Assembly (NCBI RefSeq): GCF_038967635.1
Contig: NZ_CP152413.1
Span: forward strand, 8,870,001-8,934,000
Direction: 5' to 3'
From: Bradyrhizobium sp. B124
GTDB lineage: Bacteria; Pseudomonadota; Alphaproteobacteria; Rhizobiales; Xanthobacteraceae
DNA: 64,000 nucleotides
Made by a program: the position numbers and the translations under genes. The notes under the pieces were generated by a model. That model was not told the origin of the DNA, did no database searches, and saw only the letters and a program-made list of their open reading frames with translations. Each line of letters starts with the position of its first letter. Position 1 is the first letter of the stretch. Positions 1 through 64,000 of the stretch are shown piece by piece.

Positions 1-1004
1 TCACCGGGCGCTTCTACGCCACCGGCACCGGCGTTCCGCCCAGCATCCGCCAGGCCGCGAAATGGTTCGAACGCGCCGCCGAGAGCGGCCATGCCACGGC
101 GGCCCACAACATCGCGGTGTTCTATCTCAACGGCAACGGCGTGACGCGCGATGTTGCGGCCGCGATCAAGTGGTTCGAACGCGCGTGCGAGGGAGGCATC
201 AGCGCCGCTGGCGTGCAACTCGGCCGGCTCTACGCGGCGGGCAACGGTGTGCCGCGCGACCAGGTGCGCGCTGCCGAATGGCTCAGCAAGGCGGCCAAGG
301 GCGGCGACGCCGATGCAAAGACGGCCTATGCCCTGTTTCTCATCCAGCAGGAGCCATCCGAAGCGGGTCTTGCGCAAGCACGCACGCTGCTCACCGATGC
401 CGCCGAGGTCGGTCATCCCGCCGCGGCATTCCAGTTGGGCGGGCTCCACATGGGAAGGTCCGGTGGCGCCGTCGATCTACCGGCCGCGGCTCAATGGTTC
501 AAGCGCGCGGCAAGCGCCGGCCATGTCGAGGCCCAGCACACATTGGCGGTGCTGTATTCCGATCCCAAGAGCGCCCTCAAGGATCCGCAGGCCGCCGCCG
601 GCTGGATCGTCAAGGCTGCCGATGGTGGCAGCGCCGCAGCGCAGTTCAAGCTGGCGGTGATGTATTGCACCGGGCAGGGCATCGAGCAGGATCTTGCCCA
701 GGGCGTGAGATGGTACGAAGCCGCGGCGCGCCAGGGCCACACGACCGCGCAATACAACCTTGCCGTGATGCTCGGACGAGGACAGGGCCGCGACGCCGAT
801 CCGGCGAAGGCGGCCGAGTGGTTCGCGGCAGCTGCGGAGCAGGGCATGGCCGAAGCCCAGCTCGCCATTGGCGATGCACTGCGTGCCGGCAACGGCGTCG
901 CGCAGGATCGCGATCAGGCGCTGCGCTGGTATCGGCAGGCGGCGCAGCAGAACAACGAAGGTGCGCTACGTCGTCTGCAGGCGATGGGCGAAAGCGTCGG
1001 CTGA
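1..1004 (+). CDS. Sel1-repeat (SLR/TPR-like) protein, 3' part
   Basis: The reading frame is open from base 3 to the stop at 1004, so the true start lies upstream of the window; the GTG at 117 is only an internal candidate. The visible ~333 residues are at least eight tandem Sel1-like repeats of about 36 residues, with recurring A-A-x-W-[FYL]-x-[RK]-A-A-x-x-G-[HDNR] and G-x-G-V-x-x-D signatures (for example AAKWFERAAESGHATAAHNI). Sel1 repeats form alpha-solenoids that scaffold protein-protein contacts; in rhizobia such proteins often sit in exopolysaccharide loci, and a glycan locus follows immediately. No catalytic motif is visible. The specific partner cannot be told from the sequence. Confidence 0.9.
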   Translation, partial: TGRFYATGTGVPPSIRQAAKWFERAAESGHATAAHNIAVFYLNGNGVTRDVAAAIKWFERACEGGISAAGVQLGRLYAAGNGVPRDQVRAAEWLSKAAKGGDADAKTAYALFLIQQEPSEAGLAQARTLLTDAAEVGHPAAAFQLGGLHMGRSGGAVDLPAAAQWFKRAASAGHVEAQHTLAVLYSDPKSALKDPQAAAGWIVKAADGGSAAAQFKLAVMYCTGQGIEQDLAQGVRWYEAAARQGHTTAQYNLAVMLGRGQGRDADPAKAAEWFAAAAEQGMAEAQLAIGDALRAGNGVAQDRDQALRWYRQAAQQNNEGALRRLQAMGESVG

Positions 1005-1332
1005 GATTGTTGGAGGCGGACATCACGTCGCGCGCAAGCAATGGCAGAGACGGTGACACGGCTTTGTTTTTGGGCGCGAAGGCACGGAAGCGTGCATGTC
1101 CGCGTGACAATCTAGGCAGAACTAACAATGGCTTTCATATCGACGATAGAGAGATTGCGTTAATGTGGGTTCGCGGAATAAATGCTCATTGCACCTCTGG
1201 TTGTGTGAAGATGATCGATAAGAACCGAGAGGTCACGATCTGGAGCGTGTCAGGCAACGTGATCCCGGGATCGAACGTCCGCGTGACCGGGAAAGAAACT
1301 GGAGCCGGCGTTAAACGTTGGCAGGAGATTGA
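1005..1332. other. intergenic region, likely promoter of the following operon
   Basis: The 328 bases between the Sel1 gene and the WbsX-like gene hold no convincing open frame. Base composition drops in AT-richer patches around 1120-1200. A Shine-Dalgarno-like AGGAG lies at 1322-1326. No tRNA or repeat was seen. Confidence 0.4.
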
Positions 1333-3546
1333 GTGGCAATGAACAAGATGGTCGAACGGAGCGTCAGGGATACGAAGGATATGTTGCCCGTTGCCAGTCC
1401 GGTTCAACAGGAAGATCATCCGCAGAGCCTGTTCCTGGATCCCGATATCAGCGATCTTCAGTCGGGATCGCGGTTGCGTGGCGCGATCCTCGAATATTCA
1501 GGGCGGGGAATCTCGGGCTGGATTGTCGATGCCCAGTCGCCTGCTTCAACGGTTTCGATAGCGCTCTTTGTCGCTTCCCACTGTGTCGAAGAAGGACGCA
1601 CCGGCCGATCCATGCCGGCCCGTATCGGTCCGCGGAGCGTGATTGGACGTCCCGGATTCCGGATCGATCTATCCACGCCGGGTGTGCGCCGTCGGCTGGC
1701 GCGCGCCCTGCGAAACACGCTCGTGGAGCCCAAGCATGCGCAGATCTATCTGCGCATCAGCCTGAACGATGGCGAATACTACGAGATACCGCTGTTCGAG
1801 AATTTTACGCCGAGCGAAGTGGTCGTAGCGTTAGGCTTCTCGATCGAAGACTACGACGATCTGCTGTTTCCGAACAACGACAACAGGACAATCGCCGGAC
1901 CGGCGGCCGCCGCCACCAAAGAGGTGCGCTACATTTGCTTCTACCTGCCGCAATTCCATTCATTTGAAGAAAATGACAGGTGGTGGGGACCGGGGTTCAC
2001 CGAGTGGACCAATGTCGCGCGCATGCGTGCCCAGTTTCCGGCTCACGAATCGCCATGGTTGCCGGCCGATCTTGGATTCTATGACGTCCGCCTGCCGGAG
2101 ACGCGCCGTCAGCAGGGCGACCTCGCGCGCAAGTACGGCATCGATGGATTTTGCTACTACGTCTACTGGTTTCAGGGGCGACGGCTGCTGGAAAAGCCGC
2201 TTCAGCTCCTGCTCGAGGACGGCGAGCCGAACCTGCCGTTCTGCATCTGCTGGGCAAACGAGAATTGGTCCCGCCGGTGGGACGGCTCCGATGCCGAGCT
2301 CCTGCTGGGACAAAATCACTCGCTCGACGACGATGTCCGCTTTATCGACGACATGGCCGACCTGCTGCTCGATGAGCGCTACATCACCGTCGATGGTCGA
2401 AAGATCATCGTCGTCTACAGGCCGTCATTGTTGCCGGACAAGCAGCGTCTGTTCGAGATTTGGCGCGAGAGGGCCAGAGAGCTTGGGATCGGCGAACTGC
2501 TGATTTGCAATGCGATGACCTTTGGAGAGTTCGATCCGCGTGACGTCAATTGTGATGCTGCGATCGAGTTTCCGCCGCACACAGTCTCGACGCGGGAGGT
2601 GCCGCCGGCCGAAGTCGATGCGCCGCCGACCTTCGCCGGAAAGGTGTACGACTATGTCGATGCGATGCGATCGTCGATCGGCAAGACCTACGATTTCCCG
2701 TTCTTTCCTGCCGTGATGCCGCGTTGGGACAATACGCCGCGCAAGGGCGCGCGCGGTCACGTCTTCACGAGGTCCAGTCCGGAGGCGTTCGAGGTCTGGC
2801 TTCGTGACGCGACCCTGCGCGCCAAGGGCAACAGCTTCTCCGAGTCGTTGGTGTTCATCAATTCCTGGAACGAGTGGGCGGAGGGGGCTCATCTCGAGCC
2901 GGATTCGCGTCACGGACGAGCGTTCCTGGAGGTCGTGCGAAGGGTGGCTTCGGCGGAGCCGATTTCGGCCCAGATCCGAAATAGCCCGGATCTGCTCGAC
3001 TGCCTGAGCCGGCAGGAGCTCGAGTGGGCGGTGAAGGAGGCCTCGACGCATGTCGAAGTGCTGGCCAACCTGCACCGGTCGGGTCTCACCCATTCAGGCG
3101 TACAGCGTGTCAGAAGCGGCACGCCGGTCGAGGCAGAAGGCGCGTCCGACAATCCGGCAGGTTCATTGCTGGTCATCGAGAACATTAATTCGCAGACGGG
3201 CGAGCGGGTGATCGTCGATCCGCGGTTCGAGATATTGGTACGGGGTTGGATCTGCGCGGGCAATACGTTCGAAGCAAGCCGGCAACGAACAGGATTCCTG
3301 GTGCTGTCGGCGTTTGCGCCGGATAGCGCGGTCAACAGCGGGTACTGCCTGATCGTCGATTGGCACGAGCGCGTCGACGTGAAGGAGTATATGAAGGCCG
3401 AAAGCAAGGACTGCTATTTCGGCTTCCAGCTGTCCTTCTCGATTCGGGATTTGCCGGATGGTGAATATCAGCTCGCGGTCCTGGAGGTCGGCGACGGCGC
3501 CAGCGCGCTGGTGCGGTCCCGCCATTCGATCATCGTGAGACGTTGA
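1333..3546 (+). CDS. WbsX-family / GH99-like glycan assembly protein
   Basis: A 737-residue protein with three parts. Residues ~45-145 form a predicted beta domain with a G-W-I-V-D-A motif. Residues ~198-540 match the glycosyltransferase WbsX / GH99-like domain: the opening YICFYLPQFHSFEEND, WWGPGFTEW, CWANENWSRRWDG and the closing INSWNEWAEGAHLEPD are all present. A second small beta domain containing RGWICAG lies at ~640-737. There is no signal peptide or membrane segment, so it is probably cytoplasmic. WbsX-like proteins occur in O-antigen and capsule loci; whether they transfer or hydrolyse sugar is not settled. GTG at 1333 has AGGAG six bases upstream; ATG at 1339 is an alternative. The next gene starts 11 bases after the stop, so the two are likely cotranscribed. 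Confidence 0.85.
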   Translation: MAMNKMVERSVRDTKDMLPVASPVQQEDHPQSLFLDPDISDLQSGSRLRGAILEYSGRGISGWIVDAQSPASTVSIALFVASHCVEEGRTGRSMPARIGPRSVIGRPGFRIDLSTPGVRRRLARALRNTLVEPKHAQIYLRISLNDGEYYEIPLFENFTPSEVVVALGFSIEDYDDLLFPNNDNRTIAGPAAAATKEVRYICFYLPQFHSFEENDRWWGPGFTEWTNVARMRAQFPAHESPWLPADLGFYDVRLPETRRQQGDLARKYGIDGFCYYVYWFQGRRLLEKPLQLLLEDGEPNLPFCICWANENWSRRWDGSDAELLLGQNHSLDDDVRFIDDMADLLLDERYITVDGRKIIVVYRPSLLPDKQRLFEIWRERARELGIGELLICNAMTFGEFDPRDVNCDAAIEFPPHTVSTREVPPAEVDAPPTFAGKVYDYVDAMRSSIGKTYDFPFFPAVMPRWDNTPRKGARGHVFTRSSPEAFEVWLRDATLRAKGNSFSESLVFINSWNEWAEGAHLEPDSRHGRAFLEVVRRVASAEPISAQIRNSPDLLDCLSRQELEWAVKEASTHVEVLANLHRSGLTHSGVQRVRSGTPVEAEGASDNPAGSLLVIENINSQTGERVIVDPRFEILVRGWICAGNTFEASRQRTGFLVLSAFAPDSAVNSGYCLIVDWHERVDVKEYMKAESKDCYFGFQLSFSIRDLPDGEYQLAVLEVGDGASALVRSRHSIIVRR

Positions 3547-3557
3547 GGTCGCGGCCG

Positions 3558-4481
3558 ATGCTCGCAAGTGTCGTCATCGCGTGCTACAAGCACGAGCAGT
3601 ATCTCGAGGAATGCCTCGAGACTGTCTATCAGCAGACTTTTGCCGACATCGAGCTCGTCATCGTCGACGACCACTCGCCGGACAAGAGTTTTGAAGTCGC
3701 GCAGAAGGTGATCAAGAAGCGGTCGTTCGGAAAGCGCTTTGTCTCCTGCAAGCTGCTCAAGAACCCGCAAAACCTCGGCGCCCACTACACCTGGAACAGG
3801 GCATTGTCGCTGACGAGCGGCGACATGATCTTCCTTTTGAACTCGGACGATGCCTTTTCGACGGAGCGGGTTCGGCAGTTCGCGGATCAATATGCCAATG
3901 AGCGGCTGTTCTTCGGCTTCTCGGCCGTCGAGCCGATCGACGAGCACGGCAGGTCGATCAGCAACTACCAGTTTCCCACGCGCCTGCGCTATGCAATCGA
4001 TCGGGCCCAGATCGCAGGTGCGCCGCTATCATGGACGTTCCTGGATTCCCAGATTGCCGCGTCGACCGGAAACTTCGTCTTCAGCCGTGAGCTGCTGCGG
4101 CAGGTGGGCTGGCTTGCCGACCTCAAATACTGTCACGACTGGGACTTCGCCCTGCGCGCCGTCACCAAGGTCGAACCGACCTATCTCGAGACCGATCGCT
4201 ATCTGTATCGACTTCACTCGACCAACAGCTTCCGAAGTCTGAGCAAGGTGGCGGAGAGCGAGACGAAGGCTTGCATGGAGTCGTACTGCCTGAATGCGAT
4301 CTCGTCGCGACCGCAAAACAAGACCTGCCTCAGCCCGTCCAATTTCGGCGATTCATTCTATGACTTCGTGAAGCTGCACCCGAACTTCAATTATTGGGTC
4401 AAGCAGATCTACGCGCCCTATCATCCGGAGCATAGGACGGTGGAGTCGAACGATCGCACCAGGCCGCTTCGCTGGCGCTGA
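3558..4481 (+). CDS. family 2 glycosyltransferase
   Basis: A 307-residue GT-A fold transferase. The N-terminus LASVVIACYKHEQYLEECLE followed by VDDHSPDKS is the nucleotide-sugar binding start of the GT2 fold, and FLLNSDDAF supplies the D-x-D-like metal site. C-terminal HDWDFALRAV resembles the acceptor/catalytic region of GT2 enzymes. ATG at 3558 has GAGG nine bases upstream, better than the TTG overlapping the previous stop. It follows the WbsX-like gene by 11 bases, so the pair probably acts in one glycan assembly pathway. The sugar donor and acceptor cannot be read from the sequence. Confidence 0.9.
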   Translation: MLASVVIACYKHEQYLEECLETVYQQTFADIELVIVDDHSPDKSFEVAQKVIKKRSFGKRFVSCKLLKNPQNLGAHYTWNRALSLTSGDMIFLLNSDDAFSTERVRQFADQYANERLFFGFSAVEPIDEHGRSISNYQFPTRLRYAIDRAQIAGAPLSWTFLDSQIAASTGNFVFSRELLRQVGWLADLKYCHDWDFALRAVTKVEPTYLETDRYLYRLHSTNSFRSLSKVAESETKACMESYCLNAISSRPQNKTCLSPSNFGDSFYDFVKLHPNFNYWVKQIYAPYHPEHRTVESNDRTRPLRWR

Positions 4482-4501
4482 TCGAGGGCAAGCCTGCCTT
4501 G

Positions 4502-4566
4502 TCCGTTCCAATGCAATCGGAACGGAGCCCTGATTGAGCGTGCGCCGCGGCTTCACGCAAGCCGCG
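4502..4566. terminator. two hairpins between convergent genes, possible bidirectional terminator
   Basis: Two inverted repeats lie in the 106-base gap between converging genes: TCCGTTCC (4502-4509) with GGAACGGA (4519-4526), and CGCGGCTT (4546-4553) with AAGCCGCG (4559-4566). Neither has a clear T-run, so intrinsic termination is only suggested by location. Confidence 0.4.
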
Positions 4567-4587
4567 ACACACGTCTTTAGAACCGAC

Positions 4588-5784
4588 CTAGCAGAGGTTT
4601 TTCGACGCCGTCTTTGCGGTCGTCTTGAGAACTTCGCGCAGCGCTTCCAGGCGATCGGTCTGGCAGGGCACGGTGGGGACCAGCCAGCCACCTTCGTCAT
4701 TTTCGTTCCAGGCGTAGATCAGCACCGCGGGGGCCCGACGATCGGGCGCACGGCTGTTCACCCAGCTGATCGATTGCGCCAGATGGCCGGCCAATTCCTT
4801 CTTCGTCGGCGCTGCATAGAAATTGGCGACGCCATCGCCGGGACGCTGCGACTTCTCCCAGGGGACCGGACGTTCGATGCGCGGGCGCCTGTCCCATCCG
4901 GTCATCACCGTGGGCACCACCGGGACCTGGCTTGCGGAAAGATCATTCCAGCCCTTTTCGGCATACTTCGCGAGATCCGCAAAGCTGCCGCGGCCGTTGC
5001 CGGTTGTGATCGCATATGACCCCACCGCGTCAGCGCCCAGATTGGCGGCCTCCTGGCTCAGGAATTTCGTGTCTCCTGCCAGCACGACGTAAGGATCGGC
5101 AAGTCCGGCTCCGTTCGCGTCGGATTTGAACTTGCCGAGCTGGGCGCGCAGACCTTGCACACCGCCCCAGCTTCGCTGCACATCCGCACCCTTGATGAAG
5201 CCCAGGAAGTACAGCGGCCGATCATTCTCCACCCTCAGATAGTTCTTGTCCGCCATGAGGCCGATGTGCTCCTGGGGCAGTGAGGATAGCTTGGCCGCCG
5301 ATCCCCATCGCCCGAGCTCGGTGAACATGCAGTATCTCAGTTCGGCCGCCTTCGGCCGGGCTCTGAACGCGTACAGGGCTTTCGACATCGGGTGGTTCGC
5401 GCCGTAGGCGGCAAACGCCCAATAGTCCAGTCCTGCAAAGATGGCCTGGTCGATCTCCTTGTCCATCTCGGCCTCGATCGAAGCCGAAAAATCGAGCGCG
5501 TTGGGATCGCGGTTTATCTGCGTTCCGAAGAACGGCGTTCGCCACCGATATTTTTCGGGACCGAGCGATTGCTTCATGGCTTCGGTCGGCTGCGAGCCCG
5601 GCGAATACCAGGCGTCCCATCGGATTGCTCCGACCAGAGGCCGGGAAGCTGCCGCGGCCGCAGCAGGATGGCCGGAACCCAGCACGCTGAGCGAGCCGGG
5701 CAGGAGGCTCGCGGATAACGATGTCAAAAACATCCGTCTTGTAAGCGCGAACGGCTTACGGACTGCTTCGTTCCCATTGTCCAT
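4588..5784 (-). CDS. Tat-exported GH99/WbsX-like protein
   Basis: A 398-residue protein with a twin-arginine signal: T-R-R-M-F-L at residues 15-20, a hydrophobic stretch and an A-rich cleavage area (HPAAAAAASR). After it, AIRWDAWYSPGSQ, FAGLDYWAFAAYG, VVPTVMTGWDRRPRIERP and YAWNENDEGGW parallel the motifs of the GH99-like WbsX domain encoded at 1333-3546 (PAVMPRWDNTPRKG, INSWNEWAEG). It is therefore probably a periplasmic or secreted glycan-active (beta/alpha)8 protein. ATG at 5784 has GGAG seven bases upstream; the upstream TTG at 5829 is less likely. It converges on the GT2 gene and diverges from the GT92-like gene. Activity, hydrolase or otherwise, is untested. Confidence 0.75.
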   Translation of the reverse strand: MDNGNEAVRKPFALTRRMFLTSLSASLLPGSLSVLGSGHPAAAAAASRPLVGAIRWDAWYSPGSQPTEAMKQSLGPEKYRWRTPFFGTQINRDPNALDFSASIEAEMDKEIDQAIFAGLDYWAFAAYGANHPMSKALYAFRARPKAAELRYCMFTELGRWGSAAKLSSLPQEHIGLMADKNYLRVENDRPLYFLGFIKGADVQRSWGGVQGLRAQLGKFKSDANGAGLADPYVVLAGDTKFLSQEAANLGADAVGSYAITTGNGRGSFADLAKYAEKGWNDLSASQVPVVPTVMTGWDRRPRIERPVPWEKSQRPGDGVANFYAAPTKKELAGHLAQSISWVNSRAPDRRAPAVLIYAWNENDEGGWLVPTVPCQTDRLEALREVLKTTAKTASKNLC

Positions 5785-6011
5785 TGGCGATCTCCGATCG
5801 TTCCCGTCCGGTGCGACGGTTTCGTGCAAATGACAGCAAGCCCCTCTGCTCTATTGTATTGATTTTCCTCGAAATAACCTTACAACAGTTAAAATGTGAG
5901 CGCTGCGTGTTATAGCCTTATTCTTGTAGGATAAGTGCGCTAATAGGGAATTCGTGGTGCGAACCAATGGTAATTGCTTGTTGATCTCGTGGGGAGCGGC
6001 TCAGGTTGGAC
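5785..6011. promoter_or_regulatory. divergent AT-rich intergenic region
   Basis: A 227-base gap between divergent genes, clearly AT-richer than the neighbours around 5850-5960 (for example TTGATTTTCCTCGAAATAAC). It must contain the promoters of both flanking genes, but no exact -35/-10 pair is assigned. Confidence 0.45.
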
Positions 6012-7256
6012 ATGGAAATTCCTGCATTGTCTAGTTTCAGCTCAGGCGTGAATCTCGATACGCTTCCAGCAAGTGAGATCGAGACAAGGCTTAGAGATTT
6101 CTTTTCCGGGCGGATCGCGAATCCGAAGCCCGACGAGCTCATCCAATCGGTCGAGCAGTTGGAGCAGCAATACGGCCACTACAAGGAATTCCAGTTTGCA
6201 AAGGCGGCAGCGCTTGTGCAGGCATGTGATTTCGCCGGAGCGCGTGCAATCCTTCTCGACCTCGTCAAGCAGCTGCCATCCGACTCGCGGGTGTTGCATC
6301 GCCTTGCGATCGCGGATCTCAACATGGGATCAGCCCAAGAGGCGCAGGACGTCTATCTTTCCGCGCTCGCTGCGGCCCCGAAAAGTGAAAATCTGCGGCG
6401 AGAGTTTGCCGGCCTCCTGCGCGTGATGGAGGCGAAGAAACTCTATGTCGGGGTCGATCGGAAGAAGCACGGCCTGGCCGCCGTGTGCGCCATCAAGAAC
6501 GAGGGCGACGACCTCTTGGAATGGCTGCATTTTCACAGACTGGTCGGAGTCGATCACTTCTACCTCTACGACAACGGCAGCACCGACAATACGCGCGCCG
6601 TCATCGAATCCTTCCCGTGGCCCGAAATGATCACCTATCATTTCGTGGAGGGGGAATTTGGCCAGATGCGCGCGTTCTCTCATGCGATCGACAGCTATCG
6701 CAATTGCTCGGAATGGTGCGCCTTCATCGATGCCGATGAGTACCTGTTTCCGACCAAGGCCGGCAACATCAAGGACGTCCTGGCGGAGGTTGGATCAGCG
6801 CCGGCAGTGGCGGTGCATTGGTTGAACTTCGGATCGAACGGTCACGACGCGAAGCCGGCCGGCTTTTGCATCGAGTCCTTCACGCGTCGTGCTCCGGACG
6901 ACTTCCCGGATCATTTCATCATGAAGTCGATCATTCGGCCGGACACCATCGTGTCCTACCTGCATCCCCATCAATCGCTCGTTCTGGGCTGCTACGTCCA
7001 GGAAGACGGCACGCCCGTTTTCCCGATCGGCGGCCGCTGTACGGCTCCCAAGCGGGACAAGCTCGTCATCAATCACTACTACACGAAGTCGCGGCAACAA
7101 TTGCTGAAGAAGCGTGAGCGCGGCAGGCCGTTGGCCGATGGCGATCCCGAGAAGATCCGCGCGATGGAGTTCTTCACATTGCGGGATCGCAACGATATCG
7201 AAGACGCGACGATCCAGCGGTTTCTGCCGGAGCTGAAGAAGCTGGTCCAGAGCTGA
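6012..7256 (+). CDS. GT92-like (DUF23/GT2-type) glycosyltransferase with helical N-terminal repeat domain
   Basis: A 414-residue protein. Residues ~20-140 are helical and TPR-like (VLHRLAIADLNMGSAQEAQD). The C-terminal two thirds is a GT92/GT2-type domain: AVCAIKNEGDDLLEWLHFHR, HFYLYDNGSTDNTRAV, and CAFIDADEYLFP with the D-x-D metal site; INHYYTKS near the end matches the conserved distal motif of this family. ATG at 6012 is preceded by CAGG six bases upstream; TTG at 6006 is less likely. It has no signal peptide and probably acts at the inner face of the membrane in glycan assembly. It stands alone and ends in a strong terminator. Confidence 0.88.
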   Translation: MEIPALSSFSSGVNLDTLPASEIETRLRDFFSGRIANPKPDELIQSVEQLEQQYGHYKEFQFAKAAALVQACDFAGARAILLDLVKQLPSDSRVLHRLAIADLNMGSAQEAQDVYLSALAAAPKSENLRREFAGLLRVMEAKKLYVGVDRKKHGLAAVCAIKNEGDDLLEWLHFHRLVGVDHFYLYDNGSTDNTRAVIESFPWPEMITYHFVEGEFGQMRAFSHAIDSYRNCSEWCAFIDADEYLFPTKAGNIKDVLAEVGSAPAVAVHWLNFGSNGHDAKPAGFCIESFTRRAPDDFPDHFIMKSIIRPDTIVSYLHPHQSLVLGCYVQEDGTPVFPIGGRCTAPKRDKLVINHYYTKSRQQLLKKRERGRPLADGDPEKIRAMEFFTLRDRNDIEDATIQRFLPELKKLVQS

Positions 7257-7272
7257 ATCCGGGGGAAACAAG

Positions 7273-7304
7273 AAGGGCGCGCCAATTGGCGCGCCCTTTT
7301 ATTT
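7273..7304 (+). terminator. Rho-independent terminator
   Basis: AAGGGCGCGCC (7273-7283), four-base loop AATT, GGCGCGCCCTT (7288-7298), followed by T-rich TTATTTC. Eleven perfect base pairs, 17 bases after the GT92-like gene. Confidence 0.9.
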
Positions 7305-7358
7305 CGTGCGTTGAACCGATCGTCGACCGTAGCGGCCGGCTACCGAGGCTCTGGTCGG

Positions 7359-7925
7359 CTATAGCGGCTCCAGGCGGTATTTCGCGAGCAGGGCCTGTGC
7401 GGCATCGACGTCGATCCTTGGCGGCCTTTGGAAGACGGACATGTTGTTGGCCCGCGCGATTTCCCGCGCGACCGTCCGTACCGAATGGTAGTGGGGACGG
7501 TTCTCGAAGTCGTGAATTGCGATGAAGGCTCCCGGCGCGGCGTGCAGCACGCACTGCACGAAGCAGGCTACGCGAAACCGGCCGTCGACGAAATACAAGT
7601 CCGCAGTCCTGCTTTCCGGACGCTCCCAGATGCGTTCGTGATAGTCGGGCCAGGAGCTCTCCTTTTCCTTCTCCACCGGATAGCCCCACTCGCGCAGCTT
7701 GCCGATATCGACGTGCAGCAGCAGCGGCTGGGTGCTCGCACCGCGCGTGGCGTCAGCGACCTTGGAGAGCCATTCCGACGAGGAATCGATGGAAATGACC
7801 CAGTCCTTCTTGGTCTGGCAGGCGAGCCAGGTGCTTCCGCCCGAGCCGAACTCCAGGTAGCGCGTCGAGAGATCCACGAAGCTTTTGAACAGCGTCTGTT
7901 CCTGGCCGTCCATTGCGATGTTCAT
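7359..7925 (-). CDS. class I SAM methyltransferase-like protein
   Basis: A 188-residue protein. YLEFGSGGSTWLA is a glycine-rich motif I of the Rossmann methyltransferase fold, followed by an acidic beta-2 end (VISIDSSSEW) and YFVDGRFRVACFVQ with HDFENRP in the later strands. Small proteins of this kind are frequent in rhizobial polysaccharide loci, where they may methylate sugars. ATG at 7925 has AAGGGA seven bases upstream; the open frame continues to 8066 but with atypical composition. The substrate is unknown. Its neighbour upstream on the same strand is rfbB. Confidence 0.7.
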   Translation of the reverse strand: MNIAMDGQEQTLFKSFVDLSTRYLEFGSGGSTWLACQTKKDWVISIDSSSEWLSKVADATRGASTQPLLLHVDIGKLREWGYPVEKEKESSWPDYHERIWERPESRTADLYFVDGRFRVACFVQCVLHAAPGAFIAIHDFENRPHYHSVRTVAREIARANNMSVFQRPPRIDVDAAQALLAKYRLEPL

Positions 7926-8091
7926 GGCGGGATCCCTTGGTTTCTCGATCTGTTGTCTGGTGGGTGGTTGCCAATCCACCGTCGGAAGGCGGTCGCGGCT
8001 CGTCAAGCCGCGATGAGATCCGGTTGAATCGTCATCGCGCTTCTCGGCTTCCTGTTGGCTATCCACGCCGATGGCTTGGAGAGGCCGGCGA

Positions 8092-9159
8092 TTACTGGTT
8101 CAGCCCGACGCGCTCCACCTTGTAGCCGCGCTCCAGGATCGCGCGCCACCAGGGTTGCTCGTCGACATACCAGCGCACTGTCTTGGCGATGCCGGTCTCG
8201 AAATTCTCTTCGGCGCGCCAGCCGAGCTCGGTCTCGAGCTTGGTGGCGTCGATGGCGTAGCGGCGGTCGTGGCCGGGGCGGTCGGCGACGAAATTGATCA
8301 GCTGGCGCCGCGGGCCGGCCGCAGCCGGCGTGACCTCGTCGAGCAGGTCGCAGATGCTTTCCACGACGTGCAAATTGGTGCGTTCGTTGCGGCCGCCGAC
8401 ATTGTAGGTCTCGCCGACCTCGCCGCGTTCCAGCACCAAGGTCAGCGCCTTGGCGTGATCCTCGACGAACAGCCAGTCGCGGACGTTCTGGCCGTCGCCA
8501 TAGACCGGCAGCGGCTCGCCGGCGAGCCCCTTGATGATCATGTGCGGGATCAGCTTTTCCGGGAAGTGATAGGGGCCGTAATTGTTGGAGCAGTTGGTCA
8601 CCAGGGTCGGCAGCTCGTAGGTCTCGCGCCAGGCGCGCACCAGATGATCGGACGATGCCTTGCTGGCCGAATAGGGCGAGTTCGGCGCATAGGCCGTGGT
8701 CTCGGTGAACAGGCCTTCGTCGCCGAGCGACCCGAACACCTCGTCGGTCGAGATATGCAGGAAGCGGAACTGGTCGCGCTTCTCGGGCGAGAGCGTGCGC
8801 CAGTGGCGCAGCGTCTCCTGCAGGATCGTGAAGGTGCCGACGATGTTGGTCTGGATGAATTCGCCGGGGCCGTCGATCGAGCGGTCGACATGGCTTTCCG
8901 CCGCAAGATTCATCACCGCATCGGGCTGATACTTCTCGAACAGCCGGCGCAGGACTTGTGCTTCGCAGATGCAGGCCCTCTCGAAGGTGTAGTTCAGGCT
9001 CTCGGTCGAGCCGGGCAGGGAGGCCAGGTTCGCCGCATAGGTCAGCTTGTCGATGTTGATGACGCGGGCGTGGGTGTCGCGCAGCAGGTGCCGGACCACG
9101 GCGGAGCCGATGAAGCCCGCGCCGCCGGTGACGAAAATCGTCGATCCCTTAAACCGCAT
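8092..9159 (-). CDS. rfbB: dTDP-glucose 4,6-dehydratase
   Basis: A 355-residue short-chain dehydrogenase/reductase that turns dTDP-glucose into dTDP-4-keto-6-deoxyglucose, the second step of dTDP-L-rhamnose synthesis. Visible motifs: NAD-binding GGAGFIGS at residues 12-19, [12 protein letters not shown] with the catalytic Thr-Asp-Glu triad, YSASK with the catalytic Tyr and Lys, and RDWLFVEDH. The start ATG at 9159 overlaps the last 11 bases of rfbA, showing translational coupling. The open frame extends further upstream, but that part lies inside rfbA in another frame. Order rfbA-rfbB on this strand, with rfbC-rfbD divergent, completes the pathway. Confidence 0.97.
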
Positions 9160-10060
9160 GTTTGAATACCTCGGCAGTGCGGGGCTGACCATGGAATGAG
9201 CGGTAGACCGACAGCAGATACTCGCCGTAGCTGCTCTTGGCGGTCTTCTGTGCCACCCTCGCGAAGGCTTCCAGCGAGATGTAACCCTGGCGCAGCGCGA
9301 TCTCCTCGGGGCAGGCGATGCGCAGGCCCTGGCGCTGCTCCAGGATCTGGACGAAGTGGCTGGCTTCGACCAGCGAGGAATGGGTGCCGGTGTCGAGCCA
9401 GGCGAAGCCGCGGCCGAGCACCTCGACATAGAGATCGCCGCGCTCGAGATAGGCCTTGTTGACATCGGTGATCTCAATCTCGCCGCGCGGCGACGGCTTG
9501 ATGCCGGCGGCGATGTCGACCACGTCATTGTCGTAGAAATAGAGACCGGTGACGGCGACGTTGGACTTCGGCCGCTTCGGCTTCTCCTCGATCGAAAGCG
9601 CCCGCCCGGTGCCGTCCAGCTCGATCACGCCGTACTGTTCGGGCGCGTTGACGACGTAGCCGAACACGGTGGCGCCCTTCTTGCGGACCGAGGCGGCCGA
9701 CAGCATGCTCGGCAGGCCGTGGCCGTAGAAAATGTTATCACCTAACACAAGGGCGACCGAGTCATCGCCGATGAACCCGCGTCCCACGATGAAGGCGTCG
9801 GCGAGGCCCCGCGGGGTCTCCTGCGTGGCATAGGCGAACCGGACGCCCATCTCGCTGCCGTCGCCGAGCAGGCGCTGGAACAGCGGCTTGTCCTGCGGCG
9901 TGGAGATGATCAGGATATCGCGGATTCCGCCGAGCATCAGCGTCGACAGCGGATAATAGATCATCGGCTTGTCGAAGACGGGCAGCAGCTGCTTGGAGAC
10001 GACGGTGGTCACGGGGTAGAGGCGCGAGCCGGTGCCACCGGCAAGGATAATGCCTTTCAT
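9149..10060 (-). CDS. rfbA: glucose-1-phosphate thymidylyltransferase
   Basis: A 303-residue nucleotidyltransferase making dTDP-glucose from dTTP and glucose-1-phosphate, the first step to dTDP-rhamnose. The N-terminus [16 protein letters not shown] carries the G-G-T-G-x-R-L signature; [30 protein letters not shown] (metal-binding Asp), EEKPKRPKS and [11 protein letters not shown] are conserved family motifs. Length is typical. It overlaps rfbB by 11 bases. The start lies 109 bases from rfbC across a divergent promoter region. Confidence 0.98.
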
Positions 10061-10169
10061 GGTCCCTCACAATTTGATTATCAGAACATAACATATAGCG
10101 TGCGCTGCACAAGTTTGTTATGAGGGAGAAATTAACATTTCGGGCGCGTCAAACTGGAACAAATGTTAA
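10061..10169. promoter_or_regulatory. divergent rfbA/rfbC promoter region
   Basis: A 109-base AT-rich gap (for example GATTATCAGAACATAACATA and GTTATGAGGGAGAAATTAAC) between the divergent halves of the rhamnose pathway. A shared control region would balance the two operons; individual promoter boxes are not assigned. Confidence 0.55.
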
Positions 10170-10724
10170 ATGAACGTCATCAAGACCGAGCTTCCTGAAG
10201 TTCTGATCGTCGAGCCGAAGCTGTTCGGCGACCAGCGCGGCTTTTTCCTCGAGACCTACCAGTCGCCCCGTTATGTCGAGCACGGCATCACGCGTCCCTT
10301 CGTGCAGGACAACATGTCCCGCTCGGCCTATGGGGTGCTGCGCGGGCTGCATCTGCAAAACCCGCTCACCCAGGGCAAGCTCGTGACCGTGCTGCGCGGC
10401 AAGGTGCTGGACGTTGCCGTCGATGTGCGTGTCGGCAGCCCGAACTTCGGCAAGCATGTCGCGGTTGAGTTGAGCGAGGACAACCGCCGTCAGCTATGGG
10501 TGCCGCGCGGCTTTGCCCACGGCTTCGTGGTGCTCTCGGAAACCGCCGACTTCTTCTACAAGTGCGATGATTTCTACAGCCCCAAGGACGAGCTCTCGAT
10601 CCGGTGGAATGATCCGGCGATCGGGATCAAATGGGGCGTCGATAAGCCACAGCTGTCGGCCAAGGATGCGGATGCGCCGCTGCTCGCCGACGCCAGCAAT
10701 CTTCCGACCTATGGACAAATCTGA
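10170..10724 (+). CDS. rfbC: dTDP-4-dehydrorhamnose 3,5-epimerase
   Basis: A 184-residue cupin-fold epimerase acting on dTDP-4-keto-6-deoxyglucose at C3 and C5. The catalytic His is H61 in RGLHLQ and the catalytic Tyr is Y130 in ADFFYKCDDFY; DQRGFFLETY and WVPRGFAHGF are also family signatures. Length is typical. Its stop overlaps the start of rfbD (TGATG), so the two are translationally coupled. Confidence 0.97.
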   Translation: MNVIKTELPEVLIVEPKLFGDQRGFFLETYQSPRYVEHGITRPFVQDNMSRSAYGVLRGLHLQNPLTQGKLVTVLRGKVLDVAVDVRVGSPNFGKHVAVELSEDNRRQLWVPRGFAHGFVVLSETADFFYKCDDFYSPKDELSIRWNDPAIGIKWGVDKPQLSAKDADAPLLADASNLPTYGQI

Positions 10725-11635
10725 TGCGGATTCTTTTGACGGGAACGCGCGGCCAGGTCGGCAGTGCGCTCAAGCCTCTGCTGGAAGGCCACGGCACCAT
10801 CATCGCGCCGCCGACCGCGGAGTTCGACCTCGCGAAGCCGGAGATGTTGACGGGCGAGCTTGAGCGACTGAAGCCCGATCTCATCATCAATCCCGCTGCG
10901 TACACGGCCGTCGATCGCGCCGAGGACGAGCGCGAGCTGGCGTTCCTGGTGAACGCCAGGGGACCCGAAGCGCTGGCGAAATGGGCGGCGGCGAACCGTG
11001 TGCCGCTGGTGCATTTCTCCACGGACTACGTCTTCAACGGTTCGGGCGACCGGTCGTGGCGCGAGGACAGCCCGACCGAACCGTTGTCGGCCTACGGCGC
11101 AAGCAAGCTTGCCGGTGATGTCGCGATCCAGGCGGCGGGCGGGGCGCATCTGATCGCGCGCACTTCCTGGGTCTATGCCGCAAAGGGCACCAATTTCCTG
11201 CGCACCATCGCGCGGCTCGCCGGCGAGCGTAAGGAGCTGCGGATCGTGGCCGATCAAGTCGGCGCGCCGACAACGGCACAGGCGATTGCGAGCGCGGTCG
11301 CCGGCATCGTCCTGCCGAACATCACCTCGCTGCACGATCAGCTCGCGCGCAGGGGCGGTGTCGTCAATCTGGTTTGCGCCGGCGAAACCAGCTGGCACGG
11401 CTTTGCAACCGCCATTGTCGGCGGGCTGAGGTCGCGTGGCGTCACGCTCGCGGTCGACAACATCGTTCCGATCGCGACGGCCGATTTCCCGACCAAAGCG
11501 GTACGTCCGGGCAATTCACGGCTGGATCTGACGCGGCTCAAGACGCAGTTCGGGGTCGCGATGCCGACGTGGCAGGAAGCGCTCGCACGCGAGCTGGACT
11601 CGTATGTCCAGCTCGGCGCGCTCGCCCACGCCTAG
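10724..11635 (+). CDS. rfbD: dTDP-4-dehydrorhamnose reductase
   Basis: A 303-residue SDR enzyme performing the last step to dTDP-L-rhamnose. LLTGTRGQVG is the N-terminal nucleotide-binding motif, FSTDYVFNG the Thr-Asp-Tyr motif and YGASKLAGD the catalytic Tyr-x-x-x-Lys. ATG at 10724 overlaps the rfbC stop by one base. The end converges on ugd, with a shared hairpin between them. Confidence 0.97.
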   Translation: MRILLTGTRGQVGSALKPLLEGHGTIIAPPTAEFDLAKPEMLTGELERLKPDLIINPAAYTAVDRAEDERELAFLVNARGPEALAKWAAANRVPLVHFSTDYVFNGSGDRSWREDSPTEPLSAYGASKLAGDVAIQAAGGAHLIARTSWVYAAKGTNFLRTIARLAGERKELRIVADQVGAPTTAQAIASAVAGIVLPNITSLHDQLARRGGVVNLVCAGETSWHGFATAIVGGLRSRGVTLAVDNIVPIATADFPTKAVRPGNSRLDLTRLKTQFGVAMPTWQEALARELDSYVQLGALAHA

Positions 11636-11710
11636 AGCCCGAAGTGCGGAGCGGATTTTCCTGCGGCAAATGCCAGGCGTTTGCGCTGAGTTGATCGTGA
11701 GACAACAAGC

Positions 11711-11749
11711 AAAAAGCGCGATGAGGATTCAACCTCATCGCGCTTTGGG
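11711..11749. terminator. bidirectional intrinsic terminator between rfbD and ugd
   Basis: A perfect 14-bp stem, AAAGCGCGATGAGG (11713-11726) with CCTCATCGCGCTTT (11733-11746), around the six-base loop ATTCAA. Read on the minus strand it ends in a T5 run and serves ugd well; on the plus strand the tail is only TTT, so it may also stop rfbCD transcription less efficiently. Confidence 0.88.
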
Positions 11750-11772
11750 TTAGACAGCGCCGGCGCGGCCGC

Positions 11773-13080
11773 TTAGCGCGGCCGGCCAATGCTGTCGTAG
11801 GTGAAGCCGTGCGCGGCCATCTCGTCCGGACGGTAGATGTTGCGCAGGTCGACGACGACCGGATGCTTCATCTCCTGCTTGATGCGCTTCAGATCGAGCG
11901 CGCGGAACTGACGCCACTCGGTCACGATCACCAGCGCATCCGCCTGGTGGGCGCATTCATAGGCGTCCTTGCAGTACGCGATCTCGGGCAATTCCTTGCG
12001 GGCCTGCTCCATGCCGACCGGATCGTAGGCGCGAACGCTCGCGCCGAAGTCGATCAGGCCGTTGATCAGCGGGATCGACGGTGCCTCGCGCATATCGTCG
12101 GTATCGGGCTTGAAGGTCAGGCCGAGCACGCCGATCGTCTTGCCGCGCAGCTCGCCGCCGAGCACGTTGGCGACCTTGCGCGCCATCGCGCGCTTGCGGT
12201 TGTCGTTCGCGGTCAACGTGGCTTCGACGATCTTCAGCTGGACGTCGTGATCGAGCGCCGTCTTGAACAAGGCGCGGGTATCCTTCGGGAAGCACGAGCC
12301 GCCATAGCCTGCGCCGGCATGCAGGAACTTGGTTCCGATCCGGTTGTCGAGCCCGATGCCGCGCGCGACCTCCTGTACGTTCGCCCCGACCTTTTCGGAG
12401 AGATCGGCGATCTCGTTGATGAAGGTGATCTTGGTGGCGAGGAAGGCATTTGCGGCGTATTTGATCAATTCCGCCGTGCGTCGTGCGGTATAAAGGATCG
12501 GCGCCTGGTTCAAATAGAGCGGGCGATAGACTTCGCCCATCACCCTCTTGGCCCGATCGTCCTCGGTGCCGACGACGATCCGGTCGGGATGGCGAAAATC
12601 CTGAATCGCGGCGCCTTCGCGCAGGAATTCGGGGTTCGAAGCAACCGCGAAATCCGCGTCGGGACGGGTCTCGCGGATCAGGCGTTCCACCTCGTCGCCG
12701 GTGCCCACGGGCACGGTCGACTTCGTCACCACCACGGTGAACTTCTTCAGTGCTGCGCCGATCTCCTTGGCGGCAGCATAGACGTAGCTCAGGTCCGCAT
12801 GGCCATCGCCGCGCCGCGACGGTGTTCCGACCGCGATGAAGACGGCATCGGCGTCGCCGACGGCCCCGGCAAGCTCCGTCGTGAAGGTCAGCCGGCCGGC
12901 GGCGGTATTGGTCTCGACGAGCTTATCGAGGTCGGTTTCGTAGATCGGGATCTTGCCGCGCTTCAGGGCTTCGATCTTGTCGGCGTCCTTGTCGACACAC
13001 ACGACCTGATGGCCGAAATCGGCAAAACACGCTCCGGATACGAGACCTACATATCCCGTTCCAACCATTGCAATCTTCAT
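11773..13080 (-). CDS. ugd: UDP-glucose 6-dehydrogenase
   Basis: A 435-residue enzyme oxidising UDP-glucose to UDP-glucuronate with two NAD. MKIAMVGTGYVGLVSG is the Rossmann start, SNPEFLREG is a conserved substrate-binding motif, and the catalytic Cys is C263 in GYGGSCFPKD. The C-terminal UDP-binding domain (VLGLTFKPDTDDMREAPS) is complete. UDP-glucuronate feeds acidic exopolysaccharide or lipopolysaccharide. It is monocistronic, with a terminator on one side and a 227-base gap to the next, divergently oriented gene. Confidence 0.97.
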   Translation of the reverse strand: MKIAMVGTGYVGLVSGACFADFGHQVVCVDKDADKIEALKRGKIPIYETDLDKLVETNTAAGRLTFTTELAGAVGDADAVFIAVGTPSRRGDGHADLSYVYAAAKEIGAALKKFTVVVTKSTVPVGTGDEVERLIRETRPDADFAVASNPEFLREGAAIQDFRHPDRIVVGTEDDRAKRVMGEVYRPLYLNQAPILYTARRTAELIKYAANAFLATKITFINEIADLSEKVGANVQEVARGIGLDNRIGTKFLHAGAGYGGSCFPKDTRALFKTALDHDVQLKIVEATLTANDNRKRAMARKVANVLGGELRGKTIGVLGLTFKPDTDDMREAPSIPLINGLIDFGASVRAYDPVGMEQARKELPEIAYCKDAYECAHQADALVIVTEWRQFRALDLKRIKQEMKHPVVVDLRNIYRPDEMAAHGFTYDSIGRPR

Positions 13081-13307
13081 GAATCCGCTCGTCGATCAGT
13101 GTGGAGAGGAGGAGTTAGCACTAGCACAATTGGAGTCGATAACGCCAAGTTTTATAGCGTATCGATTGTGTTGAAGCGCGACGGCTTTTTGTGCAAACGG
13201 TGATGGCCTCAGTGCAGGTGAGTGCTCGCTAGTCGCCTAGGGCGCGCCATGGACACATTCTCAACTTGAAATCGACCGACAATCGAGCCGCCGTTTGAGG
13301 GGTGGAC

Positions 13308-15647
13308 ATGAGCACGAAGACGATAGGCAAGCAGAGGCCCTCAGGAACTGAATACGCGTCGTTGCAGACGCAATTCTCCAGATACGATCGCACCACGTTT
13401 TCTGGATTTGTTTATGACCGCGCCGATCCCAGCCGACGCTACGCCGTCGAGCTGCTGGTCGACGGCGAGCCATACATGTCATCATTATGTGACGAGTTTG
13501 TAACAGAGCTTGCCGATGCCGGAATCGGCGACGGTCGATTTGGTTTTACGTTTAACGTGCAGGACGAGGTCAGCTCGAACGCTGCGATCATCGAGGCAAG
13601 ACTGGCAAATATCGGAAGTCCCGTCGGTGCTCCGATTCGCTGCGACCACGCGGCACCGGAAGCGCAGTGGCACCGAATCGGCGAGATCAAATGGGCGGGA
13701 GGTTTGCGCTTCGAGGGCTGGCTCTCGCAGGACGTCGACGAAGACATCGAGATCCTGATCGCGCAACGGCCGGTGATGACCGTGAAGCCGACTGGGTGGA
13801 CCAACGTTGCGCGGGGCAGCGAGTTCGGCGTCGGCCGCCGGATCGACTTTCATCTGCCCGAGCATTTTGCCGATGGTCGCGTGCGCGGGCTGTCGGCGCG
13901 AACAATTTCGGGACGGAGCCTGATCTCGGAGCCGGTCGCCTTCGTCGCTTTCGAGCGCGGCCTGGAGCAGACCATCGCGGAGCTCGGACGCTGGGACAGC
14001 GAGCGGCTGCGCGGGCAATTGTTCGATCAGCTCTTGCCTGCCTCGGTGCCGTTCCATGCCTATCGCAATTGGAAAGAGCGGTTCTCGCCGACAGCGCCGT
14101 CCGACGTTCCATCCGAGGCCGCGGTCGTCCTGATCGGGGATGCCAGGGTGGACGAAAGCATCGAGAGCCTGGAGGCCCAGCGGCACGCGGCCTGGTCGGC
14201 GGTGTCTCTGCCGGCGCGGGGGGTCAGTCAGTTCGAGCCGAAAGCTGCGCGCGAGTTCGTCGACGGCGATGCCGCCAACAGCGCGTTCTTCGTCTTCTGT
14301 CTGAGCGGCACGATCCTGGCGGAAGATGCCTTGCAGCGCTTCGCCGACGTGTTCGCGTCCGAGCCCGGTTGCGATCTCGTCTATGGCGACGTCGAGGTCG
14401 CGGCCGGCGCCGGCGCGGTCTGGCCGCTGGCCTTCTCGGCATTCGACCGCGAACGTGCACTCGAGCAGGGCTATGGCGCGTATTGCTTTGCGGTGCGCCG
14501 GGAACGAGCCGTGGAAGCGCTGCGATCGTCAGCGTCGCTCTACGACATCTTCATTGGCTGCGTGGATGCCGAGCGAACCTATCATCTGCCGGGATCCGTT
14601 GCGGCGTTGCCGCGAATTGATGCGTCCGTCGCAACCGCCGAGCTGGTCGCTGCAAGCCAGGCGTATTTTGCTGGGATCGGCGTCGAGGCGAATGTCGAGC
14701 CACGGAAAGCGGGGCTTCTTCCCGCTGTGCGGGTCAAGCGCGCGGTCGATTGGAACGAGCGCACCACCATCATCATCCCGACCAGAAACCGCGCCGAACT
14801 CCTCAAGCGCTGTATCGAGACGGTCCTGCCGGCCGCACATGAGACCAACGCCCGGATTCTCGTCGTCGACAACAGCTCGAGCGAGCCGGAAGCGCTGGAC
14901 TATCTCGAGGGTCTTTCGGCGGACGACATCGACGTCATTTCGGTCGAAGGGCCCTTCAACTTCGCAGCCATCAACAACGCCGCCGTCGATTGCGTCGACA
15001 CGGAGAACATCTGCTTTCTCAACAACGACATCCAGGCGCTCGACGACGGCTGGCTGGCGGAGATGCTGTGGCGGCTGTCCGCTCCCGACGTCGGAGCCGT
15101 CGGCGCAAAGCTGCTCTGGCCGAGCAGCGTCGTGCAGCATGGCGGGGTGGTGCTGGGGGCCAATTTCTCGGCTGCGCATGCCTTCAACGACCGGATGGAT
15201 GGTGATCCCGGCTACGGCGATCTGCTCCAGGTGGCGCACGAATGTTCGGCGGTGACGGCCGCGTGCCTCTTGATGCGCAAGCGCGATTTCGTGGCCGTCG
15301 GCGGCATGGATGCGGTCCGCTTTCCGATCAGTTTCAACGATATCGATCTGTGCCTGAAGCTGCGTCAGATCGGAAAGCGGATCGTATTCACGCCGGACGC
15401 GAAGCTCGTTCACCTGGAGTCGGCAAGCCGGGGCCGCGATTCCGCGCCGGACCGCAAGGCACGCTTCGGGCGCGAGCTGGCGATGCTGCGCGCGAAGTGG
15501 GGCGAGGTGCTGCTCGACGATCCCTATTACAGCCCGCTGCTCGGGCTGGATTCGACGCCGTTCTCCTCGCTTGCATGGCCGCCGCGGTCATGGAAGCCGC
15601 GCGCCAACCTCCCGCCTGTGCCGACTGCTCCTCCGATCGGGATGTAG
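13308..15647 (+). CDS. large GT2 (rhamnosyltransferase-like) protein with N-terminal beta modules
   Basis: A 779-residue protein. Two beta-rich modules come first: ~25-105 (FSGFVYDRADPSRRYAVELL) and ~120-210 (FEGWLSQDVDEDIEILIAQ). A degenerate GT-like middle follows (~270-430), then a canonical GT2 domain from ~485 to 715: TTIIIPTRNRAELLKRCIET, VVDNSSSEP, FLNNDIQALDDGWL with the acidic metal site, FNDIDLCLKLRQIGKRIVFTP near the end. The GT2 part resembles WbbL-type rhamnosyltransferases, fitting the nearby dTDP-rhamnose genes. ATG at 13308 has GAGG seven bases upstream. The last 60 bases overlap the convergent gene that ends at 15588. Confidence 0.88.
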   Translation: MSTKTIGKQRPSGTEYASLQTQFSRYDRTTFSGFVYDRADPSRRYAVELLVDGEPYMSSLCDEFVTELADAGIGDGRFGFTFNVQDEVSSNAAIIEARLANIGSPVGAPIRCDHAAPEAQWHRIGEIKWAGGLRFEGWLSQDVDEDIEILIAQRPVMTVKPTGWTNVARGSEFGVGRRIDFHLPEHFADGRVRGLSARTISGRSLISEPVAFVAFERGLEQTIAELGRWDSERLRGQLFDQLLPASVPFHAYRNWKERFSPTAPSDVPSEAAVVLIGDARVDESIESLEAQRHAAWSAVSLPARGVSQFEPKAAREFVDGDAANSAFFVFCLSGTILAEDALQRFADVFASEPGCDLVYGDVEVAAGAGAVWPLAFSAFDRERALEQGYGAYCFAVRRERAVEALRSSASLYDIFIGCVDAERTYHLPGSVAALPRIDASVATAELVAASQAYFAGIGVEANVEPRKAGLLPAVRVKRAVDWNERTTIIIPTRNRAELLKRCIETVLPAAHETNARILVVDNSSSEPEALDYLEGLSADDIDVISVEGPFNFAAINNAAVDCVDTENICFLNNDIQALDDGWLAEMLWRLSAPDVGAVGAKLLWPSSVVQHGGVVLGANFSAAHAFNDRMDGDPGYGDLLQVAHECSAVTAACLLMRKRDFVAVGGMDAVRFPISFNDIDLCLKLRQIGKRIVFTPDAKLVHLESASRGRDSAPDRKARFGRELAMLRAKWGEVLLDDPYYSPLLGLDSTPFSSLAWPPRSWKPRANLPPVPTAPPIGM

Positions 15648-18143
15648 CTGCACGTCTTCGACCACCCAGTCGAGGACAGCGGCAATCGCATCATCGGCGT
15701 CAAGGTCTGGCCGCAGCTTCAGGTCGGTCTTTCGGTTACGTCCCGGTGGTGTCGGAAGCCATTCCGTCGCGGCGGCCGGCAATCCGGTCGCCAGCAGCGC
15801 ATCGACCAGCGGATGCCCGAATGCCGGTTCGCCCATGTCGAGAACCAGTTTCGTGATGCCGTGACCTTCGATCAGCGTCGCAACGCCGTCGACGGCGATT
15901 TCGCCGGTGACCATCACATTGGTCCGCTGCATCAGCTTGAGATCGTCGAGGGTGGTACCGAGCACGATGATCTCGGCGTCTGCATTGGCGTCGGCCATTT
16001 GATCGCTGAGCGCTCTGACGAAGCGAAATTCCGCCGCGCTGCCGTGCAGGGCAAGCAGGCCGAGGCGCGCCGGGCCGTCCACGGCAGGATGCCGCACCGG
16101 CCGCGCCGGCGGGTCGCTCGGCCTGACCACTTGCAGGCCGAGAACCGACACCGCAAAGGCTGCTCCCTCTTCGCCGATCGCGATCACGCCTCGGGCGCCT
16201 TCGACGAGACCGATCCAGTCCGGATGGAGGCCCGATCCAATCGCGGCGCGCGCGGCAAGTCTGGTGTCGGTGATCAGCAGCTCGTAGGCGAAGTGTTGCG
16301 TGAGCTGCACGAGACATGCGCCGGGGATGCGGTTCGGCTCCGCAATCTCGAGCGAGCGGATTTGGAGATCGGTGAGAAACCTCAGAAGGGCCTCGCGGCC
16401 CTCGGTCGTCGCAACGTCGAGTGTGATCGACTGCGGCGCTCCGCCGTCCGGCGCGAAGATCGCAGCCAGCTCGCGTCGTCCCTCGGCGCGGAAGTGAACG
16501 ATCAGACCGCGCTTGTTGTTCGCCGCGAGCTGCCGGCACCGCCTGATCGCAATCTCGCGGCCGACGGCGGAGCCGCAGAGGATGACGTGCGGGCTCGTGG
16601 CGTGCTGTTCGTTGGCGAGCAGCTTGAGCTCAAGCGCCGCGCGGCAATCGCGCAGCGGATCGGCAAGCAGGAATGCCGCGCACTCCGTCGCATAGCGCCG
16701 ATAACGGTGCTCGAGCACGCGAAGATTGCGCAGCACCAGCGAACGCTTCTCGCCAAGAAACGAGCGCGAACCTTCGTGTCCGACAAAGACCGAAGGGATG
16801 CACACATTGCGGAAGCCGGCCTCCGCGGCGCGGAGACAGAAGTCGACGTCTTCAAGATAGCCGCGATAGAAATCGTCGGAGAGCGCGTGCACGGCGTCGA
16901 GGCATTCGCGGGTGATGTAGAGGCAGAACCCGATGCCGTTGGGAATGTCGATGGCGATCCCGGAATTTGCCGTGCCGGCAAGCGCGTCCAGCAATTCCAG
17001 CTCGTCGGGCGAGGGCAGGGGGTTGGACCGGTTCGGAACTGGAAAGCTGGTATATTCGCCGTTGTTCGAGAGCGGGGTCGCCGTGCCGACGCCCGGCGTC
17101 GATTGCACCGCGCTCCGCAGGCGTTGCAGCGCGTATTTCGGCACCGTCGTATCCGAGTTCAGTAGCACGACGTCGCCGCTATCGGTCTCGGCAAGCGCCC
17201 GGTTGACCGCGCCGACAAAGCCGAGATTGTGCGCGTTGGTCAGGAGCCGGATGCGCTGCTCGGACGCCAGTTCGCCGAGCAGGCGCTTGATGTCGGGCTC
17301 GGGCGACGCATCATCGACGGCGACGATGGTCGCACCCGGCGTGCAGGCCACGGCCGTCAATGCGCTCTCGATGCAGGCACGCGTCGCGGCCAGATCCCGG
17401 TAAACCGGAATGATGATGGTGAGCGGCGGAGTTTCGGCGCTCCCGGCGCGAAGCGGCCGTTGCGGTGGGGCGCGGCGATCCGGCGCGCGGTTGGCCGGGA
17501 GCTGGATGCTCGCGATGACGCGGCCCGCCTGCGCGATCTCGAGGCGTTGCGAGGCCGCGGACGCCGGCCGCATCAGACGGAAGCTCGCAGCACGTCGCCC
17601 ATTGAGCGCAAACCTGTGACGGGGATCGGCGGGAAGCTGGACGGTGCTGGATTGATCGGCCTGCGCCAGTGAAAGGTGGGGATCGTCCGCGCCTCGCCAC
17701 GTCACCCATCCCTTCACTTCCTCATCCAGGAAGTCGATACGGGCGCAGCTGTCCTGACCGTTCTGCTCGAGCAGCAGGAGAGCGCTCCTGACTGAATCCG
17801 GATCGTCATCGCGCCGCGCGACGCTTCGTGCGGCTTCGATCTGCGCAACGCCGTCGCCCCAAGCCATCATTCGCCGAGCGGCGGCAAGATCGTCCGGTTC
17901 GAGCTCGAGCGCTTTGGCTACGCTGGCGACCGCCGCTTCCTTGAGATCGAGGCGAAACAGCGCTTCTGCGCGCAGCAAATGGGCGCGGGCGCCCGGATGC
18001 GGTAAGATCCGGCAGCGGCGGTCGGCGAGCGCAAATGCGCGACGGAAATCACGTGCCTCGAGCGCCCTGACAGCGGCCCGCTCGAGATCGACATGGTGGA
18101 GCGTTCTGGACGTAAAGGCGATCCTGCGCGCGTCGGCGGTCAA
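15588..18143 (-). CDS. large multidomain GT2 glycosyltransferase
   Basis: An 851-residue protein. Residues ~20-100 are TPR-like (ALEARDFRRAFALADRRCR); ~140-220 hold a beta module with VKGWVTWRG; a full GT2 domain runs from ~240 to 480 (LTIIIPVYRDLAATRACIES, VAVDDASPEP, VVLLNSDTTVP with D-x-D-like metal site, FYRGYLEDVDFCLRAAEAGF). The C-terminal ~320 residues (from HVILCGSAVG) look like a second nucleotide-sugar fold, possibly a GT-B half, but no clear catalytic motif is visible. The frame is open back to 18383 but that part overlaps another gene; TTG at 18143 has AAGGG six bases upstream and is the preferred start. It follows the gene at 18169 by 25 bases and overlaps its convergent neighbour by 60 bases. 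Confidence 0.85.
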   Translation of the reverse strand: MTADARRIAFTSRTLHHVDLERAAVRALEARDFRRAFALADRRCRILPHPGARAHLLRAEALFRLDLKEAAVASVAKALELEPDDLAAARRMMAWGDGVAQIEAARSVARRDDDPDSVRSALLLLEQNGQDSCARIDFLDEEVKGWVTWRGADDPHLSLAQADQSSTVQLPADPRHRFALNGRRAASFRLMRPASAASQRLEIAQAGRVIASIQLPANRAPDRRAPPQRPLRAGSAETPPLTIIIPVYRDLAATRACIESALTAVACTPGATIVAVDDASPEPDIKRLLGELASEQRIRLLTNAHNLGFVGAVNRALAETDSGDVVLLNSDTTVPKYALQRLRSAVQSTPGVGTATPLSNNGEYTSFPVPNRSNPLPSPDELELLDALAGTANSGIAIDIPNGIGFCLYITRECLDAVHALSDDFYRGYLEDVDFCLRAAEAGFRNVCIPSVFVGHEGSRSFLGEKRSLVLRNLRVLEHRYRRYATECAAFLLADPLRDCRAALELKLLANEQHATSPHVILCGSAVGREIAIRRCRQLAANNKRGLIVHFRAEGRRELAAIFAPDGGAPQSITLDVATTEGREALLRFLTDLQIRSLEIAEPNRIPGACLVQLTQHFAYELLITDTRLAARAAIGSGLHPDWIGLVEGARGVIAIGEEGAAFAVSVLGLQVVRPSDPPARPVRHPAVDGPARLGLLALHGSAAEFRFVRALSDQMADANADAEIIVLGTTLDDLKLMQRTNVMVTGEIAVDGVATLIEGHGITKLVLDMGEPAFGHPLVDALLATGLPAAATEWLPTPPGRNRKTDLKLRPDLDADDAIAAVLDWVVEDVQLHPDRRSSRHRREVGARLP

Positions 18144-18168
18144 ATGTCGCCCTTGTCTGCCCGCATGG

Positions 18169-19110
18169 TCAGCCCGCCGTCTTGACCGCGTTCTGCCGGC
18201 TCCGGAATACGCGTACCCGTCCCTCGAGGCGCGGTGCCTCCTGGCGCGGCATAGGCATCGGGGGAGCGGGTTCAGCGTGCCTTGGCTGCCGGGGCGCGAG
18301 GGGCGCTGCTTGCGCCCGGTGCTCCTCAAGACTGAGCTTGAGGCCCACCAAGGGTTCCCGGCCTGAAGGGCCCGATACCACAATCCGGTTCCCGGTCACG
18401 CGCAAGGCGGGAGCCCCGAGGAAGATGGTTTCGGCGGCGATGGCGTAGCGATCCGCGCCGGGGCCTGTGGCCTCCAGCGAGAACCCTGTGATGGCCAGCG
18501 CGCGTCCCCGGGTTCCGGCAAAGGTTCCGAGCGGAACGAACTGGTTGTCGCCGCGCTGCGGCCTGGCGAACTTGACCGCATATTGCAGGTTGAGATCGTA
18601 CGGCTTGTTCGGCCATTCGAGGGAAATTCCCTCGATTCGGGCCGGCGCGGCCGGTCCGGCAATCCAGGTATTCGGGCCGACCGTCACGTCACCCAAACCC
18701 GCGACATGCGCGAGCAGCTTGAGGGCGCTCAGCTCGTCAGGGCCGGCCTCGGGCTCGTAGGTGTCGAATGGCTGGCTGGCCGGCTGACCGATCGGCTGCA
18801 CGGCCGGTTGTCCTTGGCTCAGCGGTTCGATCTTGATATTGGCGGCGGTCGAGCCCCCGACGCGCCCTGCCGTGACCTCGACGATCAGGCGGCTTGGCCG
18901 GGCCACCGACACGACCAGCGCGGTCTCGGGCGCAAACAGGGTTCCATTGGCCGCATCGGGTCCGGTAATAATGTTACAATTGTTAAGGCTGGCGCGATCG
19001 GCATAGACGCGCACCACCGGAGGTGATGTCTTGTCTTCCGCGCCATTGTAGCGAACCAGGAAAAGACCCCGTGCCAGGTCGATGGTTTTCTGCTGAATCT
19101 GTTCGTTCAT
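18169..19110 (-). CDS. uncharacterised protein with repeated beta region
   Basis: A 313-residue protein I do not recognise as a named family. Residues ~8-85 form a predicted beta domain beginning LARGLFLVRYNGAED. A Pro/Gln-rich linker (~105-125, with VQPIGQPASQP) separates it from a second part at ~150-255 in which the pattern Y-A-V-K/Y-A-I-A ... L-G ... I-T-G-F-S-L-E/L-V-G-L-K-L-S-L appears twice, reminiscent of W-type beta repeats in secreted proteins. The tail is Pro/Arg-rich. No signal peptide is visible. It is the first gene of a two-gene unit with the large GT2 gene and probably serves the same glycan. Confidence 0.65.
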   Translation of the reverse strand: MNEQIQQKTIDLARGLFLVRYNGAEDKTSPPVVRVYADRASLNNCNIITGPDAANGTLFAPETALVVSVARPSRLIVEVTAGRVGGSTAANIKIEPLSQGQPAVQPIGQPASQPFDTYEPEAGPDELSALKLLAHVAGLGDVTVGPNTWIAGPAAPARIEGISLEWPNKPYDLNLQYAVKFARPQRGDNQFVPLGTFAGTRGRALAITGFSLEATGPGADRYAIAAETIFLGAPALRVTGNRIVVSGPSGREPLVGLKLSLEEHRAQAAPLAPRQPRHAEPAPPMPMPRQEAPRLEGRVRVFRSRQNAVKTAG

Positions 19111-19217
19111 GGTCGCCTGTGAGCCTAACGGAATGGATCGATATGTTTCCCACAGTGTGCCCCAAAAATTGGTGTGATAGAAGGGGGGTAATGTTAATCC
19201 GGTGAGATAGTTCGCAC

Positions 19218-20540
19218 GTGCATATCGAAGACACCCTGCCGGTCATGATCTCGAGCATGACCCCAACCGAAGACCGCGCGGCCGGGGGGCGCGCCCGCCC
19301 GCCAATGAACGTCCTCTTCGTCCACAACAACTTTCCAGCCCAGTACCGCCACATTGCGCGTGCGCTCGCGGAGCAGCCCGGAAACAAGGTCGTTGCGGTC
19401 GGTTCATCGACCGCGAGCACGACGCGGGATATCCGGCTGCTGAAATATTCGACGACCAAGTCGGACTCCGCGATGGTCCATCCCTTTGCCCGCCGCTTCG
19501 ACGTCGAGGCGCGGCGTGCCGAAGAGGTCCTGTATGCGCTGTCGTCGCTGTCGGGGCAGGGCTTCGTGCCCGACCTGATCTTCGCGCATCCCGGTTGGGG
19601 GGAGACGCTGCCGCTGCGCACGATGTTTCCGAAAGCGCGGATCATCCTCTATTGCGAATTCTACTACGGCGCCGAGGGCAGGGACGTCGGCTTCGATCCC
19701 GAGTTTCCGATGACGGGCCTCGACGGCAATGTCGCGCTTCATCTGAAGAACGCGACGACGCTGCTGGCGCTCACGGAATGCGATTCCGGCGTTTCGCCGA
19801 CGCCATGGCAGAGGTCGACCTTTCCCCGCGAGTTTCAGAGCAAGATCGATGTCATCCACGAGGGCGTCGACACCGACGAGGTGAAGCCCAATCCCGTCGC
19901 CAGGTTTCAGCTTCCGAACGGCGCGACACTGTCGGCGGACGACGAGGTGATCACCTACGTCTCGCGCAATTTGGAGCCGGTGCGCGGATTCCATGTCTTC
20001 ATGCGATCGCTGCCGAGGATATTGGCTGCGCGGCCGAATGCGCAGGTCGTGATCGTCGGCGGCAGCGGGACATCCTACGGCGCGAATCCGCCGAAGGGCT
20101 CGAGCTGGAAGTCGATGTTCCTCGACGAAATCAGATCGGACATCGACCTGCGCCGCGTGCATTTCCTCGGCCGGATTCCGCGGGACCAGTATCTCGCGCT
20201 GCTGCAGATATCCTCGGTGCACGTCTATCTGACCTATCCCTTCGTGCTGTCATGGTCGCTGCTGGAGGCCATGAGTGCGGGATGTGCGGTGGTGGCATCC
20301 GACACCGCCCCGCTTCGCGATATCATCTCGGACGGCAACGGCCTGCTGGCGCCGTTTTTTGATATTGATGCGTTGTCGGATCAGGTCGTCTCGGTGCTGT
20401 CACGGCCGAAAGCCTTCAAGAAGATGCGGATGAAGGCGAGGAGCTTTGTGCGAGACAATTACGACGCAAAGCGGGTCTGTCTGCCGCGGATGCTGACGCT
20501 CGTCGATGAAGGTGTCCTCGCGCGCGCGCACGGGGGATAA
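19218..20540 (+). CDS. family 4 glycosyltransferase
   Basis: A ~440-residue GT-B enzyme. The N-terminal Rossmann half opens with MNVLFVHNNFPAQYRHIARA; the C-terminal half has the GT4 signature ITYVSRNLEPVRGFHVFMRS, VHFLGRIPRDQYLALLQ and SWSLLEAMSAGCAVVASDT, which contains the donor-binding E-x7-E-type region. The GTG at 19218 is the longest start; ATG at 19257 or 19305 (the latter directly before the conserved N-terminus) are possible and no start has a strong ribosome site. It is 15 bases upstream of the ParA-like gene and likely cotranscribed with it. Confidence 0.9.
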   Translation: MHIEDTLPVMISSMTPTEDRAAGGRARPPMNVLFVHNNFPAQYRHIARALAEQPGNKVVAVGSSTASTTRDIRLLKYSTTKSDSAMVHPFARRFDVEARRAEEVLYALSSLSGQGFVPDLIFAHPGWGETLPLRTMFPKARIILYCEFYYGAEGRDVGFDPEFPMTGLDGNVALHLKNATTLLALTECDSGVSPTPWQRSTFPREFQSKIDVIHEGVDTDEVKPNPVARFQLPNGATLSADDEVITYVSRNLEPVRGFHVFMRSLPRILAARPNAQVVIVGGSGTSYGANPPKGSSWKSMFLDEIRSDIDLRRVHFLGRIPRDQYLALLQISSVHVYLTYPFVLSWSLLEAMSAGCAVVASDTAPLRDIISDGNGLLAPFFDIDALSDQVVSVLSRPKAFKKMRMKARSFVRDNYDAKRVCLPRMLTLVDEGVLARAHGG

Positions 20541-20555
20541 CGCCAGGAGCTAGCG

Positions 20556-21218
20556 ATGCCGCTTGTCATCTCGGTTGCCCAGCGCAAGGGCGGGGTCGGA
20601 AAGACGACCCTTGCGGTTTTGCTGGCTGCAGAACTGGATCGGCGTACGGGCTTGGTAGGACTGGTCGACGCCGACTCCCAGGCGTCCGCCTGCCACTGGG
20701 CCGAGCCCGGCAATTTGTCGTTTCCCGTCTACCAGCTTGATCCGGAAACCCGGCCGGTTGCCGAATGGGCCAGGCTGATGCGCCAGATTCCGCATCAGAT
20801 CATCGTCGTGGATTCCGCGCCCAACGACCGGGTGCTGGGCGCCGTGCTCGCGGTCGCCAATATCGTGCTGATGCCCTGTACGCCGTCCGGCCTCGACATC
20901 GAGGCCACTGCGCGGACACTCGACATCGTGCGCGAGGTGCGCGCGACGCGGCGAACCGCGCTCCGTGCCATGATCGTGCCGAACCGCGTCGACCAGCGCA
21001 CGCTCGAGGGCCAGCAGCTGATCGAGGAGCTGGATACGCTCGACGAAGAGATCGGACCGATGATCGGAAGCCGCTCGGCCTATGTTCGCGCCGTCGCGTT
21101 GGGGCAATCGGTTGCCGATTTCGCCAGCGGTACGCCCGCGGATATCGAGATCAAGACGCTCGCCGATCTCGTCATGAGCTGGTGCGGGATCGCACCCCGG
21201 CAGCGCGTGACGGTCTAG
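20556..21218 (+). CDS. orphan ParA/MinD-family ATPase
   Basis: A 220-residue P-loop ATPase with deviant Walker A QRKGGVGKTTLA at residues 9-20, Walker A' LVDADSQASA and Walker B-like QIIVVDSAPN; the Asp-x-Asp following beta-2 and the length fit small ParA-like proteins. Start ATG has AGGAG seven bases upstream. No ParB-like partner or parS-like repeat was seen nearby, so plasmid or chromosome partition is unlikely; small orphan ParAs usually position another protein or complex. Its place directly after a glycosyltransferase suggests it may position or regulate glycan machinery; that is inference. Confidence 0.88.
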   Translation: MPLVISVAQRKGGVGKTTLAVLLAAELDRRTGLVGLVDADSQASACHWAEPGNLSFPVYQLDPETRPVAEWARLMRQIPHQIIVVDSAPNDRVLGAVLAVANIVLMPCTPSGLDIEATARTLDIVREVRATRRTALRAMIVPNRVDQRTLEGQQLIEELDTLDEEIGPMIGSRSAYVRAVALGQSVADFASGTPADIEIKTLADLVMSWCGIAPRQRVTV

Positions 21219-21546
21219 ATTCAACTGAGCGCTCCGGCTGCTTCACATCAGGCTAACCATGCCTGCATGGGAGCAAGAAATCCTGCGCCGCGACGGCCGC
21301 TTCATCTGCCGGCGGCGTCCTCCGAACAAGCAGGAGAAATGGCCCGGAAGCGCGATGGAGTCGCGATTCGTTGACCGGCATGTGCGTTATCGTTCGGCAA
21401 CCGAAAGGCTTGCCGGCGCGCGAACCTCGCTTGGTTAACGGACTGCTCGCTCGCGTCTGAGCATTTGAGGCAAATGCCGCCGCGCGCCTGAGCCTAAGCT
21501 CAAGACATTTCCCGTACATGCTTCCCCTCACTGTGGGGAGTGAAGA
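21219..21546. other. intergenic region
   Basis: A 328-base stretch between the ParA-like gene and the cysteine protease gene. It contains one 59-codon frame (listed separately) and an imperfect inverted repeat CCCCTCACTGTGGGGAG at about 21523-21539 just upstream of the next start. No strong promoter or RNA gene is assigned. Confidence 0.4.
21259..21438 (+). CDS. possible small protein (59 aa)
   Basis: An ATG-initiated frame of 59 codons beginning MPAWEQEILRRDGRFICRRR, basic and without recognisable domain. A weak CAGG lies six bases before the ATG. It may be a chance frame in high-GC DNA; only conservation in relatives would support it. Confidence 0.25.
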   Translation: MPAWEQEILRRDGRFICRRRPPNKQEKWPGSAMESRFVDRHVRYRSATERLAGARTSLG

Positions 21547-22176
21547 ATGTACAACGTCAAGAGAGTGATGGCCCTGCTTCTGGCCATCGTCGCGCTCGGG
21601 ACCAGCGCGCAGCAAACGCAGGCTGCAATGATCGGCTCGCCGCTGCCGCTGCGCGGCATGGTCGAGAAGATCCGCTTCAGCGAGCCGACGCTGGCGCCGA
21701 TGGCCTACATCATGTTCTGCATGCGCTATGCCGACGAATGCAAGCCGAAGCCGCGCGCCCGCGTGGTGTTCCGCGGCGGCGCAACACGTCTGACCAAGCA
21801 GCGCATGGCCGACCTGATCGAGGTCAATGCCTCGGTCAATCGTAGCATCGCACCACAGCGCAACGAGCGTGGCCTCGCCGGCGAGGAATGGCTGATCAAT
21901 CCGGCGCGCGGCGATTGCAACGACTATGCCGTCAGCAAGCGCCACGAGCTGCTGGCGCGCGGCTGGCCGATGCGCAACCTGCTGCTGAGCGAGGTGGTGA
22001 CCTCCTGGGGCGAGCATCATCTCGTGCTGGTGGTCCGCGCCCAGGGCGGCGATGTCGTGCTCGACAATCTGAACGCGCAGATCCGCAACTGGTCGCAGGC
22101 GCGCTATCGCTGGGTCAGGATGCAGACCCCGGCGAATCCCGGTCGCTGGGCCGCCCTCGCACAGGCCGGCGTCTAA
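21547..22176 (+). CDS. periplasmic transglutaminase-like cysteine protease (BTLCP/LapG-like)
   Basis: A 209-residue protein with a cleavable signal peptide (MALLLAIVALGTSAQQTQAA). The mature part has the Cys-His-Asp triad of the bacterial transglutaminase-like cysteine proteinase family: C124 in RGDCNDYAVSK, H157/H158 in WGEHHLVLVV and D173 in VVLDNLNAQ. Founding relatives such as LapG cleave large surface adhesins in the periplasm. No LapA-like adhesin or LapD is visible in the window, so the substrate is unknown, but a cell-surface role fits the locus. Confidence 0.9.
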   Translation: MYNVKRVMALLLAIVALGTSAQQTQAAMIGSPLPLRGMVEKIRFSEPTLAPMAYIMFCMRYADECKPKPRARVVFRGGATRLTKQRMADLIEVNASVNRSIAPQRNERGLAGEEWLINPARGDCNDYAVSKRHELLARGWPMRNLLLSEVVTSWGEHHLVLVVRAQGGDVVLDNLNAQIRNWSQARYRWVRMQTPANPGRWAALAQAGV

Positions 22177-22351
22177 TAGCATCTGAGTTGGCCAACGCGC
22201 CGCTTGCGACGCGTTAATCGTTGCTGCGGCAGCAAATCCGTTCGGTCTTAACGCTATTCCCATCGTCATTTTGCTGCGCCGGACGGAATGTCGTACCCAT
22301 CATTGCGATTGTTGAGGCGCGGGATTGGTCCGCGCAGGGACGGCGTTTTCA

Positions 22352-23347
22352 ATGGCGAGCAGGGGTTCGATCCTCATCACGGGCGGCGCGGGATACATCG
22401 GATCCCATTGCGCCAAGGCGGTCGCCGAGGCCGGGTTCGTTCCGGTCGTCTATGATAACCTCTCCACCGGCCATCGCAATTTCGTGCAATGGGGACCGCT
22501 CGTGATCGGCGACGTCGCCGATCATGACAGGATCGCCGCCACCATCCGCGAGCACAATGCGCTGGCCGTGATGCACTTCGCCGCGTTTAGCGCGGTCGGC
22601 GAGTCCGTCGCGGATCCGCAGAAATACTTTGGCAATAACGTTGCCGGCACGCTCGGCCTGCTGCGTGGCATGCGTGAGGCAGGCTGCGACCGCCTGGTGT
22701 TTTCCAGCACCGGCGCCGTCTATGGCAATGCCGGGCGCGATCCCATTCCGGAGAGCGCCGCAGGGCCGACCGTCAATCCCTACGGCCGCTCCAAGTTCAT
22801 GATCGAGCAGATGCTCGACGATTATCGCGCCGCCTATCAGTTCAAATCGGTCTGCCTGCGCTACTTCAACGCCTGCGGCGCCGATGCATCCGGCACCATC
22901 GGCGAGCTCCGCGATCCCGAGACGCATTTGATTCCGCGCGCCCTGATGGCGCTGCTCGGGCACGTGCCGGACTTTGCGATCTTCGGCGAGGACTATGAGA
23001 CGCCTGACGGCACCGCGGTGCGCGACTACATCCATGTCGACGATCTCGCCGCCGCCCATATCGCGGCGCTCGAGCTGCTGTTGAAGGGGCATGCCGGCGG
23101 TGTATTCAACCTCGGCACCGGCACCGGCTATTCGGTGCGCGAGGTGCTCGACGCGATCCGCGCCGAGACCGGTGAAGCGGTGCCGAGCGTGGTGCGCGAA
23201 CGCAGGGCCGGCGATCCGCCGATCCTGGTTGCCGATCCCTCCAGGTCGGAAAGCGGCCTCGGCTTCAAGGCGAGCCGGTCGGATCTCGGCTACATCATTC
23301 GCTCGGCCTGGGCGTGGCACCAGAAGGCGCATCCGCGCCGGCGATAG
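22352..23347 (+). CDS. galE: UDP-glucose 4-epimerase
   Basis: A 331-residue SDR enzyme interconverting UDP-glucose and UDP-galactose. ILITGGAGYIGSHCAKAV is the NAD motif, FSSTGAVYG the Ser/Thr catalytic region, PYGRSKFMIE the Tyr-x-x-x-Lys pair, and FNACGADASGTIGE the GalE-specific loop. ATG at 22352 is chosen: the conserved family N-terminus begins right after it, and the frame before it is not conserved-looking. It supplies UDP-galactose to the glycan locus. Confidence 0.95.
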   Translation: MASRGSILITGGAGYIGSHCAKAVAEAGFVPVVYDNLSTGHRNFVQWGPLVIGDVADHDRIAATIREHNALAVMHFAAFSAVGESVADPQKYFGNNVAGTLGLLRGMREAGCDRLVFSSTGAVYGNAGRDPIPESAAGPTVNPYGRSKFMIEQMLDDYRAAYQFKSVCLRYFNACGADASGTIGELRDPETHLIPRALMALLGHVPDFAIFGEDYETPDGTAVRDYIHVDDLAAAHIAALELLLKGHAGGVFNLGTGTGYSVREVLDAIRAETGEAVPSVVRERRAGDPPILVADPSRSESGLGFKASRSDLGYIIRSAWAWHQKAHPRRR

Positions 23348-23421
23348 GGCATGATCCGGAAACGTGCGAAGCGCGGCTTTCCGTCGCGACAAGCGCGGAA
23401 CGGTGTGAGGAGATCATGCCC
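23348..23421. repeat. palindromic intergenic repeat (GCATGATCCGGAAA type)
   Basis: Begins one base after the galE stop with GGCATGATCCGGAAACG and ends in GATCATGCCC, so the ends are inverted. A second copy with the same ends lies at 40687-40758 and a shorter related one at 35706-35750. This type is common in Bradyrhizobium intergenic DNA and may act as a transcript 3' end. Confidence 0.7.
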
Positions 23422-23435
23422 AAAATGGCGGAAGA

Positions 23436-23822
23436 CTAAGCTGCGTCCGTGCGCGACCTCAGCCGGCCGAACTGACTACGCAGCACCAGCAGGATGAGGT
23501 GACCGGTGCCGATGCCGGCAAGACCTCCCGCCACCTTGACGATCGCGTCAAGCAGGCGGCCGTGACGGTCCGGTGTCAGCAGTTGCATCGCTTCGAGTGT
23601 GAACGAGCTGAAGACGACAAAGAGCACGATCAGCGCGGTACGCCGCGGGTAACCCAACACAAAGGCCATCGCCATCACTGCGTATGCGGCGAAGCGCTCG
23701 GTCTGAGGGGGGAAAAACGACGGACGGTCCTGGATCGGCGATAGCGTCACGAAGGCGATAAAGGCAAGCGCGAGCCAGCCCGCAATCACGCCGAACTTCC
23801 GTATCTGTGAAATTTCCAACAA
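23436..23822 (-). CDS. VanZ-like integral membrane protein
   Basis: A 128-residue protein with four predicted membrane helices. TLSPIQDRPSFFPPQTERFA and FTLEAMQLLTPDRHGRLLDAI match the VanZ-like family pattern (first-helix L-S-P, a conserved E-x-x-Q before the loop, and D near helix four). VanZ-like proteins are often found beside polysaccharide genes; their biochemical role is not established here. The start is TTG at 23822 or GTG at 23792, the latter with GGAAG six bases upstream. Confidence 0.75.
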   Translation of the reverse strand: MLEISQIRKFGVIAGWLALAFIAFVTLSPIQDRPSFFPPQTERFAAYAVMAMAFVLGYPRRTALIVLFVVFSSFTLEAMQLLTPDRHGRLLDAIVKVAGGLAGIGTGHLILLVLRSQFGRLRSRTDAA

Positions 23823-24165
23823 AGTATTCCCGGTCCTGTACCGCAGACGACCCCCGGCTGGATTAGCGCATCACTCGTGCCAGCGACATGGAAATGGTGG
23901 CCGAAGGTTAACTTGCCCGCCGACTGTGACCGACACGACGCGTCGTCCTGTTGCCAAATTATAGGTATTAAAATACCGTATGCTGAAACTCGGTCCCACC
24001 TGGCGCGCATCTCTTTGCGGGAACCTGTCGCGCTTGCGCGGGTTCCCGGGATGGTGCACCTGACGAAAAAATAAGGTTTGCCCTGCGGCTCCATTCATAG
24101 GCCGTTCACGGCCGGGAGCCTCATTTGATGCCGGAATATCGCAATGCTCACTCTCGGAGGCCAAA
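23823..24165. promoter_or_regulatory. divergent control region with 14-bp inverted repeat
   Basis: A 343-base gap between the VanZ-like gene and the response regulator gene. It holds GGTATT-AA-AATACC at 23964-23977 in an AT-rich patch, a plausible operator or promoter element for the divergent genes. No coding frame is supported. Confidence 0.4.
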
Positions 24166-24828
24166 GTGCGTCTGCTCGTCGTTGAGGATGACCCGGATCT
24201 GAACCGCCAGCTCACCACCGCCCTGACGGACGCCGGCTATGTGGTCGATCGCGCGTTCGACGGCGAGGAGGGGCATTTCCTTGGCGACAGCGAGCCCTAC
24301 GACGCTGTCGTGCTGGATATCGGCCTGCCGAAGATGGACGGTATCTCGGTGCTCGAGGCCTGGCGGCGGAACAAGCGGGTGATGCCGGTGCTGATTCTCA
24401 CCGCGCGCGACCGCTGGAGCGACAAGGTTCAGGGGTTCGATGCCGGCGCCGACGACTATGTCGCAAAGCCCTTCCATCTGGAGGAGGTGCTGGCGCGGAT
24501 CCGCGCGCTGCTGCGCCGCGCGACCGGGCATGCCCAGGTCGAGCTGACCTGCGGGCCGGTGGCGCTGAATACCCGGACCAAGCGGGTCACCGTCAACGGC
24601 AACCCGATCAAGCTGACCTCGCACGAGTACAACCTGCTTGATTATCTGATGCACCACACCGGGCGGGTGGTCTCGCGCACCGAACTGGTCGAGCATCTCT
24701 ACGACCAGGACTTCGACCGCGACTCCAACACCATCGAGGTGTTCGTCGGCCGCATCCGCAAGAAGCTGGAAGTCGATATCATCCAGACTGTTCGGGGCCT
24801 CGGCTACATGCTGTCGCCGCCGACTTAA
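24166..24828 (+). CDS. OmpR/PhoP-family response regulator (FeuP/PhoP-like)
   Basis: A 220-residue two-domain regulator. The receiver has the acidic pair VVEDDPD, phospho-acceptor D51 in VVLDIGLPKMDG and the conserved Lys in DDYVAKPFHLEE; the C-terminal winged helix ends in NTIEVFVGRIRKKL and RGLGYML. GTG at 24166 has an ideal GGAGG five bases upstream. The sequence is closest to the PhoP/FeuP group; in rhizobia FeuPQ controls periplasmic glucan export. The cognate kinase follows 219 bases downstream, separated by a repeat. Confidence 0.92.
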   Translation: MRLLVVEDDPDLNRQLTTALTDAGYVVDRAFDGEEGHFLGDSEPYDAVVLDIGLPKMDGISVLEAWRRNKRVMPVLILTARDRWSDKVQGFDAGADDYVAKPFHLEEVLARIRALLRRATGHAQVELTCGPVALNTRTKRVTVNGNPIKLTSHEYNLLDYLMHHTGRVVSRTELVEHLYDQDFDRDSNTIEVFVGRIRKKLEVDIIQTVRGLGYMLSPPT

Positions 24829-24900
24829 AGCGTTTTCGAGCGAAGTGGATAACCAGTTCGCTCGCGTGAAGAAGACGCGACCAAACAAAAGGATGAGAGC
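24827..24900. repeat. intergenic repeat (AAAGCGTTTTCGAGCGAAGTGG type)
   Basis: Starts at the regulator stop codon with AAAGCGTTTTCGAGCGAAG and runs to GGATGAGAGC. This is a dispersed repeat type I recognise from Bradyrhizobium intergenic regions. It separates the regulator from its kinase. Confidence 0.55.
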
Positions 24901-25047
24901 ATATCCTGTTCAATCGGATCATGTTCTTAGAGCGCTTGATCGGCGTACACGGGCATTGGCATGATCCGCGCCGGGAGAACTGGATTCGCCAATGTTTGAG
25001 TCCCTGACGTCTATTGCCGCTGACACGCTGTTCGAGCCTGTGTCCTG

Positions 25048-26424
25048 ATGGGCGGCAGCTCGCTTGCGACCCGCCTGTTCGTCTCGGCGACCGCCTGGGT
25101 GGTGGTGATCCTGGCGATCACCGGCGTCATCCTGTCGTCGGTCTATCGCGACGCCACCGAGCGCGCCTTCGACCGGCGGCTCAATCTCTATCTGCGCACC
25201 CTGATCGCCGAAGTGGCGACGCCGGACGAGCCGGCGGACCGCCAGTTCCAGTCGCTCGGCGAGCCGCTGTTCGACCTTCCGCTGTCGGGCTGGTACTGGC
25301 AGATCACCCGCACCGATACCGAGAAGGGCGAAACCCGCGCCTCGCGTTCGCTGTGGGACAAGAAGCTGCCGAAGCTCGAGGAGCACGGCGCCGAGCTGAC
25401 TGCCGCCGGGGTCCGCCTCGGCTATGTCGATGGACCCGAAGGCCAGAGCCTGCGTGTGGTCGAGCGCCCGGTCGACCTCGGCGCCGACGGCAAGTTCCTG
25501 GTCAGCGTCGCCGGCGATGCGACCGAGATCTTCGATGAGACGCGCAGCTTCGACTATTATCTCGGCGGCACCTTCGCAGCCCTCGGCATCGTGCTGCTGC
25601 TGACCACGATCTTCCAGGTGCGCTACGGCCTCGCGCCGCTCAAGCGCATTTCGGATTCGATTGCCGATATCCGTTCCGGCCGCGCCGAGCGGCTGGAGGG
25701 CCGGTTTCCGGTCGAGATCGCGCCGCTCGCGCGCGAGACCAACGCGCTGATCGATGCCAACCGGGAGATCGTCGAGCGCTCGCGCACCCATGTCGGCAAT
25801 CTCGCCCATGCGATCAAGACGCCGCTGTCGGTGATCGTGAACGAAGCCGGCGCCCATGCCGGCGATCCCTTTGCCAGCAAGGTGCTGGAGCAGGCCGATC
25901 TGATGCGCGACCAGGTCGCGCACCATCTCGAGCGCGCGCGGATCGCCGCCCGGGCCACCATCGTCAGCACCATCACCGACGTCGCCCCTGTCATCGAGGC
26001 GCTGCGCCGGACCATGGAGAAGATCCATCGCGATCGCGATCTCGCGATCGAGGCGAAGGCCGACCCGGCGGCGGGGTTTCGCGGCGAGCGGCAGGACCTC
26101 GAGGAGATGGTCGGCAATCTCGTCGACAACGCCTGCAAATGGGCGGCCTCGCAGGTGTTTATCGAGGTCACCGTCGTGCCGCCGGAGGCCCCGGGCGCCG
26201 GGCCGAAGCTGCGCATCGTGGTCGATGACGACGGCCGCGGCCTGTCCGAGGACGAGCGCGCCCAGGTGGCGCGGCGCGGCCAGCGGCTCGACGAATCGAA
26301 GCCCGGCTCGGGGCTCGGCCTGTCGATCGTGACCGATCTCGCCGGCCTCTATGGCGGCAAGCTCGCCCTGAATGACGCGCCGATCGGCGGCCTGCGGGCC
26401 GAGCTCATGCTGCCGGCGGTGTAG
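25048..26424 (+). CDS. sensor histidine kinase (PhoQ/FeuQ-like)
   Basis: A 458-residue inner-membrane kinase. Membrane helices at ~10-32 and ~170-192 bound a ~135-residue periplasmic sensor domain. A HAMP-like linker leads to the dimerisation helix with phospho-acceptor H254 in NLAHAIKTPLSV; ATP-binding motifs are NLVDNACKWA (N box), VDDDGRGLSEDER (G1) and GSGLGLSIVTDLAGLYGG (G2). It phosphorylates the regulator encoded just upstream. The signal is not readable; PhoQ-like kinases often sense cations or osmolarity. Confidence 0.93.
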   Translation: MGGSSLATRLFVSATAWVVVILAITGVILSSVYRDATERAFDRRLNLYLRTLIAEVATPDEPADRQFQSLGEPLFDLPLSGWYWQITRTDTEKGETRASRSLWDKKLPKLEEHGAELTAAGVRLGYVDGPEGQSLRVVERPVDLGADGKFLVSVAGDATEIFDETRSFDYYLGGTFAALGIVLLLTTIFQVRYGLAPLKRISDSIADIRSGRAERLEGRFPVEIAPLARETNALIDANREIVERSRTHVGNLAHAIKTPLSVIVNEAGAHAGDPFASKVLEQADLMRDQVAHHLERARIAARATIVSTITDVAPVIEALRRTMEKIHRDRDLAIEAKADPAAGFRGERQDLEEMVGNLVDNACKWAASQVFIEVTVVPPEAPGAGPKLRIVVDDDGRGLSEDERAQVARRGQRLDESKPGSGLGLSIVTDLAGLYGGKLALNDAPIGGLRAELMLPAV

Positions 26425-26657
26425 GGCATGATGGAATTCGGTTAAATGGCGGTCGCGAAGGCGGTTCGCACCCGCTCCCGCTTGCAGGTGCCGTCCGTAT
26501 TTAAGCCCTCGTGCGGGACGCCATCTGTTCTTGCCCATGATCTAGATCAAAGGTTCAGATCCAATCCCGGGGTTCTCCGTGGGTGAACGGAGTTCCAGAA
26601 GTCGTATTGTGCGGCTTGTTCCCCGTGCAATCATCCCCCGATCTCGGGAGACGGCCC

Positions 26658-26828
26658 ATGAAGGACATGCAGGCGCACTTGGAGAAGCTTCGTGTCGAGG
26701 CGGAAGAGTGCGAGCTAATCAGCAAGCTGGCGACCAATAAGTCCAAGAAAGAACTGTTCGCTAGGTTGGCCGCACATCACCGGACGCTAGCCGATGAAGT
26801 CGAGCGGACCATGAAGGAAGCCCGATAG
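26658..26828 (+). CDS. small conserved-looking helical protein (56 aa)
   Basis: MKDMQAHLEKLRVEAEECEL opens a 56-residue, charged, wholly helical protein with no signal peptide. ATG at 26658 has GGGAGA about eight bases upstream; a longer frame starting at 26583 reads through less coding-like sequence. Proteins of this size and pattern are frequent in Bradyrhizobium with no known function. Confidence 0.6.
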   Translation: MKDMQAHLEKLRVEAEECELISKLATNKSKKELFARLAAHHRTLADEVERTMKEAR

Positions 26829-26896
26829 GAACTTTGCATTCCCATGTGGATTTACAGCCCCGTTCCCGTAAGGAACTGAGCGAGGAAAAAGGTCAC

Positions 26897-27103
26897 ATGG
26901 GCCAAATTCGACGTCGGGTCAGACACACCGATTCACTTGAAGCGCGCCTTGTTGAGAGAGCCAGAGAGCTACGCGAACAGGCCGAAGCGCTCGCCCCAGG
27001 TATCGAGAGAGAAGCGCTCCTGAAGCTAGCCCGGCAGGCTGAGGCTGGCGCTAGCATGACCGAATGGCTGCGCGCTGGGGGGCTGCAATCATCCGCGACC
27101 TAG
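26897..27103 (+). CDS. small conserved rhizobial helical protein (68 aa)
   Basis: A 68-residue protein, MGQIRRRVRHTDSLEARLVE followed by an amphipathic helix and EALLKLARQAEAGASMTEWL. The pattern D-S-L-E-x-R-L ... E-R-E-A-L-L-x-x-A-R-Q-A-E ... E-W-L matches a small family I know from Bradyrhizobium and Rhodopseudomonas genomes, always unannotated. ATG at 26897 has AAAGG four bases upstream. It is 68 bases after the preceding small gene and may share its transcript. Confidence 0.7.
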   Translation: MGQIRRRVRHTDSLEARLVERARELREQAEALAPGIEREALLKLARQAEAGASMTEWLRAGGLQSSAT

Positions 27104-27263
27104 AAACTCTTTGCCGACGTCACCATCAATCTCTGCCGCGTGCATGATGCACTGCGGACTACGCCAGCTGTCGCGCTTGTTATTGCTAAGCAGGTTTGGA
27201 CGATCGGTGATTTGCTGGATGCCGTGTGCCGCTGGAGCCGAACGGCCAGTGCGCGTGACGCGC

Positions 27264-27297
27264 AACGGCCCCAGCGCCGGGGGAACGCTGAGGCCGT
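27264..27297. repeat. hairpin repeat, first copy of AACGGCCCCAGC
   Basis: ACGGCCCCAGCG pairs with CGCTGAGGCCGT across a short G-rich loop, with one mismatch. The left arm is the same 12-mer found at 27379 and 27504. Confidence 0.55.
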
Positions 27298-27498
27298 GTC
27301 CAAGTGCTGTCCGTCTTGAGCACCGGGACCACGCGACAACGGAACGTCACCGGGGGCTGTTCCTAACCGTGAAAAAGAAACGGCCCCAGCGAGGGGGCGC
27401 AAGCCGGGACCGAGTTTACAAACGTCATCCGACGCGCCCGGCGGGGACGCCGGACATAAAACAACCGCCAGCCAACACGCCTCGTTCCTGTGGCGCGC

Positions 27499-27548
27499 AA
27501 AGAAACGGCCCCAGCACCCTTGGAGGTGATGCTGGAGCCGTTCTTTAT
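27499..27548 (+). terminator. terminator-like hairpin, third copy of AACGGCCCCAGC
   Basis: AAAGAAACGGCCCCAGCA pairs with TGCTGGAGCCGTTCTTT with small bulges, followed by TTCTTTATT. It could end transcription of the two small genes far upstream or be a mobile hairpin repeat. Confidence 0.5.
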
Positions 27549-27971
27549 TCCCATTCTCACGCCGAACCGCCGGTTGCCGATAATTGACGGCCCCTTCTGG
27601 GCTGTAATTTGATCTTAATGAAACACCCTGCCCAGTTCCGAAAGGATTGAATCAGCGGGCTGTTCCAGAAATCACCTGTGTGAATCGAACGCAAATAAAC
27701 TGCCACTTTTTCCAGGGCGTTTGACAAATGTCCTGGTTTCCCGGAGCGCGTGTCCGAATGAGGACAGCACCCGCTTGCGGGGGGAGGCGAGGAGAGCTCG
27801 CGGACAATCTTCGCGGACGTCATATGCGAATTGGCCTGCGGACGCGGCGCAGCCTTTTGGGCGGCTCGACCCGCTATTATTCCTAAACGGCTTCTTAACG
27901 CGCCCACCTCTATCATCGCGGGCGGACGGGCTGCGGCGTTTGCCGGGCACCAAGCTTTCACGACCGGGCGC

Positions 27972-29366
27972 ATGAGCCAGAAATCGACCGAGCGGCTGAG
28001 GGATTATCTCGCGCAGCTTCCGCCGCAATCGCAGGCGCTGCTGATGCGAGAGCTGGAGCGCGCCGTCGAACGTGGCGAGGACGCCACCGTCGCCAATCTG
28101 GTGCTGGAGCAACTGCGCAAGATCGCGCGCGGCGCCGAGGAGGACGAACAGGTCCAGCCGCGGAGCGACGACCCGGCGCGGCTGCTGTTCCGGCCGCTCG
28201 AGCCGTTCCTTGCCGAGACCAATTTCCCGACCCGGCCGGGCCAGCTGCGGCGCGCCTCGCTGCTGCCGATCTGGCAGTGGCTGGCCCGCGAGGGCGCGCC
28301 TGAGGCTGCCCGCGAATTCGAGGCGGCGCTGGCGGTGGCCCCGGAGAGCGGCCCGATGGAGGTCGCCACACGCAAGTTCCAGCTCGCGGCTGCGGAAGCC
28401 ATCCTCAAGATCGCGGGGCCGAGCCAGGACGACCGCCAGCGCGCGCTGGCGCGCGTCGGCCCGCCGAGCGTGGTCGAGGACCTGCTGCCGATCGGCCTGG
28501 TGCTGCAGGCCCGCGAGGCGCTGGAGACCCTGGGCAGCCGGCTGCCGAGCCAGATCCGCGTGTTTGCCGATTCCCAGATCGCCTCGGCGATGGAGGCGCT
28601 CAAGCTGCCGTCGCTGCAGACGCCGCAACTGCTGCCGTTCGCGCTGTCATTGATTACGCAGCGGCTCGCCGCGCCGTGGCAGATCATCCGCCTCGCCATC
28701 AAGATGGCGGCCTCCGACGACGAACTGCGGGTTGCCGCAACGCCGTACGGCATCGCCGTCACCATCGCGCTGCATGATTTATCGTTCGTCGCGGCCTGCC
28801 TGCGCACCGACATCAAGCGCGGGCATTTCGATTATGTCGGCGAGCAGCTCAAGACCCTGCATGACGGCGTGCGCGGCCTGCGCACCGAGCTCGACCTGCG
28901 CAACGATTCCACCTGCGGCCGCCAGCTCACCTCGGTCCGTGCCGATACCTCGAACGCGCTGCAATCGGAGATCGACAGCGTGCCCGGCCGGGTCCGCCGC
29001 ATCCTGCGTCAGCGCGCCGACAAGGACATCACGGCCGGCGCCAAGATCGATCAGTCCGAGGTCGAGGACGCCGCGGCGCTGATCGATTTCGTCGCGGTGT
29101 GCCGCACCTATGCCAGCGAGCTCGCCATCAACGAGGTGACGCTGCGCACCTTCTCGGACCTGCAGCACTATGTCGAGCAGTCGACCGAGGGGCTGGTGCA
29201 GTCGTTGCGCGGCGGCGAGCCCCGCGTCCGCGCCTTCCGCCAGCAGCAGGTCAAGGCCGCGATCCGCTTCTGCGAAGTGCTGTTCGGCCACGACTACGCC
29301 TCGCTGATGAACCGGGCGGCGGAGAACGCCGTGACCGGCGAGCGGAAGTCGTCGCGCGCGGGGTAG
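27972..29366 (+). CDS. conserved protein of unknown function
   Basis: A 464-residue, soluble, mainly helical protein beginning MSQKSTERLRDYLAQLPPQS. No signal peptide, membrane helix, P-loop or metal-binding cluster is visible. Segments such as RVLRQRADKDIT-like basic helices and LQHYVEQSTEGLVQSLRGGE near the end suggest an extended helical fold. I know close-looking proteins only as unannotated products in Bradyrhizobiaceae. ATG at 27972 is chosen because the frame upstream (back to 27831) is not coding-like. Confidence 0.75.
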   Translation: MSQKSTERLRDYLAQLPPQSQALLMRELERAVERGEDATVANLVLEQLRKIARGAEEDEQVQPRSDDPARLLFRPLEPFLAETNFPTRPGQLRRASLLPIWQWLAREGAPEAAREFEAALAVAPESGPMEVATRKFQLAAAEAILKIAGPSQDDRQRALARVGPPSVVEDLLPIGLVLQAREALETLGSRLPSQIRVFADSQIASAMEALKLPSLQTPQLLPFALSLITQRLAAPWQIIRLAIKMAASDDELRVAATPYGIAVTIALHDLSFVAACLRTDIKRGHFDYVGEQLKTLHDGVRGLRTELDLRNDSTCGRQLTSVRADTSNALQSEIDSVPGRVRRILRQRADKDITAGAKIDQSEVEDAAALIDFVAVCRTYASELAINEVTLRTFSDLQHYVEQSTEGLVQSLRGGEPRVRAFRQQQVKAAIRFCEVLFGHDYASLMNRAAENAVTGERKSSRAG

Positions 29367-29377
29367 CGACATTTAGT

Positions 29378-29468
29378 GCACTGTCAGCGTAATTCCAGCG
29401 GCGCTGCGCTACGTGTCGCTGAGTAATTACGGTAATTTCGGTGCAGTCCAGCACTGTCACCGTGATTC
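29378..29468. repeat. pair of near-identical 18-bp direct repeats
   Basis: GCACTGTCAGCGTAATTC (29378-29395) and GCACTGTCACCGTGATTC (29451-29468) match at 16 of 18 positions and are spaced 73 bases start to start. They fill the gap between a conserved gene and the first gene of the accessory block, so they could be an operator pair or the trace of an insertion boundary. Confidence 0.4.
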
Positions 29469-29497
29469 GTGCGGATCGCGTATAGTTCGCGGGAACT

Positions 29498-30388
29498 ATG
29501 GGTGAAGCCAAGCGACGAAAGCGCCTGCCTTGTATCTGCGGCACCGGGCTGCCAGCCGGCGAATGCTGCTGGACGGCGCATGCCTATCACAAGAAGCCCG
29601 TGGCGGTGGACCTGCACAATACCGGCCTGACCGGCAAACATGACCGCTGCTACATGTCGGCGACCGGCGCCTGCGACACCAAGATCTCCGGCGAGCACCT
29701 CATCAGCCATAGCGTCCTGAAGGTTCTGGCCGAGAAGCAGGTGGAAGTCAGCGGCACGCCCTGGCTGAAGCCCGGCGACAAGAAGATGCTGCCATTCTCG
29801 GCGCTGACCACGAACGCTCTGTGCAAGCGCCACAACAGTCTACTGTCGCCCATCGACTCGGTCGGCGCGGCGCTCTTCGAGGCAATCCAGAAGTGCGGCA
29901 CGACTGATACCGGACCGGGCCTGCTGTTCCTGCTGTCAGGCCACGATGTCGAACGCTGGATGCTGCGCTCGCTCGCCATCTTCGGCGTCTCGGGCAACTT
30001 CGCTATCGACGGTGCGGTCATCGACCAGAACTTTGTCGACCGGCTGCGTATCGTCGAGCTGCTGGAATATCCCAAGCAGTGGAAGAAGCCGTTGGGCTTT
30101 TATCTGACACGCGGGCTCGGTCACCAGTTCTGGCGGCGCGACAACATCCAGATTGCGCCGGTGGTGAAGACCGGCGGTGACGAGATCATGGGCATCACGC
30201 TGGACCTGCAGGGCTTGGAGTTCGCGCTGCTCGCTGCCGACCATGACGTGACCGGCACGGGCCTTGACACGGCGCTCTACAGGCCCGCCGCCTTTGTCTT
30301 CGACATGGGCGCGACCAGGCACCGCATTCAGCTCTCGTGGGAGGACGGCTTGCCCCACCAGGACGTGATTATCACGTGGAAGAAGTAG
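29498..30388 (+). CDS. SEC-C/HNH-like zinc protein
   Basis: A 296-residue protein. The N-terminus MGEAKRRKRLPCICGTGLPA continuing to ECCW is an SEC-C-like zinc motif (C-x-C-G-x-G-x5-C-C). Residues ~50-115 carry C-x7-C, then ISGEHLISHSVLK and ALCKRHNSLLSPIDS, the arrangement seen in degenerate HNH-type nucleases (His in a beta-hairpin, then C-x2-H-N). The remaining ~180 residues are unassigned. ATG at 29498 is preceded by a weak GGGAA. Nuclease activity is inferred from the motif layout only. It opens the accessory block. Confidence 0.6.
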   Translation: MGEAKRRKRLPCICGTGLPAGECCWTAHAYHKKPVAVDLHNTGLTGKHDRCYMSATGACDTKISGEHLISHSVLKVLAEKQVEVSGTPWLKPGDKKMLPFSALTTNALCKRHNSLLSPIDSVGAALFEAIQKCGTTDTGPGLLFLLSGHDVERWMLRSLAIFGVSGNFAIDGAVIDQNFVDRLRIVELLEYPKQWKKPLGFYLTRGLGHQFWRRDNIQIAPVVKTGGDEIMGITLDLQGLEFALLAADHDVTGTGLDTALYRPAAFVFDMGATRHRIQLSWEDGLPHQDVIITWKK

Positions 30389-30501
30389 CGGTTCTGCAGG
30401 CGCTTTGAAATTTTTGGGGAGACACTGGTGTCTCGGCAGGGAAGACATATCTGACCGGGGCCGGGAGCCTCACGTGTCCTACGAATAAGTGCATACCATT
30501 A

Positions 30502-30526
30502 CGTAGCACTCATCGGACCGTAGCAC
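30502..30526. repeat. CGTAGCAC direct repeats upstream of the winged-helix gene
   Basis: CGTAGCAC occurs at 30502-30509 and 30519-30526, 17 bases apart, with a related AGTACGTA just after. The position, about 95 bases before the winged-helix gene, would suit an operator. Confidence 0.3.
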
Positions 30527-30619
30527 GCAGCAGTACGTATAGGCCCCTAGTCAGATTCGTCTCCCCTTCGCGGGTCGGCTGACCTTGTGGCGCAAAATGT
30601 TTGGGAGCATATCGCGTTC

Positions 30620-31102
30620 ATGACCGAAGCAACCGCACCAACGACCTCCGCCCCGGTGATTCCCTTCCCGAAGAAAATCTCGGGCAAGCGAGCCGAGGAT
30701 AAGTGGTCACCACAAGTTTTGAAACTCGGCTACACCGCGTTGCCGAACCTGCTCCTGCGCGCCCAAGCAAAGCTGAAGATCAGCCCGCCGCAGTTCAATG
30801 TTCTTGCCCAGCTCTGCGAGCACTGGTGGGAAGCGGACAAGTATCCGTTCCCGGCCAAAGACACGATCGCGCGGCGCATGGGCAAAAGCCCTCGGCAGGT
30901 CCAGCGCTACATCACTGAGCTTGAAGAGGCTGGGCTCATCAAGCGGGTCGAGCGGTTCAACGGCAAGAAGTCTCAGGTGAACAACGGCTACCTGTTCACC
31001 GGGCTCATCAAGAAGCTGAAAGAGCTGGAGCCTGAGTTCAGCAAAGAGGTCGAACTGAAGAAGCTCAGGAAGAAGAAATTAGAGACGGCCAAAGCAAGCT
31101 GA
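30620..31102 (+). CDS. winged-helix DNA-binding protein
   Basis: A 160-residue protein. Residues ~40-110 form a winged helix like that of replication-initiator and GntR/MarR-type proteins: [40 protein letters not shown] (recognition helix) and [15 protein letters not shown] (wing). The C-terminus is strongly basic and coiled-coil-like ([16 protein letters not shown]). Related proteins are widespread in alphaproteobacterial accessory DNA. ATG at 30620 is chosen; the earlier start at 30587 is GTG-type with no better ribosome site. It ends 16 bases before the tRNA-like gene. Confidence 0.8.
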
Positions 31103-31110
31103 CCGTCTCT
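31081..31110 (+). terminator. hairpin at the end of the winged-helix gene
   Basis: AGAGACGG (31081-31088) and CCGTCTCT (31103-31110) form a perfect 8-bp stem across the stop codon. No T-run follows, so it may be a processing or pausing structure just before the tRNA-like gene. Confidence 0.45.
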
Positions 31111-31118
31111 TCCGATAT

Positions 31119-31223
31119 CGCGGCTTAGCTCAATGGATAGAGCCCTGCTTACGATTTAGGTGGTCCTCGCAAGACATACCTAAAGGCAGGAGCGCGCGGG
31201 TTCAAGTCCCGCAGCCGCGCCCA
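31119..31223 (+). tRNA. tRNA-Arg(ACG)-like gene with a 30-nt insertion in the anticodon loop
   Basis: All cloverleaf arms are present. Acceptor stem CGCGGCT (31119-31125) pairs perfectly with AGCCGCG (31213-31219), followed by discriminator C and encoded CCA. D arm: GCTC/GAGC around AATGGATA. Anticodon stem CCTGC (31144-31148) pairs with GCAGG (31186-31190). T arm: GCGGG-TTCAAGT-CCCGC. The loop starts TTACGA, giving anticodon ACG after U33, but between positions 37 and 38 lie 30 extra bases (31155-31184) whose ends TTTAGGT and ACCTAAA pair perfectly. Base 26 has no counterpart. With the insert removed the loop is a normal seven bases. It may be an intron-like insertion, a decoy, or a pseudogene; it lies between a winged-helix gene and a HEPN gene. 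Confidence 0.75.
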
Positions 31224-31250
31224 CTTTTTGCCGGGAGGCCGTTTTGGGCC

Positions 31251-32201
31251 ATGAATACCCTATTCGATAACGCCATCCAGTCGATCCAGCTCGGCATCGA
31301 GGATTACGAGCACAACGACCCGAAGCGGGCGCTTTCGGCCGTGCGCAATTTCTACGCCGGCACGCTGCTGCTCGCTAAAGAAGTGCTGGTCCGCGCGGCG
31401 CCGAAGGCTGCGGTCAAAGACGTGCTCGGAACCAAGTTCGTGCCGGTCCCTGACGGTAATGGCGGCGTGACTTTCGAGGCCAATAACAAGACGGTCGACT
31501 TCAACGAGCTTGGCCAGCGGTTCAAGGATTTCGGGCTGAGCATCGACCGCTCGAAGCTCGCCGACCTGAACAGCATCCGCAATGACATGGAGCACTACTA
31601 CAGCAACGCTTCGAGCAAGAAGGTTCGCGAGGCTATTGCCCGCGCGTTCCCCGTCGTGGTCGACCTGTTCAATTTGCTGAAGGAGCAACCCAACGAACAT
31701 CTCGGCGATAGCTGGACTGTCATGCTCGGCGCCAAGGAACTATACGACCGGGAACTTAAGCAATGCACCGAGACGTTTGACGGCGTCGACTGGAAGTCCG
31801 AAAGCTTGTCGCAAGCCGCGCGACCCTGTCCCAAGTGCAGCTCTCATCTCGTCTACCGGCTCGACCAAACTCGCAATGAATCTGGCTTTGCTGATGCGCA
31901 GTGCAGACAATGCGGCGAGAAGATCGACGCCATCACGTTGATGGAAACGGCCCTCGAAGCTCATTTTGAGTACGAGAGCTACTCGTCGGTAAAGGATGGC
32001 GGAGAGGACCCTCTCGGCTTGTGTCCTGAGTGTACGGCCAAAACGTATGTAATCTGGGAGGAAGAAAACCAGTGCACCAATTGCTTCCTCTCACTTGAAG
32101 ACTGCGACAGGTGCGGTGAGCCGCTCACTCCAAACAATGTGTCAGATGACTCAAGTTCTCTCTGCGGATATTGCAGCAATCTGATGTCAAAGGACGACTA
32201 A
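31251..32201 (+). CDS. HEPN-domain protein with three zinc ribbons
   Basis: A 316-residue protein. Residues 1-145 are helical and carry the HEPN ribonuclease signature R-x4-H at R110-H115 ([10 protein letters not shown]); the opening [20 protein letters not shown] is typical of HEPN-type four-helix bundles. The C-terminal half has six C-x-x-C pairs (193/196, 218/221, 258/261, 275/278, 285/288, 305/308) forming three zinc ribbons that could bind nucleic acid. HEPN proteins of defence systems commonly cut RNA, including tRNA anticodon loops. It starts 27 bases after the unusual tRNA-like gene, with GGGAGG twelve bases before the ATG. RNase activity and any link to that tRNA are inference. Confidence 0.7.
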
Positions 32202-32210
32202 AGCGGGCAG

Positions 32211-32831
32211 ATGCGGCGCGACTACCTCATTGCGATTCTGTTGGCCGTTGCGGCGGTCCCGTTGGGGGCGGCTATGATGGTCGCGCCTGATTATCTCCAC
32301 CTGAGTGGATATTTCATTCCTCTCACGTTTTGGGGAGGAATTGCGCTAGCCGCAGCGCTCATTCTTGTTGCGGCCGTTATAGCCCGGCGCGGCGAAAGGG
32401 CGAGTGAAAACCAGGCCGTTTCTCGATACAGCCATGCTCCCCGTGATGTCCCTTTGCTCGATGCAATCTGGAGGGCGCATCTCGGTCGCTGGAACGACAG
32501 AGTTGATTACGGTGATGAGTGGAGCGCCAAGGCACCCTTTTACAAGACTGTCAGAGACGTTAGGCAAATGGCCCGTGACGGGAAGCTTCCCGTCTGGGGG
32601 ACTAGAACAGAGCGTGGAATGCCATTCGAACCCATCCCACTGAGTTTCTGGGGGACACATGAACTGGAGGCCGGATACATGATCCTGCCTCTAGTCAAAG
32701 ATGCTTGGGTCCATGTGGAGAAGCCGACTAGGATCGGCCAACAGAGATTTGGGCGCACGCAGGACTGGACGAACTTTATGACCAGTCGTGAGGTTGTAGA
32801 GAAGCTGTGGCCTGCTTCTGGCGGACCATAG
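32211..32831 (+). CDS. small membrane protein of unknown function
   Basis: A 206-residue protein with two N-terminal membrane helices (LIAILLAVAAVPLGAAMMVA and FIPLTFWGGIALAAALILVA) and a ~135-residue soluble domain rich in aromatic residues (FYKTVRDVRQMARDGKLPVW). It resembles unannotated membrane proteins of Bradyrhizobium accessory regions. It begins nine bases after the HEPN gene, so both are probably one transcript, and it could anchor the product or act separately. Confidence 0.65.
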   Translation: MRRDYLIAILLAVAAVPLGAAMMVAPDYLHLSGYFIPLTFWGGIALAAALILVAAVIARRGERASENQAVSRYSHAPRDVPLLDAIWRAHLGRWNDRVDYGDEWSAKAPFYKTVRDVRQMARDGKLPVWGTRTERGMPFEPIPLSFWGTHELEAGYMILPLVKDAWVHVEKPTRIGQQRFGRTQDWTNFMTSREVVEKLWPASGGP

Positions 32832-33372
32832 TCGCTGTGCATCGCACCTAAGATCAGGCTGAGGAGCCGTCTGCGTCGCGCAGAGATCGGTATCCACCAT
32901 CATATCGCTGGCGCGTATCTCGTGCGGTTATGCGCAGCAGTCCTCATGGCGCAAGGACAGCCGCCGCGTCTCCAATGGCGGTCATGTAAACCGGATTGCC
33001 GCGCTTGCATTGAAGCGCAGCAAGTCAGTGGACCTTGCTGGCTACTGGGAGCGTCATCTCGGCGAATGATCAAGCTGATTCGTAGACAAAGTCGATTCTG
33101 TCATCGTCAACAGAAAAATCTCACGTTCGACATCTATGCGACTCACAACCGAATCAGCATAAATCTCTCGTTGGCGACCGATTCGCGCAAAAGCCGCCGG
33201 ACGGATCAGGTCTCGGCGGCTTCGCGTATCGGTTCCTGCATCACCCAGAGGGTTGGGCGCAGGACGCATCCTACACAGCGATTCGAATTAGACTCGGATC
33301 GTGGACTCCGGTCAAGGCCCAACCCTCGCATGCATGCCGTTAGCGTACGGCATGTCCAGCATGGAGGGCCGA
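32832..33372. other. intergenic region with transposase remnant and inverted repeat
   Basis: 541 bases without an intact gene. Besides the transposase remnant it has an 11-bp perfect inverted repeat, GAGGGTTGGGC (33248-33258) and GCCCAACCCTC (33317-33327), about 45 bases before the next gene. A 178-codon frame (32922-33458) overlaps both the remnant and the next gene and is not supported. Confidence 0.5.
32863..33069 (+). pseudogene. C-terminal transposase remnant
   Basis: A frame without start codon reads YAQQSSWRKDSRRVSNGGHV, then NRIAALALKRSKSVDLAGYW and ERHLGE before TGA at 33067. I recall this W-R-x-D-x-R-R-V-S-N-G ... V-D-x-x-G-Y-W-x-R-H tail from transposases in Bradyrhizobium, though I cannot name the IS family with certainty. 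No terminal repeats or upstream part remain, so it is a decayed fragment. Confidence 0.45.
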
Positions 33373-33579
33373 ATGGCCTCGAATTACTACGGATACCACT
33401 TCTACGTCGGCAACGACAAAAAACACTCTGGCATCACGATCGATCCGAAGCGACGTGAAGCTGAACATCAGCAGCGCTGGCCCGGCGGCAAGATGTATGT
33501 GGTCGTCGGCCCGATCACTGAAGCACAGGCTCGTACTTGGGAAGCGCAGCAGACGAAGACGATCACTCCTCAGCGGTAG
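33373..33579 (+). CDS. mini GIY-YIG-like protein (68 aa)
   Basis: A 68-residue protein, MASNYYGYHFYVGNDKKHSG followed by ITIDPKRREAEHQQRWPGGK. The aromatic hairpin (YHFYVG), G-I-T-x-D-x-x-R-R-x-x-E-H helix and the final E in TEAQARTWEAQQ mimic a minimal GIY-YIG nuclease core; the canonical second Tyr-x-Gly pattern is modified. ATG at 33373 has GAGG five bases upstream. It may be a single-domain nuclease or an inactive homologue. Its 3' end overlaps the convergent small gene by 17 bases. Confidence 0.6.
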   Translation: MASNYYGYHFYVGNDKKHSGITIDPKRREAEHQQRWPGGKMYVVVGPITEAQARTWEAQQTKTITPQR

Positions 33580-33775
33580 CAGTACCGTCGAAGGTTCCGC
33601 TCTCGCGCGTAAAATAGTACTCGCGATTACCGACACGCAGGATGGAGTACTGGGGCGAGATCGTGACGGACACGGTTTGACCCGTTACTCCATCCTGGTG
33701 TGTGAAAGGGCGAATGACAGCCGTGCAGCCAAATTCCTGGTAGAGATCTCGGATTTTCTCAGCGACATGCGGCAT
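33563..33775 (-). CDS. small hypothetical protein (70 aa)
   Basis: MPHVAEKIRDLYQEFGCTAV opens a 70-residue protein with alternating strands (VSVTISPQYSILRVGNREYY) and no known motif. ATG at 33775 has GGGAG six bases upstream; a TTG start at 33814 is possible. It converges with the GIY-YIG-like gene. Confidence 0.5.
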   Translation of the reverse strand: MPHVAEKIRDLYQEFGCTAVIRPFTHQDGVTGQTVSVTISPQYSILRVGNREYYFTRESGTFDGTATAEE

Positions 33776-33958
33776 CACTAGCTCCCAAGAAATCAAAGAA
33801 TCTCGATTAGACAATGATTCTGGTTGCGGAAAGGTTTCTAAGGTTTCTTCGGGAACCTTGAGCCCGCACCGGGCCGGGCTGGCTTCACTGCGGCGATCTT
33901 CGTTCTTTCGCGCGTTGCAGCGCTAAGGCTTGGACAGGTGGTGCTGGAGGAATTCTGG

Positions 33959-34222
33959 ATGTCCGATGCGAAGGTGAATGAGACCATCGGCTGTCTTGGG
34001 GCTGTTGCGGCAATCTTTGGGATTGTCGGGCTAATTTCTTGGTTGGGTAGCAATCCAATCCCTCGCATGACCGACACTGAGTTTCAGTCTAGAATCTCAA
34101 AGATGAGGGAGGAGCGCCGTCAGCGTTGTATCGACAACATACGCGACAGCGTCCATCTATGGCCAAAGGACGCGCAGAAGTACGCCAGTGGGGCCATGTC
34201 GCACTGCGGCGATGACGATTAA
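33959..34222 (+). CDS. small single-pass membrane protein (87 aa)
   Basis: An 87-residue protein with one membrane helix (IGCLGAVAAIFGIVGLISWL, residues ~10-30) and a charged cytoplasmic-looking tail with two cysteines (RQRCIDNIRDSVHLWP, SHCGDDD). ATG at 33959 has GGAGG eight bases upstream. No family is recognised. It is the last gene of the accessory block. Confidence 0.55.
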   Translation: MSDAKVNETIGCLGAVAAIFGIVGLISWLGSNPIPRMTDTEFQSRISKMREERRQRCIDNIRDSVHLWPKDAQKYASGAMSHCGDDD

Positions 34223-34579
34223 GCCGTCTGTGGAGTTTGCGCCATAACATGGGATCCCACCCACGGCCGGGACCGCAAGCAGTTGCGTAATTTCGGAATA
34301 ATGGAAGTGTGGCGCTGATTTGCCCGACGTGTCAAGTCGGCATTCGAGCGCCGGCGGGCGCTCGCCGGCTACTGTGCATGGGGTTGTTTTCGATATTTTG
34401 GTCGCAGGCCCCTTCGTCCGGTGACGCCCGCTGCAAGTCCGCCGGAACGGCACCGGAAACCGGCTGATTTCGACCTTCGGTCGATCCAGCAATTGTCAAT
34501 TGCCGGGCTCGCCACGGGTAGTGTAAAGCGATTCTAAGGCGGCTCGTGTGAGGCCGCCGGTCCATCCGGGAACCGCTTG
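34223..34579. other. intergenic region upstream of the ccm cluster
   Basis: 357 bases with no coding frame. It holds the dispersed repeat at 34313-34402 and a short hairpin, GCGCCGG...GGGCGCTCGCCGG, within it. Promoter elements for the ccm operon presumably lie in the last 150 bases. Confidence 0.45.
34313..34402. repeat. dispersed intergenic repeat (TTTGCCCGACGTGTCAAG ... GCATGGGGTTGTTTTCGATA)
   Basis: Both ends, TTTGCCCGACGTGTCAAG and CATGGGGTTGTTTTCGATAT, are phrases I recognise from many Bradyrhizobium intergenic regions, with a variable middle. Only one copy is in this window, so the repeat status rests on recollection. Confidence 0.45.
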
Positions 34580-35704
34580 ATGACGTTGTGGTTTGTGTTC
34601 GCGCTGATGACGGTCGCGGCGATCTTTGCCGTGCTGTGGCCGCTCAGCCGCCGCGGACGGGCGAATACCGGCGGCAGCGAGGTCGTGGTCTACCGGGACC
34701 AGCTCGCCGAAATCGACCGCGACATGGCCGCCGGCATCATCGGCGCCGCCGAGGCCGATGCTGCGCGGATCGAGATCAGCCGCCGGCTGCTGGCCGCCGC
34801 CGACCAGAGCGGGCGCGAAGCCCCGGTGCAGGGCAGTCTCAGCCTGCGGCGCACTGCTGCGATCGTGGCCCTGGTCGGGTTGCCGGTCATCGCTTCGGGC
34901 TTCTATCTCGCGCTCGGCTCGCCGCGGCTTGGCGACTTTCCGCTCGCCGAGCGCAGCCGGGTGGCCGATGCCAACCAGCCGCTCACCAATCTGGTCGCGC
35001 AGGTCGAGGCCCATCTGGAAAAGAACCCGACCGACGGCCGCGGCTGGACGGTGCTGGCGCCGGTGCTGTCGCGCCTTGGCCGCTACGATGATGCCGTCCG
35101 TGCCTATCGCAATGCCATCACCTATGCTGGCGACAGCGCCGATCGCCGCGTCGATCTCGGCGAGGCGTTGATGGGGAGCGCCGGCGGCGTCGTCACCGCC
35201 GACGCCAAGGCGGAGTTCGAGCGCTCGGTCGCGCTGAATGGCGACGACGCCAAGGCCAATTATTTCCTCGGCCTCGCCGCCGAGCAGGACGGCCGCAAGG
35301 CCGACGCCGCCGCGATCTGGCAGAAGATGCTGGCGAAGGCGCCGTCGGACGCGCCATGGCGGCCGCTGGTGCAGGCTGCGCTGGTACGGGTCGGCGGAGT
35401 CGGTGCACCCGCTGGCGCCAGCGCGCCCGCGCTGCCGGATGGCGCGGTGGCGGCGGCCAAGGACATGAGCGAGGCCGATCGCGGCATCATGATCAAGGGT
35501 ATGGTCGATCGGCTGGCGACGCGGCTGAAGACCAACGGCGACGACGTCGAGGGCTGGCTGCGGCTGGTTCGCGCCTATCTCGTGATGGGAGAGCGCGGCA
35601 AGGCGATGAGCGCACTTGCGGATGCCCGTCAGGCGGTGGCCAATGATGCGGACCGGTTGCGTCAGCTCAATGAGGGGCTGAAGAATCTCGGGCTGGATGG
35701 ATAA
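34580..35704 (+). CDS. ccmI: cytochrome c maturation protein CcmI (CycH)
   Basis: A 374-residue membrane-anchored chaperone that holds apocytochrome c for heme ligation. Two membrane helices are visible (MTLWFVFALMTVAAIFAVLW at the start and IVALVGLPVIASGFYLAL at ~95-112), flanking the cytoplasmic leucine-rich part; the periplasmic C-terminal domain has TPR repeats (RGWTVLAPVLSRLGRYDDAV, KANYFLGLAAEQDGRKADAA). The gene heads the cluster ccmI-ccmE-ccmF-ccmH, the order of cycHJKL in Bradyrhizobium. ATG at 34580 directly follows a TTG. Confidence 0.95.
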   Translation: MTLWFVFALMTVAAIFAVLWPLSRRGRANTGGSEVVVYRDQLAEIDRDMAAGIIGAAEADAARIEISRRLLAAADQSGREAPVQGSLSLRRTAAIVALVGLPVIASGFYLALGSPRLGDFPLAERSRVADANQPLTNLVAQVEAHLEKNPTDGRGWTVLAPVLSRLGRYDDAVRAYRNAITYAGDSADRRVDLGEALMGSAGGVVTADAKAEFERSVALNGDDAKANYFLGLAAEQDGRKADAAAIWQKMLAKAPSDAPWRPLVQAALVRVGGVGAPAGASAPALPDGAVAAAKDMSEADRGIMIKGMVDRLATRLKTNGDDVEGWLRLVRAYLVMGERGKAMSALADARQAVANDADRLRQLNEGLKNLGLDG

Positions 35705-35705
35705 C

Positions 35706-35750
35706 GCATGATGCCGAAACATGTGCAGCGGTTTTCGGCTGACGTCATGC
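35706..35750. repeat. short palindromic repeat between ccmI and ccmE
   Basis: GCATGATGCCGAAA ... TTTTCGGC ... GTCATGC form inverted ends, related to the copies at 23348 and 40687. It fills most of the 59-base ccmI-ccmE gap. Confidence 0.55.
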
Positions 35751-35763
35751 GCAAGGATGCACC

Positions 35764-36261
35764 ATGACCAGGAAGCAACGGCGTTTGACACTGATCGGCT
35801 GCGCGCTCGTCGTGCTCGCGGTGGCCGCGGGCCTGGTGCTGAACGCGCTGCGCGATTCCATCGTGTTCTTCTCGACGCCCTCGATGGTCGCCGAAAAGCA
35901 TCTCGGGCCGGGCAAGCGTTTCCGCCTCGGCGGTCTGGTGGAGCAGGGCTCGCTCAAGCGCGGCGACAATCTCGCGGTGACCTTCACCGTCGGCGACGGC
36001 GGCGCAACGCTGCCGGTCGCCTACAAGGGCATCCTGCCGGATCTGTTCCGCGAGGGGCAGGGCGTGGTTGCCGAAGGCGCGCTCGATGCTGACGGCGTAT
36101 TCCGTGCCGACACCGTGCTCGCCAAGCATGACGAGACCTACATGCCGAAGGACGTCGCCGATGCCCTGAAGAAGCAGGGCCACTGGAAGGACGACTACGG
36201 CGCCAAACCAAACAGCATGCCGAGCGCCTCCGCGGCGCCGACCCAGGGAGCGATGCGGTGA
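35764..36261 (+). CDS. ccmE: heme chaperone CcmE (CycJ)
   Basis: A 165-residue periplasmic protein anchored by one N-terminal helix ([20 protein letters not shown]). It binds heme covalently through H122 in [10 protein letters not shown], with Y126 nearby, and hands it to CcmF/H. The OB-fold core includes [19 protein letters not shown]. Length is typical. Its stop overlaps the GTG start of ccmF (GTGA). Confidence 0.97.
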
Positions 36262-38243
36262 TCGCCGAAAGCGGACATTATGCCCTGGTGCTGGCGCTCG
36301 CCCTCGCGCTGATCCAGTCGATCGTGCCGATCCTCGGCGCGCGCTGGCGCGATGCGGCGCTGATGAACGTCGCGCGCTCGACCGCGCTCGCCCAATTGCT
36401 GTTCGTCGCGGCGTCGTTCGCGGCGCTGGTGACGCTGCACGTCACCTCGGATTTCTCGGTCGCCAATGTCTACGAGAATTCGCACTCGCTGAAGCCGCTG
36501 CTCTACAAGATCACCGGCGTGTGGGGAAACCATGAAGGCTCGATGCTGCTGTGGGTGTCGATCCTGGCGCTGTTCGGCGGCCTCGTCGCGGCCTTCGGCA
36601 ACAACCTGCCGCTGTCGCTGCGCGCGCATGTGCTGGCGGTGCAGGCCTGGGTCGCCAGCGCCTTCTATCTGTTCATCCTGATCACCTCGAATCCGTTCCT
36701 GCGCATCGCCAATCCGCCGATCGAGGGACGCGACCTCAATCCGGTGCTGCAGGATATCGGCCTCGCGGTGCATCCGCCGATGCTCTATCTCGGCTATGTC
36801 GGGTTCTCGATCTCGTTCTCGTTCGCGGTGGCGGCGCTGCTCGAAGGGCGGATCGACGCCGCCTGGGCGCGCTGGGTGCGGCCGTGGACGCTGATGGCGT
36901 GGATATTCCTGACGCTCGGCATCGCGATGGGCTCCTACTGGGCCTATTACGAGCTCGGCTGGGGCGGCTGGTGGTTCTGGGATCCGGTCGAGAACGCCTC
37001 GCTGATGCCGTGGCTGGCCGGTACCGCGCTGCTGCATTCGGCGCTGGTGATGGAGAAGCGCAACGCGCTGAAAGTTTGGACCGTCCTGCTGTCGATCCTA
37101 ACCTTCTCGCTGTCGCTGCTCGGCACCTTCCTGGTGCGCTCCGGCGTGCTCACCTCGGTCCACGCGTTCGCGACCGATCCGACCCGCGGCGTGTTCATCC
37201 TGCTGATCCTGTTCGTCTTCATCGGCGGCAGCCTGTCGCTCTATGCCTGGCGCGCGCCGACGCTGAAGCAGGGCGGGCTGTTCGCGCCGATCTCGCGCGA
37301 AGGCGCGCTGGTGCTCAACAACCTCCTGCTCACCACCGCCTGCGCGACGGTATTCATCGGCACGCTGTATCCGCTGGCGCTCGAGGTCCTGACCGGCGAG
37401 AAGATCTCGGTCGGCGCGCCGTTCTTCAATTTCACCTTTGCGCCGCTGTTCGTGCCGCTGCTGCTCGCGGTGCCGTTCGGGCCGCTGCTGGCCTGGAAGC
37501 GCGGCGACCTGCTCGGCGCGGCGCAACGGCTGATGGTGGCCGGCATCGTCGCGCTGGTTGCGATCGCGGTGGTGTGGGCGTGGACCTATGGCGGCGCGAC
37601 GCTGGCGCCGCTCGCGACCGGGCTTGCGGCCTTCGTGATCATGGGCGCGCTGTGCGATCTCGCCGAACGTATCGCGCTGTTCCGGATTCCGCTGTCGCTT
37701 TCGCTGCGCCGCGCACGCGGCCTGCCGCGGGCGACCTGGGGCACGGTGTTCGCGCATGCCGGCCTCGGCATAGCCCTGATCGGGATCGTCTGCGAGACCA
37801 CCTGGAACAGCGAATATATCGGCTCCATGAAGCCGGATGATGTCGCCAAGGTCGCCGGCTATGAGCTGCGGCTCGACGGCCTGAATCCACGGCAGGGGCC
37901 GAACTTCCGTGAGATGGTCGCGCAATTCACCGTGACCCGTGACGGCGAGAAGGTCAGCGTGATGACCCCGTCGAAGCGCAACTTCACGACCCGCGGCGCC
38001 TCGACGACGGAGGCCGCGCTGCTGACGCGCGGCGCCAGCCAGCTCTATATCTCGCTCGGCGATACCTCGGCCGACGGCGCGATCGCGGTGCGCATCTATC
38101 ACAAGCCGCTGGTGCTGATGATCTGGTGGGGGCCGGTGTTGATGGCGTTCGGCGGCATGCTGTCGCTGTCCGACCGCCGCTTGCGGGTCGGCGCGCCGAA
38201 GCCGGCCAAGGCAGCGGCGCGTGCATTGCAGGCGGCCGAATGA
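36258..38243 (+). CDS. ccmF: cytochrome c heme lyase subunit CcmF (CycK)
   Basis: A 661-residue polytopic membrane protein forming the heme lyase core with CcmH and CcmI. The tryptophan-rich heme-handling motif [19 protein letters not shown] is intact, along with [25 protein letters not shown] loops (conserved His residues) and many hydrophobic helices. GTG at 36258 overlaps the ccmE stop by four bases, showing translational coupling. The end overlaps ccmH. Confidence 0.98.
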
Positions 38244-38749
38244 TGCGGTCGCGCGCGCTCGCAGCCGCCGCGCTTGCGGCGACCCTGGTGCTCGGCGCGA
38301 TGCCCGCCCGGGCCGTGCTGCCTGACGAGATCATGGCGGACCCAGCGAAGGAGGCGAGGGCGCGCGAGCTTTCGAAAGAGCTGCGCTGCATGGTCTGCCA
38401 GAACCAGTCGATCGACGATTCCGAGGCGCCGCTGGCGCGCGACCTCCGTTTGCTGGTGCGTGAACGCATCTCGGCCGGCGATAGCGACCGCCAGGTGATC
38501 GATTTCCTGGTGGCCCGCTATGGCGAATTCGTGCTGCTGAAGCCGCGCCTCAACGAGCACACGCTGGTGCTGTGGCTGACCCCGCCGCTGGCGCTTCTGC
38601 TGGGCGGTTTTGCGCTCTGGCGGCTCGGCCGGCGTAAGGCAAATCCGGCCGCCGGCGGGGGCGATTCCAGCCCCGGCTTGACGCCCGACGAAGAGGCGCG
38701 CCTTGAGCGGCTGCTGGCGGCCGAATCCGCGCCGGACAAGCCGGTTTAG
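38240..38749 (+). CDS. ccmH: cytochrome c maturation protein CcmH (CycL)
   Basis: A 169-residue protein with a signal peptide (LAAAALAATLVLGAMPARA), the redox motif RCMVCQNQSIDDS (C-x-x-C that reduces apocytochrome cysteines) and a C-terminal membrane anchor (LTPPLALLLGGFALWRLG). ATG at 38240 overlaps the ccmF TGA; a second ATG follows at 38243. It completes the four-gene unit. Confidence 0.96.
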   Translation: MMRSRALAAAALAATLVLGAMPARAVLPDEIMADPAKEARARELSKELRCMVCQNQSIDDSEAPLARDLRLLVRERISAGDSDRQVIDFLVARYGEFVLLKPRLNEHTLVLWLTPPLALLLGGFALWRLGRRKANPAAGGGDSSPGLTPDEEARLERLLAAESAPDKPV

Positions 38750-38920
38750 TTCCTTTCTAAGCCCTTAATTTGCATGCGCTATTCTGCCGCAGCGCAGGAT
38801 TGCTCAATTACCAAAGTTTAATTCCGCAGCCAGCGCGCCGTAAGGCTGATGACCCCATGTTCAGACGCATCAGGTGCTCGCCCCCGCACCGAATGATTCT
38901 GGCCCTGGAGATCTCAAGAC

Positions 38921-40510
38921 ATGACCGACCGTCCCGACCTCTCGACCCTTCCGTCCTACAAGGCGCCGAAGCGCTCGCTGTTCTCTGCCCGCAAACTCGC
39001 GCTGATGGCGTCGGTCGTGGCCGGCCTCGGTGCCGCCACCTACGGCTTCAGCCCCACCCACAACCCGGCCGACCTGTTCACGACGCCCGCGCATGCGCAG
39101 GTCAATAACGAGGTCAAGAAGGTTCAGCAGCCGGTCGGGTTTGCCGACATCGTCGAGCGGGTGAAGCCGTCGGTGATCTCGGTCAAGGTCAATATTCGCG
39201 AGAAGGTCGCGAAGGATGACAGCAACAATAATGACGATTCGCCGTTCCAGCCGGGTTCGCCGATGGAGCGTTTCTTCCGCCGCTTCGGCGGTCCGGATGG
39301 CTTGCCCCCGGGCCTGCGCGGTGGACCGCGTGGCGGTGGCGTGGTGACGGGCCAGGGCTCCGGCTTCTTCATCTCGGCTGACGGCTTCGCCGTGACCAAC
39401 AATCACGTCGTCGATGGCGCCGACAAGGTCGAAGTCACGACCGACGACGGCAAGACCTTCTCCGCCAAGGTGATCGGCACCGATCCGCGCACCGATCTCG
39501 CGCTGATCAAGGTCGAGGGCGGCTCCAACTTCCAGTTTGCCAAGCTCTCCGACACCAAGCCGCGGATCGGCGACTGGGTGCTGGCGGTCGGCAATCCCTT
39601 CGGTCTCGGCGGCACCGTGACCGCGGGCATCGTCTCGGCCTCCGGCCGCGACATCGGCAACGGCCCGTATGACGATTTCATCCAGATCGATGCGCCCGTG
39701 AACAAGGGCAATTCGGGCGGCCCGGCGTTCGACGTGTCCGGTGAGGTGATGGGCGTCAATACCGCGATCTACTCGCCGTCCGGCGGCAGCGTCGGCATCG
39801 CGTTCTCGATCCCGGCCCAGACCGTCAAGAGCGTCGTTGCCCAGCTGAAGGACAAGGGCTCGGTCAGCCGCGGCTGGATCGGCGTCCAGATCCAGCCGGT
39901 GACATCAGACATCGCCGACAGCCTCGGCATGAAGAAGGCCGAAGGCGCGCTGGTGGCCGAACCGCAGGCCAACGGCCCCGCGGCCAAGGCCGGCATCGAG
40001 TCCGGTGACGTCATCACCGCCGTCAATGGCGAGCCGGTGAAGGATGCGCGCGAACTCGCCCGCACCATCGGCGGCCTCGCGCCCGGCAATGCCGTGAAGC
40101 TGAACGTGCTGCACAAGGGGCAGGACAAGACCGTCAACCTCACGCTCGGCCAGTTGCCGAACAACCTGGAAGCCAAGGCTGACACCGACAACAACGGCGA
40201 CAAGGGCAACTCGTCCCGTGGCACCGACGTGCCTAAACTGGGCCTCACTGTGGCACCCGCCAACAGCGTGGCCGGCGCCGGCAAGGAAGGCGTGGTCGTG
40301 ACCGAAGTCGATCCCAAGAGTGCTGCCGCTGAGCGGGGCTTCAAGGAAGGCGACGTGATCCTCGAGGTCGCCGGCAAGTCCGTCGGCACCGCCGGTGAGG
40401 TGCGTGATGCGATCACCGCGGCGCGCAATGACAACAAGAACAGCGTTCTCATGCGCGTGAAGAGCGGCGGTTCGTCGCGCTTTGTGGCAGTGCCGCTGGC
40501 GAAGGGATAA
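38921..40510 (+). CDS. degP: Do/DegP-type periplasmic serine protease
   Basis: A 529-residue trypsin-fold protease of the HtrA family. After an N-terminal helix (~25-45) acting as signal or anchor, the catalytic triad is H162 (TNNHVVDGAD), D192 (DPRTDLALIK) and S265 (NKGNSGGPAFD). PDZ1 lies at ~290-385 (SRGWIGVQIQPVTSDIADSL) and PDZ2 at ~430-525. A low-complexity Gly/Pro/Arg loop precedes the catalytic domain (~110-142). It degrades or refolds misfolded envelope proteins. It stands alone, 171 bases after ccmH and upstream of a two-component pair. Confidence 0.95.
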   Translation: MTDRPDLSTLPSYKAPKRSLFSARKLALMASVVAGLGAATYGFSPTHNPADLFTTPAHAQVNNEVKKVQQPVGFADIVERVKPSVISVKVNIREKVAKDDSNNNDDSPFQPGSPMERFFRRFGGPDGLPPGLRGGPRGGGVVTGQGSGFFISADGFAVTNNHVVDGADKVEVTTDDGKTFSAKVIGTDPRTDLALIKVEGGSNFQFAKLSDTKPRIGDWVLAVGNPFGLGGTVTAGIVSASGRDIGNGPYDDFIQIDAPVNKGNSGGPAFDVSGEVMGVNTAIYSPSGGSVGIAFSIPAQTVKSVVAQLKDKGSVSRGWIGVQIQPVTSDIADSLGMKKAEGALVAEPQANGPAAKAGIESGDVITAVNGEPVKDARELARTIGGLAPGNAVKLNVLHKGQDKTVNLTLGQLPNNLEAKADTDNNGDKGNSSRGTDVPKLGLTVAPANSVAGAGKEGVVVTEVDPKSAAAERGFKEGDVILEVAGKSVGTAGEVRDAITAARNDNKNSVLMRVKSGGSSRFVAVPLAKG

Positions 40511-40686
40511 CTATCTATGAGTTGGAACGCGTCGCCGGCATTAGTCGCCCCCGCCGACGGCGCGTTCCGGGGGGCGGGCCCCTTGCTCGCTCCCTATGTT
40601 GCCTTTCGATGGAATATGCCCCCCTCTGTCGGAAGGTCTCAGGGCGGTGAGGTCCCCCAGCTTCACCGCCCACTTTTTTCAGCGCC

Positions 40687-40758
40687 GCATGATCCGGAAA
40701 AGTGGAAACCGGTTTTCCCCGGCGACAAACCCGGAACGGGTTTGCGCGGAGATCATGC
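40687..40758. repeat. palindromic intergenic repeat, second GCATGATCCGGAAA copy
   Basis: Starts GCATGATCCGGAAAAGTGG and ends GAGATCATGC; an internal inverted pair, AACCGGTT and AACCCGGAACGGGTTT, gives further hairpins. It matches the repeat at 23348-23421 at both ends. Confidence 0.7.
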
Positions 40759-40838
40759 GCCCACAAGATTCCCGGAATATTCGCGGTCGTCTTGCATGTG
40801 CAGGCCGGCCGCGCCATGCTGACAGAGGGCCCTTTCCC

Positions 40839-41540
40839 GTGACCGCAACCGCTCCGCAAATGCGTATCCTGATCATCGAAGACGACCGCGAGTCAGCCGA
40901 CTATCTGGTCAAGGCATTCCGTGAAGTCGGCTATATCGCCGATCTCGCCTCCGACGGCGAGGAAGGCCTGTCGATGGCGGAGACCGGCGACTACGACGTG
41001 CTGGTTGTGGATCGCATGCTGCCGAAGCGGGACGGCCTGTCGCTGATCGGCATCCTGCGCGACAAAGGCAACCGGACGCCGGTCCTGATCCTGTCGGCGC
41101 TCGGCCAGGTGGACGACCGGATTAAGGGCCTGCGCGCCGGCGGCGACGACTATCTGCCGAAGCCCTATTCCTTCGCCGAGCTGCTCGCGCGCGTCGAGGT
41201 GCTGTCGCGGCGCAATGTCGGGCCGGCCGAGGAGACCACCTACCGCGTCGGCGACCTCGAGCTCGATCGCCTGTCGCATCGCGTCGCCCGCGGCAAGGAT
41301 GAGCTGACCTTGCAGCCGCGCGAATTCCGCCTGCTCGAATATCTGATGAAGCATGCCGGGCAGGTGGTGACGCGGACCATGCTGCTCGAGAACGTCTGGG
41401 ATTATCATTTCGATCCGCAGACCAACGTCATCGACGTCCACATCTCGCGGCTGCGCTCCAAGATCGACAAAGGCTTCGAGCGGCCGCTGCTGCATACCAT
41501 CCGCGGCGCGGGGTATATGATCAGAGATGGCATTAGGTAG
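40839..41540 (+). CDS. OmpR-family response regulator
   Basis: A 233-residue regulator. Receiver motifs: IIEDDRESA, phospho-acceptor D58 in VLVVDRMLPKRDG, and DDYLPKPYSFAE with the conserved Lys. The winged-helix output ends NVIDVHISRLRSKIDKGFE and RGAGYMI. It resembles CusR/QseB-like regulators. GTG at 40839 has GAGGG nine bases upstream; ATG at 40860 immediately precedes the conserved fold but has no ribosome site. The kinase gene starts three bases after the stop. Confidence 0.92.
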   Translation: MTATAPQMRILIIEDDRESADYLVKAFREVGYIADLASDGEEGLSMAETGDYDVLVVDRMLPKRDGLSLIGILRDKGNRTPVLILSALGQVDDRIKGLRAGGDDYLPKPYSFAELLARVEVLSRRNVGPAEETTYRVGDLELDRLSHRVARGKDELTLQPREFRLLEYLMKHAGQVVTRTMLLENVWDYHFDPQTNVIDVHISRLRSKIDKGFERPLLHTIRGAGYMIRDGIR

Positions 41541-41543
41541 ATC

Positions 41544-42998
41544 GTGACGGCCTTCGGCAAACTGATCCGGACCACGGCGTTTCGGCTGACGCTGGTCTAC
41601 CTGTTCCTGTTCGCGCTGTTTGCCGCCTCGCTGCTGGCTTATTTCGCCTGGAACACGCGACGGCTGATCACCGAGCAGATCACGACCACCGTCAACGTCG
41701 AGATCGGCGAGATCACCGCCATCTATAACCGTCGCGGCCTGCACGGCCTGCTGACCACCATGGGCAATCGTGCGCTGCGGCCGGGCGCCAACCTCTATCT
41801 CTTGACGGCGCCGAACGGGCAGGCGCTGGCCGGCAATGTCGGCTCGCTGGCGCCTGGCGTGATGAGCGTCCAGGGCTGGAGCGAGACCGCCTATCGCCGG
41901 TTCGACGATCAGGACAAGACCGATCACCGCGCGCTGGTTCGGGTCACCGAGATGGACAACGGTTTCCGCCTGCTGGTCGGGCGCGACCTCGAGGAGCGGC
42001 GGCGGCTGTTCGGCATCGTCGCCAAGGCCGCGCAATGGTCGATCCTCGTCGTCGTCGTGCTCGGCATCGGCGGCGGCATCTTCGTCGCGCGCCGCGTGCT
42101 GCGCCGGATCGACGCCATGACCGGCACCACCAAGCGCATCATGGCGGGCGATCTGTCCGGCCGGCTGCCGGTCGGCCGCAGCGGCGACGAGCTCGACCGT
42201 CTCGCGGAAAATCTCAATGTCATGCTGGAGCGCATCGAGGCGCTGATGACGGGGCTGAAGGAGGTCTCCGACAACATCGCCCATGACCTCAAGACCCCGC
42301 TGACGCGGCTGCGCAACCGCGCCGAGGAGGCGCTGGCGCGGTCGGGCTCCGAGGCCGATTATCGCGCGGCGCTGGAGCGGACGATCGAGGAGTCCGACGG
42401 CTTGATCCGCACCTTCAACGCGCTGCTGATGATCGCGCGCGCCGAGTCCGGCCAGGCGCGCGGCAACATGGACGATTTCGACGGCGCCGACGTCGCCAAT
42501 GGCATCCACGAACTGTACGAGCCGCTCGCCGAGGACGACGGCATGACGCTGCAGGTGAAGACCGCGCCGGCGCCGATTCACGGCAACCGCGAATTGATCA
42601 GCCAGGCGGTCGCCAATCTGGTCGAGAACGCGATCAAATATGGCAAGCCCGAACCGGGCGTAGAGCCGATGAAGGCCGATGCGCGGGAGATCCTGATCGA
42701 GGCCCGGCGCGAGGGCGATCAGGTCCTGCTCAGCGTCACCGACCACGGTCCGGGCATCCCCGAGGGTGACCGCAAGCACGCGGTGGAGCGCTTCGTCCGG
42801 CTCGAGGCCAGCCGCACCTTACCCGGTTCCGGTCTCGGCCTCAGCCTGGCCTCGGCGGTTGCCACGCTCCATGGCGGTGAGCTGCGGCTCGGCGATGCCC
42901 ATCCGGGGCTGGTGGCCACCCTGGTGCTGCCGGCGCGGGCGGGCGGCAGTGACAGGCTTGCGGCTCAAACGCAGGATGTGCCACAGAAGGCGGCATGA
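41544..42998 (+). CDS. sensor histidine kinase
   Basis: A 484-residue membrane kinase of the CusS/QseC type. Helices at ~12-36 and ~165-183 enclose a periplasmic domain; HAMP follows; H247 in VSDNIAHDLKTPLTRL is the phospho-acceptor, NLVENAIKYG the N box, VTDHGPGIPEGDR G1 and GSGLGLSLASAVATLHGG G2. Start GTG at 41544 is three bases after the regulator. Its stop overlaps the glnE start (ATGA), so kinase and GlnE are translationally coupled. Confidence 0.93.
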   Translation: MTAFGKLIRTTAFRLTLVYLFLFALFAASLLAYFAWNTRRLITEQITTTVNVEIGEITAIYNRRGLHGLLTTMGNRALRPGANLYLLTAPNGQALAGNVGSLAPGVMSVQGWSETAYRRFDDQDKTDHRALVRVTEMDNGFRLLVGRDLEERRRLFGIVAKAAQWSILVVVVLGIGGGIFVARRVLRRIDAMTGTTKRIMAGDLSGRLPVGRSGDELDRLAENLNVMLERIEALMTGLKEVSDNIAHDLKTPLTRLRNRAEEALARSGSEADYRAALERTIEESDGLIRTFNALLMIARAESGQARGNMDDFDGADVANGIHELYEPLAEDDGMTLQVKTAPAPIHGNRELISQAVANLVENAIKYGKPEPGVEPMKADAREILIEARREGDQVLLSVTDHGPGIPEGDRKHAVERFVRLEASRTLPGSGLGLSLASAVATLHGGELRLGDAHPGLVATLVLPARAGGSDRLAAQTQDVPQKAA

Positions 42999-45952
42999 AT
43001 GCCGCCGCGCCGGGAAACGCGGATCGACACCTTCTGGCCGCGCGGTTCGCGGACGGACCGCGTGTCGCCGCTCCCGTATCCGCCGATCAGCGCCTGACCG
43101 ACTGGTTCGCCGAGCTCGAGCCGGCGCAATCGGCTGCGCTCGCGGCGCTGCTGGAGCACCCGTTCGCGCGGGACATCCTGCGCGGCATTGCCGAATTCTC
43201 GCCCTATCTGTTCGAGCTCGCGCGGGCTGATGCCGCGCGGCTGATCCGGATCCTGTCGTGCGACCCGGAGTCGCATCTTGCGAACCTGATCGAGACGACC
43301 TCGCGCGACGTGCTCGCCGCCGGCAGCGAGGCCGACGTGATGGTTCTGCTTCGCCGCATGAAGGCGGAGGCTGCCCTGATGATCGCGCTGTGCGACATCG
43401 GCTGCGTCTGGCCGGTGATGCGGGTGACGGCGGCGCTGACCGACATTGCGGTGAATTCGGTGCAGTCGGCGCTGCGATATCTGTTCCTGCAGGAAATCGC
43501 CCGCGGCCGCATGACTGCCGTCGATCCCGAGCATCCGGAAGCGGGCTCCGGCCTGATCGTGCTTGCGATGGGCAAGATGGGCGCGGGCGAGCTGAACTAT
43601 TCCAGCGACATCGACCTGATCGTGTTCTTCGATCGCACGGCCACCTCGCTCGCCGAGGATATCGAGCCGCAGCCGTTCTTCGTCCGCGTCACCCAGGCGA
43701 TGGCGCGGATGCTGCAGCAGCGCTCGGGCGAGGGCTATGTGTTCCGGGTCGATCTCAGGCTGCGTCCGGACCCGGCCTCGACCCAGGTCGCGATCTCGAC
43801 CGACGCGGCCTTGCATTATTACGAGCGTGAAGGGCGTACCTGGGAACGCGCCGCGATGATCAAGGCGCGGCCCTGCGCCGGCGATCCCAAGGCCGGCGAT
43901 GCGTTGATCGCCGAGCTCGCGCCATTCGTCTGGCGCAAGCATCTGGATTTTGCGGCGCTGGCCGACGTCCACGACATGAAGCGGCAGATGCAGACCTATC
44001 GCGGCCAGAGCGAGATCTCGGTCGAGGGCCACAACGTCAAGGTCGGCCGCGGCGGCATCCGCGAGATCGAGTTCTTCGCCCAGACCCAGCAGCTGATCGC
44101 CGGCGGCCGCCATCCGGAGTTGCGGGTGCGGCCGACGCTGGAGGCGCTCAATGTCCTCGCCGAGAGCAACTGGATCACCTTTGAGGCGCGTGACGAGCTG
44201 ACCACGGCCTACGAATTCCTGCGCCGGGTCGAGCACCGGCTGCAGATGATCGCCGACGAGCAGACCCACTCGCTGCCCGAGGAGCCGGAGGCGGTCGAGC
44301 GCTTCGCGCATTTCTTCGGCTACGAGAATCGTGAGGCCTTCGCCAGGGATCTGCTCGGCCAGCTCAAGATCGTGCAGAACCATTACGGCAAGCTGTTCGA
44401 GGGCGACGATCCGACCGGGAGCGCGAAGCTGCCGGACGTCGACTACGGGGCGGGCCCCGAAGACGGTCGCCTGATCGAGCATCTCGCCAGTCTCGGCTTC
44501 AAGAAGCCGGTCATGGTCGCCGGCACCGTGCAGCAATGGATCGAGGGCGATTATCGCGCGCTGCGCGTGGAGGCGACGCGGGCGGCGTTCCTCGAATTCA
44601 TTCCCGGCCTGATCGACGGCCTCGCGGATGCCGAGGAGCCGGACGATGCGGTCGCGGCATTCGACCGTTTCCTGGGCGCGTTGCAGCGCGGCGGGCGGCT
44701 GATCTCGCTGCTCAGCCAGAACCGCGATTTCGTTGCGCTGGTGGCGCTGATCCTCGGTGCGGCGCCGCGGCTCGGCGACATGCTGGCGCGGCAGCCGCAG
44801 ATCATGGACGGTCTGGTCGATCCACGCTTCTTCGGCGCGATGCCGGACAAGAAGGAGCTGTCGGCGCGGCTCGCCGCCACGCTGCAGGACGCGTCCTCCT
44901 ATGAGGACTTCCTCGATCGTCTGAGATTGTTCGGGCAGGAGAGCCTGTTCCTGATCGGCACGCGGATCCTGTCGGGCACGGTGTCGGCGCAACACGCCAG
45001 CACGGCCTTTGCCGATGTCGCCGAAGGCATCGTGCACACCGTGCACGGTCTCGTCACCGACCAGTTCGCCGCGCAATATGGCCGGATCAAGGGGCAGGAG
45101 ACTGCGATCGTCGCGATGGGCCGACTGGGCAGCCGCGAGATGACCGCGTCCTCCGACCTCGATTTGATCCTGCTCTACGATTTCGACGGCGAGGCGCCGG
45201 ACTCCGACGGAGAGCGCTCGCTGCACGGCGCGCAGTATTTTGCCCGCTTCACCCAGCGCCTGATCAGCGCATTCACGACCCGGACCAATTACGGCGTGCT
45301 CTATGACGTCGACATGCGGCTGCGGCCGTCGGGGCGGGCCGGTCCGGTCGCCTCGCGGATCGATTCGTTTTCCGACTACCAGGAGCGCGAGGCGTGGACC
45401 TGGGAGCACATGGCGCTGACGCGTGCGCGCGTGATCTCGTCGTCGCCGCAATTCCGCGAGAGGATCGAGGCGATCATCCGCAGCGTCCTGACCCGGCCGC
45501 GCGATGAGGCATCGACCGCGGCCGACGTTGCCGACATGCGGCGCGCGATCGCGCTGGAGAAGGGCGAGGACGATGTCTGGGACCTCAAGCTTGCCGCCGG
45601 CGGGCTCGTCGACATCGATTTCATCGCGCAATATCTCCAGCTCGCGCACGCCTCAGCGAAGCCGGAGATCCTCAGCGTCTCGACGCTGCAGGTGCTCGAG
45701 CATGCCGCCAAGCTCGGCCTGCTCGGCCAGTCGGAAGCCGAGATCCTGCGCTCGGCGGCGCGGCTCTATCATGATCTGACGCAGATCCTGCGGCTGTGCG
45801 TCACCGGCAAGTTCAATCCGGAGACCGCGGGCGAGGATCTGCGGCGCGTGATGGCGCGGGCCGGCGACGCGCCGGATTTCTCCGCACTGGAAGCCCGCCT
45901 GCGCGAGACGCAAGGCGAGGTACGCCGCGTCTTCAACACGATCGTGGGATAG
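42995..45952 (+). CDS. glnE: bifunctional glutamine synthetase adenylyltransferase/deadenylylase
   Basis: A 985-residue enzyme that adenylylates glutamine synthetase when nitrogen is plentiful and removes the AMP when it is scarce. Two nucleotidyltransferase domains each have the G-[GS]-x-D-x-D core: residues ~188-210 (AMGKMGAGELNYSSDIDLIV, AMP-removing half) and ~705-730 (MGRLGSREMTASSDLDLILL, adenylylating half). Helical regulatory modules separate them. Length is full. ATG at 42995 overlaps the upstream kinase gene by four bases. Confidence 0.98.
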   Translation: MNAAAPGNADRHLLAARFADGPRVAAPVSADQRLTDWFAELEPAQSAALAALLEHPFARDILRGIAEFSPYLFELARADAARLIRILSCDPESHLANLIETTSRDVLAAGSEADVMVLLRRMKAEAALMIALCDIGCVWPVMRVTAALTDIAVNSVQSALRYLFLQEIARGRMTAVDPEHPEAGSGLIVLAMGKMGAGELNYSSDIDLIVFFDRTATSLAEDIEPQPFFVRVTQAMARMLQQRSGEGYVFRVDLRLRPDPASTQVAISTDAALHYYEREGRTWERAAMIKARPCAGDPKAGDALIAELAPFVWRKHLDFAALADVHDMKRQMQTYRGQSEISVEGHNVKVGRGGIREIEFFAQTQQLIAGGRHPELRVRPTLEALNVLAESNWITFEARDELTTAYEFLRRVEHRLQMIADEQTHSLPEEPEAVERFAHFFGYENREAFARDLLGQLKIVQNHYGKLFEGDDPTGSAKLPDVDYGAGPEDGRLIEHLASLGFKKPVMVAGTVQQWIEGDYRALRVEATRAAFLEFIPGLIDGLADAEEPDDAVAAFDRFLGALQRGGRLISLLSQNRDFVALVALILGAAPRLGDMLARQPQIMDGLVDPRFFGAMPDKKELSARLAATLQDASSYEDFLDRLRLFGQESLFLIGTRILSGTVSAQHASTAFADVAEGIVHTVHGLVTDQFAAQYGRIKGQETAIVAMGRLGSREMTASSDLDLILLYDFDGEAPDSDGERSLHGAQYFARFTQRLISAFTTRTNYGVLYDVDMRLRPSGRAGPVASRIDSFSDYQEREAWTWEHMALTRARVISSSPQFRERIEAIIRSVLTRPRDEASTAADVADMRRAIALEKGEDDVWDLKLAAGGLVDIDFIAQYLQLAHASAKPEILSVSTLQVLEHAAKLGLLGQSEAEILRSAARLYHDLTQILRLCVTGKFNPETAGEDLRRVMARAGDAPDFSALEARLRETQGEVRRVFNTIVG

Positions 45953-45964
45953 GGGTACCCGACC

Positions 45965-46084
45965 CGTCATCCTGAGGTGCGAGCGAAGCGAGCCTCGAAG
46001 GATGCACGGCCCCCGTAGATTCACGCGGAAGGAGCAGGGCCGTCGACCCTTCGAGACGCCGCTGCGCGGCTCCTCAGGGTGACG
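45965..46084. repeat. 120-bp inverted intergenic repeat
   Basis: CGTCATCCTGAGG at the left and CCTCAGGGTGACG at the right are inverted ends; CCTCGAAGGATGC and GACCCTTCGAGACG are nested arms. This composite palindrome type is frequent between Bradyrhizobium genes. It sits between convergent glnE and fdsD and may end both transcripts. Confidence 0.75.
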
Positions 46085-46110
46085 GTGATAGAGCTGGGTG
46101 CAGCCCCTCG

Positions 46111-46332
46111 CTACGCCTGCTGCTTCAGCTTCTGCAGGGCATCGCGGACGTCGGGGTCGAGGCCGGCGCCGCCGGTGTCGAGATGGGCGAAGATCTGCTT
46201 GCGCATCCTGGGGTCCCAGAACTTCCAGATGTGCTCGGAAATGCCCTGCACCGCGCGGTCGTGTCCCTGGCTGTGGAAGAACTTTCCGATCTGGTTCGCC
46301 ATATAGACCAGTTTGTCAGGCGACGACGACAT
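46111..46332 (-). CDS. fdsD: formate dehydrogenase delta subunit
   Basis: A 73-residue cytoplasmic protein, MSSSPDKLVYMANQIGKFFH with HIWKFWDPRMRKQIFAHLD, matching the FdsD/FdhD-delta family of NAD-dependent formate dehydrogenases. It is needed for assembly or stability of the complex. ATG at 46332 overlaps the end of fdhD by 17 bases. It is the last gene of the operon. Confidence 0.93.
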   Translation of the reverse strand: MSSSPDKLVYMANQIGKFFHSQGHDRAVQGISEHIWKFWDPRMRKQIFAHLDTGGAGLDPDVRDALQKLKQQA

Positions 46333-47152
46333 AAGCGGACTCCTTGCCGGGCACCGCGCCTGTGACGCGTTCCGGATGCGTAAAGATTTCAAATCCGTCG
46401 GCGCGCGCGATCGCGGCAAGCGTGATGCCGGCGGCGTCCGCCATCCGCACCGCAAGCGCGGTCGGGGCCGACACCGCAGCAATCAGCGGCGCGCCGATCG
46501 CGGCGGTCTTCTGCACCATTTCGACCGAGACGCGGCTGGTCACCAGCACGATGCCGTCACTTGCGGCGACCTTGTCGCGGGCCAGCGCGCCGGCGAGCTT
46601 GTCGAGCGCATTGTGGCGGCCGACATCTTCGCGCAGCGCGACGATGCCGCGCGTGGCGGTCCAGAACGCGGCGGCGTGCACCGCGCGGGTCTGGTGGTTG
46701 ATCTCCTGCAGCGGCGCGACCGCCGCCACCGCTGTCATGATCTCGCGCGGTGCGAAGACGCGGCCCGCGGGCACCACCGCGGCCGGCCGGACCGCCTCGC
46801 TGATGGAATCAAGACCGCACAGGCCGCAGCCGGTCGGGCCGGCGATGTTGCGCCGCCGCTCGGCGATCCGCGCGGCCTTGTCGGGCTTGAGCCACATCCG
46901 AAGCTCGATGCCGTCATCGAGCTCGACGATGTCGAGGGTCTCGATCTCGTCGGCTGATTGCACGATGCCTTCGCTCAGGCTGAAGCCGACCGCGAAGTCG
47001 CCGAGGTCCTCGGGCGAGCCCATCATCACGGCGTAGGTGCCGCCATTATAGGTCAGCGCCAGCGGCGTCTCTTCCGGGATCAGGCGCGCGCCCTCGCTGA
47101 AGACGCCGTCGCGCCAGACCTTCCGTATCGCCTTGTGGACCGGTTCGCGCAT
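46316..47152 (-). CDS. fdhD: formate dehydrogenase accessory sulfurtransferase
   Basis: A 278-residue protein that transfers sulfur to the molybdenum cofactor of formate dehydrogenase. The Cys-rich loop GPTGCGLCGLDSI carries the C-x-x-C, EDVGRHNALDKL is the family signature, and the N-terminal TYNGGTYAVMMGSPEDLGDF is typical. It begins two bases before the end region of fdsA, in the same operon. Confidence 0.95.
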   Translation of the reverse strand: MREPVHKAIRKVWRDGVFSEGARLIPEETPLALTYNGGTYAVMMGSPEDLGDFAVGFSLSEGIVQSADEIETLDIVELDDGIELRMWLKPDKAARIAERRRNIAGPTGCGLCGLDSISEAVRPAAVVPAGRVFAPREIMTAVAAVAPLQEINHQTRAVHAAAFWTATRGIVALREDVGRHNALDKLAGALARDKVAASDGIVLVTSRVSVEMVQKTAAIGAPLIAAVSAPTALAVRMADAAGITLAAIARADGFEIFTHPERVTGAVPGKESAYVVVA

Positions 47153-47154
47153 CG

Positions 47155-50031
47155 CTACTCCGCGGCTTCCACCACCGGCGCGATGCGCCGGGAGTTGCGC
47201 GCCTGCTCGTCATAGGCCTTCTGCCAGTCGGACGGACCGTTCGACGGCGAGATCTGCACGGCGGTGACCTTGTACTCCGGACAGTTGGTCGCCCAGTCCG
47301 AGAAGTCGGTCGTGATGACGTTGGCCTGGGTGTCCGGGTGATGGAACGTGGTGTAGACCACGCCCGGTGCGACGCGGTCGGTGATCAGCGCGCGCAGCGT
47401 GGTCTCGCCGGCACGGCTCGCCAGCCGTACCCAGTCGCCGTCGCGCACGCCGCGCTGCTCGGCATCGTGCGGATGGATTTCGAGCCGGTCCTCGGCGTGC
47501 CACACCACGTTCTCGGTGCGGCGGGTCTGCGCGCCGACATTGTACTGGCTGAGGATGCGGCCGGTGGTGAGCAGCAGCGGGTAGCGTGGGCCGGTGCGCT
47601 CGTCGGTCGCGATATATTCGGTGATGATGAACTTGCCCTTGCCGCGCACGAAGCCGCCGATATGCATCACGGGCGTGCCTTCCGGCGCCTTCTCGTTGCA
47701 AGGCCACTGCACCGAGCCGAGTTCATCGAGTCTGGCATAGGAGACGCCGGTGAAGGTCGGCGTCAACGCGGCGATCTCGTCCATGATCTCAGACGGATGG
47801 CTGTAGTTCATCTCGTAGCCCATCGCCTTGCCAAGCATGATCGTCACTTCCCAGTCGGCATAGCCGTTGAGCGGCGTCATCACCTTGCGGACGCGCTGGA
47901 TGCGCCGCTCGGCGTTGGTGAAGGTACCGTCTTTCTCGAGGAAGGTCGAGCCGGGCAGGAAGACGTGGGCGTAGTTCGCGGTCTCGTTCAGGAAGAGATC
48001 GTGGACGATGACGCATTCCATCGCCGACAGCGCCGCCACCACATGCTTGGTGTTCGGGTCGGATTGCAGGATGTCCTCACCCTGCACATAGAGCCCCATG
48101 AAGGTGCCTTCGATCGCGGCGTCGAACATGTTGGGGATGCGCAGGCCCGGCTCCTTGTTGAGCTTGACGTTCCACATCGCCTCGAACTGCTCGCGCACCG
48201 CATCGCCGGAGATGTGGCGATAGCCGGGCAGCTCGTGCGGGAACGAGCCCATGTCGCAGGAGCCCTGCACGTTGTTCTGGCCGCGCAGCGGGTTCACACC
48301 GACGCCGGGCCGGCCGATATTGCCGGTCACCATCGCGAGGTTGGCGATCGCGATCACGGTGGTCGAGCCCTGGCTGTGTTCGGTGACGCCGAGCCCGTAA
48401 TAGATCGCGCCGTTGCCGCCGGTAGCGTAGATGCGCGCCGCCTCGCGCAGAGCCTTGGGATCGACGCCGGTCATGATCGCGGTCGCTTCGGGGCTGTATT
48501 TCTCCTGGGCGACGAAGGCGGCCCATTCCTCGAACTCGCTCCAGTCGCAGCGTTCGCGCACGAAGCTCTCGTTGACGAGCCCTTCGGTGACGATGACGTG
48601 GGCGAGCGCCGTGACCACCGCGACGTTCGTGCCGGGCATCAGCGGCAGATGCAACGCCTTTACATGCGGTGATTCCACCATCTCGGTGCGGCGCGGATCG
48701 AGCACGATCAGCTTGGCGCCCTGGCGCAGCCGCTTCTTCAGCCGCGAGGCGAACACCGGGTGAGCCGAGGCCGGGTTGGCGCCGATGATCATCACGACGT
48801 CGGTGTCTTCAACCGAATCGAAATCCTGGGTGCCGGCCGAGGTGCCGAAGGTCTGCGACAGGCCGTAGCCGGTCGGCGAATGGCAGACGCGGGCACAGGT
48901 GTCGACATTGTTGTTGCCGAATCCGCCGCGGATCAGCTTCTGCACAAGGTAGGTCTCTTCGTTGGTGCAGCGCGAGGAGGTGATGCCGCCGACCGCGTCG
49001 CGGCCGTATTTCTGTTGAATGCCCTTGAACTTGGCGGCGGCGAAATTCAGCGCCTCGTCCCACGACACCTCCTGCCAGGGATCCTCGATCCGCTCGCGGA
49101 TCATCGGCTTCAGGATGCGCTCCTTGTGGGTGGTGTAGCCCCAGGCGAAGCGGCCCTTGACACAGGAATGGCCGCGGTTGGCCTTGCCGTCCTTCCACGG
49201 CACCATGCGCACCACTTCCTCGCCACGCATCTCGGCCTTGAACGCGCAGCCGACGCCGCAATAGGCGCAGGTAGTGACGACCGAATGTTCGGGCTGGCCG
49301 ATCTCGATCACGGATTTTTCGGTCAGCGTCGCGGTCGGGCAGGCCTGTACGCAGGCGCCGCAGGACACGCATTCGGAGCCGAGGAAGCTCTCGCTCATGC
49401 CGGGCGAGACGCGGCTGTCGAAGCCGCGGCCGGAGATCGTCAGCGCGAAGGTGCCTTGCACTTCCTCGCAGGCGCGGACACAGCGCGAGCAGACGATGCA
49501 CTTGGAGGGATCGTAGGTGAAATACGGATTGGATTCGTCCTTCGGCATCCAGTTGTCGTTTTCGCAGCCGTGCGATTTGGCGAAGACGTGGTTCTCGCCT
49601 TCATAGCCGTAACGCACGTCGCGCAGGCCGACGGCGCCTGCCATGTCCTGCAATTCGCAATCGCCGTTCGCCGCACAGGTCAGGCAGTCCAGCGGATGGT
49701 CGGAGATGTAGAGCTCCATCACGCCCTTGCGCAGCTTCTTCAGCCGATCGCTCTGGGTGTGTACGACGAGGCCCGGCATCACCGGCGTGGTGCAGGAGGC
49801 CGGCGTGCCGGCGCGGCCCTCGATCTCGACCAGGCAGAGCCGGCAGGAGCCGAAGGCGTCGACCATATCGGTCGCGCAGAGCTTTGGAATCTGCGTGCCG
49901 GCTTCCATCGCCGCGCGCATGATCGAGGTGCCCTCGGGCACCGTGATCTGATTGCCGTCGATGGTCAGCGTGACCATCGCCTCGGATTTGGATTTTGGCG
50001 TGCCGAAATCGATTTCCTGGATCAGCGACAT
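47155..50031 (-). CDS. fdsA: NAD-dependent formate dehydrogenase alpha subunit
   Basis: A 958-residue molybdopterin oxidoreductase that oxidises formate to CO2. The N-terminal ~240 residues carry NuoG-like iron-sulfur sites: a [2Fe-2S] region (CATDMVDAFGSCRLCLVE), then SKCIVCSRCVRACEE and CVSCGACVQACPTATLTE clusters. The catalytic part begins CAYCGVGCAF ([4Fe-4S]) and has TCARVCHSPTGYGL, whose Cys ligates Mo (Cys, not selenocysteine). The C-terminal molybdopterin dinucleotide domain is complete. ATG at 50031 has GGAG six bases upstream. It lies 13 bases after fdsB. Confidence 0.97.
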   Translation of the reverse strand: MSLIQEIDFGTPKSKSEAMVTLTIDGNQITVPEGTSIMRAAMEAGTQIPKLCATDMVDAFGSCRLCLVEIEGRAGTPASCTTPVMPGLVVHTQSDRLKKLRKGVMELYISDHPLDCLTCAANGDCELQDMAGAVGLRDVRYGYEGENHVFAKSHGCENDNWMPKDESNPYFTYDPSKCIVCSRCVRACEEVQGTFALTISGRGFDSRVSPGMSESFLGSECVSCGACVQACPTATLTEKSVIEIGQPEHSVVTTCAYCGVGCAFKAEMRGEEVVRMVPWKDGKANRGHSCVKGRFAWGYTTHKERILKPMIRERIEDPWQEVSWDEALNFAAAKFKGIQQKYGRDAVGGITSSRCTNEETYLVQKLIRGGFGNNNVDTCARVCHSPTGYGLSQTFGTSAGTQDFDSVEDTDVVMIIGANPASAHPVFASRLKKRLRQGAKLIVLDPRRTEMVESPHVKALHLPLMPGTNVAVVTALAHVIVTEGLVNESFVRERCDWSEFEEWAAFVAQEKYSPEATAIMTGVDPKALREAARIYATGGNGAIYYGLGVTEHSQGSTTVIAIANLAMVTGNIGRPGVGVNPLRGQNNVQGSCDMGSFPHELPGYRHISGDAVREQFEAMWNVKLNKEPGLRIPNMFDAAIEGTFMGLYVQGEDILQSDPNTKHVVAALSAMECVIVHDLFLNETANYAHVFLPGSTFLEKDGTFTNAERRIQRVRKVMTPLNGYADWEVTIMLGKAMGYEMNYSHPSEIMDEIAALTPTFTGVSYARLDELGSVQWPCNEKAPEGTPVMHIGGFVRGKGKFIITEYIATDERTGPRYPLLLTTGRILSQYNVGAQTRRTENVVWHAEDRLEIHPHDAEQRGVRDGDWVRLASRAGETTLRALITDRVAPGVVYTTFHHPDTQANVITTDFSDWATNCPEYKVTAVQISPSNGPSDWQKAYDEQARNSRRIAPVVEAAE

Positions 50032-50044
50032 CGTGATCTCCTTG

Positions 50045-51609
<1,565 letters not shown>

Positions 51610-51613
<4 letters not shown>

Positions 51614-52086
51614 CGCTGTGCCTCCGCGACCAGCGCGTCGATGCGCGCTTCATCGAGGCGGCCGACCAGCCGGCCATCCAGCATCGCCGAGGGTGCGGTG
51701 GCGCAGAGCCCGAGGCAGTAGATCGGCTCCAGCGTCACCCGCTCATCCGCCGTGGTATTGCCTAAGGATACGCCGAGCTTTGCCTCCGCGCGCGCCGCAA
51801 GCCGATCGCCGCCGGCGGCCTGGCAGGCCTCGGCGCGGCAGAGCTTGAGGACGTGGCGTCCGGCAGGTCGCTTCCGGAAGTCGTGGTAGAAGGTGAACAC
51901 GCCGTGCACCTCGGCGCGGGACAGATTGAGCGCCTCCGCCACCATCGGGATCGCGGGCTCCGGCACGTAGCCGAAGGCTTCCTGCAGCGCGTGCAGGATC
52001 ACCAGCGTGGCGCCTTCAGGCCCGGCATGCTCGGCGATGATCTCCGCGCCGCGCGCCTTGTCCCAAGGTTCGTATCCCACCGTCAT
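51610..52086 (-). CDS. fdsG: NAD-dependent formate dehydrogenase gamma subunit
   Basis: A 158-residue NuoE-like protein with a thioredoxin-fold [2Fe-2S] site: CRAEACQAAGG and CLGLCATAPS give the C-x4-C / C-x3-C ligands. It is the first gene of fdsGBA-fdhD-fdsD. The divergent LysR gene starts 256 bases away. Confidence 0.96.
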
Positions 52087-52342
52087 CAGCGCTTCTCACG
52101 ATCAGTTTTTTGCTTTGCACATGAGAATTGGAATCCTTCGAAACATCAATAAAGCTGTCTCATGCGGCGATTGCGAAACGCGATTAATAGCGTTGCCGAA
52201 TGGGTCGATCCGGGATCGCAATAATGTTCTGGAATCACGGACTTCCGGGACGCTTTGGATTTCGGGATCGCACCCCGATCGTGCTACCTATGGACACGTC
52301 GGGCTGCCATCTGGGGCGCCGTTTTCCGAAGGGGTTTGAACC
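52087..52342. promoter_or_regulatory. fdsG / LysR divergent control region
   Basis: A 256-base gap. ATTGCGAAACGCGAT at 52170-52184 is a near-perfect inverted repeat with the T-N11-A form favoured by LysR proteins and is the best candidate operator; AT-rich TCAGTTTTTTGCTTTGCACA lies near fdsG. Confidence 0.5.
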
Positions 52343-53239
52343 TTGATCGACAAGCTGGAACTTCTGCTGGCGCTGGCCAAGGAACGGCATTTCGGCCGGG
52401 CTGCGGAGGCCTGCGGGGTCACCCAGCCGACCATGTCGACCAGTCTCAAGCAGCTCGAGGAAATCCTCGGCGTCATGCTGGTGCAGCGCGGATCGCGCTT
52501 CCAGGGTTTCACGCCGGAGGGCGAACGGACGCTGGACTGGGCGCGGCGCATCGTCGGCGATGCGCGGGCGATGAAGCAGGAGATCAACAGCCTCAAGGAC
52601 AAGCTGTCGGGCGAGATCCGGATCGCGGCGATCCCGACCGCGCTCGGCATGGTGGCCTCGCTCACCACGCCGTACCGGGCGCGCCATCCCGACGTGCGGT
52701 TTCGCATCCAGTCGTGCACGTCCGCCGACGTGCTCGGCCTGCTCGAAAATCTCGAGGTCGATGCCGGGCTGACCTACATCGAGAACGAGCCGATCGGCAA
52801 GGTCCGCACCATCCCGCTCTACAACGAGAGCTATCGTCTGCTGACAGCGCCGGATGCGATGTTCGGCGACCGCAAGCAGGTGACGTGGAAGGAAGTCGGT
52901 ACCGTGCCGCTGTGCCTGCTGACGCCCGACATGCAGAACCGCCGCATCATCGATCGCGCGCTGACTTCGGTCGGTGCGGAGGCGACACCGTCGCTGACGT
53001 CGAATTCCCTGCTCGTGCTCTACACCCATGTGAAGACCGGACGCTGGGCCAGCGTGATGCCGGCCAAGCTCGCCGAGACGCTCGGCCTTGCCGATGCCGT
53101 GCGCAGCATTCCGATCGTCGATCCGGTTGTCGACTACAGCATCGGCCTCGTGATCCCGCAGCGTGATCCAATGACGCCGCTGATCGCAGCCCTGGTGCAG
53201 GTCGCGCGCGAGGTCGCGCCGAAGCTGGAGAGCGCGTAG
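52343..53239 (+). CDS. LysR-family regulator of the fds operon
   Basis: A 298-residue regulator. Residues ~3-62 form the winged helix (LELLLALAKERHFGRAAEAC, TQPTMSTSLKQLEEILGVML); the rest is the two-lobed effector domain. TTG at 52343 has AAGGGG eight bases upstream and starts the conserved fold exactly. Divergence from fdsG indicates it controls the formate dehydrogenase genes, as LysR-type FdsR does in other bacteria; formate as effector is inference. Confidence 0.92.
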   Translation: MIDKLELLLALAKERHFGRAAEACGVTQPTMSTSLKQLEEILGVMLVQRGSRFQGFTPEGERTLDWARRIVGDARAMKQEINSLKDKLSGEIRIAAIPTALGMVASLTTPYRARHPDVRFRIQSCTSADVLGLLENLEVDAGLTYIENEPIGKVRTIPLYNESYRLLTAPDAMFGDRKQVTWKEVGTVPLCLLTPDMQNRRIIDRALTSVGAEATPSLTSNSLLVLYTHVKTGRWASVMPAKLAETLGLADAVRSIPIVDPVVDYSIGLVIPQRDPMTPLIAALVQVAREVAPKLESA

Positions 53240-53397
53240 CGCCGGGCAATCGAGGCGCTTCCAAGACGGTTCCCATTCCGACGACCGCCGGCCTAGCCCC
53301 GGGGCGAAGCAATTGTCCTGCGCGCATGGCAACCTTGGAACTCAGCGACGGCTGAGCGGTTTCATTGCGACGTCCCGGTCAGCGAGCAGGAGCTGCT

Positions 53398-54912
53398 TTG
53401 AATCGTCGCCAGTTACTCCACGGATCGGCCATGTTGCCGGCACTCATGCTTTTGCCGCAGCGGGAGGCCGCTGCGGCGGGCAACACGGCTGATGCACCCT
53501 TCAACCCGTCGATGGTGAGGGAGCTCGCCCGCAATCTCGCCGGCAAGTCGTTCGAGGCGCCGGACGAGAAGTTGCCGAATGGCCTGACGGACCTGAACTA
53601 CGATCAGTACCGCTCGATCCGCTTCGTGCCGGAGCGCGCGCTGTGGCGCGGCGCGAGGCTGCCGTTCGAGGCGCAGTTCTTCCACCGCGGCTTCTTCTAC
53701 AAGAACAAGGTCAAGATCTTCGAGGTCGCGGACGGCAAGGTCAGCGAAGTCAGCTACAGCAAGGACATGTTCTCGTTCGGTGAGACCGTGCCTGCCTTCA
53801 CCGAGACCGATCTCGGCTTCGCCGGATTTCGGATCCACGCGCCGATCAACAAGCCTGACTATTACGACGAGGTCTGCGTCTTCCTCGGAGCGAGCTATTT
53901 CCGCGCCGTCGCCAAGGATGAGACCTATGGCCTGTCGGCGCGTGGCCTGTCGATCGATACCGGCGAGGCGAAGGGCGAGGAGTTTCCGTTCTTCAAGGCG
54001 TTCTGGCTCGAGCGCCCGGTGCCCAACGCGACATCCCTCGTGATTCACGCGTTGCTCGACAGCAAGAGCTGCGCGGCGAGCTATCGCTTCACGATCAGGC
54101 CGGGGAAGACCACGGTGTTCGATGTCGAGGCATCGCTCTATCCGCGCGCCGATCTCGAGCACGCCGGCGTTGCGCCGATGACCAGCATGTTCTTCTTCGG
54201 GCCGAACGATCGCAACGAGGTCGATGACTTCAGACCGTCGGTGCACGATTCCGACGGGCTCGCGATCTACAACGGCAGGGGCGAGAGCCTGTGGCGTCCG
54301 CTGAGCAATCCGCGCGACCTCCAGATCAGCACGTTCCAGGACATCAATCCGCACGGCTTCGGGCTGATGCAGCGGGAGAAGAATTTCTTCGCCTATCAGG
54401 ACATCGAGTCGAGCTTCGAGAAGCGCCCGAGCCTGTGGGTCGAGCCGATCGGCGATTGGGGCGAGGGCGCGGTCATCCTGTTCGAGATTCCGACCAAGGA
54501 GGAGATCCACGACAACATTGCCGCGTTCTGGCGGCCGAAGGCGCCGCTCAAGGCCAAGAGCGAGACCAATCTCACCTATCGCCTGCATTGGGGATCTGAC
54601 GCGCCGAAGCCGCATTCGCTGGCGCGCTTCACGCGCACTGGCATCGGCGCGCATGGTGAGAACAGCAAGCTGTTCGTGCTCGATCTGTTCGGCGACAATC
54701 TGAAGGGTGTCGATCCCAAGAGCATCAAGGGCGTCGTATCGGCCGAGAAGGCCGAGATCACGAACATCGTTACGCAGCCGAACCCGAACACCGGCGGATG
54801 GCGGCTGAGCTTCCAGTGCGCCGTCAAGAAGGATCCGATCGAGCTGCGCGCCCATCTGGCGCAGGATGACAAGCCGCTTTCGGAGGTCTGGGTCTATCGA
54901 TGGGCGCCATAG
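53398..54912 (+). CDS. opgG: periplasmic glucan biosynthesis protein OpgG/OpgD
   Basis: A 504-residue periplasmic protein of the MdoG/MdoD family, required to shape osmoregulated periplasmic glucans. A Tat-type start (NRRQLLHGSAMLPALMLLP, then AAAA) points to OpgD-like twin-arginine export. Conserved features: NLAGKSFEAPDEKLPNGLTD-like opening, YRSIRFVPERALW, FFGPNDRNEVDDFRPSVHDS with DGLAIYNGRGE, and HWGSDAPKPHSLARF. TTG at 53398 has AGGAG five bases upstream and is a better start than the one at 53365. It overlaps opgH by 13 bases. Confidence 0.95.
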   Translation: MNRRQLLHGSAMLPALMLLPQREAAAAGNTADAPFNPSMVRELARNLAGKSFEAPDEKLPNGLTDLNYDQYRSIRFVPERALWRGARLPFEAQFFHRGFFYKNKVKIFEVADGKVSEVSYSKDMFSFGETVPAFTETDLGFAGFRIHAPINKPDYYDEVCVFLGASYFRAVAKDETYGLSARGLSIDTGEAKGEEFPFFKAFWLERPVPNATSLVIHALLDSKSCAASYRFTIRPGKTTVFDVEASLYPRADLEHAGVAPMTSMFFFGPNDRNEVDDFRPSVHDSDGLAIYNGRGESLWRPLSNPRDLQISTFQDINPHGFGLMQREKNFFAYQDIESSFEKRPSLWVEPIGDWGEGAVILFEIPTKEEIHDNIAAFWRPKAPLKAKSETNLTYRLHWGSDAPKPHSLARFTRTGIGAHGENSKLFVLDLFGDNLKGVDPKSIKGVVSAEKAEITNIVTQPNPNTGGWRLSFQCAVKKDPIELRAHLAQDDKPLSEVWVYRWAP

Positions 54913-57020
54913 TCACGTCGCCTCGTCCCGACGTCGCGGCAGCAGCCGAAGGCTTCCTGCCACGAGAGAGCCCGCTTGCGATGGCGGCGGCCGACCTCGG
55001 CCGGCCGCCGCGCGCGGTGAGCAAGCCGGTGTCGGTCGGTGCGGGCATGTTCATGCGCCGCGCTTTCGTCCTGATGCTGACCGTCGCACTGACCGGCGCT
55101 GGCGCCTACGAGATGTACATGGTGGTCCAGGTCGGCGGCGTGACGATCATGGAAGGCATGGTGCTGGTCCTGTTCGTGGCGCTGCTTGCCTGGATCGCGT
55201 TCTCGTTTGCTTCGGCGCTCGCCGGCTTCTTCGTGCTGCTTCGACGCAACGGGAACGCCTTGCCGATCCGCGATGATGGTCCGCTGCCGCGGATCGCGAG
55301 CCGGACCGCAGTGCTGCTTCCGACCTATAACGAGAATCCACATCAATTGATGGCGCGCCTGCGCGCCATTCACGAGTCCGTCGAGGCGACCGGACAGGGC
55401 GAAAGCTTCGACTGGTTCGTGCTGAGCGACACGCGCGATCCCGATATCTGGATCGCGGAGGAACAGGCGTTCCTTTCGCTCAGCGATGCCTGCGGTGGTG
55501 GGCGGCTCTATTACCGGCATCGCGCCGACAACACTGCGCGGAAGTCCGGCAATGTCGGCGAGTGGATCACGCGGTTCGGCGGCGCCTACCAGTTCATGAT
55601 CGTGCTCGACGCCGACAGCCTGATGTCGGGTGACACCATGGTGCGGATGGTTCACGCCATGGAGACCAATCCGCAGGCGGCGTTGCTGCAGACGCTGCCC
55701 ATCATCGTCAATGCGCGCAGCCTGTTCAGCCGCCTGCAGCAGTTCGCCGGCCGGCTGTACGGACCGATGGTCGCCGCCGGCGTCGCGTGGTGGCACGGCT
55801 CCGAGGGCAATTACTGGGGGCACAATGCCATCATCAGGATTCGGGCCTTTGCGGAGCAGGCGGGCCTGCCCGAACTCTCCGGGCGCAAGCCGTTCGGCGG
55901 ACATATCCTGAGCCACGATTTCGTCGAGGCGGCACTGATGCGGCGCGCCGGCTGGGGCATCTACATGGCGCCGATGCTCGGCGGCAGCTTCGAGGAGGTG
56001 CCGCCGTCGCTGTTGGATTTTGCCGCGCGCGACCGGCGCTGGTGCCAGGGCAATCTGCAGCACCTCGCGGTGCTGACCACGCGCCGCCTGCACTGGATCT
56101 CGCGGCTGCACTTCATGACCGGGATCGGCTCCTACATCACCGCGCCGCTCTGGCTTGCGTTCCTGCTGCTCGGAATCCTGATCTCGCTGCAGGCGCGCTT
56201 CATTCGTCCCGAATATTTCCCGAAGGGCTTCTCGCTGTTTCCGAACTGGCCGGCGCAGGATCCCGTGCTCGCCGCGTGGGTGTTCGGTCTCACGATGGCG
56301 CTCCTGATCGTGCCGAAGCTGCTCGGCTTCATCCTGCTGCTGACGAGGAGGGATGTACGCCGGCAATTCGGCGGCGGCTTTAGGGCGTTGTCAGGTGTGA
56401 TCGCCGAGGTGCTGATCTCGGCAATGATCGCGCCCGTCATGATGGTGTTCCAGTCGATCGCCGTCGTCGAGATCCTGCTCGGCCGGGATGCCGGCTGGCA
56501 GACGCAGCGGCGCGACGACGGCGAGGTCGAGCGCCGGGAGCTCTATCGGAAATACGGCATCCCGACCGCGTGCGGCGTCGCGATGGCGGCGAGCGCCTAT
56601 GCGGTGTCATTGCCGCTGCTGCTGTGGATGTCGCCGGTGATCGTCGGTCTCTTGTTTGCGATCCCGATCGGCGCCTGGACCGCCAAGCCCGCGATGCGCG
56701 CGCTGTTCATGACGCCGGAGGAGGTCGGGCCGCCGGGCGTGCTGGTCCGTGCCAACGAACTGGCGTCGTCGCCCGCCCAGGCCTCGGCCCCCGCGCTCGC
56801 AATGCTCCGGCAGGATTCCGACCTGCTGCATCGTCATCTCTCGTCGCTACCGCCGGCGAGGCGCCGCGGTCCGGACGAGATCGATCCTGACCTCGCGATG
56901 GCGCGCGCGCGGATCGAGGCGAGCGGGAGCTTCAACGAGGCGGTCGAGCATCTCACGCCGCGCGAGACGCTCGCCGTCCTCGGCGATTCCGTCCTGCTGG
57001 AAGGGGTGCTTGCGAAGTAG
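54900..57020 (+). CDS. opgH: glucan biosynthesis glucosyltransferase OpgH
   Basis: A 706-residue inner-membrane GT2 enzyme that polymerises glucose for periplasmic glucans. N-terminal helices (~55-115) precede the catalytic domain with AVLLPTYNENPHQLMARLRA, VLDADSLMSGDTMVRMVHAM (D-x-D) and the processive motif RDRRWCQGNLQHLAVL (Q-x-x-R-W type); C-terminal helices follow. Start ATG at 54900 overlaps opgG, so the two are coupled. Confidence 0.96.
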   Translation: MGAIVTSPRPDVAAAAEGFLPRESPLAMAAADLGRPPRAVSKPVSVGAGMFMRRAFVLMLTVALTGAGAYEMYMVVQVGGVTIMEGMVLVLFVALLAWIAFSFASALAGFFVLLRRNGNALPIRDDGPLPRIASRTAVLLPTYNENPHQLMARLRAIHESVEATGQGESFDWFVLSDTRDPDIWIAEEQAFLSLSDACGGGRLYYRHRADNTARKSGNVGEWITRFGGAYQFMIVLDADSLMSGDTMVRMVHAMETNPQAALLQTLPIIVNARSLFSRLQQFAGRLYGPMVAAGVAWWHGSEGNYWGHNAIIRIRAFAEQAGLPELSGRKPFGGHILSHDFVEAALMRRAGWGIYMAPMLGGSFEEVPPSLLDFAARDRRWCQGNLQHLAVLTTRRLHWISRLHFMTGIGSYITAPLWLAFLLLGILISLQARFIRPEYFPKGFSLFPNWPAQDPVLAAWVFGLTMALLIVPKLLGFILLLTRRDVRRQFGGGFRALSGVIAEVLISAMIAPVMMVFQSIAVVEILLGRDAGWQTQRRDDGEVERRELYRKYGIPTACGVAMAASAYAVSLPLLLWMSPVIVGLLFAIPIGAWTAKPAMRALFMTPEEVGPPGVLVRANELASSPAQASAPALAMLRQDSDLLHRHLSSLPPARRRGPDEIDPDLAMARARIEASGSFNEAVEHLTPRETLAVLGDSVLLEGVLAK

Positions 57021-57029
57021 TGTGGGGGC

Positions 57030-59351
57030 TCAGGCCGCTTCCGGTAACCTGGTCTGCAGCGAGCGCGGATCGCGGGGCAGCGTGATGCGGACGACGGTGC
57101 CAATGCCGAGCTTGGAGCGCAGCTTCATCGAGCCGCCGTGCAGGTTGGTGAGCGAGCGCGCGATCGCAAGTCCGAGGCCCGAGCCCTGGTAGCTCTTGGT
57201 GAGCTGGCTCTCGACCTGCTCGAACGGCTTGCCGAGCCGCCGCAGCGATTCCGGTGCGATGCCGATGCCGCTGTCGGCGATCAGCAGCACGATCGAGCCA
57301 TCCAGCATCTGGCCGCGCACCAGCACGCGGCCGTGATCCGGCGTGAACTTCACGGCGTTGGAGAGCAGGTTGACGATGATCTGCTTGACCGCGCGGCGGT
57401 CGGCGACGACCGAGATCGTGCTTTCGATATCCGATTCAAGCGACAGGCCCTTGTGCTCGGCGCGGCCGGAGACCACCCGCAGCGACTCGGCGAGGATGCC
57501 GGAGAGGTCGAGCGGCTCCATGTCGAACTTCATCCGGCCGGCCTCGATCTTCGACATGTCGAGAATGTCGTTGATGACCTCGAGCAGGTATTTCCCCGAG
57601 GTCAGGATGTCGTGGCAATACTCCGCGTACTTGTCCGAGCCGAGTGTCCCGAACAGGCCGGAGCCCATGATCTCGGAGAAGCCGATGATGGCGTTGAGCG
57701 GCGTGCGCAGCTCATGGCTCATATTGGCGAGGAACTTCGACTTCGCGGCGTTGGCGTCCTCGGCGCGGGTCTTTTCCTGCGAATATTTCTCGGCGAGATC
57801 GGCGAGCTCGACGGCCTGGCGCTCCAGCTCGGATTGCGAGCGCTGCAGGTCGATCACGGTGGCGCGCAGGCGGAGATCGTTGTCGACCAGCTTCTGCTCG
57901 TGCGCCTTGATGCGGGTGATGTCGGTGCCGACCGAGACGTAGCCGCCGTCCTTGGTGCGGCGCTCGCTGATATGCAGCCAGCTGCCGTCGTCGAGCTGCG
58001 CCTCGAAGGTGCGCGCGCCCGGCGCCGGCACACCGCTCTCGTGCAGGCGGGTGCGCACCTCGGGCATGCTGCCGACCTCGATCACGGTCTCATAGGAGGT
58101 GCCGGGGCTGACGGCGGAATCGGGCAGCTTGTGCAGCCGCTGGAAGTGCGAGTTGCAGAGCACGAGGCGGTCCTCGGCGTCCCAGAGTACGAAGGCCTCG
58201 GGAATGGTCTCGATGGCGTCGCGCAGCCGGAGGTCGGCTTCCACCGACTTCTCGGCGAGGCTCTTCTGTTCGGTGATGTCGACCGCGATGCCGATCAAAT
58301 GCAGCCCGCTGTCGGCCGCGGCGTGGCTGAGCTCGCAGCGGACGCGCAGCCAGATCCAGTGGCCGCCGACATGGCGCATGCGGAAGCTCTGGTCGATGTG
58401 ATCGATCTTGCCCGAGATCAGCTGCTCGGCGATGTCGAACAGGTTGATGTCGTCGGAGTTCACCAGCGCGTTGACCTCGCCGAAGGTGAGCAGGTCGTTG
58501 CGGGTATCGAGGCCGAGCAGGGTGAACATCGACTGCGACCAGAATATCCGGCCGCGCGACAGGTCCCAGTCCCACAATCCGCAGCGGCCGCGATTGAGCG
58601 CGGTGTCGATCCGGCCGCGCACGGCGTCGTTGATCAGGTCGCCCTCGCGGGCGCGGGTCGATTGCCAGTGGAAGGCGAAGCCGAGGATCAGCACCACGAA
58701 GCTCGTGGTCGCCGACAGCGTCACCGAGAGTGCGGCGTCCGATCCCCAGATCGGCTCGTTCATCTCCTGGATCACGACGACCTGGCCGGGCAGCGACTTG
58801 ACGAGCTGCGAGATCGCCAGCGCGCCGGTGCCGCCCGGCAGCGTCATGTCGCTGACCGCGCCCTGCTGGCCCGGTGCGACCAGGAGCTGCGCGGTGGAGA
58901 CGATGTCGAGGACGCGGTCGTTCTCGCCGGCGCCGTCGATCGGCACGCGGGCCAGCACGCGGTGATCGGCGCTGGTGATGATGACATGGCGGCCGTTGGC
59001 GATGCCCCAGGACGGAATGAGATCCGGCAGCAGCTCCTGCATCCGCTCGATATTGGCGAGCCGGTCGCGGCGCACCGAGGTCAGGCGGTCGAGACGCTCG
59101 GCGAGGATGTCGGAGAGCGCGGCCAGGTCGCGCTTCGTCGCGCCGCGCTTCTGCCGGTTCTGGTCGATCACCTGGACGAAGGCGCCGAGGCAGATCGTGA
59201 TGAGGAAGGCGATGATCAGCGTAGGGACAGCGCGGCGCAGTGCAGGCTCGGCCGTCAAGAGCCTGTGATAGGCCGGTTTCGCGATCGACTGTGCCAATCC
59301 CTTGATCGAATCGGATTGGACACAAGCGTTCGCTGCATGCGCGCGCGCCAT
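57030..59351 (-). CDS. PAS-domain histidine kinase (PleC/DivJ-like)
   Basis: A 773-residue membrane kinase. Helices at ~43-63 and ~215-235 bound a periplasmic domain; two to three PAS domains follow (~260-370, ~375-490). The kinase core has LANMSHELRTPLNAIIGFSE (phospho-acceptor His), then the family-specific SGKYLLEVINDILDMSKIEA, NLLSNAVKFTP, and GSGLGLAIARSLTNLHGG. The core is closest to PleC/DivJ kinases that control alphaproteobacterial cell-cycle and polarity. The partner regulator is not in the window. It converges with opgH, ten bases apart. Confidence 0.9.
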   Translation of the reverse strand: MARAHAANACVQSDSIKGLAQSIAKPAYHRLLTAEPALRRAVPTLIIAFLITICLGAFVQVIDQNRQKRGATKRDLAALSDILAERLDRLTSVRRDRLANIERMQELLPDLIPSWGIANGRHVIITSADHRVLARVPIDGAGENDRVLDIVSTAQLLVAPGQQGAVSDMTLPGGTGALAISQLVKSLPGQVVVIQEMNEPIWGSDAALSVTLSATTSFVVLILGFAFHWQSTRAREGDLINDAVRGRIDTALNRGRCGLWDWDLSRGRIFWSQSMFTLLGLDTRNDLLTFGEVNALVNSDDINLFDIAEQLISGKIDHIDQSFRMRHVGGHWIWLRVRCELSHAAADSGLHLIGIAVDITEQKSLAEKSVEADLRLRDAIETIPEAFVLWDAEDRLVLCNSHFQRLHKLPDSAVSPGTSYETVIEVGSMPEVRTRLHESGVPAPGARTFEAQLDDGSWLHISERRTKDGGYVSVGTDITRIKAHEQKLVDNDLRLRATVIDLQRSQSELERQAVELADLAEKYSQEKTRAEDANAAKSKFLANMSHELRTPLNAIIGFSEIMGSGLFGTLGSDKYAEYCHDILTSGKYLLEVINDILDMSKIEAGRMKFDMEPLDLSGILAESLRVVSGRAEHKGLSLESDIESTISVVADRRAVKQIIVNLLSNAVKFTPDHGRVLVRGQMLDGSIVLLIADSGIGIAPESLRRLGKPFEQVESQLTKSYQGSGLGLAIARSLTNLHGGSMKLRSKLGIGTVVRITLPRDPRSLQTRLPEAA

Positions 59352-59543
59352 GCCTTAGACCCCCATCTAAGCTGATTTTTTACCCGGATCGGATGCTCCC
59401 CTCGTCGCATCCGAATCATGATGATTTGAATCCAGATTTCGCGGGCTGTCGAGAGTCAACGATTCGTTAATGCGAAAAAATTCTTGTCCAAGACAGAATC
59501 AGTGCGCGCAAAGTGAGTCCGAAACAGGAACGGCTCCGTAGAA

Positions 59544-60932
59544 TTACGCGCGCGTCGGTTCTGCGTGACTGATCACACGCTTCACGGTGGGGAACGCGCG
59601 GCGCAGCTTGCGTTCGATCTCGTCGACGCTTTCGTGCACCTTGATCACACTCATCGAGGGCTCAGCGCGGCAATGGAAGTTGACGACCTCGCCGGCGTCG
59701 GTGTTGCGGACCCGCACATTATGGATGTCATGGATCGCGCCGCCATCGGCGAATCCGGTCAGCGCGGTCTTGATCGCTTCAACGCGGTCGGGCGCGGCGT
59801 CGGTTCCCCACGGCAGTTCCGGCTCGAGCGGCTCGATATGGGTGTCGACCTCGACGTCCTCGCCAAAATCCTCGCGGATCGCGCGCTCGAGCTCGTGGGC
59901 GATGTCGTGTGCGGCGTCCAGCGCCATGTTGCTATCGACCTCGAGGTCGATGCCGACGATCAGCTTGCCGCCGATGTCGTGCACGGTGACGTGGTGGATA
60001 GCGAGGCCGGAGTTGCGCGCGATCACCATGATGCGCTCGCGCACGCTCTCATTGTCGCGCGCCACCGGCACCGCGGTGAAGGTGAGATCGGCGTCGCCGA
60101 ACGTCTTGGTCATCGCCTGCTGTGCCCTGCGCTTGATGTCCTCGACGCGGTCGATCGGATAGGTGCGCGGCACGGCGGCAATGGCGTCGATGAAATGCGT
60201 GGCGCCGACCATGCGGACCCGTAGCCGCTCGACGTCGACCACGCCCGGCACGGCCTTGATGGCCGCGGTGGCCTTTTCCAGCGCGCCTTCGGGCGCGCGG
60301 TCGAGCAGGGTCTCGACCGTCTCGCGCGCCATGCGCAGGCCGAGCAGGGCGATCATCACGGCAACCGCGATGGCGGCCGCGGCATCGCCCCACCAGAAGC
60401 CGAAGCCCGCCAGCACCAGGCCGACAATGACGGCCGCGGATCCCATCACGTCGGAGGCGAAATGGAGTGCGTCGGCGGCCAGCGCCTGGCTCTTGGTGTC
60501 GCGCGCGGCGCGGTGCAGCGCGCGGGCGCGCCACAGATTGACGCCGATATCGAGGACCAGGACGACGAAGGGAACGGCTGATATCGAGGGCGGCGGCGCG
60601 CCTTCGCGCAAATGGCTGTAGGCCTGCACCAGGATGCCGCCGGCCAGCACATAGAGCAGGGCGATGACGAAGAGCGCCGAGACGCTTTCGAACTTGCCGT
60701 GGCCGTAATGATGCTCGGCGTCGGCCGGCTGGTCCGACACCCGCACCACCGCCCAGGTAATGATGGTGGCGACGAGGTCGATCGAAGAGTGCAGCGCCTC
60801 GGAGATCAGCGCCAGCGATCCGATGGCGATGCCGACGACGAATTTCGCCACGGCCATGCTGCCGCTGGCAAGGATCGAGATCGCGGCGACTGATGTCTTG
60901 GTGTTGGGTGTGCTGGTGCTGGAAGAGCTCAT
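59544..60932 (-). CDS. cation diffusion facilitator with extended C-terminal domain
   Basis: A 462-residue exporter of divalent metals. Six membrane helices fill residues ~20-210; metal-site pairs are EALHSSIDLV in helix two and ADALHFASDVMG in helix five. Typical family members have ~300 residues and one cytoplasmic dimerisation domain; here three successive ferredoxin-like modules are apparent (~225-290, ~300-375, ~385-460). The extra domains could bind metal or regulate. Zn, Fe or Mn is the likely cargo, not resolvable here. Confidence 0.88.
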   Translation of the reverse strand: MSSSSTSTPNTKTSVAAISILASGSMAVAKFVVGIAIGSLALISEALHSSIDLVATIITWAVVRVSDQPADAEHHYGHGKFESVSALFVIALLYVLAGGILVQAYSHLREGAPPPSISAVPFVVLVLDIGVNLWRARALHRAARDTKSQALAADALHFASDVMGSAAVIVGLVLAGFGFWWGDAAAAIAVAVMIALLGLRMARETVETLLDRAPEGALEKATAAIKAVPGVVDVERLRVRMVGATHFIDAIAAVPRTYPIDRVEDIKRRAQQAMTKTFGDADLTFTAVPVARDNESVRERIMVIARNSGLAIHHVTVHDIGGKLIVGIDLEVDSNMALDAAHDIAHELERAIREDFGEDVEVDTHIEPLEPELPWGTDAAPDRVEAIKTALTGFADGGAIHDIHNVRVRNTDAGEVVNFHCRAEPSMSVIKVHESVDEIERKLRRAFPTVKRVISHAEPTRA

Positions 60933-61030
60933 GGGCGGGGGTTTAGCAGGGAGTCCGTGAACATCAAGTGTCAGTCGTCACGCGCAATCGCCACTCACTT
61001 GCAATTGCATCTTTGCGCCAAGATCACGCT

Positions 61031-61074
61031 GTCGTCCTGGCCTGGTGCGCAATTGCGCACTTGGCCAGGACGAC
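61031..61074. repeat. 44-bp near-perfect palindrome
   Basis: Arms GTCGTCCTGGCC and GGCCAGGACGAC flank a central self-complementary GTGCGCAATTGCGCAC. Only two central TG/TT junction pairs mismatch. This type recurs in Bradyrhizobium genomes and may extrude as a cruciform or act as a transcript end. Confidence 0.8.
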
Positions 61075-61132
61075 GATGAGGATGGTTCTCGCGCGATACG
61101 ACGCACCGTCATTGCATACTTTATCTCGGTGT

Positions 61133-61233
61133 CATCGCCCGGATCGACCGGGCGATCCAGTATTCCAGAGACCCCGGTGCTTGAATCGAGAAGCCGCGGC
61201 GTACTGGATCGCCCGGTCGAGCCGGGCGATGAC
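61133..61233. repeat. 101-bp inverted repeat (GTCATCGCCCGG type)
   Basis: GTCATCGCCCGG at the left and CCGGGCGATGAC at the right, with inner arms CGGGCGATCCAGTA and TACTGGATCGCCCG. A known-looking dispersed palindrome; its presence beside the 61031 palindrome makes a repeat cluster. Confidence 0.8.
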
Positions 61234-61366
61234 GGTGTGGGCGAGGACGCAGCTTCGCATTCTCGCGACACGATTTGTCCGAGCTTTGGATTTCGTTCCG
61301 CCCTCTCACTTGAAGAGGGCGCAGGGAATGCCGGGTGCGGAGGTTGCGATCGCGCAATCGTCCGAT

Positions 61367-62053
61367 CTATTCGGCGGGTTCTTCGTCTCTTTCCAGCTGC
61401 GGCTTTTCATACAGGACCGCATTCAACAGGGAACGATGCACTTCGATCTTGCCGTTGTAGCTGATCAATCCGAGCTTGCGAAATTTGTTCAGGAAGAAGC
61501 TCACCCGGGATCGGGTCGTTCCGATCATCTCGGCAAGGGTTGCTTGACTGATCGACGCATCGATTGGCGTTGACTTGCCGTTTTTCCCGAAGTTGGCCAG
61601 CAGAAGCAGCAGGCGTGCGAGCCGCTTCTCGCTCGAATTGAACAGCTGGTCGATCAAGTCTTCTTCAATGCGATTGCTCCTGGTGACCAGGTAAGTCACG
61701 AAAAGTTCTGAAAATCGGGGCTCCTTGCGGAGCGCCGCCATCATCGCCCTTTGCGTGATTGAGGTGATAAGGCACTCCTCCATCGCCCTTGCGGTTCCAA
61801 CGCGGACCGCCTGACCATTCAGGCAACCCTCGCCAAAAAACTGCGCAGCGTCCAATATGCCGACGACGGCTTCCTTGCCTTGCTCGGAAACAACGGTCAC
61901 CTTGACCTTGCCCGACTGGATGTAAAAGACCTTATCGGCCTCTTCGCCCTGGGCGTAGATGATCCGGCCTTTACGGTACTTCACTATCGTCTTGCCGGCC
62001 CCGACTTTGGCGAGAAAGGCTTGGGGATCGAACTGTCGCTTTGCAGACTTCAC
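61367..62053 (-). CDS. Crp/Fnr-family transcriptional regulator
   Basis: A 228-residue regulator. A cyclic-nucleotide-binding-like beta roll (KGRIIYAQGEEADKVFYIQS, FFGEGCLNGQ) is followed by a winged helix with ISQATLAEMIGTTRSRVSFF as recognition helix. No N-terminal Fe-S cysteine set is present, so it is not a canonical FNR. This type is strongly conserved in Bradyrhizobium. A 16-bp palindrome lies 51 bases upstream of its start in the divergent gap and is a candidate own operator. Confidence 0.9.
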   Translation of the reverse strand: MKSAKRQFDPQAFLAKVGAGKTIVKYRKGRIIYAQGEEADKVFYIQSGKVKVTVVSEQGKEAVVGILDAAQFFGEGCLNGQAVRVGTARAMEECLITSITQRAMMAALRKEPRFSELFVTYLVTRSNRIEEDLIDQLFNSSEKRLARLLLLLANFGKNGKSTPIDASISQATLAEMIGTTRSRVSFFLNKFRKLGLISYNGKIEVHRSLLNAVLYEKPQLERDEEPAE

Positions 62054-62103
62054 AAGCCCCTCCTTCGGACCAGCGATGTCTAAATATTAAAACTGGTGGG
62101 TTG

Positions 62104-62119
62104 TGGTCAATATTGACCA
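62104..62119. promoter_or_regulatory. 16-bp perfect palindrome, candidate operator
   Basis: TGGTCAATATTGACCA lies in the divergent gap between the Crp/Fnr gene and a zinc-ribbon gene. It is fully self-complementary and of the length bound by Crp/Fnr dimers, though not the classic FNR or CRP sequence. Confidence 0.55.
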
Positions 62120-62212
62120 GCGGACCAGTTTCCAAGGGGAGAAAATCACCTGGTCGGTGGCCGGTGTCCGGCAATGTGGTGGGCGCCCGCCCGATCCAGG
62201 AAGGGTGCCCGC

Positions 62213-62449
62213 ATGCTCGGCTTTCGCACGTATCCAACCGGTCCGCCGTTGAGCGTCATCGAGCGCCCGCGCTGTCCGCACTGCCAGATCCGCACGCGGC
62301 TGGCCTGCATTGCGCCAGGCTCAGGGGGGTGTCAACTCCGCACGTTCGAGTGCCCCAGATGTGATCGTGTTCAGCAGTCGGTGGTGGATAGCGATCCCAT
62401 GAACGGCGCCAAGGGGTGGCTTGGCAGCGAGCTTAGATCGCCGGACTAG
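62213..62449 (+). CDS. small zinc-ribbon protein (78 aa)
   Basis: A 78-residue protein, MLGFRTYPTGPPLSVIERPR followed by CPHC and FECPRCDRVQQ, giving one C-x-x-C/C-x-x-C zinc ribbon. ATG at 62213 has AAGGG seven bases upstream; the frame before it is not coding-like. It is followed 25 bases later by a second zinc-ribbon gene of similar layout, and both end in a W-[LF] ... L motif (KGWLGSEL; DWFERNL), suggesting duplication. Function unknown. Confidence 0.65.
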   Translation: MLGFRTYPTGPPLSVIERPRCPHCQIRTRLACIAPGSGGCQLRTFECPRCDRVQQSVVDSDPMNGAKGWLGSELRSPD

Positions 62450-62474
62450 CGCTCGGTTTCACGGGAGATTCAGG

Positions 62475-62705
62475 ATGTCCACGCAAATAGCCCCACCGCA
62501 GCCCCGGGTCCGATCAAGCCCACCATGCCAGCGATGTGCGGGCGCCACTGTCGTGCAGCGCATTACGCCTTCGCGAGCTGGCCATGAGCATTGGACGCTG
62601 CGCTGCAAGAGCTGCGGCCACGTCGATCAGATGCAGGTCGTATCGGGCCCGTCGCAGTCCGGACCGCTCGACTGGTTTGAGAGAAATTTGGGACCCCCGA
62701 CATGA
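62475..62705 (+). CDS. small zinc-ribbon protein, paralogue (76 aa)
   Basis: A 76-residue protein with CQRCAGATVVQRI and LRCKSCGHVDQMQV as one zinc ribbon, and a C-terminal GPLDWFERNLGPP. The layout mirrors the preceding gene. ATG at 62475 has GGGAGA nine bases upstream. Its stop overlaps the next start (ATGA). Confidence 0.65.
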   Translation: MSTQIAPPQPRVRSSPPCQRCAGATVVQRITPSRAGHEHWTLRCKSCGHVDQMQVVSGPSQSGPLDWFERNLGPPT

Positions 62706-62905
62706 ACCTCAAAAAGCGTAACAGGACGAAGGTCGCATTTTTGACGGCGGACCATCTGGATGAGCAAGCAGATGCGCGCGCCAGCGAGGCGAAGCAATTG
62801 CCTGAAGGCGAGGCGAGACAGAATGCGCTTCGAAACGCCGCACAGTTGAGGGTGTATGCCTTCATGAAGCGCGCACTTGCGCCACAAGCCGTCAAGTCGA
62901 AATAG
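62702..62905 (+). CDS. small helical protein (67 aa)
   Basis: MNLKKRNRTKVAFLTADHLD opens a 67-residue, charged, helical protein (ADARASEAKQLPEGEARQNA). ATG at 62702 overlaps the preceding stop by four bases, so it is coupled to the zinc-ribbon gene. I know similar short proteins only as unannotated rhizobial products. Confidence 0.6.
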   Translation: MNLKKRNRTKVAFLTADHLDEQADARASEAKQLPEGEARQNALRNAAQLRVYAFMKRALAPQAVKSK

Positions 62906-62942
62906 CAGATGCGAACCCATCATTTCATCACGCGGCGCTATC

Positions 62943-62969
62943 GATGGGTTTCGCTCCGCTCTACCCATC
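62943..62969. repeat. short hairpin, possible terminator repeat
   Basis: GATGGGT and ACCCATC pair around a 13-base loop TTCGCTCCGCTCT. This hairpin phrase recurs in Bradyrhizobium intergenic DNA; here it lies between the zinc-ribbon genes and the VOC pseudogene. Confidence 0.55.
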
Positions 62970-62979
62970 CTACGGACAG

Positions 62980-63200
62980 CTACGCCGGCAATCCGATGCT
63001 TGGAATTTGCTCGGGCAGATAATGGCCCGCGCGAATATCTTTCAGCAGAGTGTCGAAATCGGTGCCGGACTTGAAGCTCTCGTGGACGCGTGCCGGATCG
63101 AAGAATACGCATACCATTCGATCATCTGGTCGAGGCGGCTGGTTTTCATCGTCACGTGGTGGAGTGAGGGTCTGATGATGGTCGTGGAAGTTGTTGTCAT
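62980..63200 (-). pseudogene. decayed VOC-family (glyoxalase/extradiol dioxygenase-fold) gene
   Basis: The two ends of a VOC protein are in different frames. ATG at 63200, with AGGAG six bases upstream, opens MTTTSTTIIRPSLHHVTMKT followed by SRLDQMIEWYA, the typical N-terminus; near 63105-63111 the frame shifts to FFDPARVHESFKSGTDFDTL ending HYLPEQIPSIGLPA, the typical C-terminus. The ~100 or more residues between them, holding most metal ligands, are gone. An internal deletion with frameshift best explains this. The intact gene would have been the divergent neighbour of the TetR gene. Confidence 0.8.
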
Positions 63201-63409
63201 GGCTCTCTCCTTTTCGCCGCAGAGTGTTCGAGTCATCGCCGCGCAACGAGGTTATGAAGCCGGGGGTGACGGCGGCAGCTTTGCCGGTTCAATTGAACCC
63301 GACATCGCTGATCTAGGTGGGCATCGCGTCGCGATGTCGCCAAAGCACCCACGAATCCCGCCAGCCCTGCCGCGGCTCGCCGGTTCGTGATCCAAACGGC
63401 CACTTGCGA

Positions 63410-63433
63410 TATATGGACCAATTGGTCTATATA
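63410..63433. promoter_or_regulatory. TetR-type operator palindrome
   Basis: TATATGGACCAATTGGTCTA continuing to TATA: 11 of 12 symmetric pairs match around AATT. It lies 6 bases before the TetR start, so it overlaps the promoter, as expected for autorepression and control of the divergent gene. Confidence 0.75.
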
Positions 63434-63439
63434 TTGGGG

Positions 63440-64000
63440 ATGAGCCGCCAAACCACCATGCAGCTGCCTCGTGGCCGCCCGCGAAGTTTCGACGTCGAAG
63501 CCGCCGTCGAACGTGCGATGGATGTGTTCTGGTCGCGCGGCTATCATGCCACGGCGCTGCCGGATCTGCTGCGTGCGACGAAGCTCTCGCGTGGCAGCCT
63601 TTATGCCGCCTTCGGCGACAAGCACTCGCTGTTCCTGCGCGCGCTCGATCGCTACATCGCCGATGCCCAGACGCGGATGGATGTTGAACTCGCCCCTCGC
63701 GGAGAGCCGGTTGCCGGCCTGCGGGCCTACCTTGCCGGTTACGTCGAGCGCGCCAGCGGCGCCAATGGCCGGCGCGGATGCCTGCTGGTGGCGACAGCCA
63801 TGGAACTGGCTGGGCAGGATGCCGAGGCTGGTCGTCGCGTCGCAAGCTTTTTCAAAACCATGGAAGCCAGGTTGGCGGACGCGCTGTCCCGCGCGGAGGC
63901 GGCGGGCAGGTTGGCCGATGGCGTCGAGCCTGCAAGTGCCGCCCGAATTCTCGTCTGTTTCGTTTGGGGGTTGCGAGTGGTCGCCAAAACGGCACAGACA
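63440..64000 (+). CDS. TetR/AcrR-family regulator, 5' part
   Basis: The frame is open to the window end (187 residues visible). Residues ~8-65 are the TetR DNA-binding domain: RGRPRSFDVEAAVERAMDVF, GYHATALPDLLRATKLSRGS with LYAAFGDKHSLFLRALDRY. The rest is the helical ligand-binding domain (ASGANGRRGCLLVATAMELA). ATG at 63440 directly follows GGGG; ATG at 63458 is an alternative. The divergent target gene, a VOC protein, has decayed. Confidence 0.9.
   Translation, partial: MSRQTTMQLPRGRPRSFDVEAAVERAMDVFWSRGYHATALPDLLRATKLSRGSLYAAFGDKHSLFLRALDRYIADAQTRMDVELAPRGEPVAGLRAYLAGYVERASGANGRRGCLLVATAMELAGQDAEAGRRVASFFKTMEARLADALSRAEAAGRLADGVEPASAARILVCFVWGLRVVAKTAQT

Follow-up and report, generated by a model that had tools for sequence, protein, structure and literature searches.

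Several RNAs, among them tmRNA, YrlA, the staphylococcal pseudo-tRNAs and the viral tRNA-like structures, are copies of tRNA put to other purposes, and phages and bacteria contend over tRNA anticodons. To our knowledge, none of these copies has an anticodon arm extended like that of the RNA described here, or an HTH partner gene. If the reading proposed below is true, a conserved, mobile, non-decoding look-alike of tRNA-Arg that accompanies a DNA-binding protein and in some copies adjoins defence genes would be well suited as a bait or guard RNA; it would also give a handle on tRNA recognition.

The RNA lies in a stretch of 64 kb (hereafter the window, always meaning this whole stretch), which covers 8870001–8934000 of a complete 9.17-Mb genome. 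It resembles the host tRNA-Arg genes (ACG, TCG, CCG and CCT) in its D arm (TAGCTCA..GGATAGAGC, also present in one gene called Thr), its cloverleaf and its Arg-type triplet; it differs from them by 30 extra bases, a bulged triplet and C1-G72 and C73 in place of G1-C72 and G73. As in the intron-containing tRNAs of archaea and nuclei, additional bases separate position 37 from position 38, but here there is no bulge-helix-bulge (BHB), no endonuclease or RtcB match was obtained in the genome and U33 is not kept across the family. The AbiF RNA antitoxin RCd22 (PMC12373285) and the type III toxin-antitoxins are comparable in that a structured RNA adjoins an Abi/HEPN-type gene, as it does in some of the present copies. 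The present RNAs differ in being tRNA-like, tied to an HTH gene and followed by various proteins or none; the downstream protein is a candidate partner only.

Anatomy and predicted fold of the RNA

The RNA and its extended anticodon arm were delimited as follows.

31119..31223, + strand: tRNA-Arg-like RNA of 105 nt with a cloverleaf, an extended anticodon arm and an encoded CCA (Rfam tRNA match, fold z, family, covariation)
31155..31184, + strand: 30-nt insert forming a distal hairpin with a perfect 7-bp stem (TTTAGGT/ACCTAAA)
31149..31154, + strand: U32 and the predicted 5-nt bulge U33-A34-C35-G36-A37, which presents the Arg-type triplet ACG (31151–31153)

All four stems are paired: the acceptor stem CGCGGCT/AGCCGCG (7/7 pairs), the D stem GCTC/GAGC, the anticodon stem CCTGC/GCAGG and the T stem GCGGG/CCCGC. 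The discriminator is C and CCA is encoded at 31221–31223. The bases TTACGA (31149–31154) are followed by exactly 30 extra bases (31155–31184) and then by G (31185), and the extra bases sit between tRNA positions 37 and 38. The initial annotation had described perfect cloverleaf arms, an encoded CCA and a 30-base insertion at 37/38, and both its coordinates and this anatomy were confirmed; the hairpin nature of the insert had been left out. The loop region of the gene is 37 nt long, so the 7-nt anticodon loop of a decoding tRNA is absent; U33 is present in this copy. In the predicted fold, the insert hairpin is stacked on the anticodon stem and U-A-C-G-A (31150–31154) is left as a 5-nt bulge.

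The fold energy is –45.3 kcal/mol (z = –3.03; 0/200 shuffles as good). A check with tRNAscan-SE and Infernal had been proposed in the initial annotation; the Rfam tRNA model (RF00005) gave 44.5 bits against a gathering threshold of 29, and no Rfam family except tRNA was matched at gathering on this RNA. The view that no large group I or II element is present also held: the insert is 30 nt long and no such ribozyme was matched at Rfam gathering in the window, and a group I/II intron was rejected. Run without introns, ARAGORN called no tRNA in the 64-kb window. With introns allowed, it called the RNA tRNA-Leu(TAA), so the isotype given by the program lends Arg no support. The Arg reading is based on the alignment across the family. 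By default, ARAGORN misses the family; once introns are allowed, the isotypes shift between copies, with Arg called in 7/15 distinct copies.

The adjoining HTH gene

Two features precede the RNA.

30620..31102, + strand: HTH_36/DnaD_N-like winged-helix gene, 160 aa from ATG (Pfam, PHROG, codon comparison)
31081..31110, + strand: hairpin over the HTH stop codon, between the gene and the tRNA-like (listed for the – strand; similar in G043, L007 and L009)

The gene ends 16 nt 5′ of the RNA. Its product matched Pfam HTH_36 (8.5e-14) and DnaD_N (7.4e-7) and a PHROG for replication initiation (4.8e-12), and a PDB profile search returned one chain, 2vn2, a chromosome replication initiation protein (E 0.0014). 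The predicted structure is weak (mean pLDDT 69.7), with helices and strands that fit a winged helix. The hairpin over the stop codon is not general, no such fold being found in most other copies.

Related copies and their link to the HTH gene

Altogether, 22 distinct tRNA-likes of 100–114 nt were read, the window copy included. All come from Alphaproteobacteria where the kinship is known, and they lie on chromosomes and on two plasmids. For the host of the window copy, the sRNA BjrC80 and a close named relative of the module in Afipia suggest Bradyrhizobium or a near relative. One further copy, with both the HTH gene and the RNA, was found on a viral contig (L184). The search for the same insert in other genomes, also suggested at the outset, led to a conserved family of extended RNAs, in which the sequence and length of the insert vary. 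No description of such an RNA was found in a literature search covering titles and the openings of abstracts.

A DNA search of 265 genomes of the genus yielded one close copy (G043, 90%); three further matches of 36–38 bp were discarded as they are not tRNA-likes. Plasmid and phage DNA searched with a 141-bp region gave no match. Searches with the HTH protein (30626–31102) led to loci in GTDB species (Afipia and others), on plasmids pRm1132f and pMSC49d and in further genomes, with a match in 24/257 genomes of the genus and 24/397 of the order (own genome counted in both). Above 45 bits, 36 distinct loci were obtained. Eighteen carry a tRNA-like (16 recognized first, two more via the RNA model), among them all eight loci above 198 bits, and the other 18 gave none when searched with the RNA model. 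In the pRm1132f and pMSC49d records, one locus tag is absent exactly at the position of the tRNA-like; our guess is that this may reflect a tRNA call by the RefSeq pipeline, the annotation table being without RNA genes. A viral scan with the HTH alignment confirmed 0/43 candidate stretches, and one with the single HTH protein gave one distant match (L011) without a tRNA-like.

A covariance model was built from 16 HTH-linked copies. Extended copies (100–114 nt) scored 73–107 bits and ordinary tRNAs (almost all 76–79 nt) up to 65 bits in the genus search and 75 bits in the class search; because the scores overlap in the class search, the two were separated by length. Matches were listed down to about 62 bits for the genus, to E 1e-15 for the class and to 1e-18 for the phylum, and the counts are lower bounds. 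An extended copy was present in at least 11/249 genomes of the genus, at least 4/385 of the class (own included) and at least 3/319 of a phylum draw (own included); none outside the class was among the matches listed for these 319 genomes, whose outside-class share was not itemised. These searches gave at least 16 loci, two of which (G178 and G153) have the same sequence. Nine of the 16 were already in the model and seven were new to it.

The HTH gene lies upstream in 14 of these 16 RNA-search loci (at least 16 being found; genus 10/11, class 4/4, phylum draw 2/3). Among the seven loci outside the model it was found in five: G030 and G141, both also reached with the HTH protein, G1000, G755 and G956, where the match is weak (E 2.5e-4). 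No HTH gene was seen upstream of the tRNA-like in G222 and G1215. In the first 16 copies, 3–19 nt separate the HTH stop from the tRNA-like; in G030, G141 and G956 the HTH frame continues into the RNA, and in G261 the HTH gene is interrupted by a stop. On an HTH tree of 38 rows (19 with and 19 without a tRNA-like, one of the latter being the window's own copy, mislabelled where the end of the locus cuts the RNA off), presence of the tRNA-like changes nine times. The copies are spread over the tree and are nevertheless clustered beyond chance, 8/500 shuffles giving a number as low.

Selection on the RNA and its Arg elements

Across 16 copies, 97.0% of the cells of the 21 cloverleaf pairs are paired, and pairing drops to 35–54% when the partners are slid. 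Double-sided changes occur in 27 cells vs 7.7 in shuffles (0/500 as many) and concern eight pairs vs 4.6 in shuffles (6/500); further pair types are no more numerous than in shuffles (18 vs 17.1). As judged from these alignments, the stems covary. Relative to the window, the insert hairpin of G043 (TCTGGGT/ACCTAGA) has a compensatory change at one pair and a G-U at another. The adjoining genes of the window and Afipia differ by 69 synonymous and nine nonsynonymous codons, and their tRNA-likes are identical at 99/105 bases. Random substitutions in the stems of homologues had been named as one mark of a pseudogene. The view that the perfect stems do not result from random decay was borne out by covariation and by the conservation seen in 22 copies.

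The anticodon arm is extended in 22/22 copies, with variable sequence and length. Compared with shuffles, the extended arms have a mean z of –1.9, with 17/22 below –1, and in 11/22 folds an Arg-type triplet lies within a 5-nt bulge. For 15 other copies, z of the whole RNA ranges from –3.68 to –0.42; for L007, L023 and L028, the optimal predicted structure is something other than a cloverleaf. The triplets are UCU (10), UCG (8), ACG (2), GCG (1) and GCU (1); each was placed by eye at two or three bases past the anticodon stem, which leaves some freedom. They all follow the pattern N-C-G/U, C35 and G/U36 being present in 22/22 copies. GCU is a Ser anticodon; the copy that carries it still keeps C35 and U36. 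A20 is also present in 22/22 copies (assigned by hand in the GGGA D loop of L013). A20, C35 and G/U36 are the classical recognition elements of bacterial ArgRS, and with the triplets placed by eye all 22 copies have these tRNA-Arg identity elements.

Other positions depart from tRNA-Arg. U33 is replaced in 7/22 copies, by G in L009, L013, L023, L028, L042 and L048 and by A in L157. At the acceptor end, 16/22 copies have C1-G72 and 17/22 have C73, where the four host tRNA-Arg genes seen have G1-C72 and G73; this makes charging doubtful. An encoded CCA is present in 16/22 copies.

Boundaries of the module and island

The HTH gene and the tRNA-like form a unit of about 0.8 kb with unrelated flanks. 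In the window, this unit includes a part upstream of the gene and lies within an island.

30408..30619, + strand: conserved left part of the module, beginning AAATTTTTGGGGAGACACTGGTGTCTC, where homology with Afipia, UBA4118 and Pseudolabrys starts
29369..34288, no strand: island carrying the module, replaced by 42 bp and 62 bp in close relatives G074 and G259

Seventeen contexts were compared pairwise by blastn (plus strand, E 1e-6, at least 60 bp; L070 and L071 represent a single locus). Module homology passes the 3′ end of the tRNA-like by at most 6 nt, the exception being L070, L071 and L072, which lie at a common locus; many weaker pairs stop earlier, within the RNA or the gene. The only other segment in common outside the module was between L013 and L067, at different places. 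Leaving aside the common-locus pairs and the window vs G043, the five longest pairs begin 809–830 nt before the RNA end. Homology between the window and G043 begins 1,049–1,061 nt before it and takes in the end of the upstream gene. The window and Afipia share 821 bp at 82%, flanked by an unrelated gene here and by an rpoD-like gene there (by eye). The left part of the module is probably a promoter/operator; no sigma-70-type promoter was matched in it. The left edge in the window's group begins AAATTTT..GGGGAGAC; palindromes were seen by eye, and the repeat tool at its settings reported none in the window. At the locus common to L071 and L072, L072 is longer by about 1.1 kb directly after the tRNA-like; in front of the module, L071 is the longer one, by about 2.8 kb.

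The island is about 4.9 kb long. At its site, between a gene of 511 aa and the gene at 34577, 10 of the 11 relatives inspected, with both flanks found, have a spacer of between 4 bp and about 1 kb. No clear repeats were seen by eye at the island ends. tRNA repeats as attachment sites were discarded, no second copy of any 12 or more bases of the tRNA-like being present in the 64-kb window. In L074, a putative tRNA-Ser and a putative phage tail gene, both identified by eye, lie close to the unit. The gene at 34577 is CcmI-like by eye, and the length of the spacer at 29369–34288 varies among relatives.

Neighbouring defence genes

In the window, the RNA is followed after 27 nt by a gene of the same strand.

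31251..32201, + strand: downstream gene, PADLOC PDC-S64, candidate anti-phage protein (E 3.6e-42)

A same-strand ORF starts 16–112 nt after the tRNA-like in 7/18 contexts, and none starts within 112 nt in the other 11 (ORFs overlapping the RNA were left out of these counts, and G089 was counted via an in-frame ATG at about +41). Five of the seven downstream genes match defence or HEPN families: besides PDC-S64, these are AbiJ/Abi_C in G043, HEPN in Pseudolabrys, mREase_II/DUF6998 in G261 and MrcB_N in G141, all directly downstream. Those of Afipia and G089 have no family. Defence genes lie elsewhere in the contexts of G512 (type II R-M), G153 (MmeI-type) and G089 (LmuB); in the other contexts, none was recognized among the selection of ORFs run against the family libraries.

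In some HTH relatives without a tRNA-like (L044, L045, L014 and L017), the HTH gene is followed by another short conserved segment and then by an Abi_2-like gene. The Abi_2 match of L044 exceeds the cut-off and that of L014 falls short of it; L045 and L017 were assigned by eye. These segments had no Rfam match at gathering and are possible further RNA families. The RNA antitoxin of an AbiF system occupies the same place, in front of the Abi gene (PMC12373285). In L077 (G058), an HTH relative without a tRNA-like adjoins a DarT/DarG-like pair (by eye).

Interpretation

A conserved, functional and non-decoding tRNA-Arg-like RNA is very likely. That this mimic is a decoy or RNA partner within a portable, defence-linked module is our preferred reading and comes close to an even chance; a decoy or RNA-partner role in defence, taken by itself, is a tentative proposal. 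The 105-nt RNA would be made as the tail of the HTH gene transcript and freed by the ordinary tRNA-end enzymes, RNase P at the 5′ end and tRNA 3′ processing at the other. It would keep the L-shape and the elements A20, C35 and G/U36 used by ArgRS and other tRNA-Arg binders, with the triplet on the long arm (here in the bulge), and would not enter decoding unless spliced. The HTH gene and the RNA would travel as one unit of about 0.8 kb, some copies landing directly before a defence gene. The RNA would bind a protein that recognizes tRNA-Arg, either an anticodon-cleaving effector of host or phage or ArgRS. Binding may hold the neighbouring defence protein in check or sense an attack on tRNA-Arg, and the HTH protein would set the dose of RNA.

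The initial annotation had listed a processed intron, a decoy or sensor RNA and a pseudogene as options; the evidence points to the decoy or sensor RNA and does not support the other two. Removal of the 30 bases and ligation of the halves into a working tRNA-Arg(ACG) would leave the 7-nt loop UUACGAG, the insert is at the canonical 37/38 site and ligation by a still-undescribed system is conceivable. Against this, the complete 9.17-Mb host genome contains no match to the RtcB profile (control positive in 9/14 genomes) or to the tRNA-splicing endonuclease tRNA_int_endo (control positive in 4/14, the archaea). As judged by eye, the computed folds form no BHB, which PMC4090602 defines as a 4-bp helix with two 3-nt bulges and the anticodon paired to the intron. 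There is no group I/II match at Rfam gathering, the inserts vary from copy to copy in both length and sequence, U33 is replaced in seven copies and the D-arm pattern search, which also matches one host tRNA called Thr, retrieved ordinary tRNA-Arg genes (ACG, TCG, CCG and CCT) from the host genome. The RNA is probably not an intron-containing tRNA, and splicing into a working tRNA is very improbable. A decaying pseudogene would account for the broken anticodon loop; stem covariation, the existence of 22 conserved copies and near-identity with the Afipia copy next to a gene with 69 synonymous differences rule it out for practical purposes.

Among the explanations that grant the element a function, a cis-acting one is unlikely: RNase P and the 3′ enzymes would cleave at the tRNA-like within the HTH-defence transcript and so set downstream expression. 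The spacing of 3–19 nt between HTH stop and tRNA-like in the first 16 copies, the downstream gene starting 16–112 nt later in 7/18 contexts, the hairpin over the stop in some copies and the lack of a terminator-like site on the + strand between 30380 and 31280 suit it, but it leaves unexplained the retention of the Arg triplet and the copies that have no same-strand downstream gene. The tRNA-like could instead be a DNA signal, i.e. the end, attachment or insertion site of the module or its defence cargo. Module homology stops within 6 nt of its 3′ end except in the common-locus copies, the cargo varies between copies and G153 and G261, at one locus, differ by about 1.1 kb directly after it. 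This is quite unlikely, however, as no 12 bases of it recur in the window, neither obvious repeats at the island ends nor an integrase among the window ORFs was recognized by eye, and covarying stems with a conserved triplet suit RNA better than DNA. A cis processing signal or a DNA site accounts for the spacing and boundaries but leaves the triplet unexplained. An RNA charged with Arg for non-ribosomal use, or a titrator of ArgRS, would agree with the ArgRS elements A20, C35 and G/U36 in every copy, the triplets being placed by eye; the predominance of C73 and C1-G72 and a CCA encoded in 16/22 copies speak against it, and its probability is lower still.

A decoy, bait or RNA-antitoxin role accounts best for the triplet and the neighbours. 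Carried further, this role would define a class of portable, defence-linked control modules, in which an HTH protein and a tRNA-Arg mimic with its bulged anticodon as bait guard or trigger interchangeable neighbouring effectors (AbiJ, HEPN, PDC-S64, restriction proteins). When phages attack, the mimic would stand in for tRNA-Arg as the target of binding or cleavage; as a whole, such a class is somewhat unlikely.

Other RNAs

Two viral contigs, judged by eye to carry a terminase-like ORF, have a different tRNA-like, at about 13299 of L183 (counted along its reverse strand) and at about 3954 of L188, without an HTH match and with a non-Arg triplet. Read by eye, these tRNA-likes have the same geometry, with a 6-bp anticodon stem, a 5-nt bulge and a distal helix. 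The sRNA BjrC80 (Rfam RF02354) was found at 40520–40677 of the window, on the + strand, with 137 bits.
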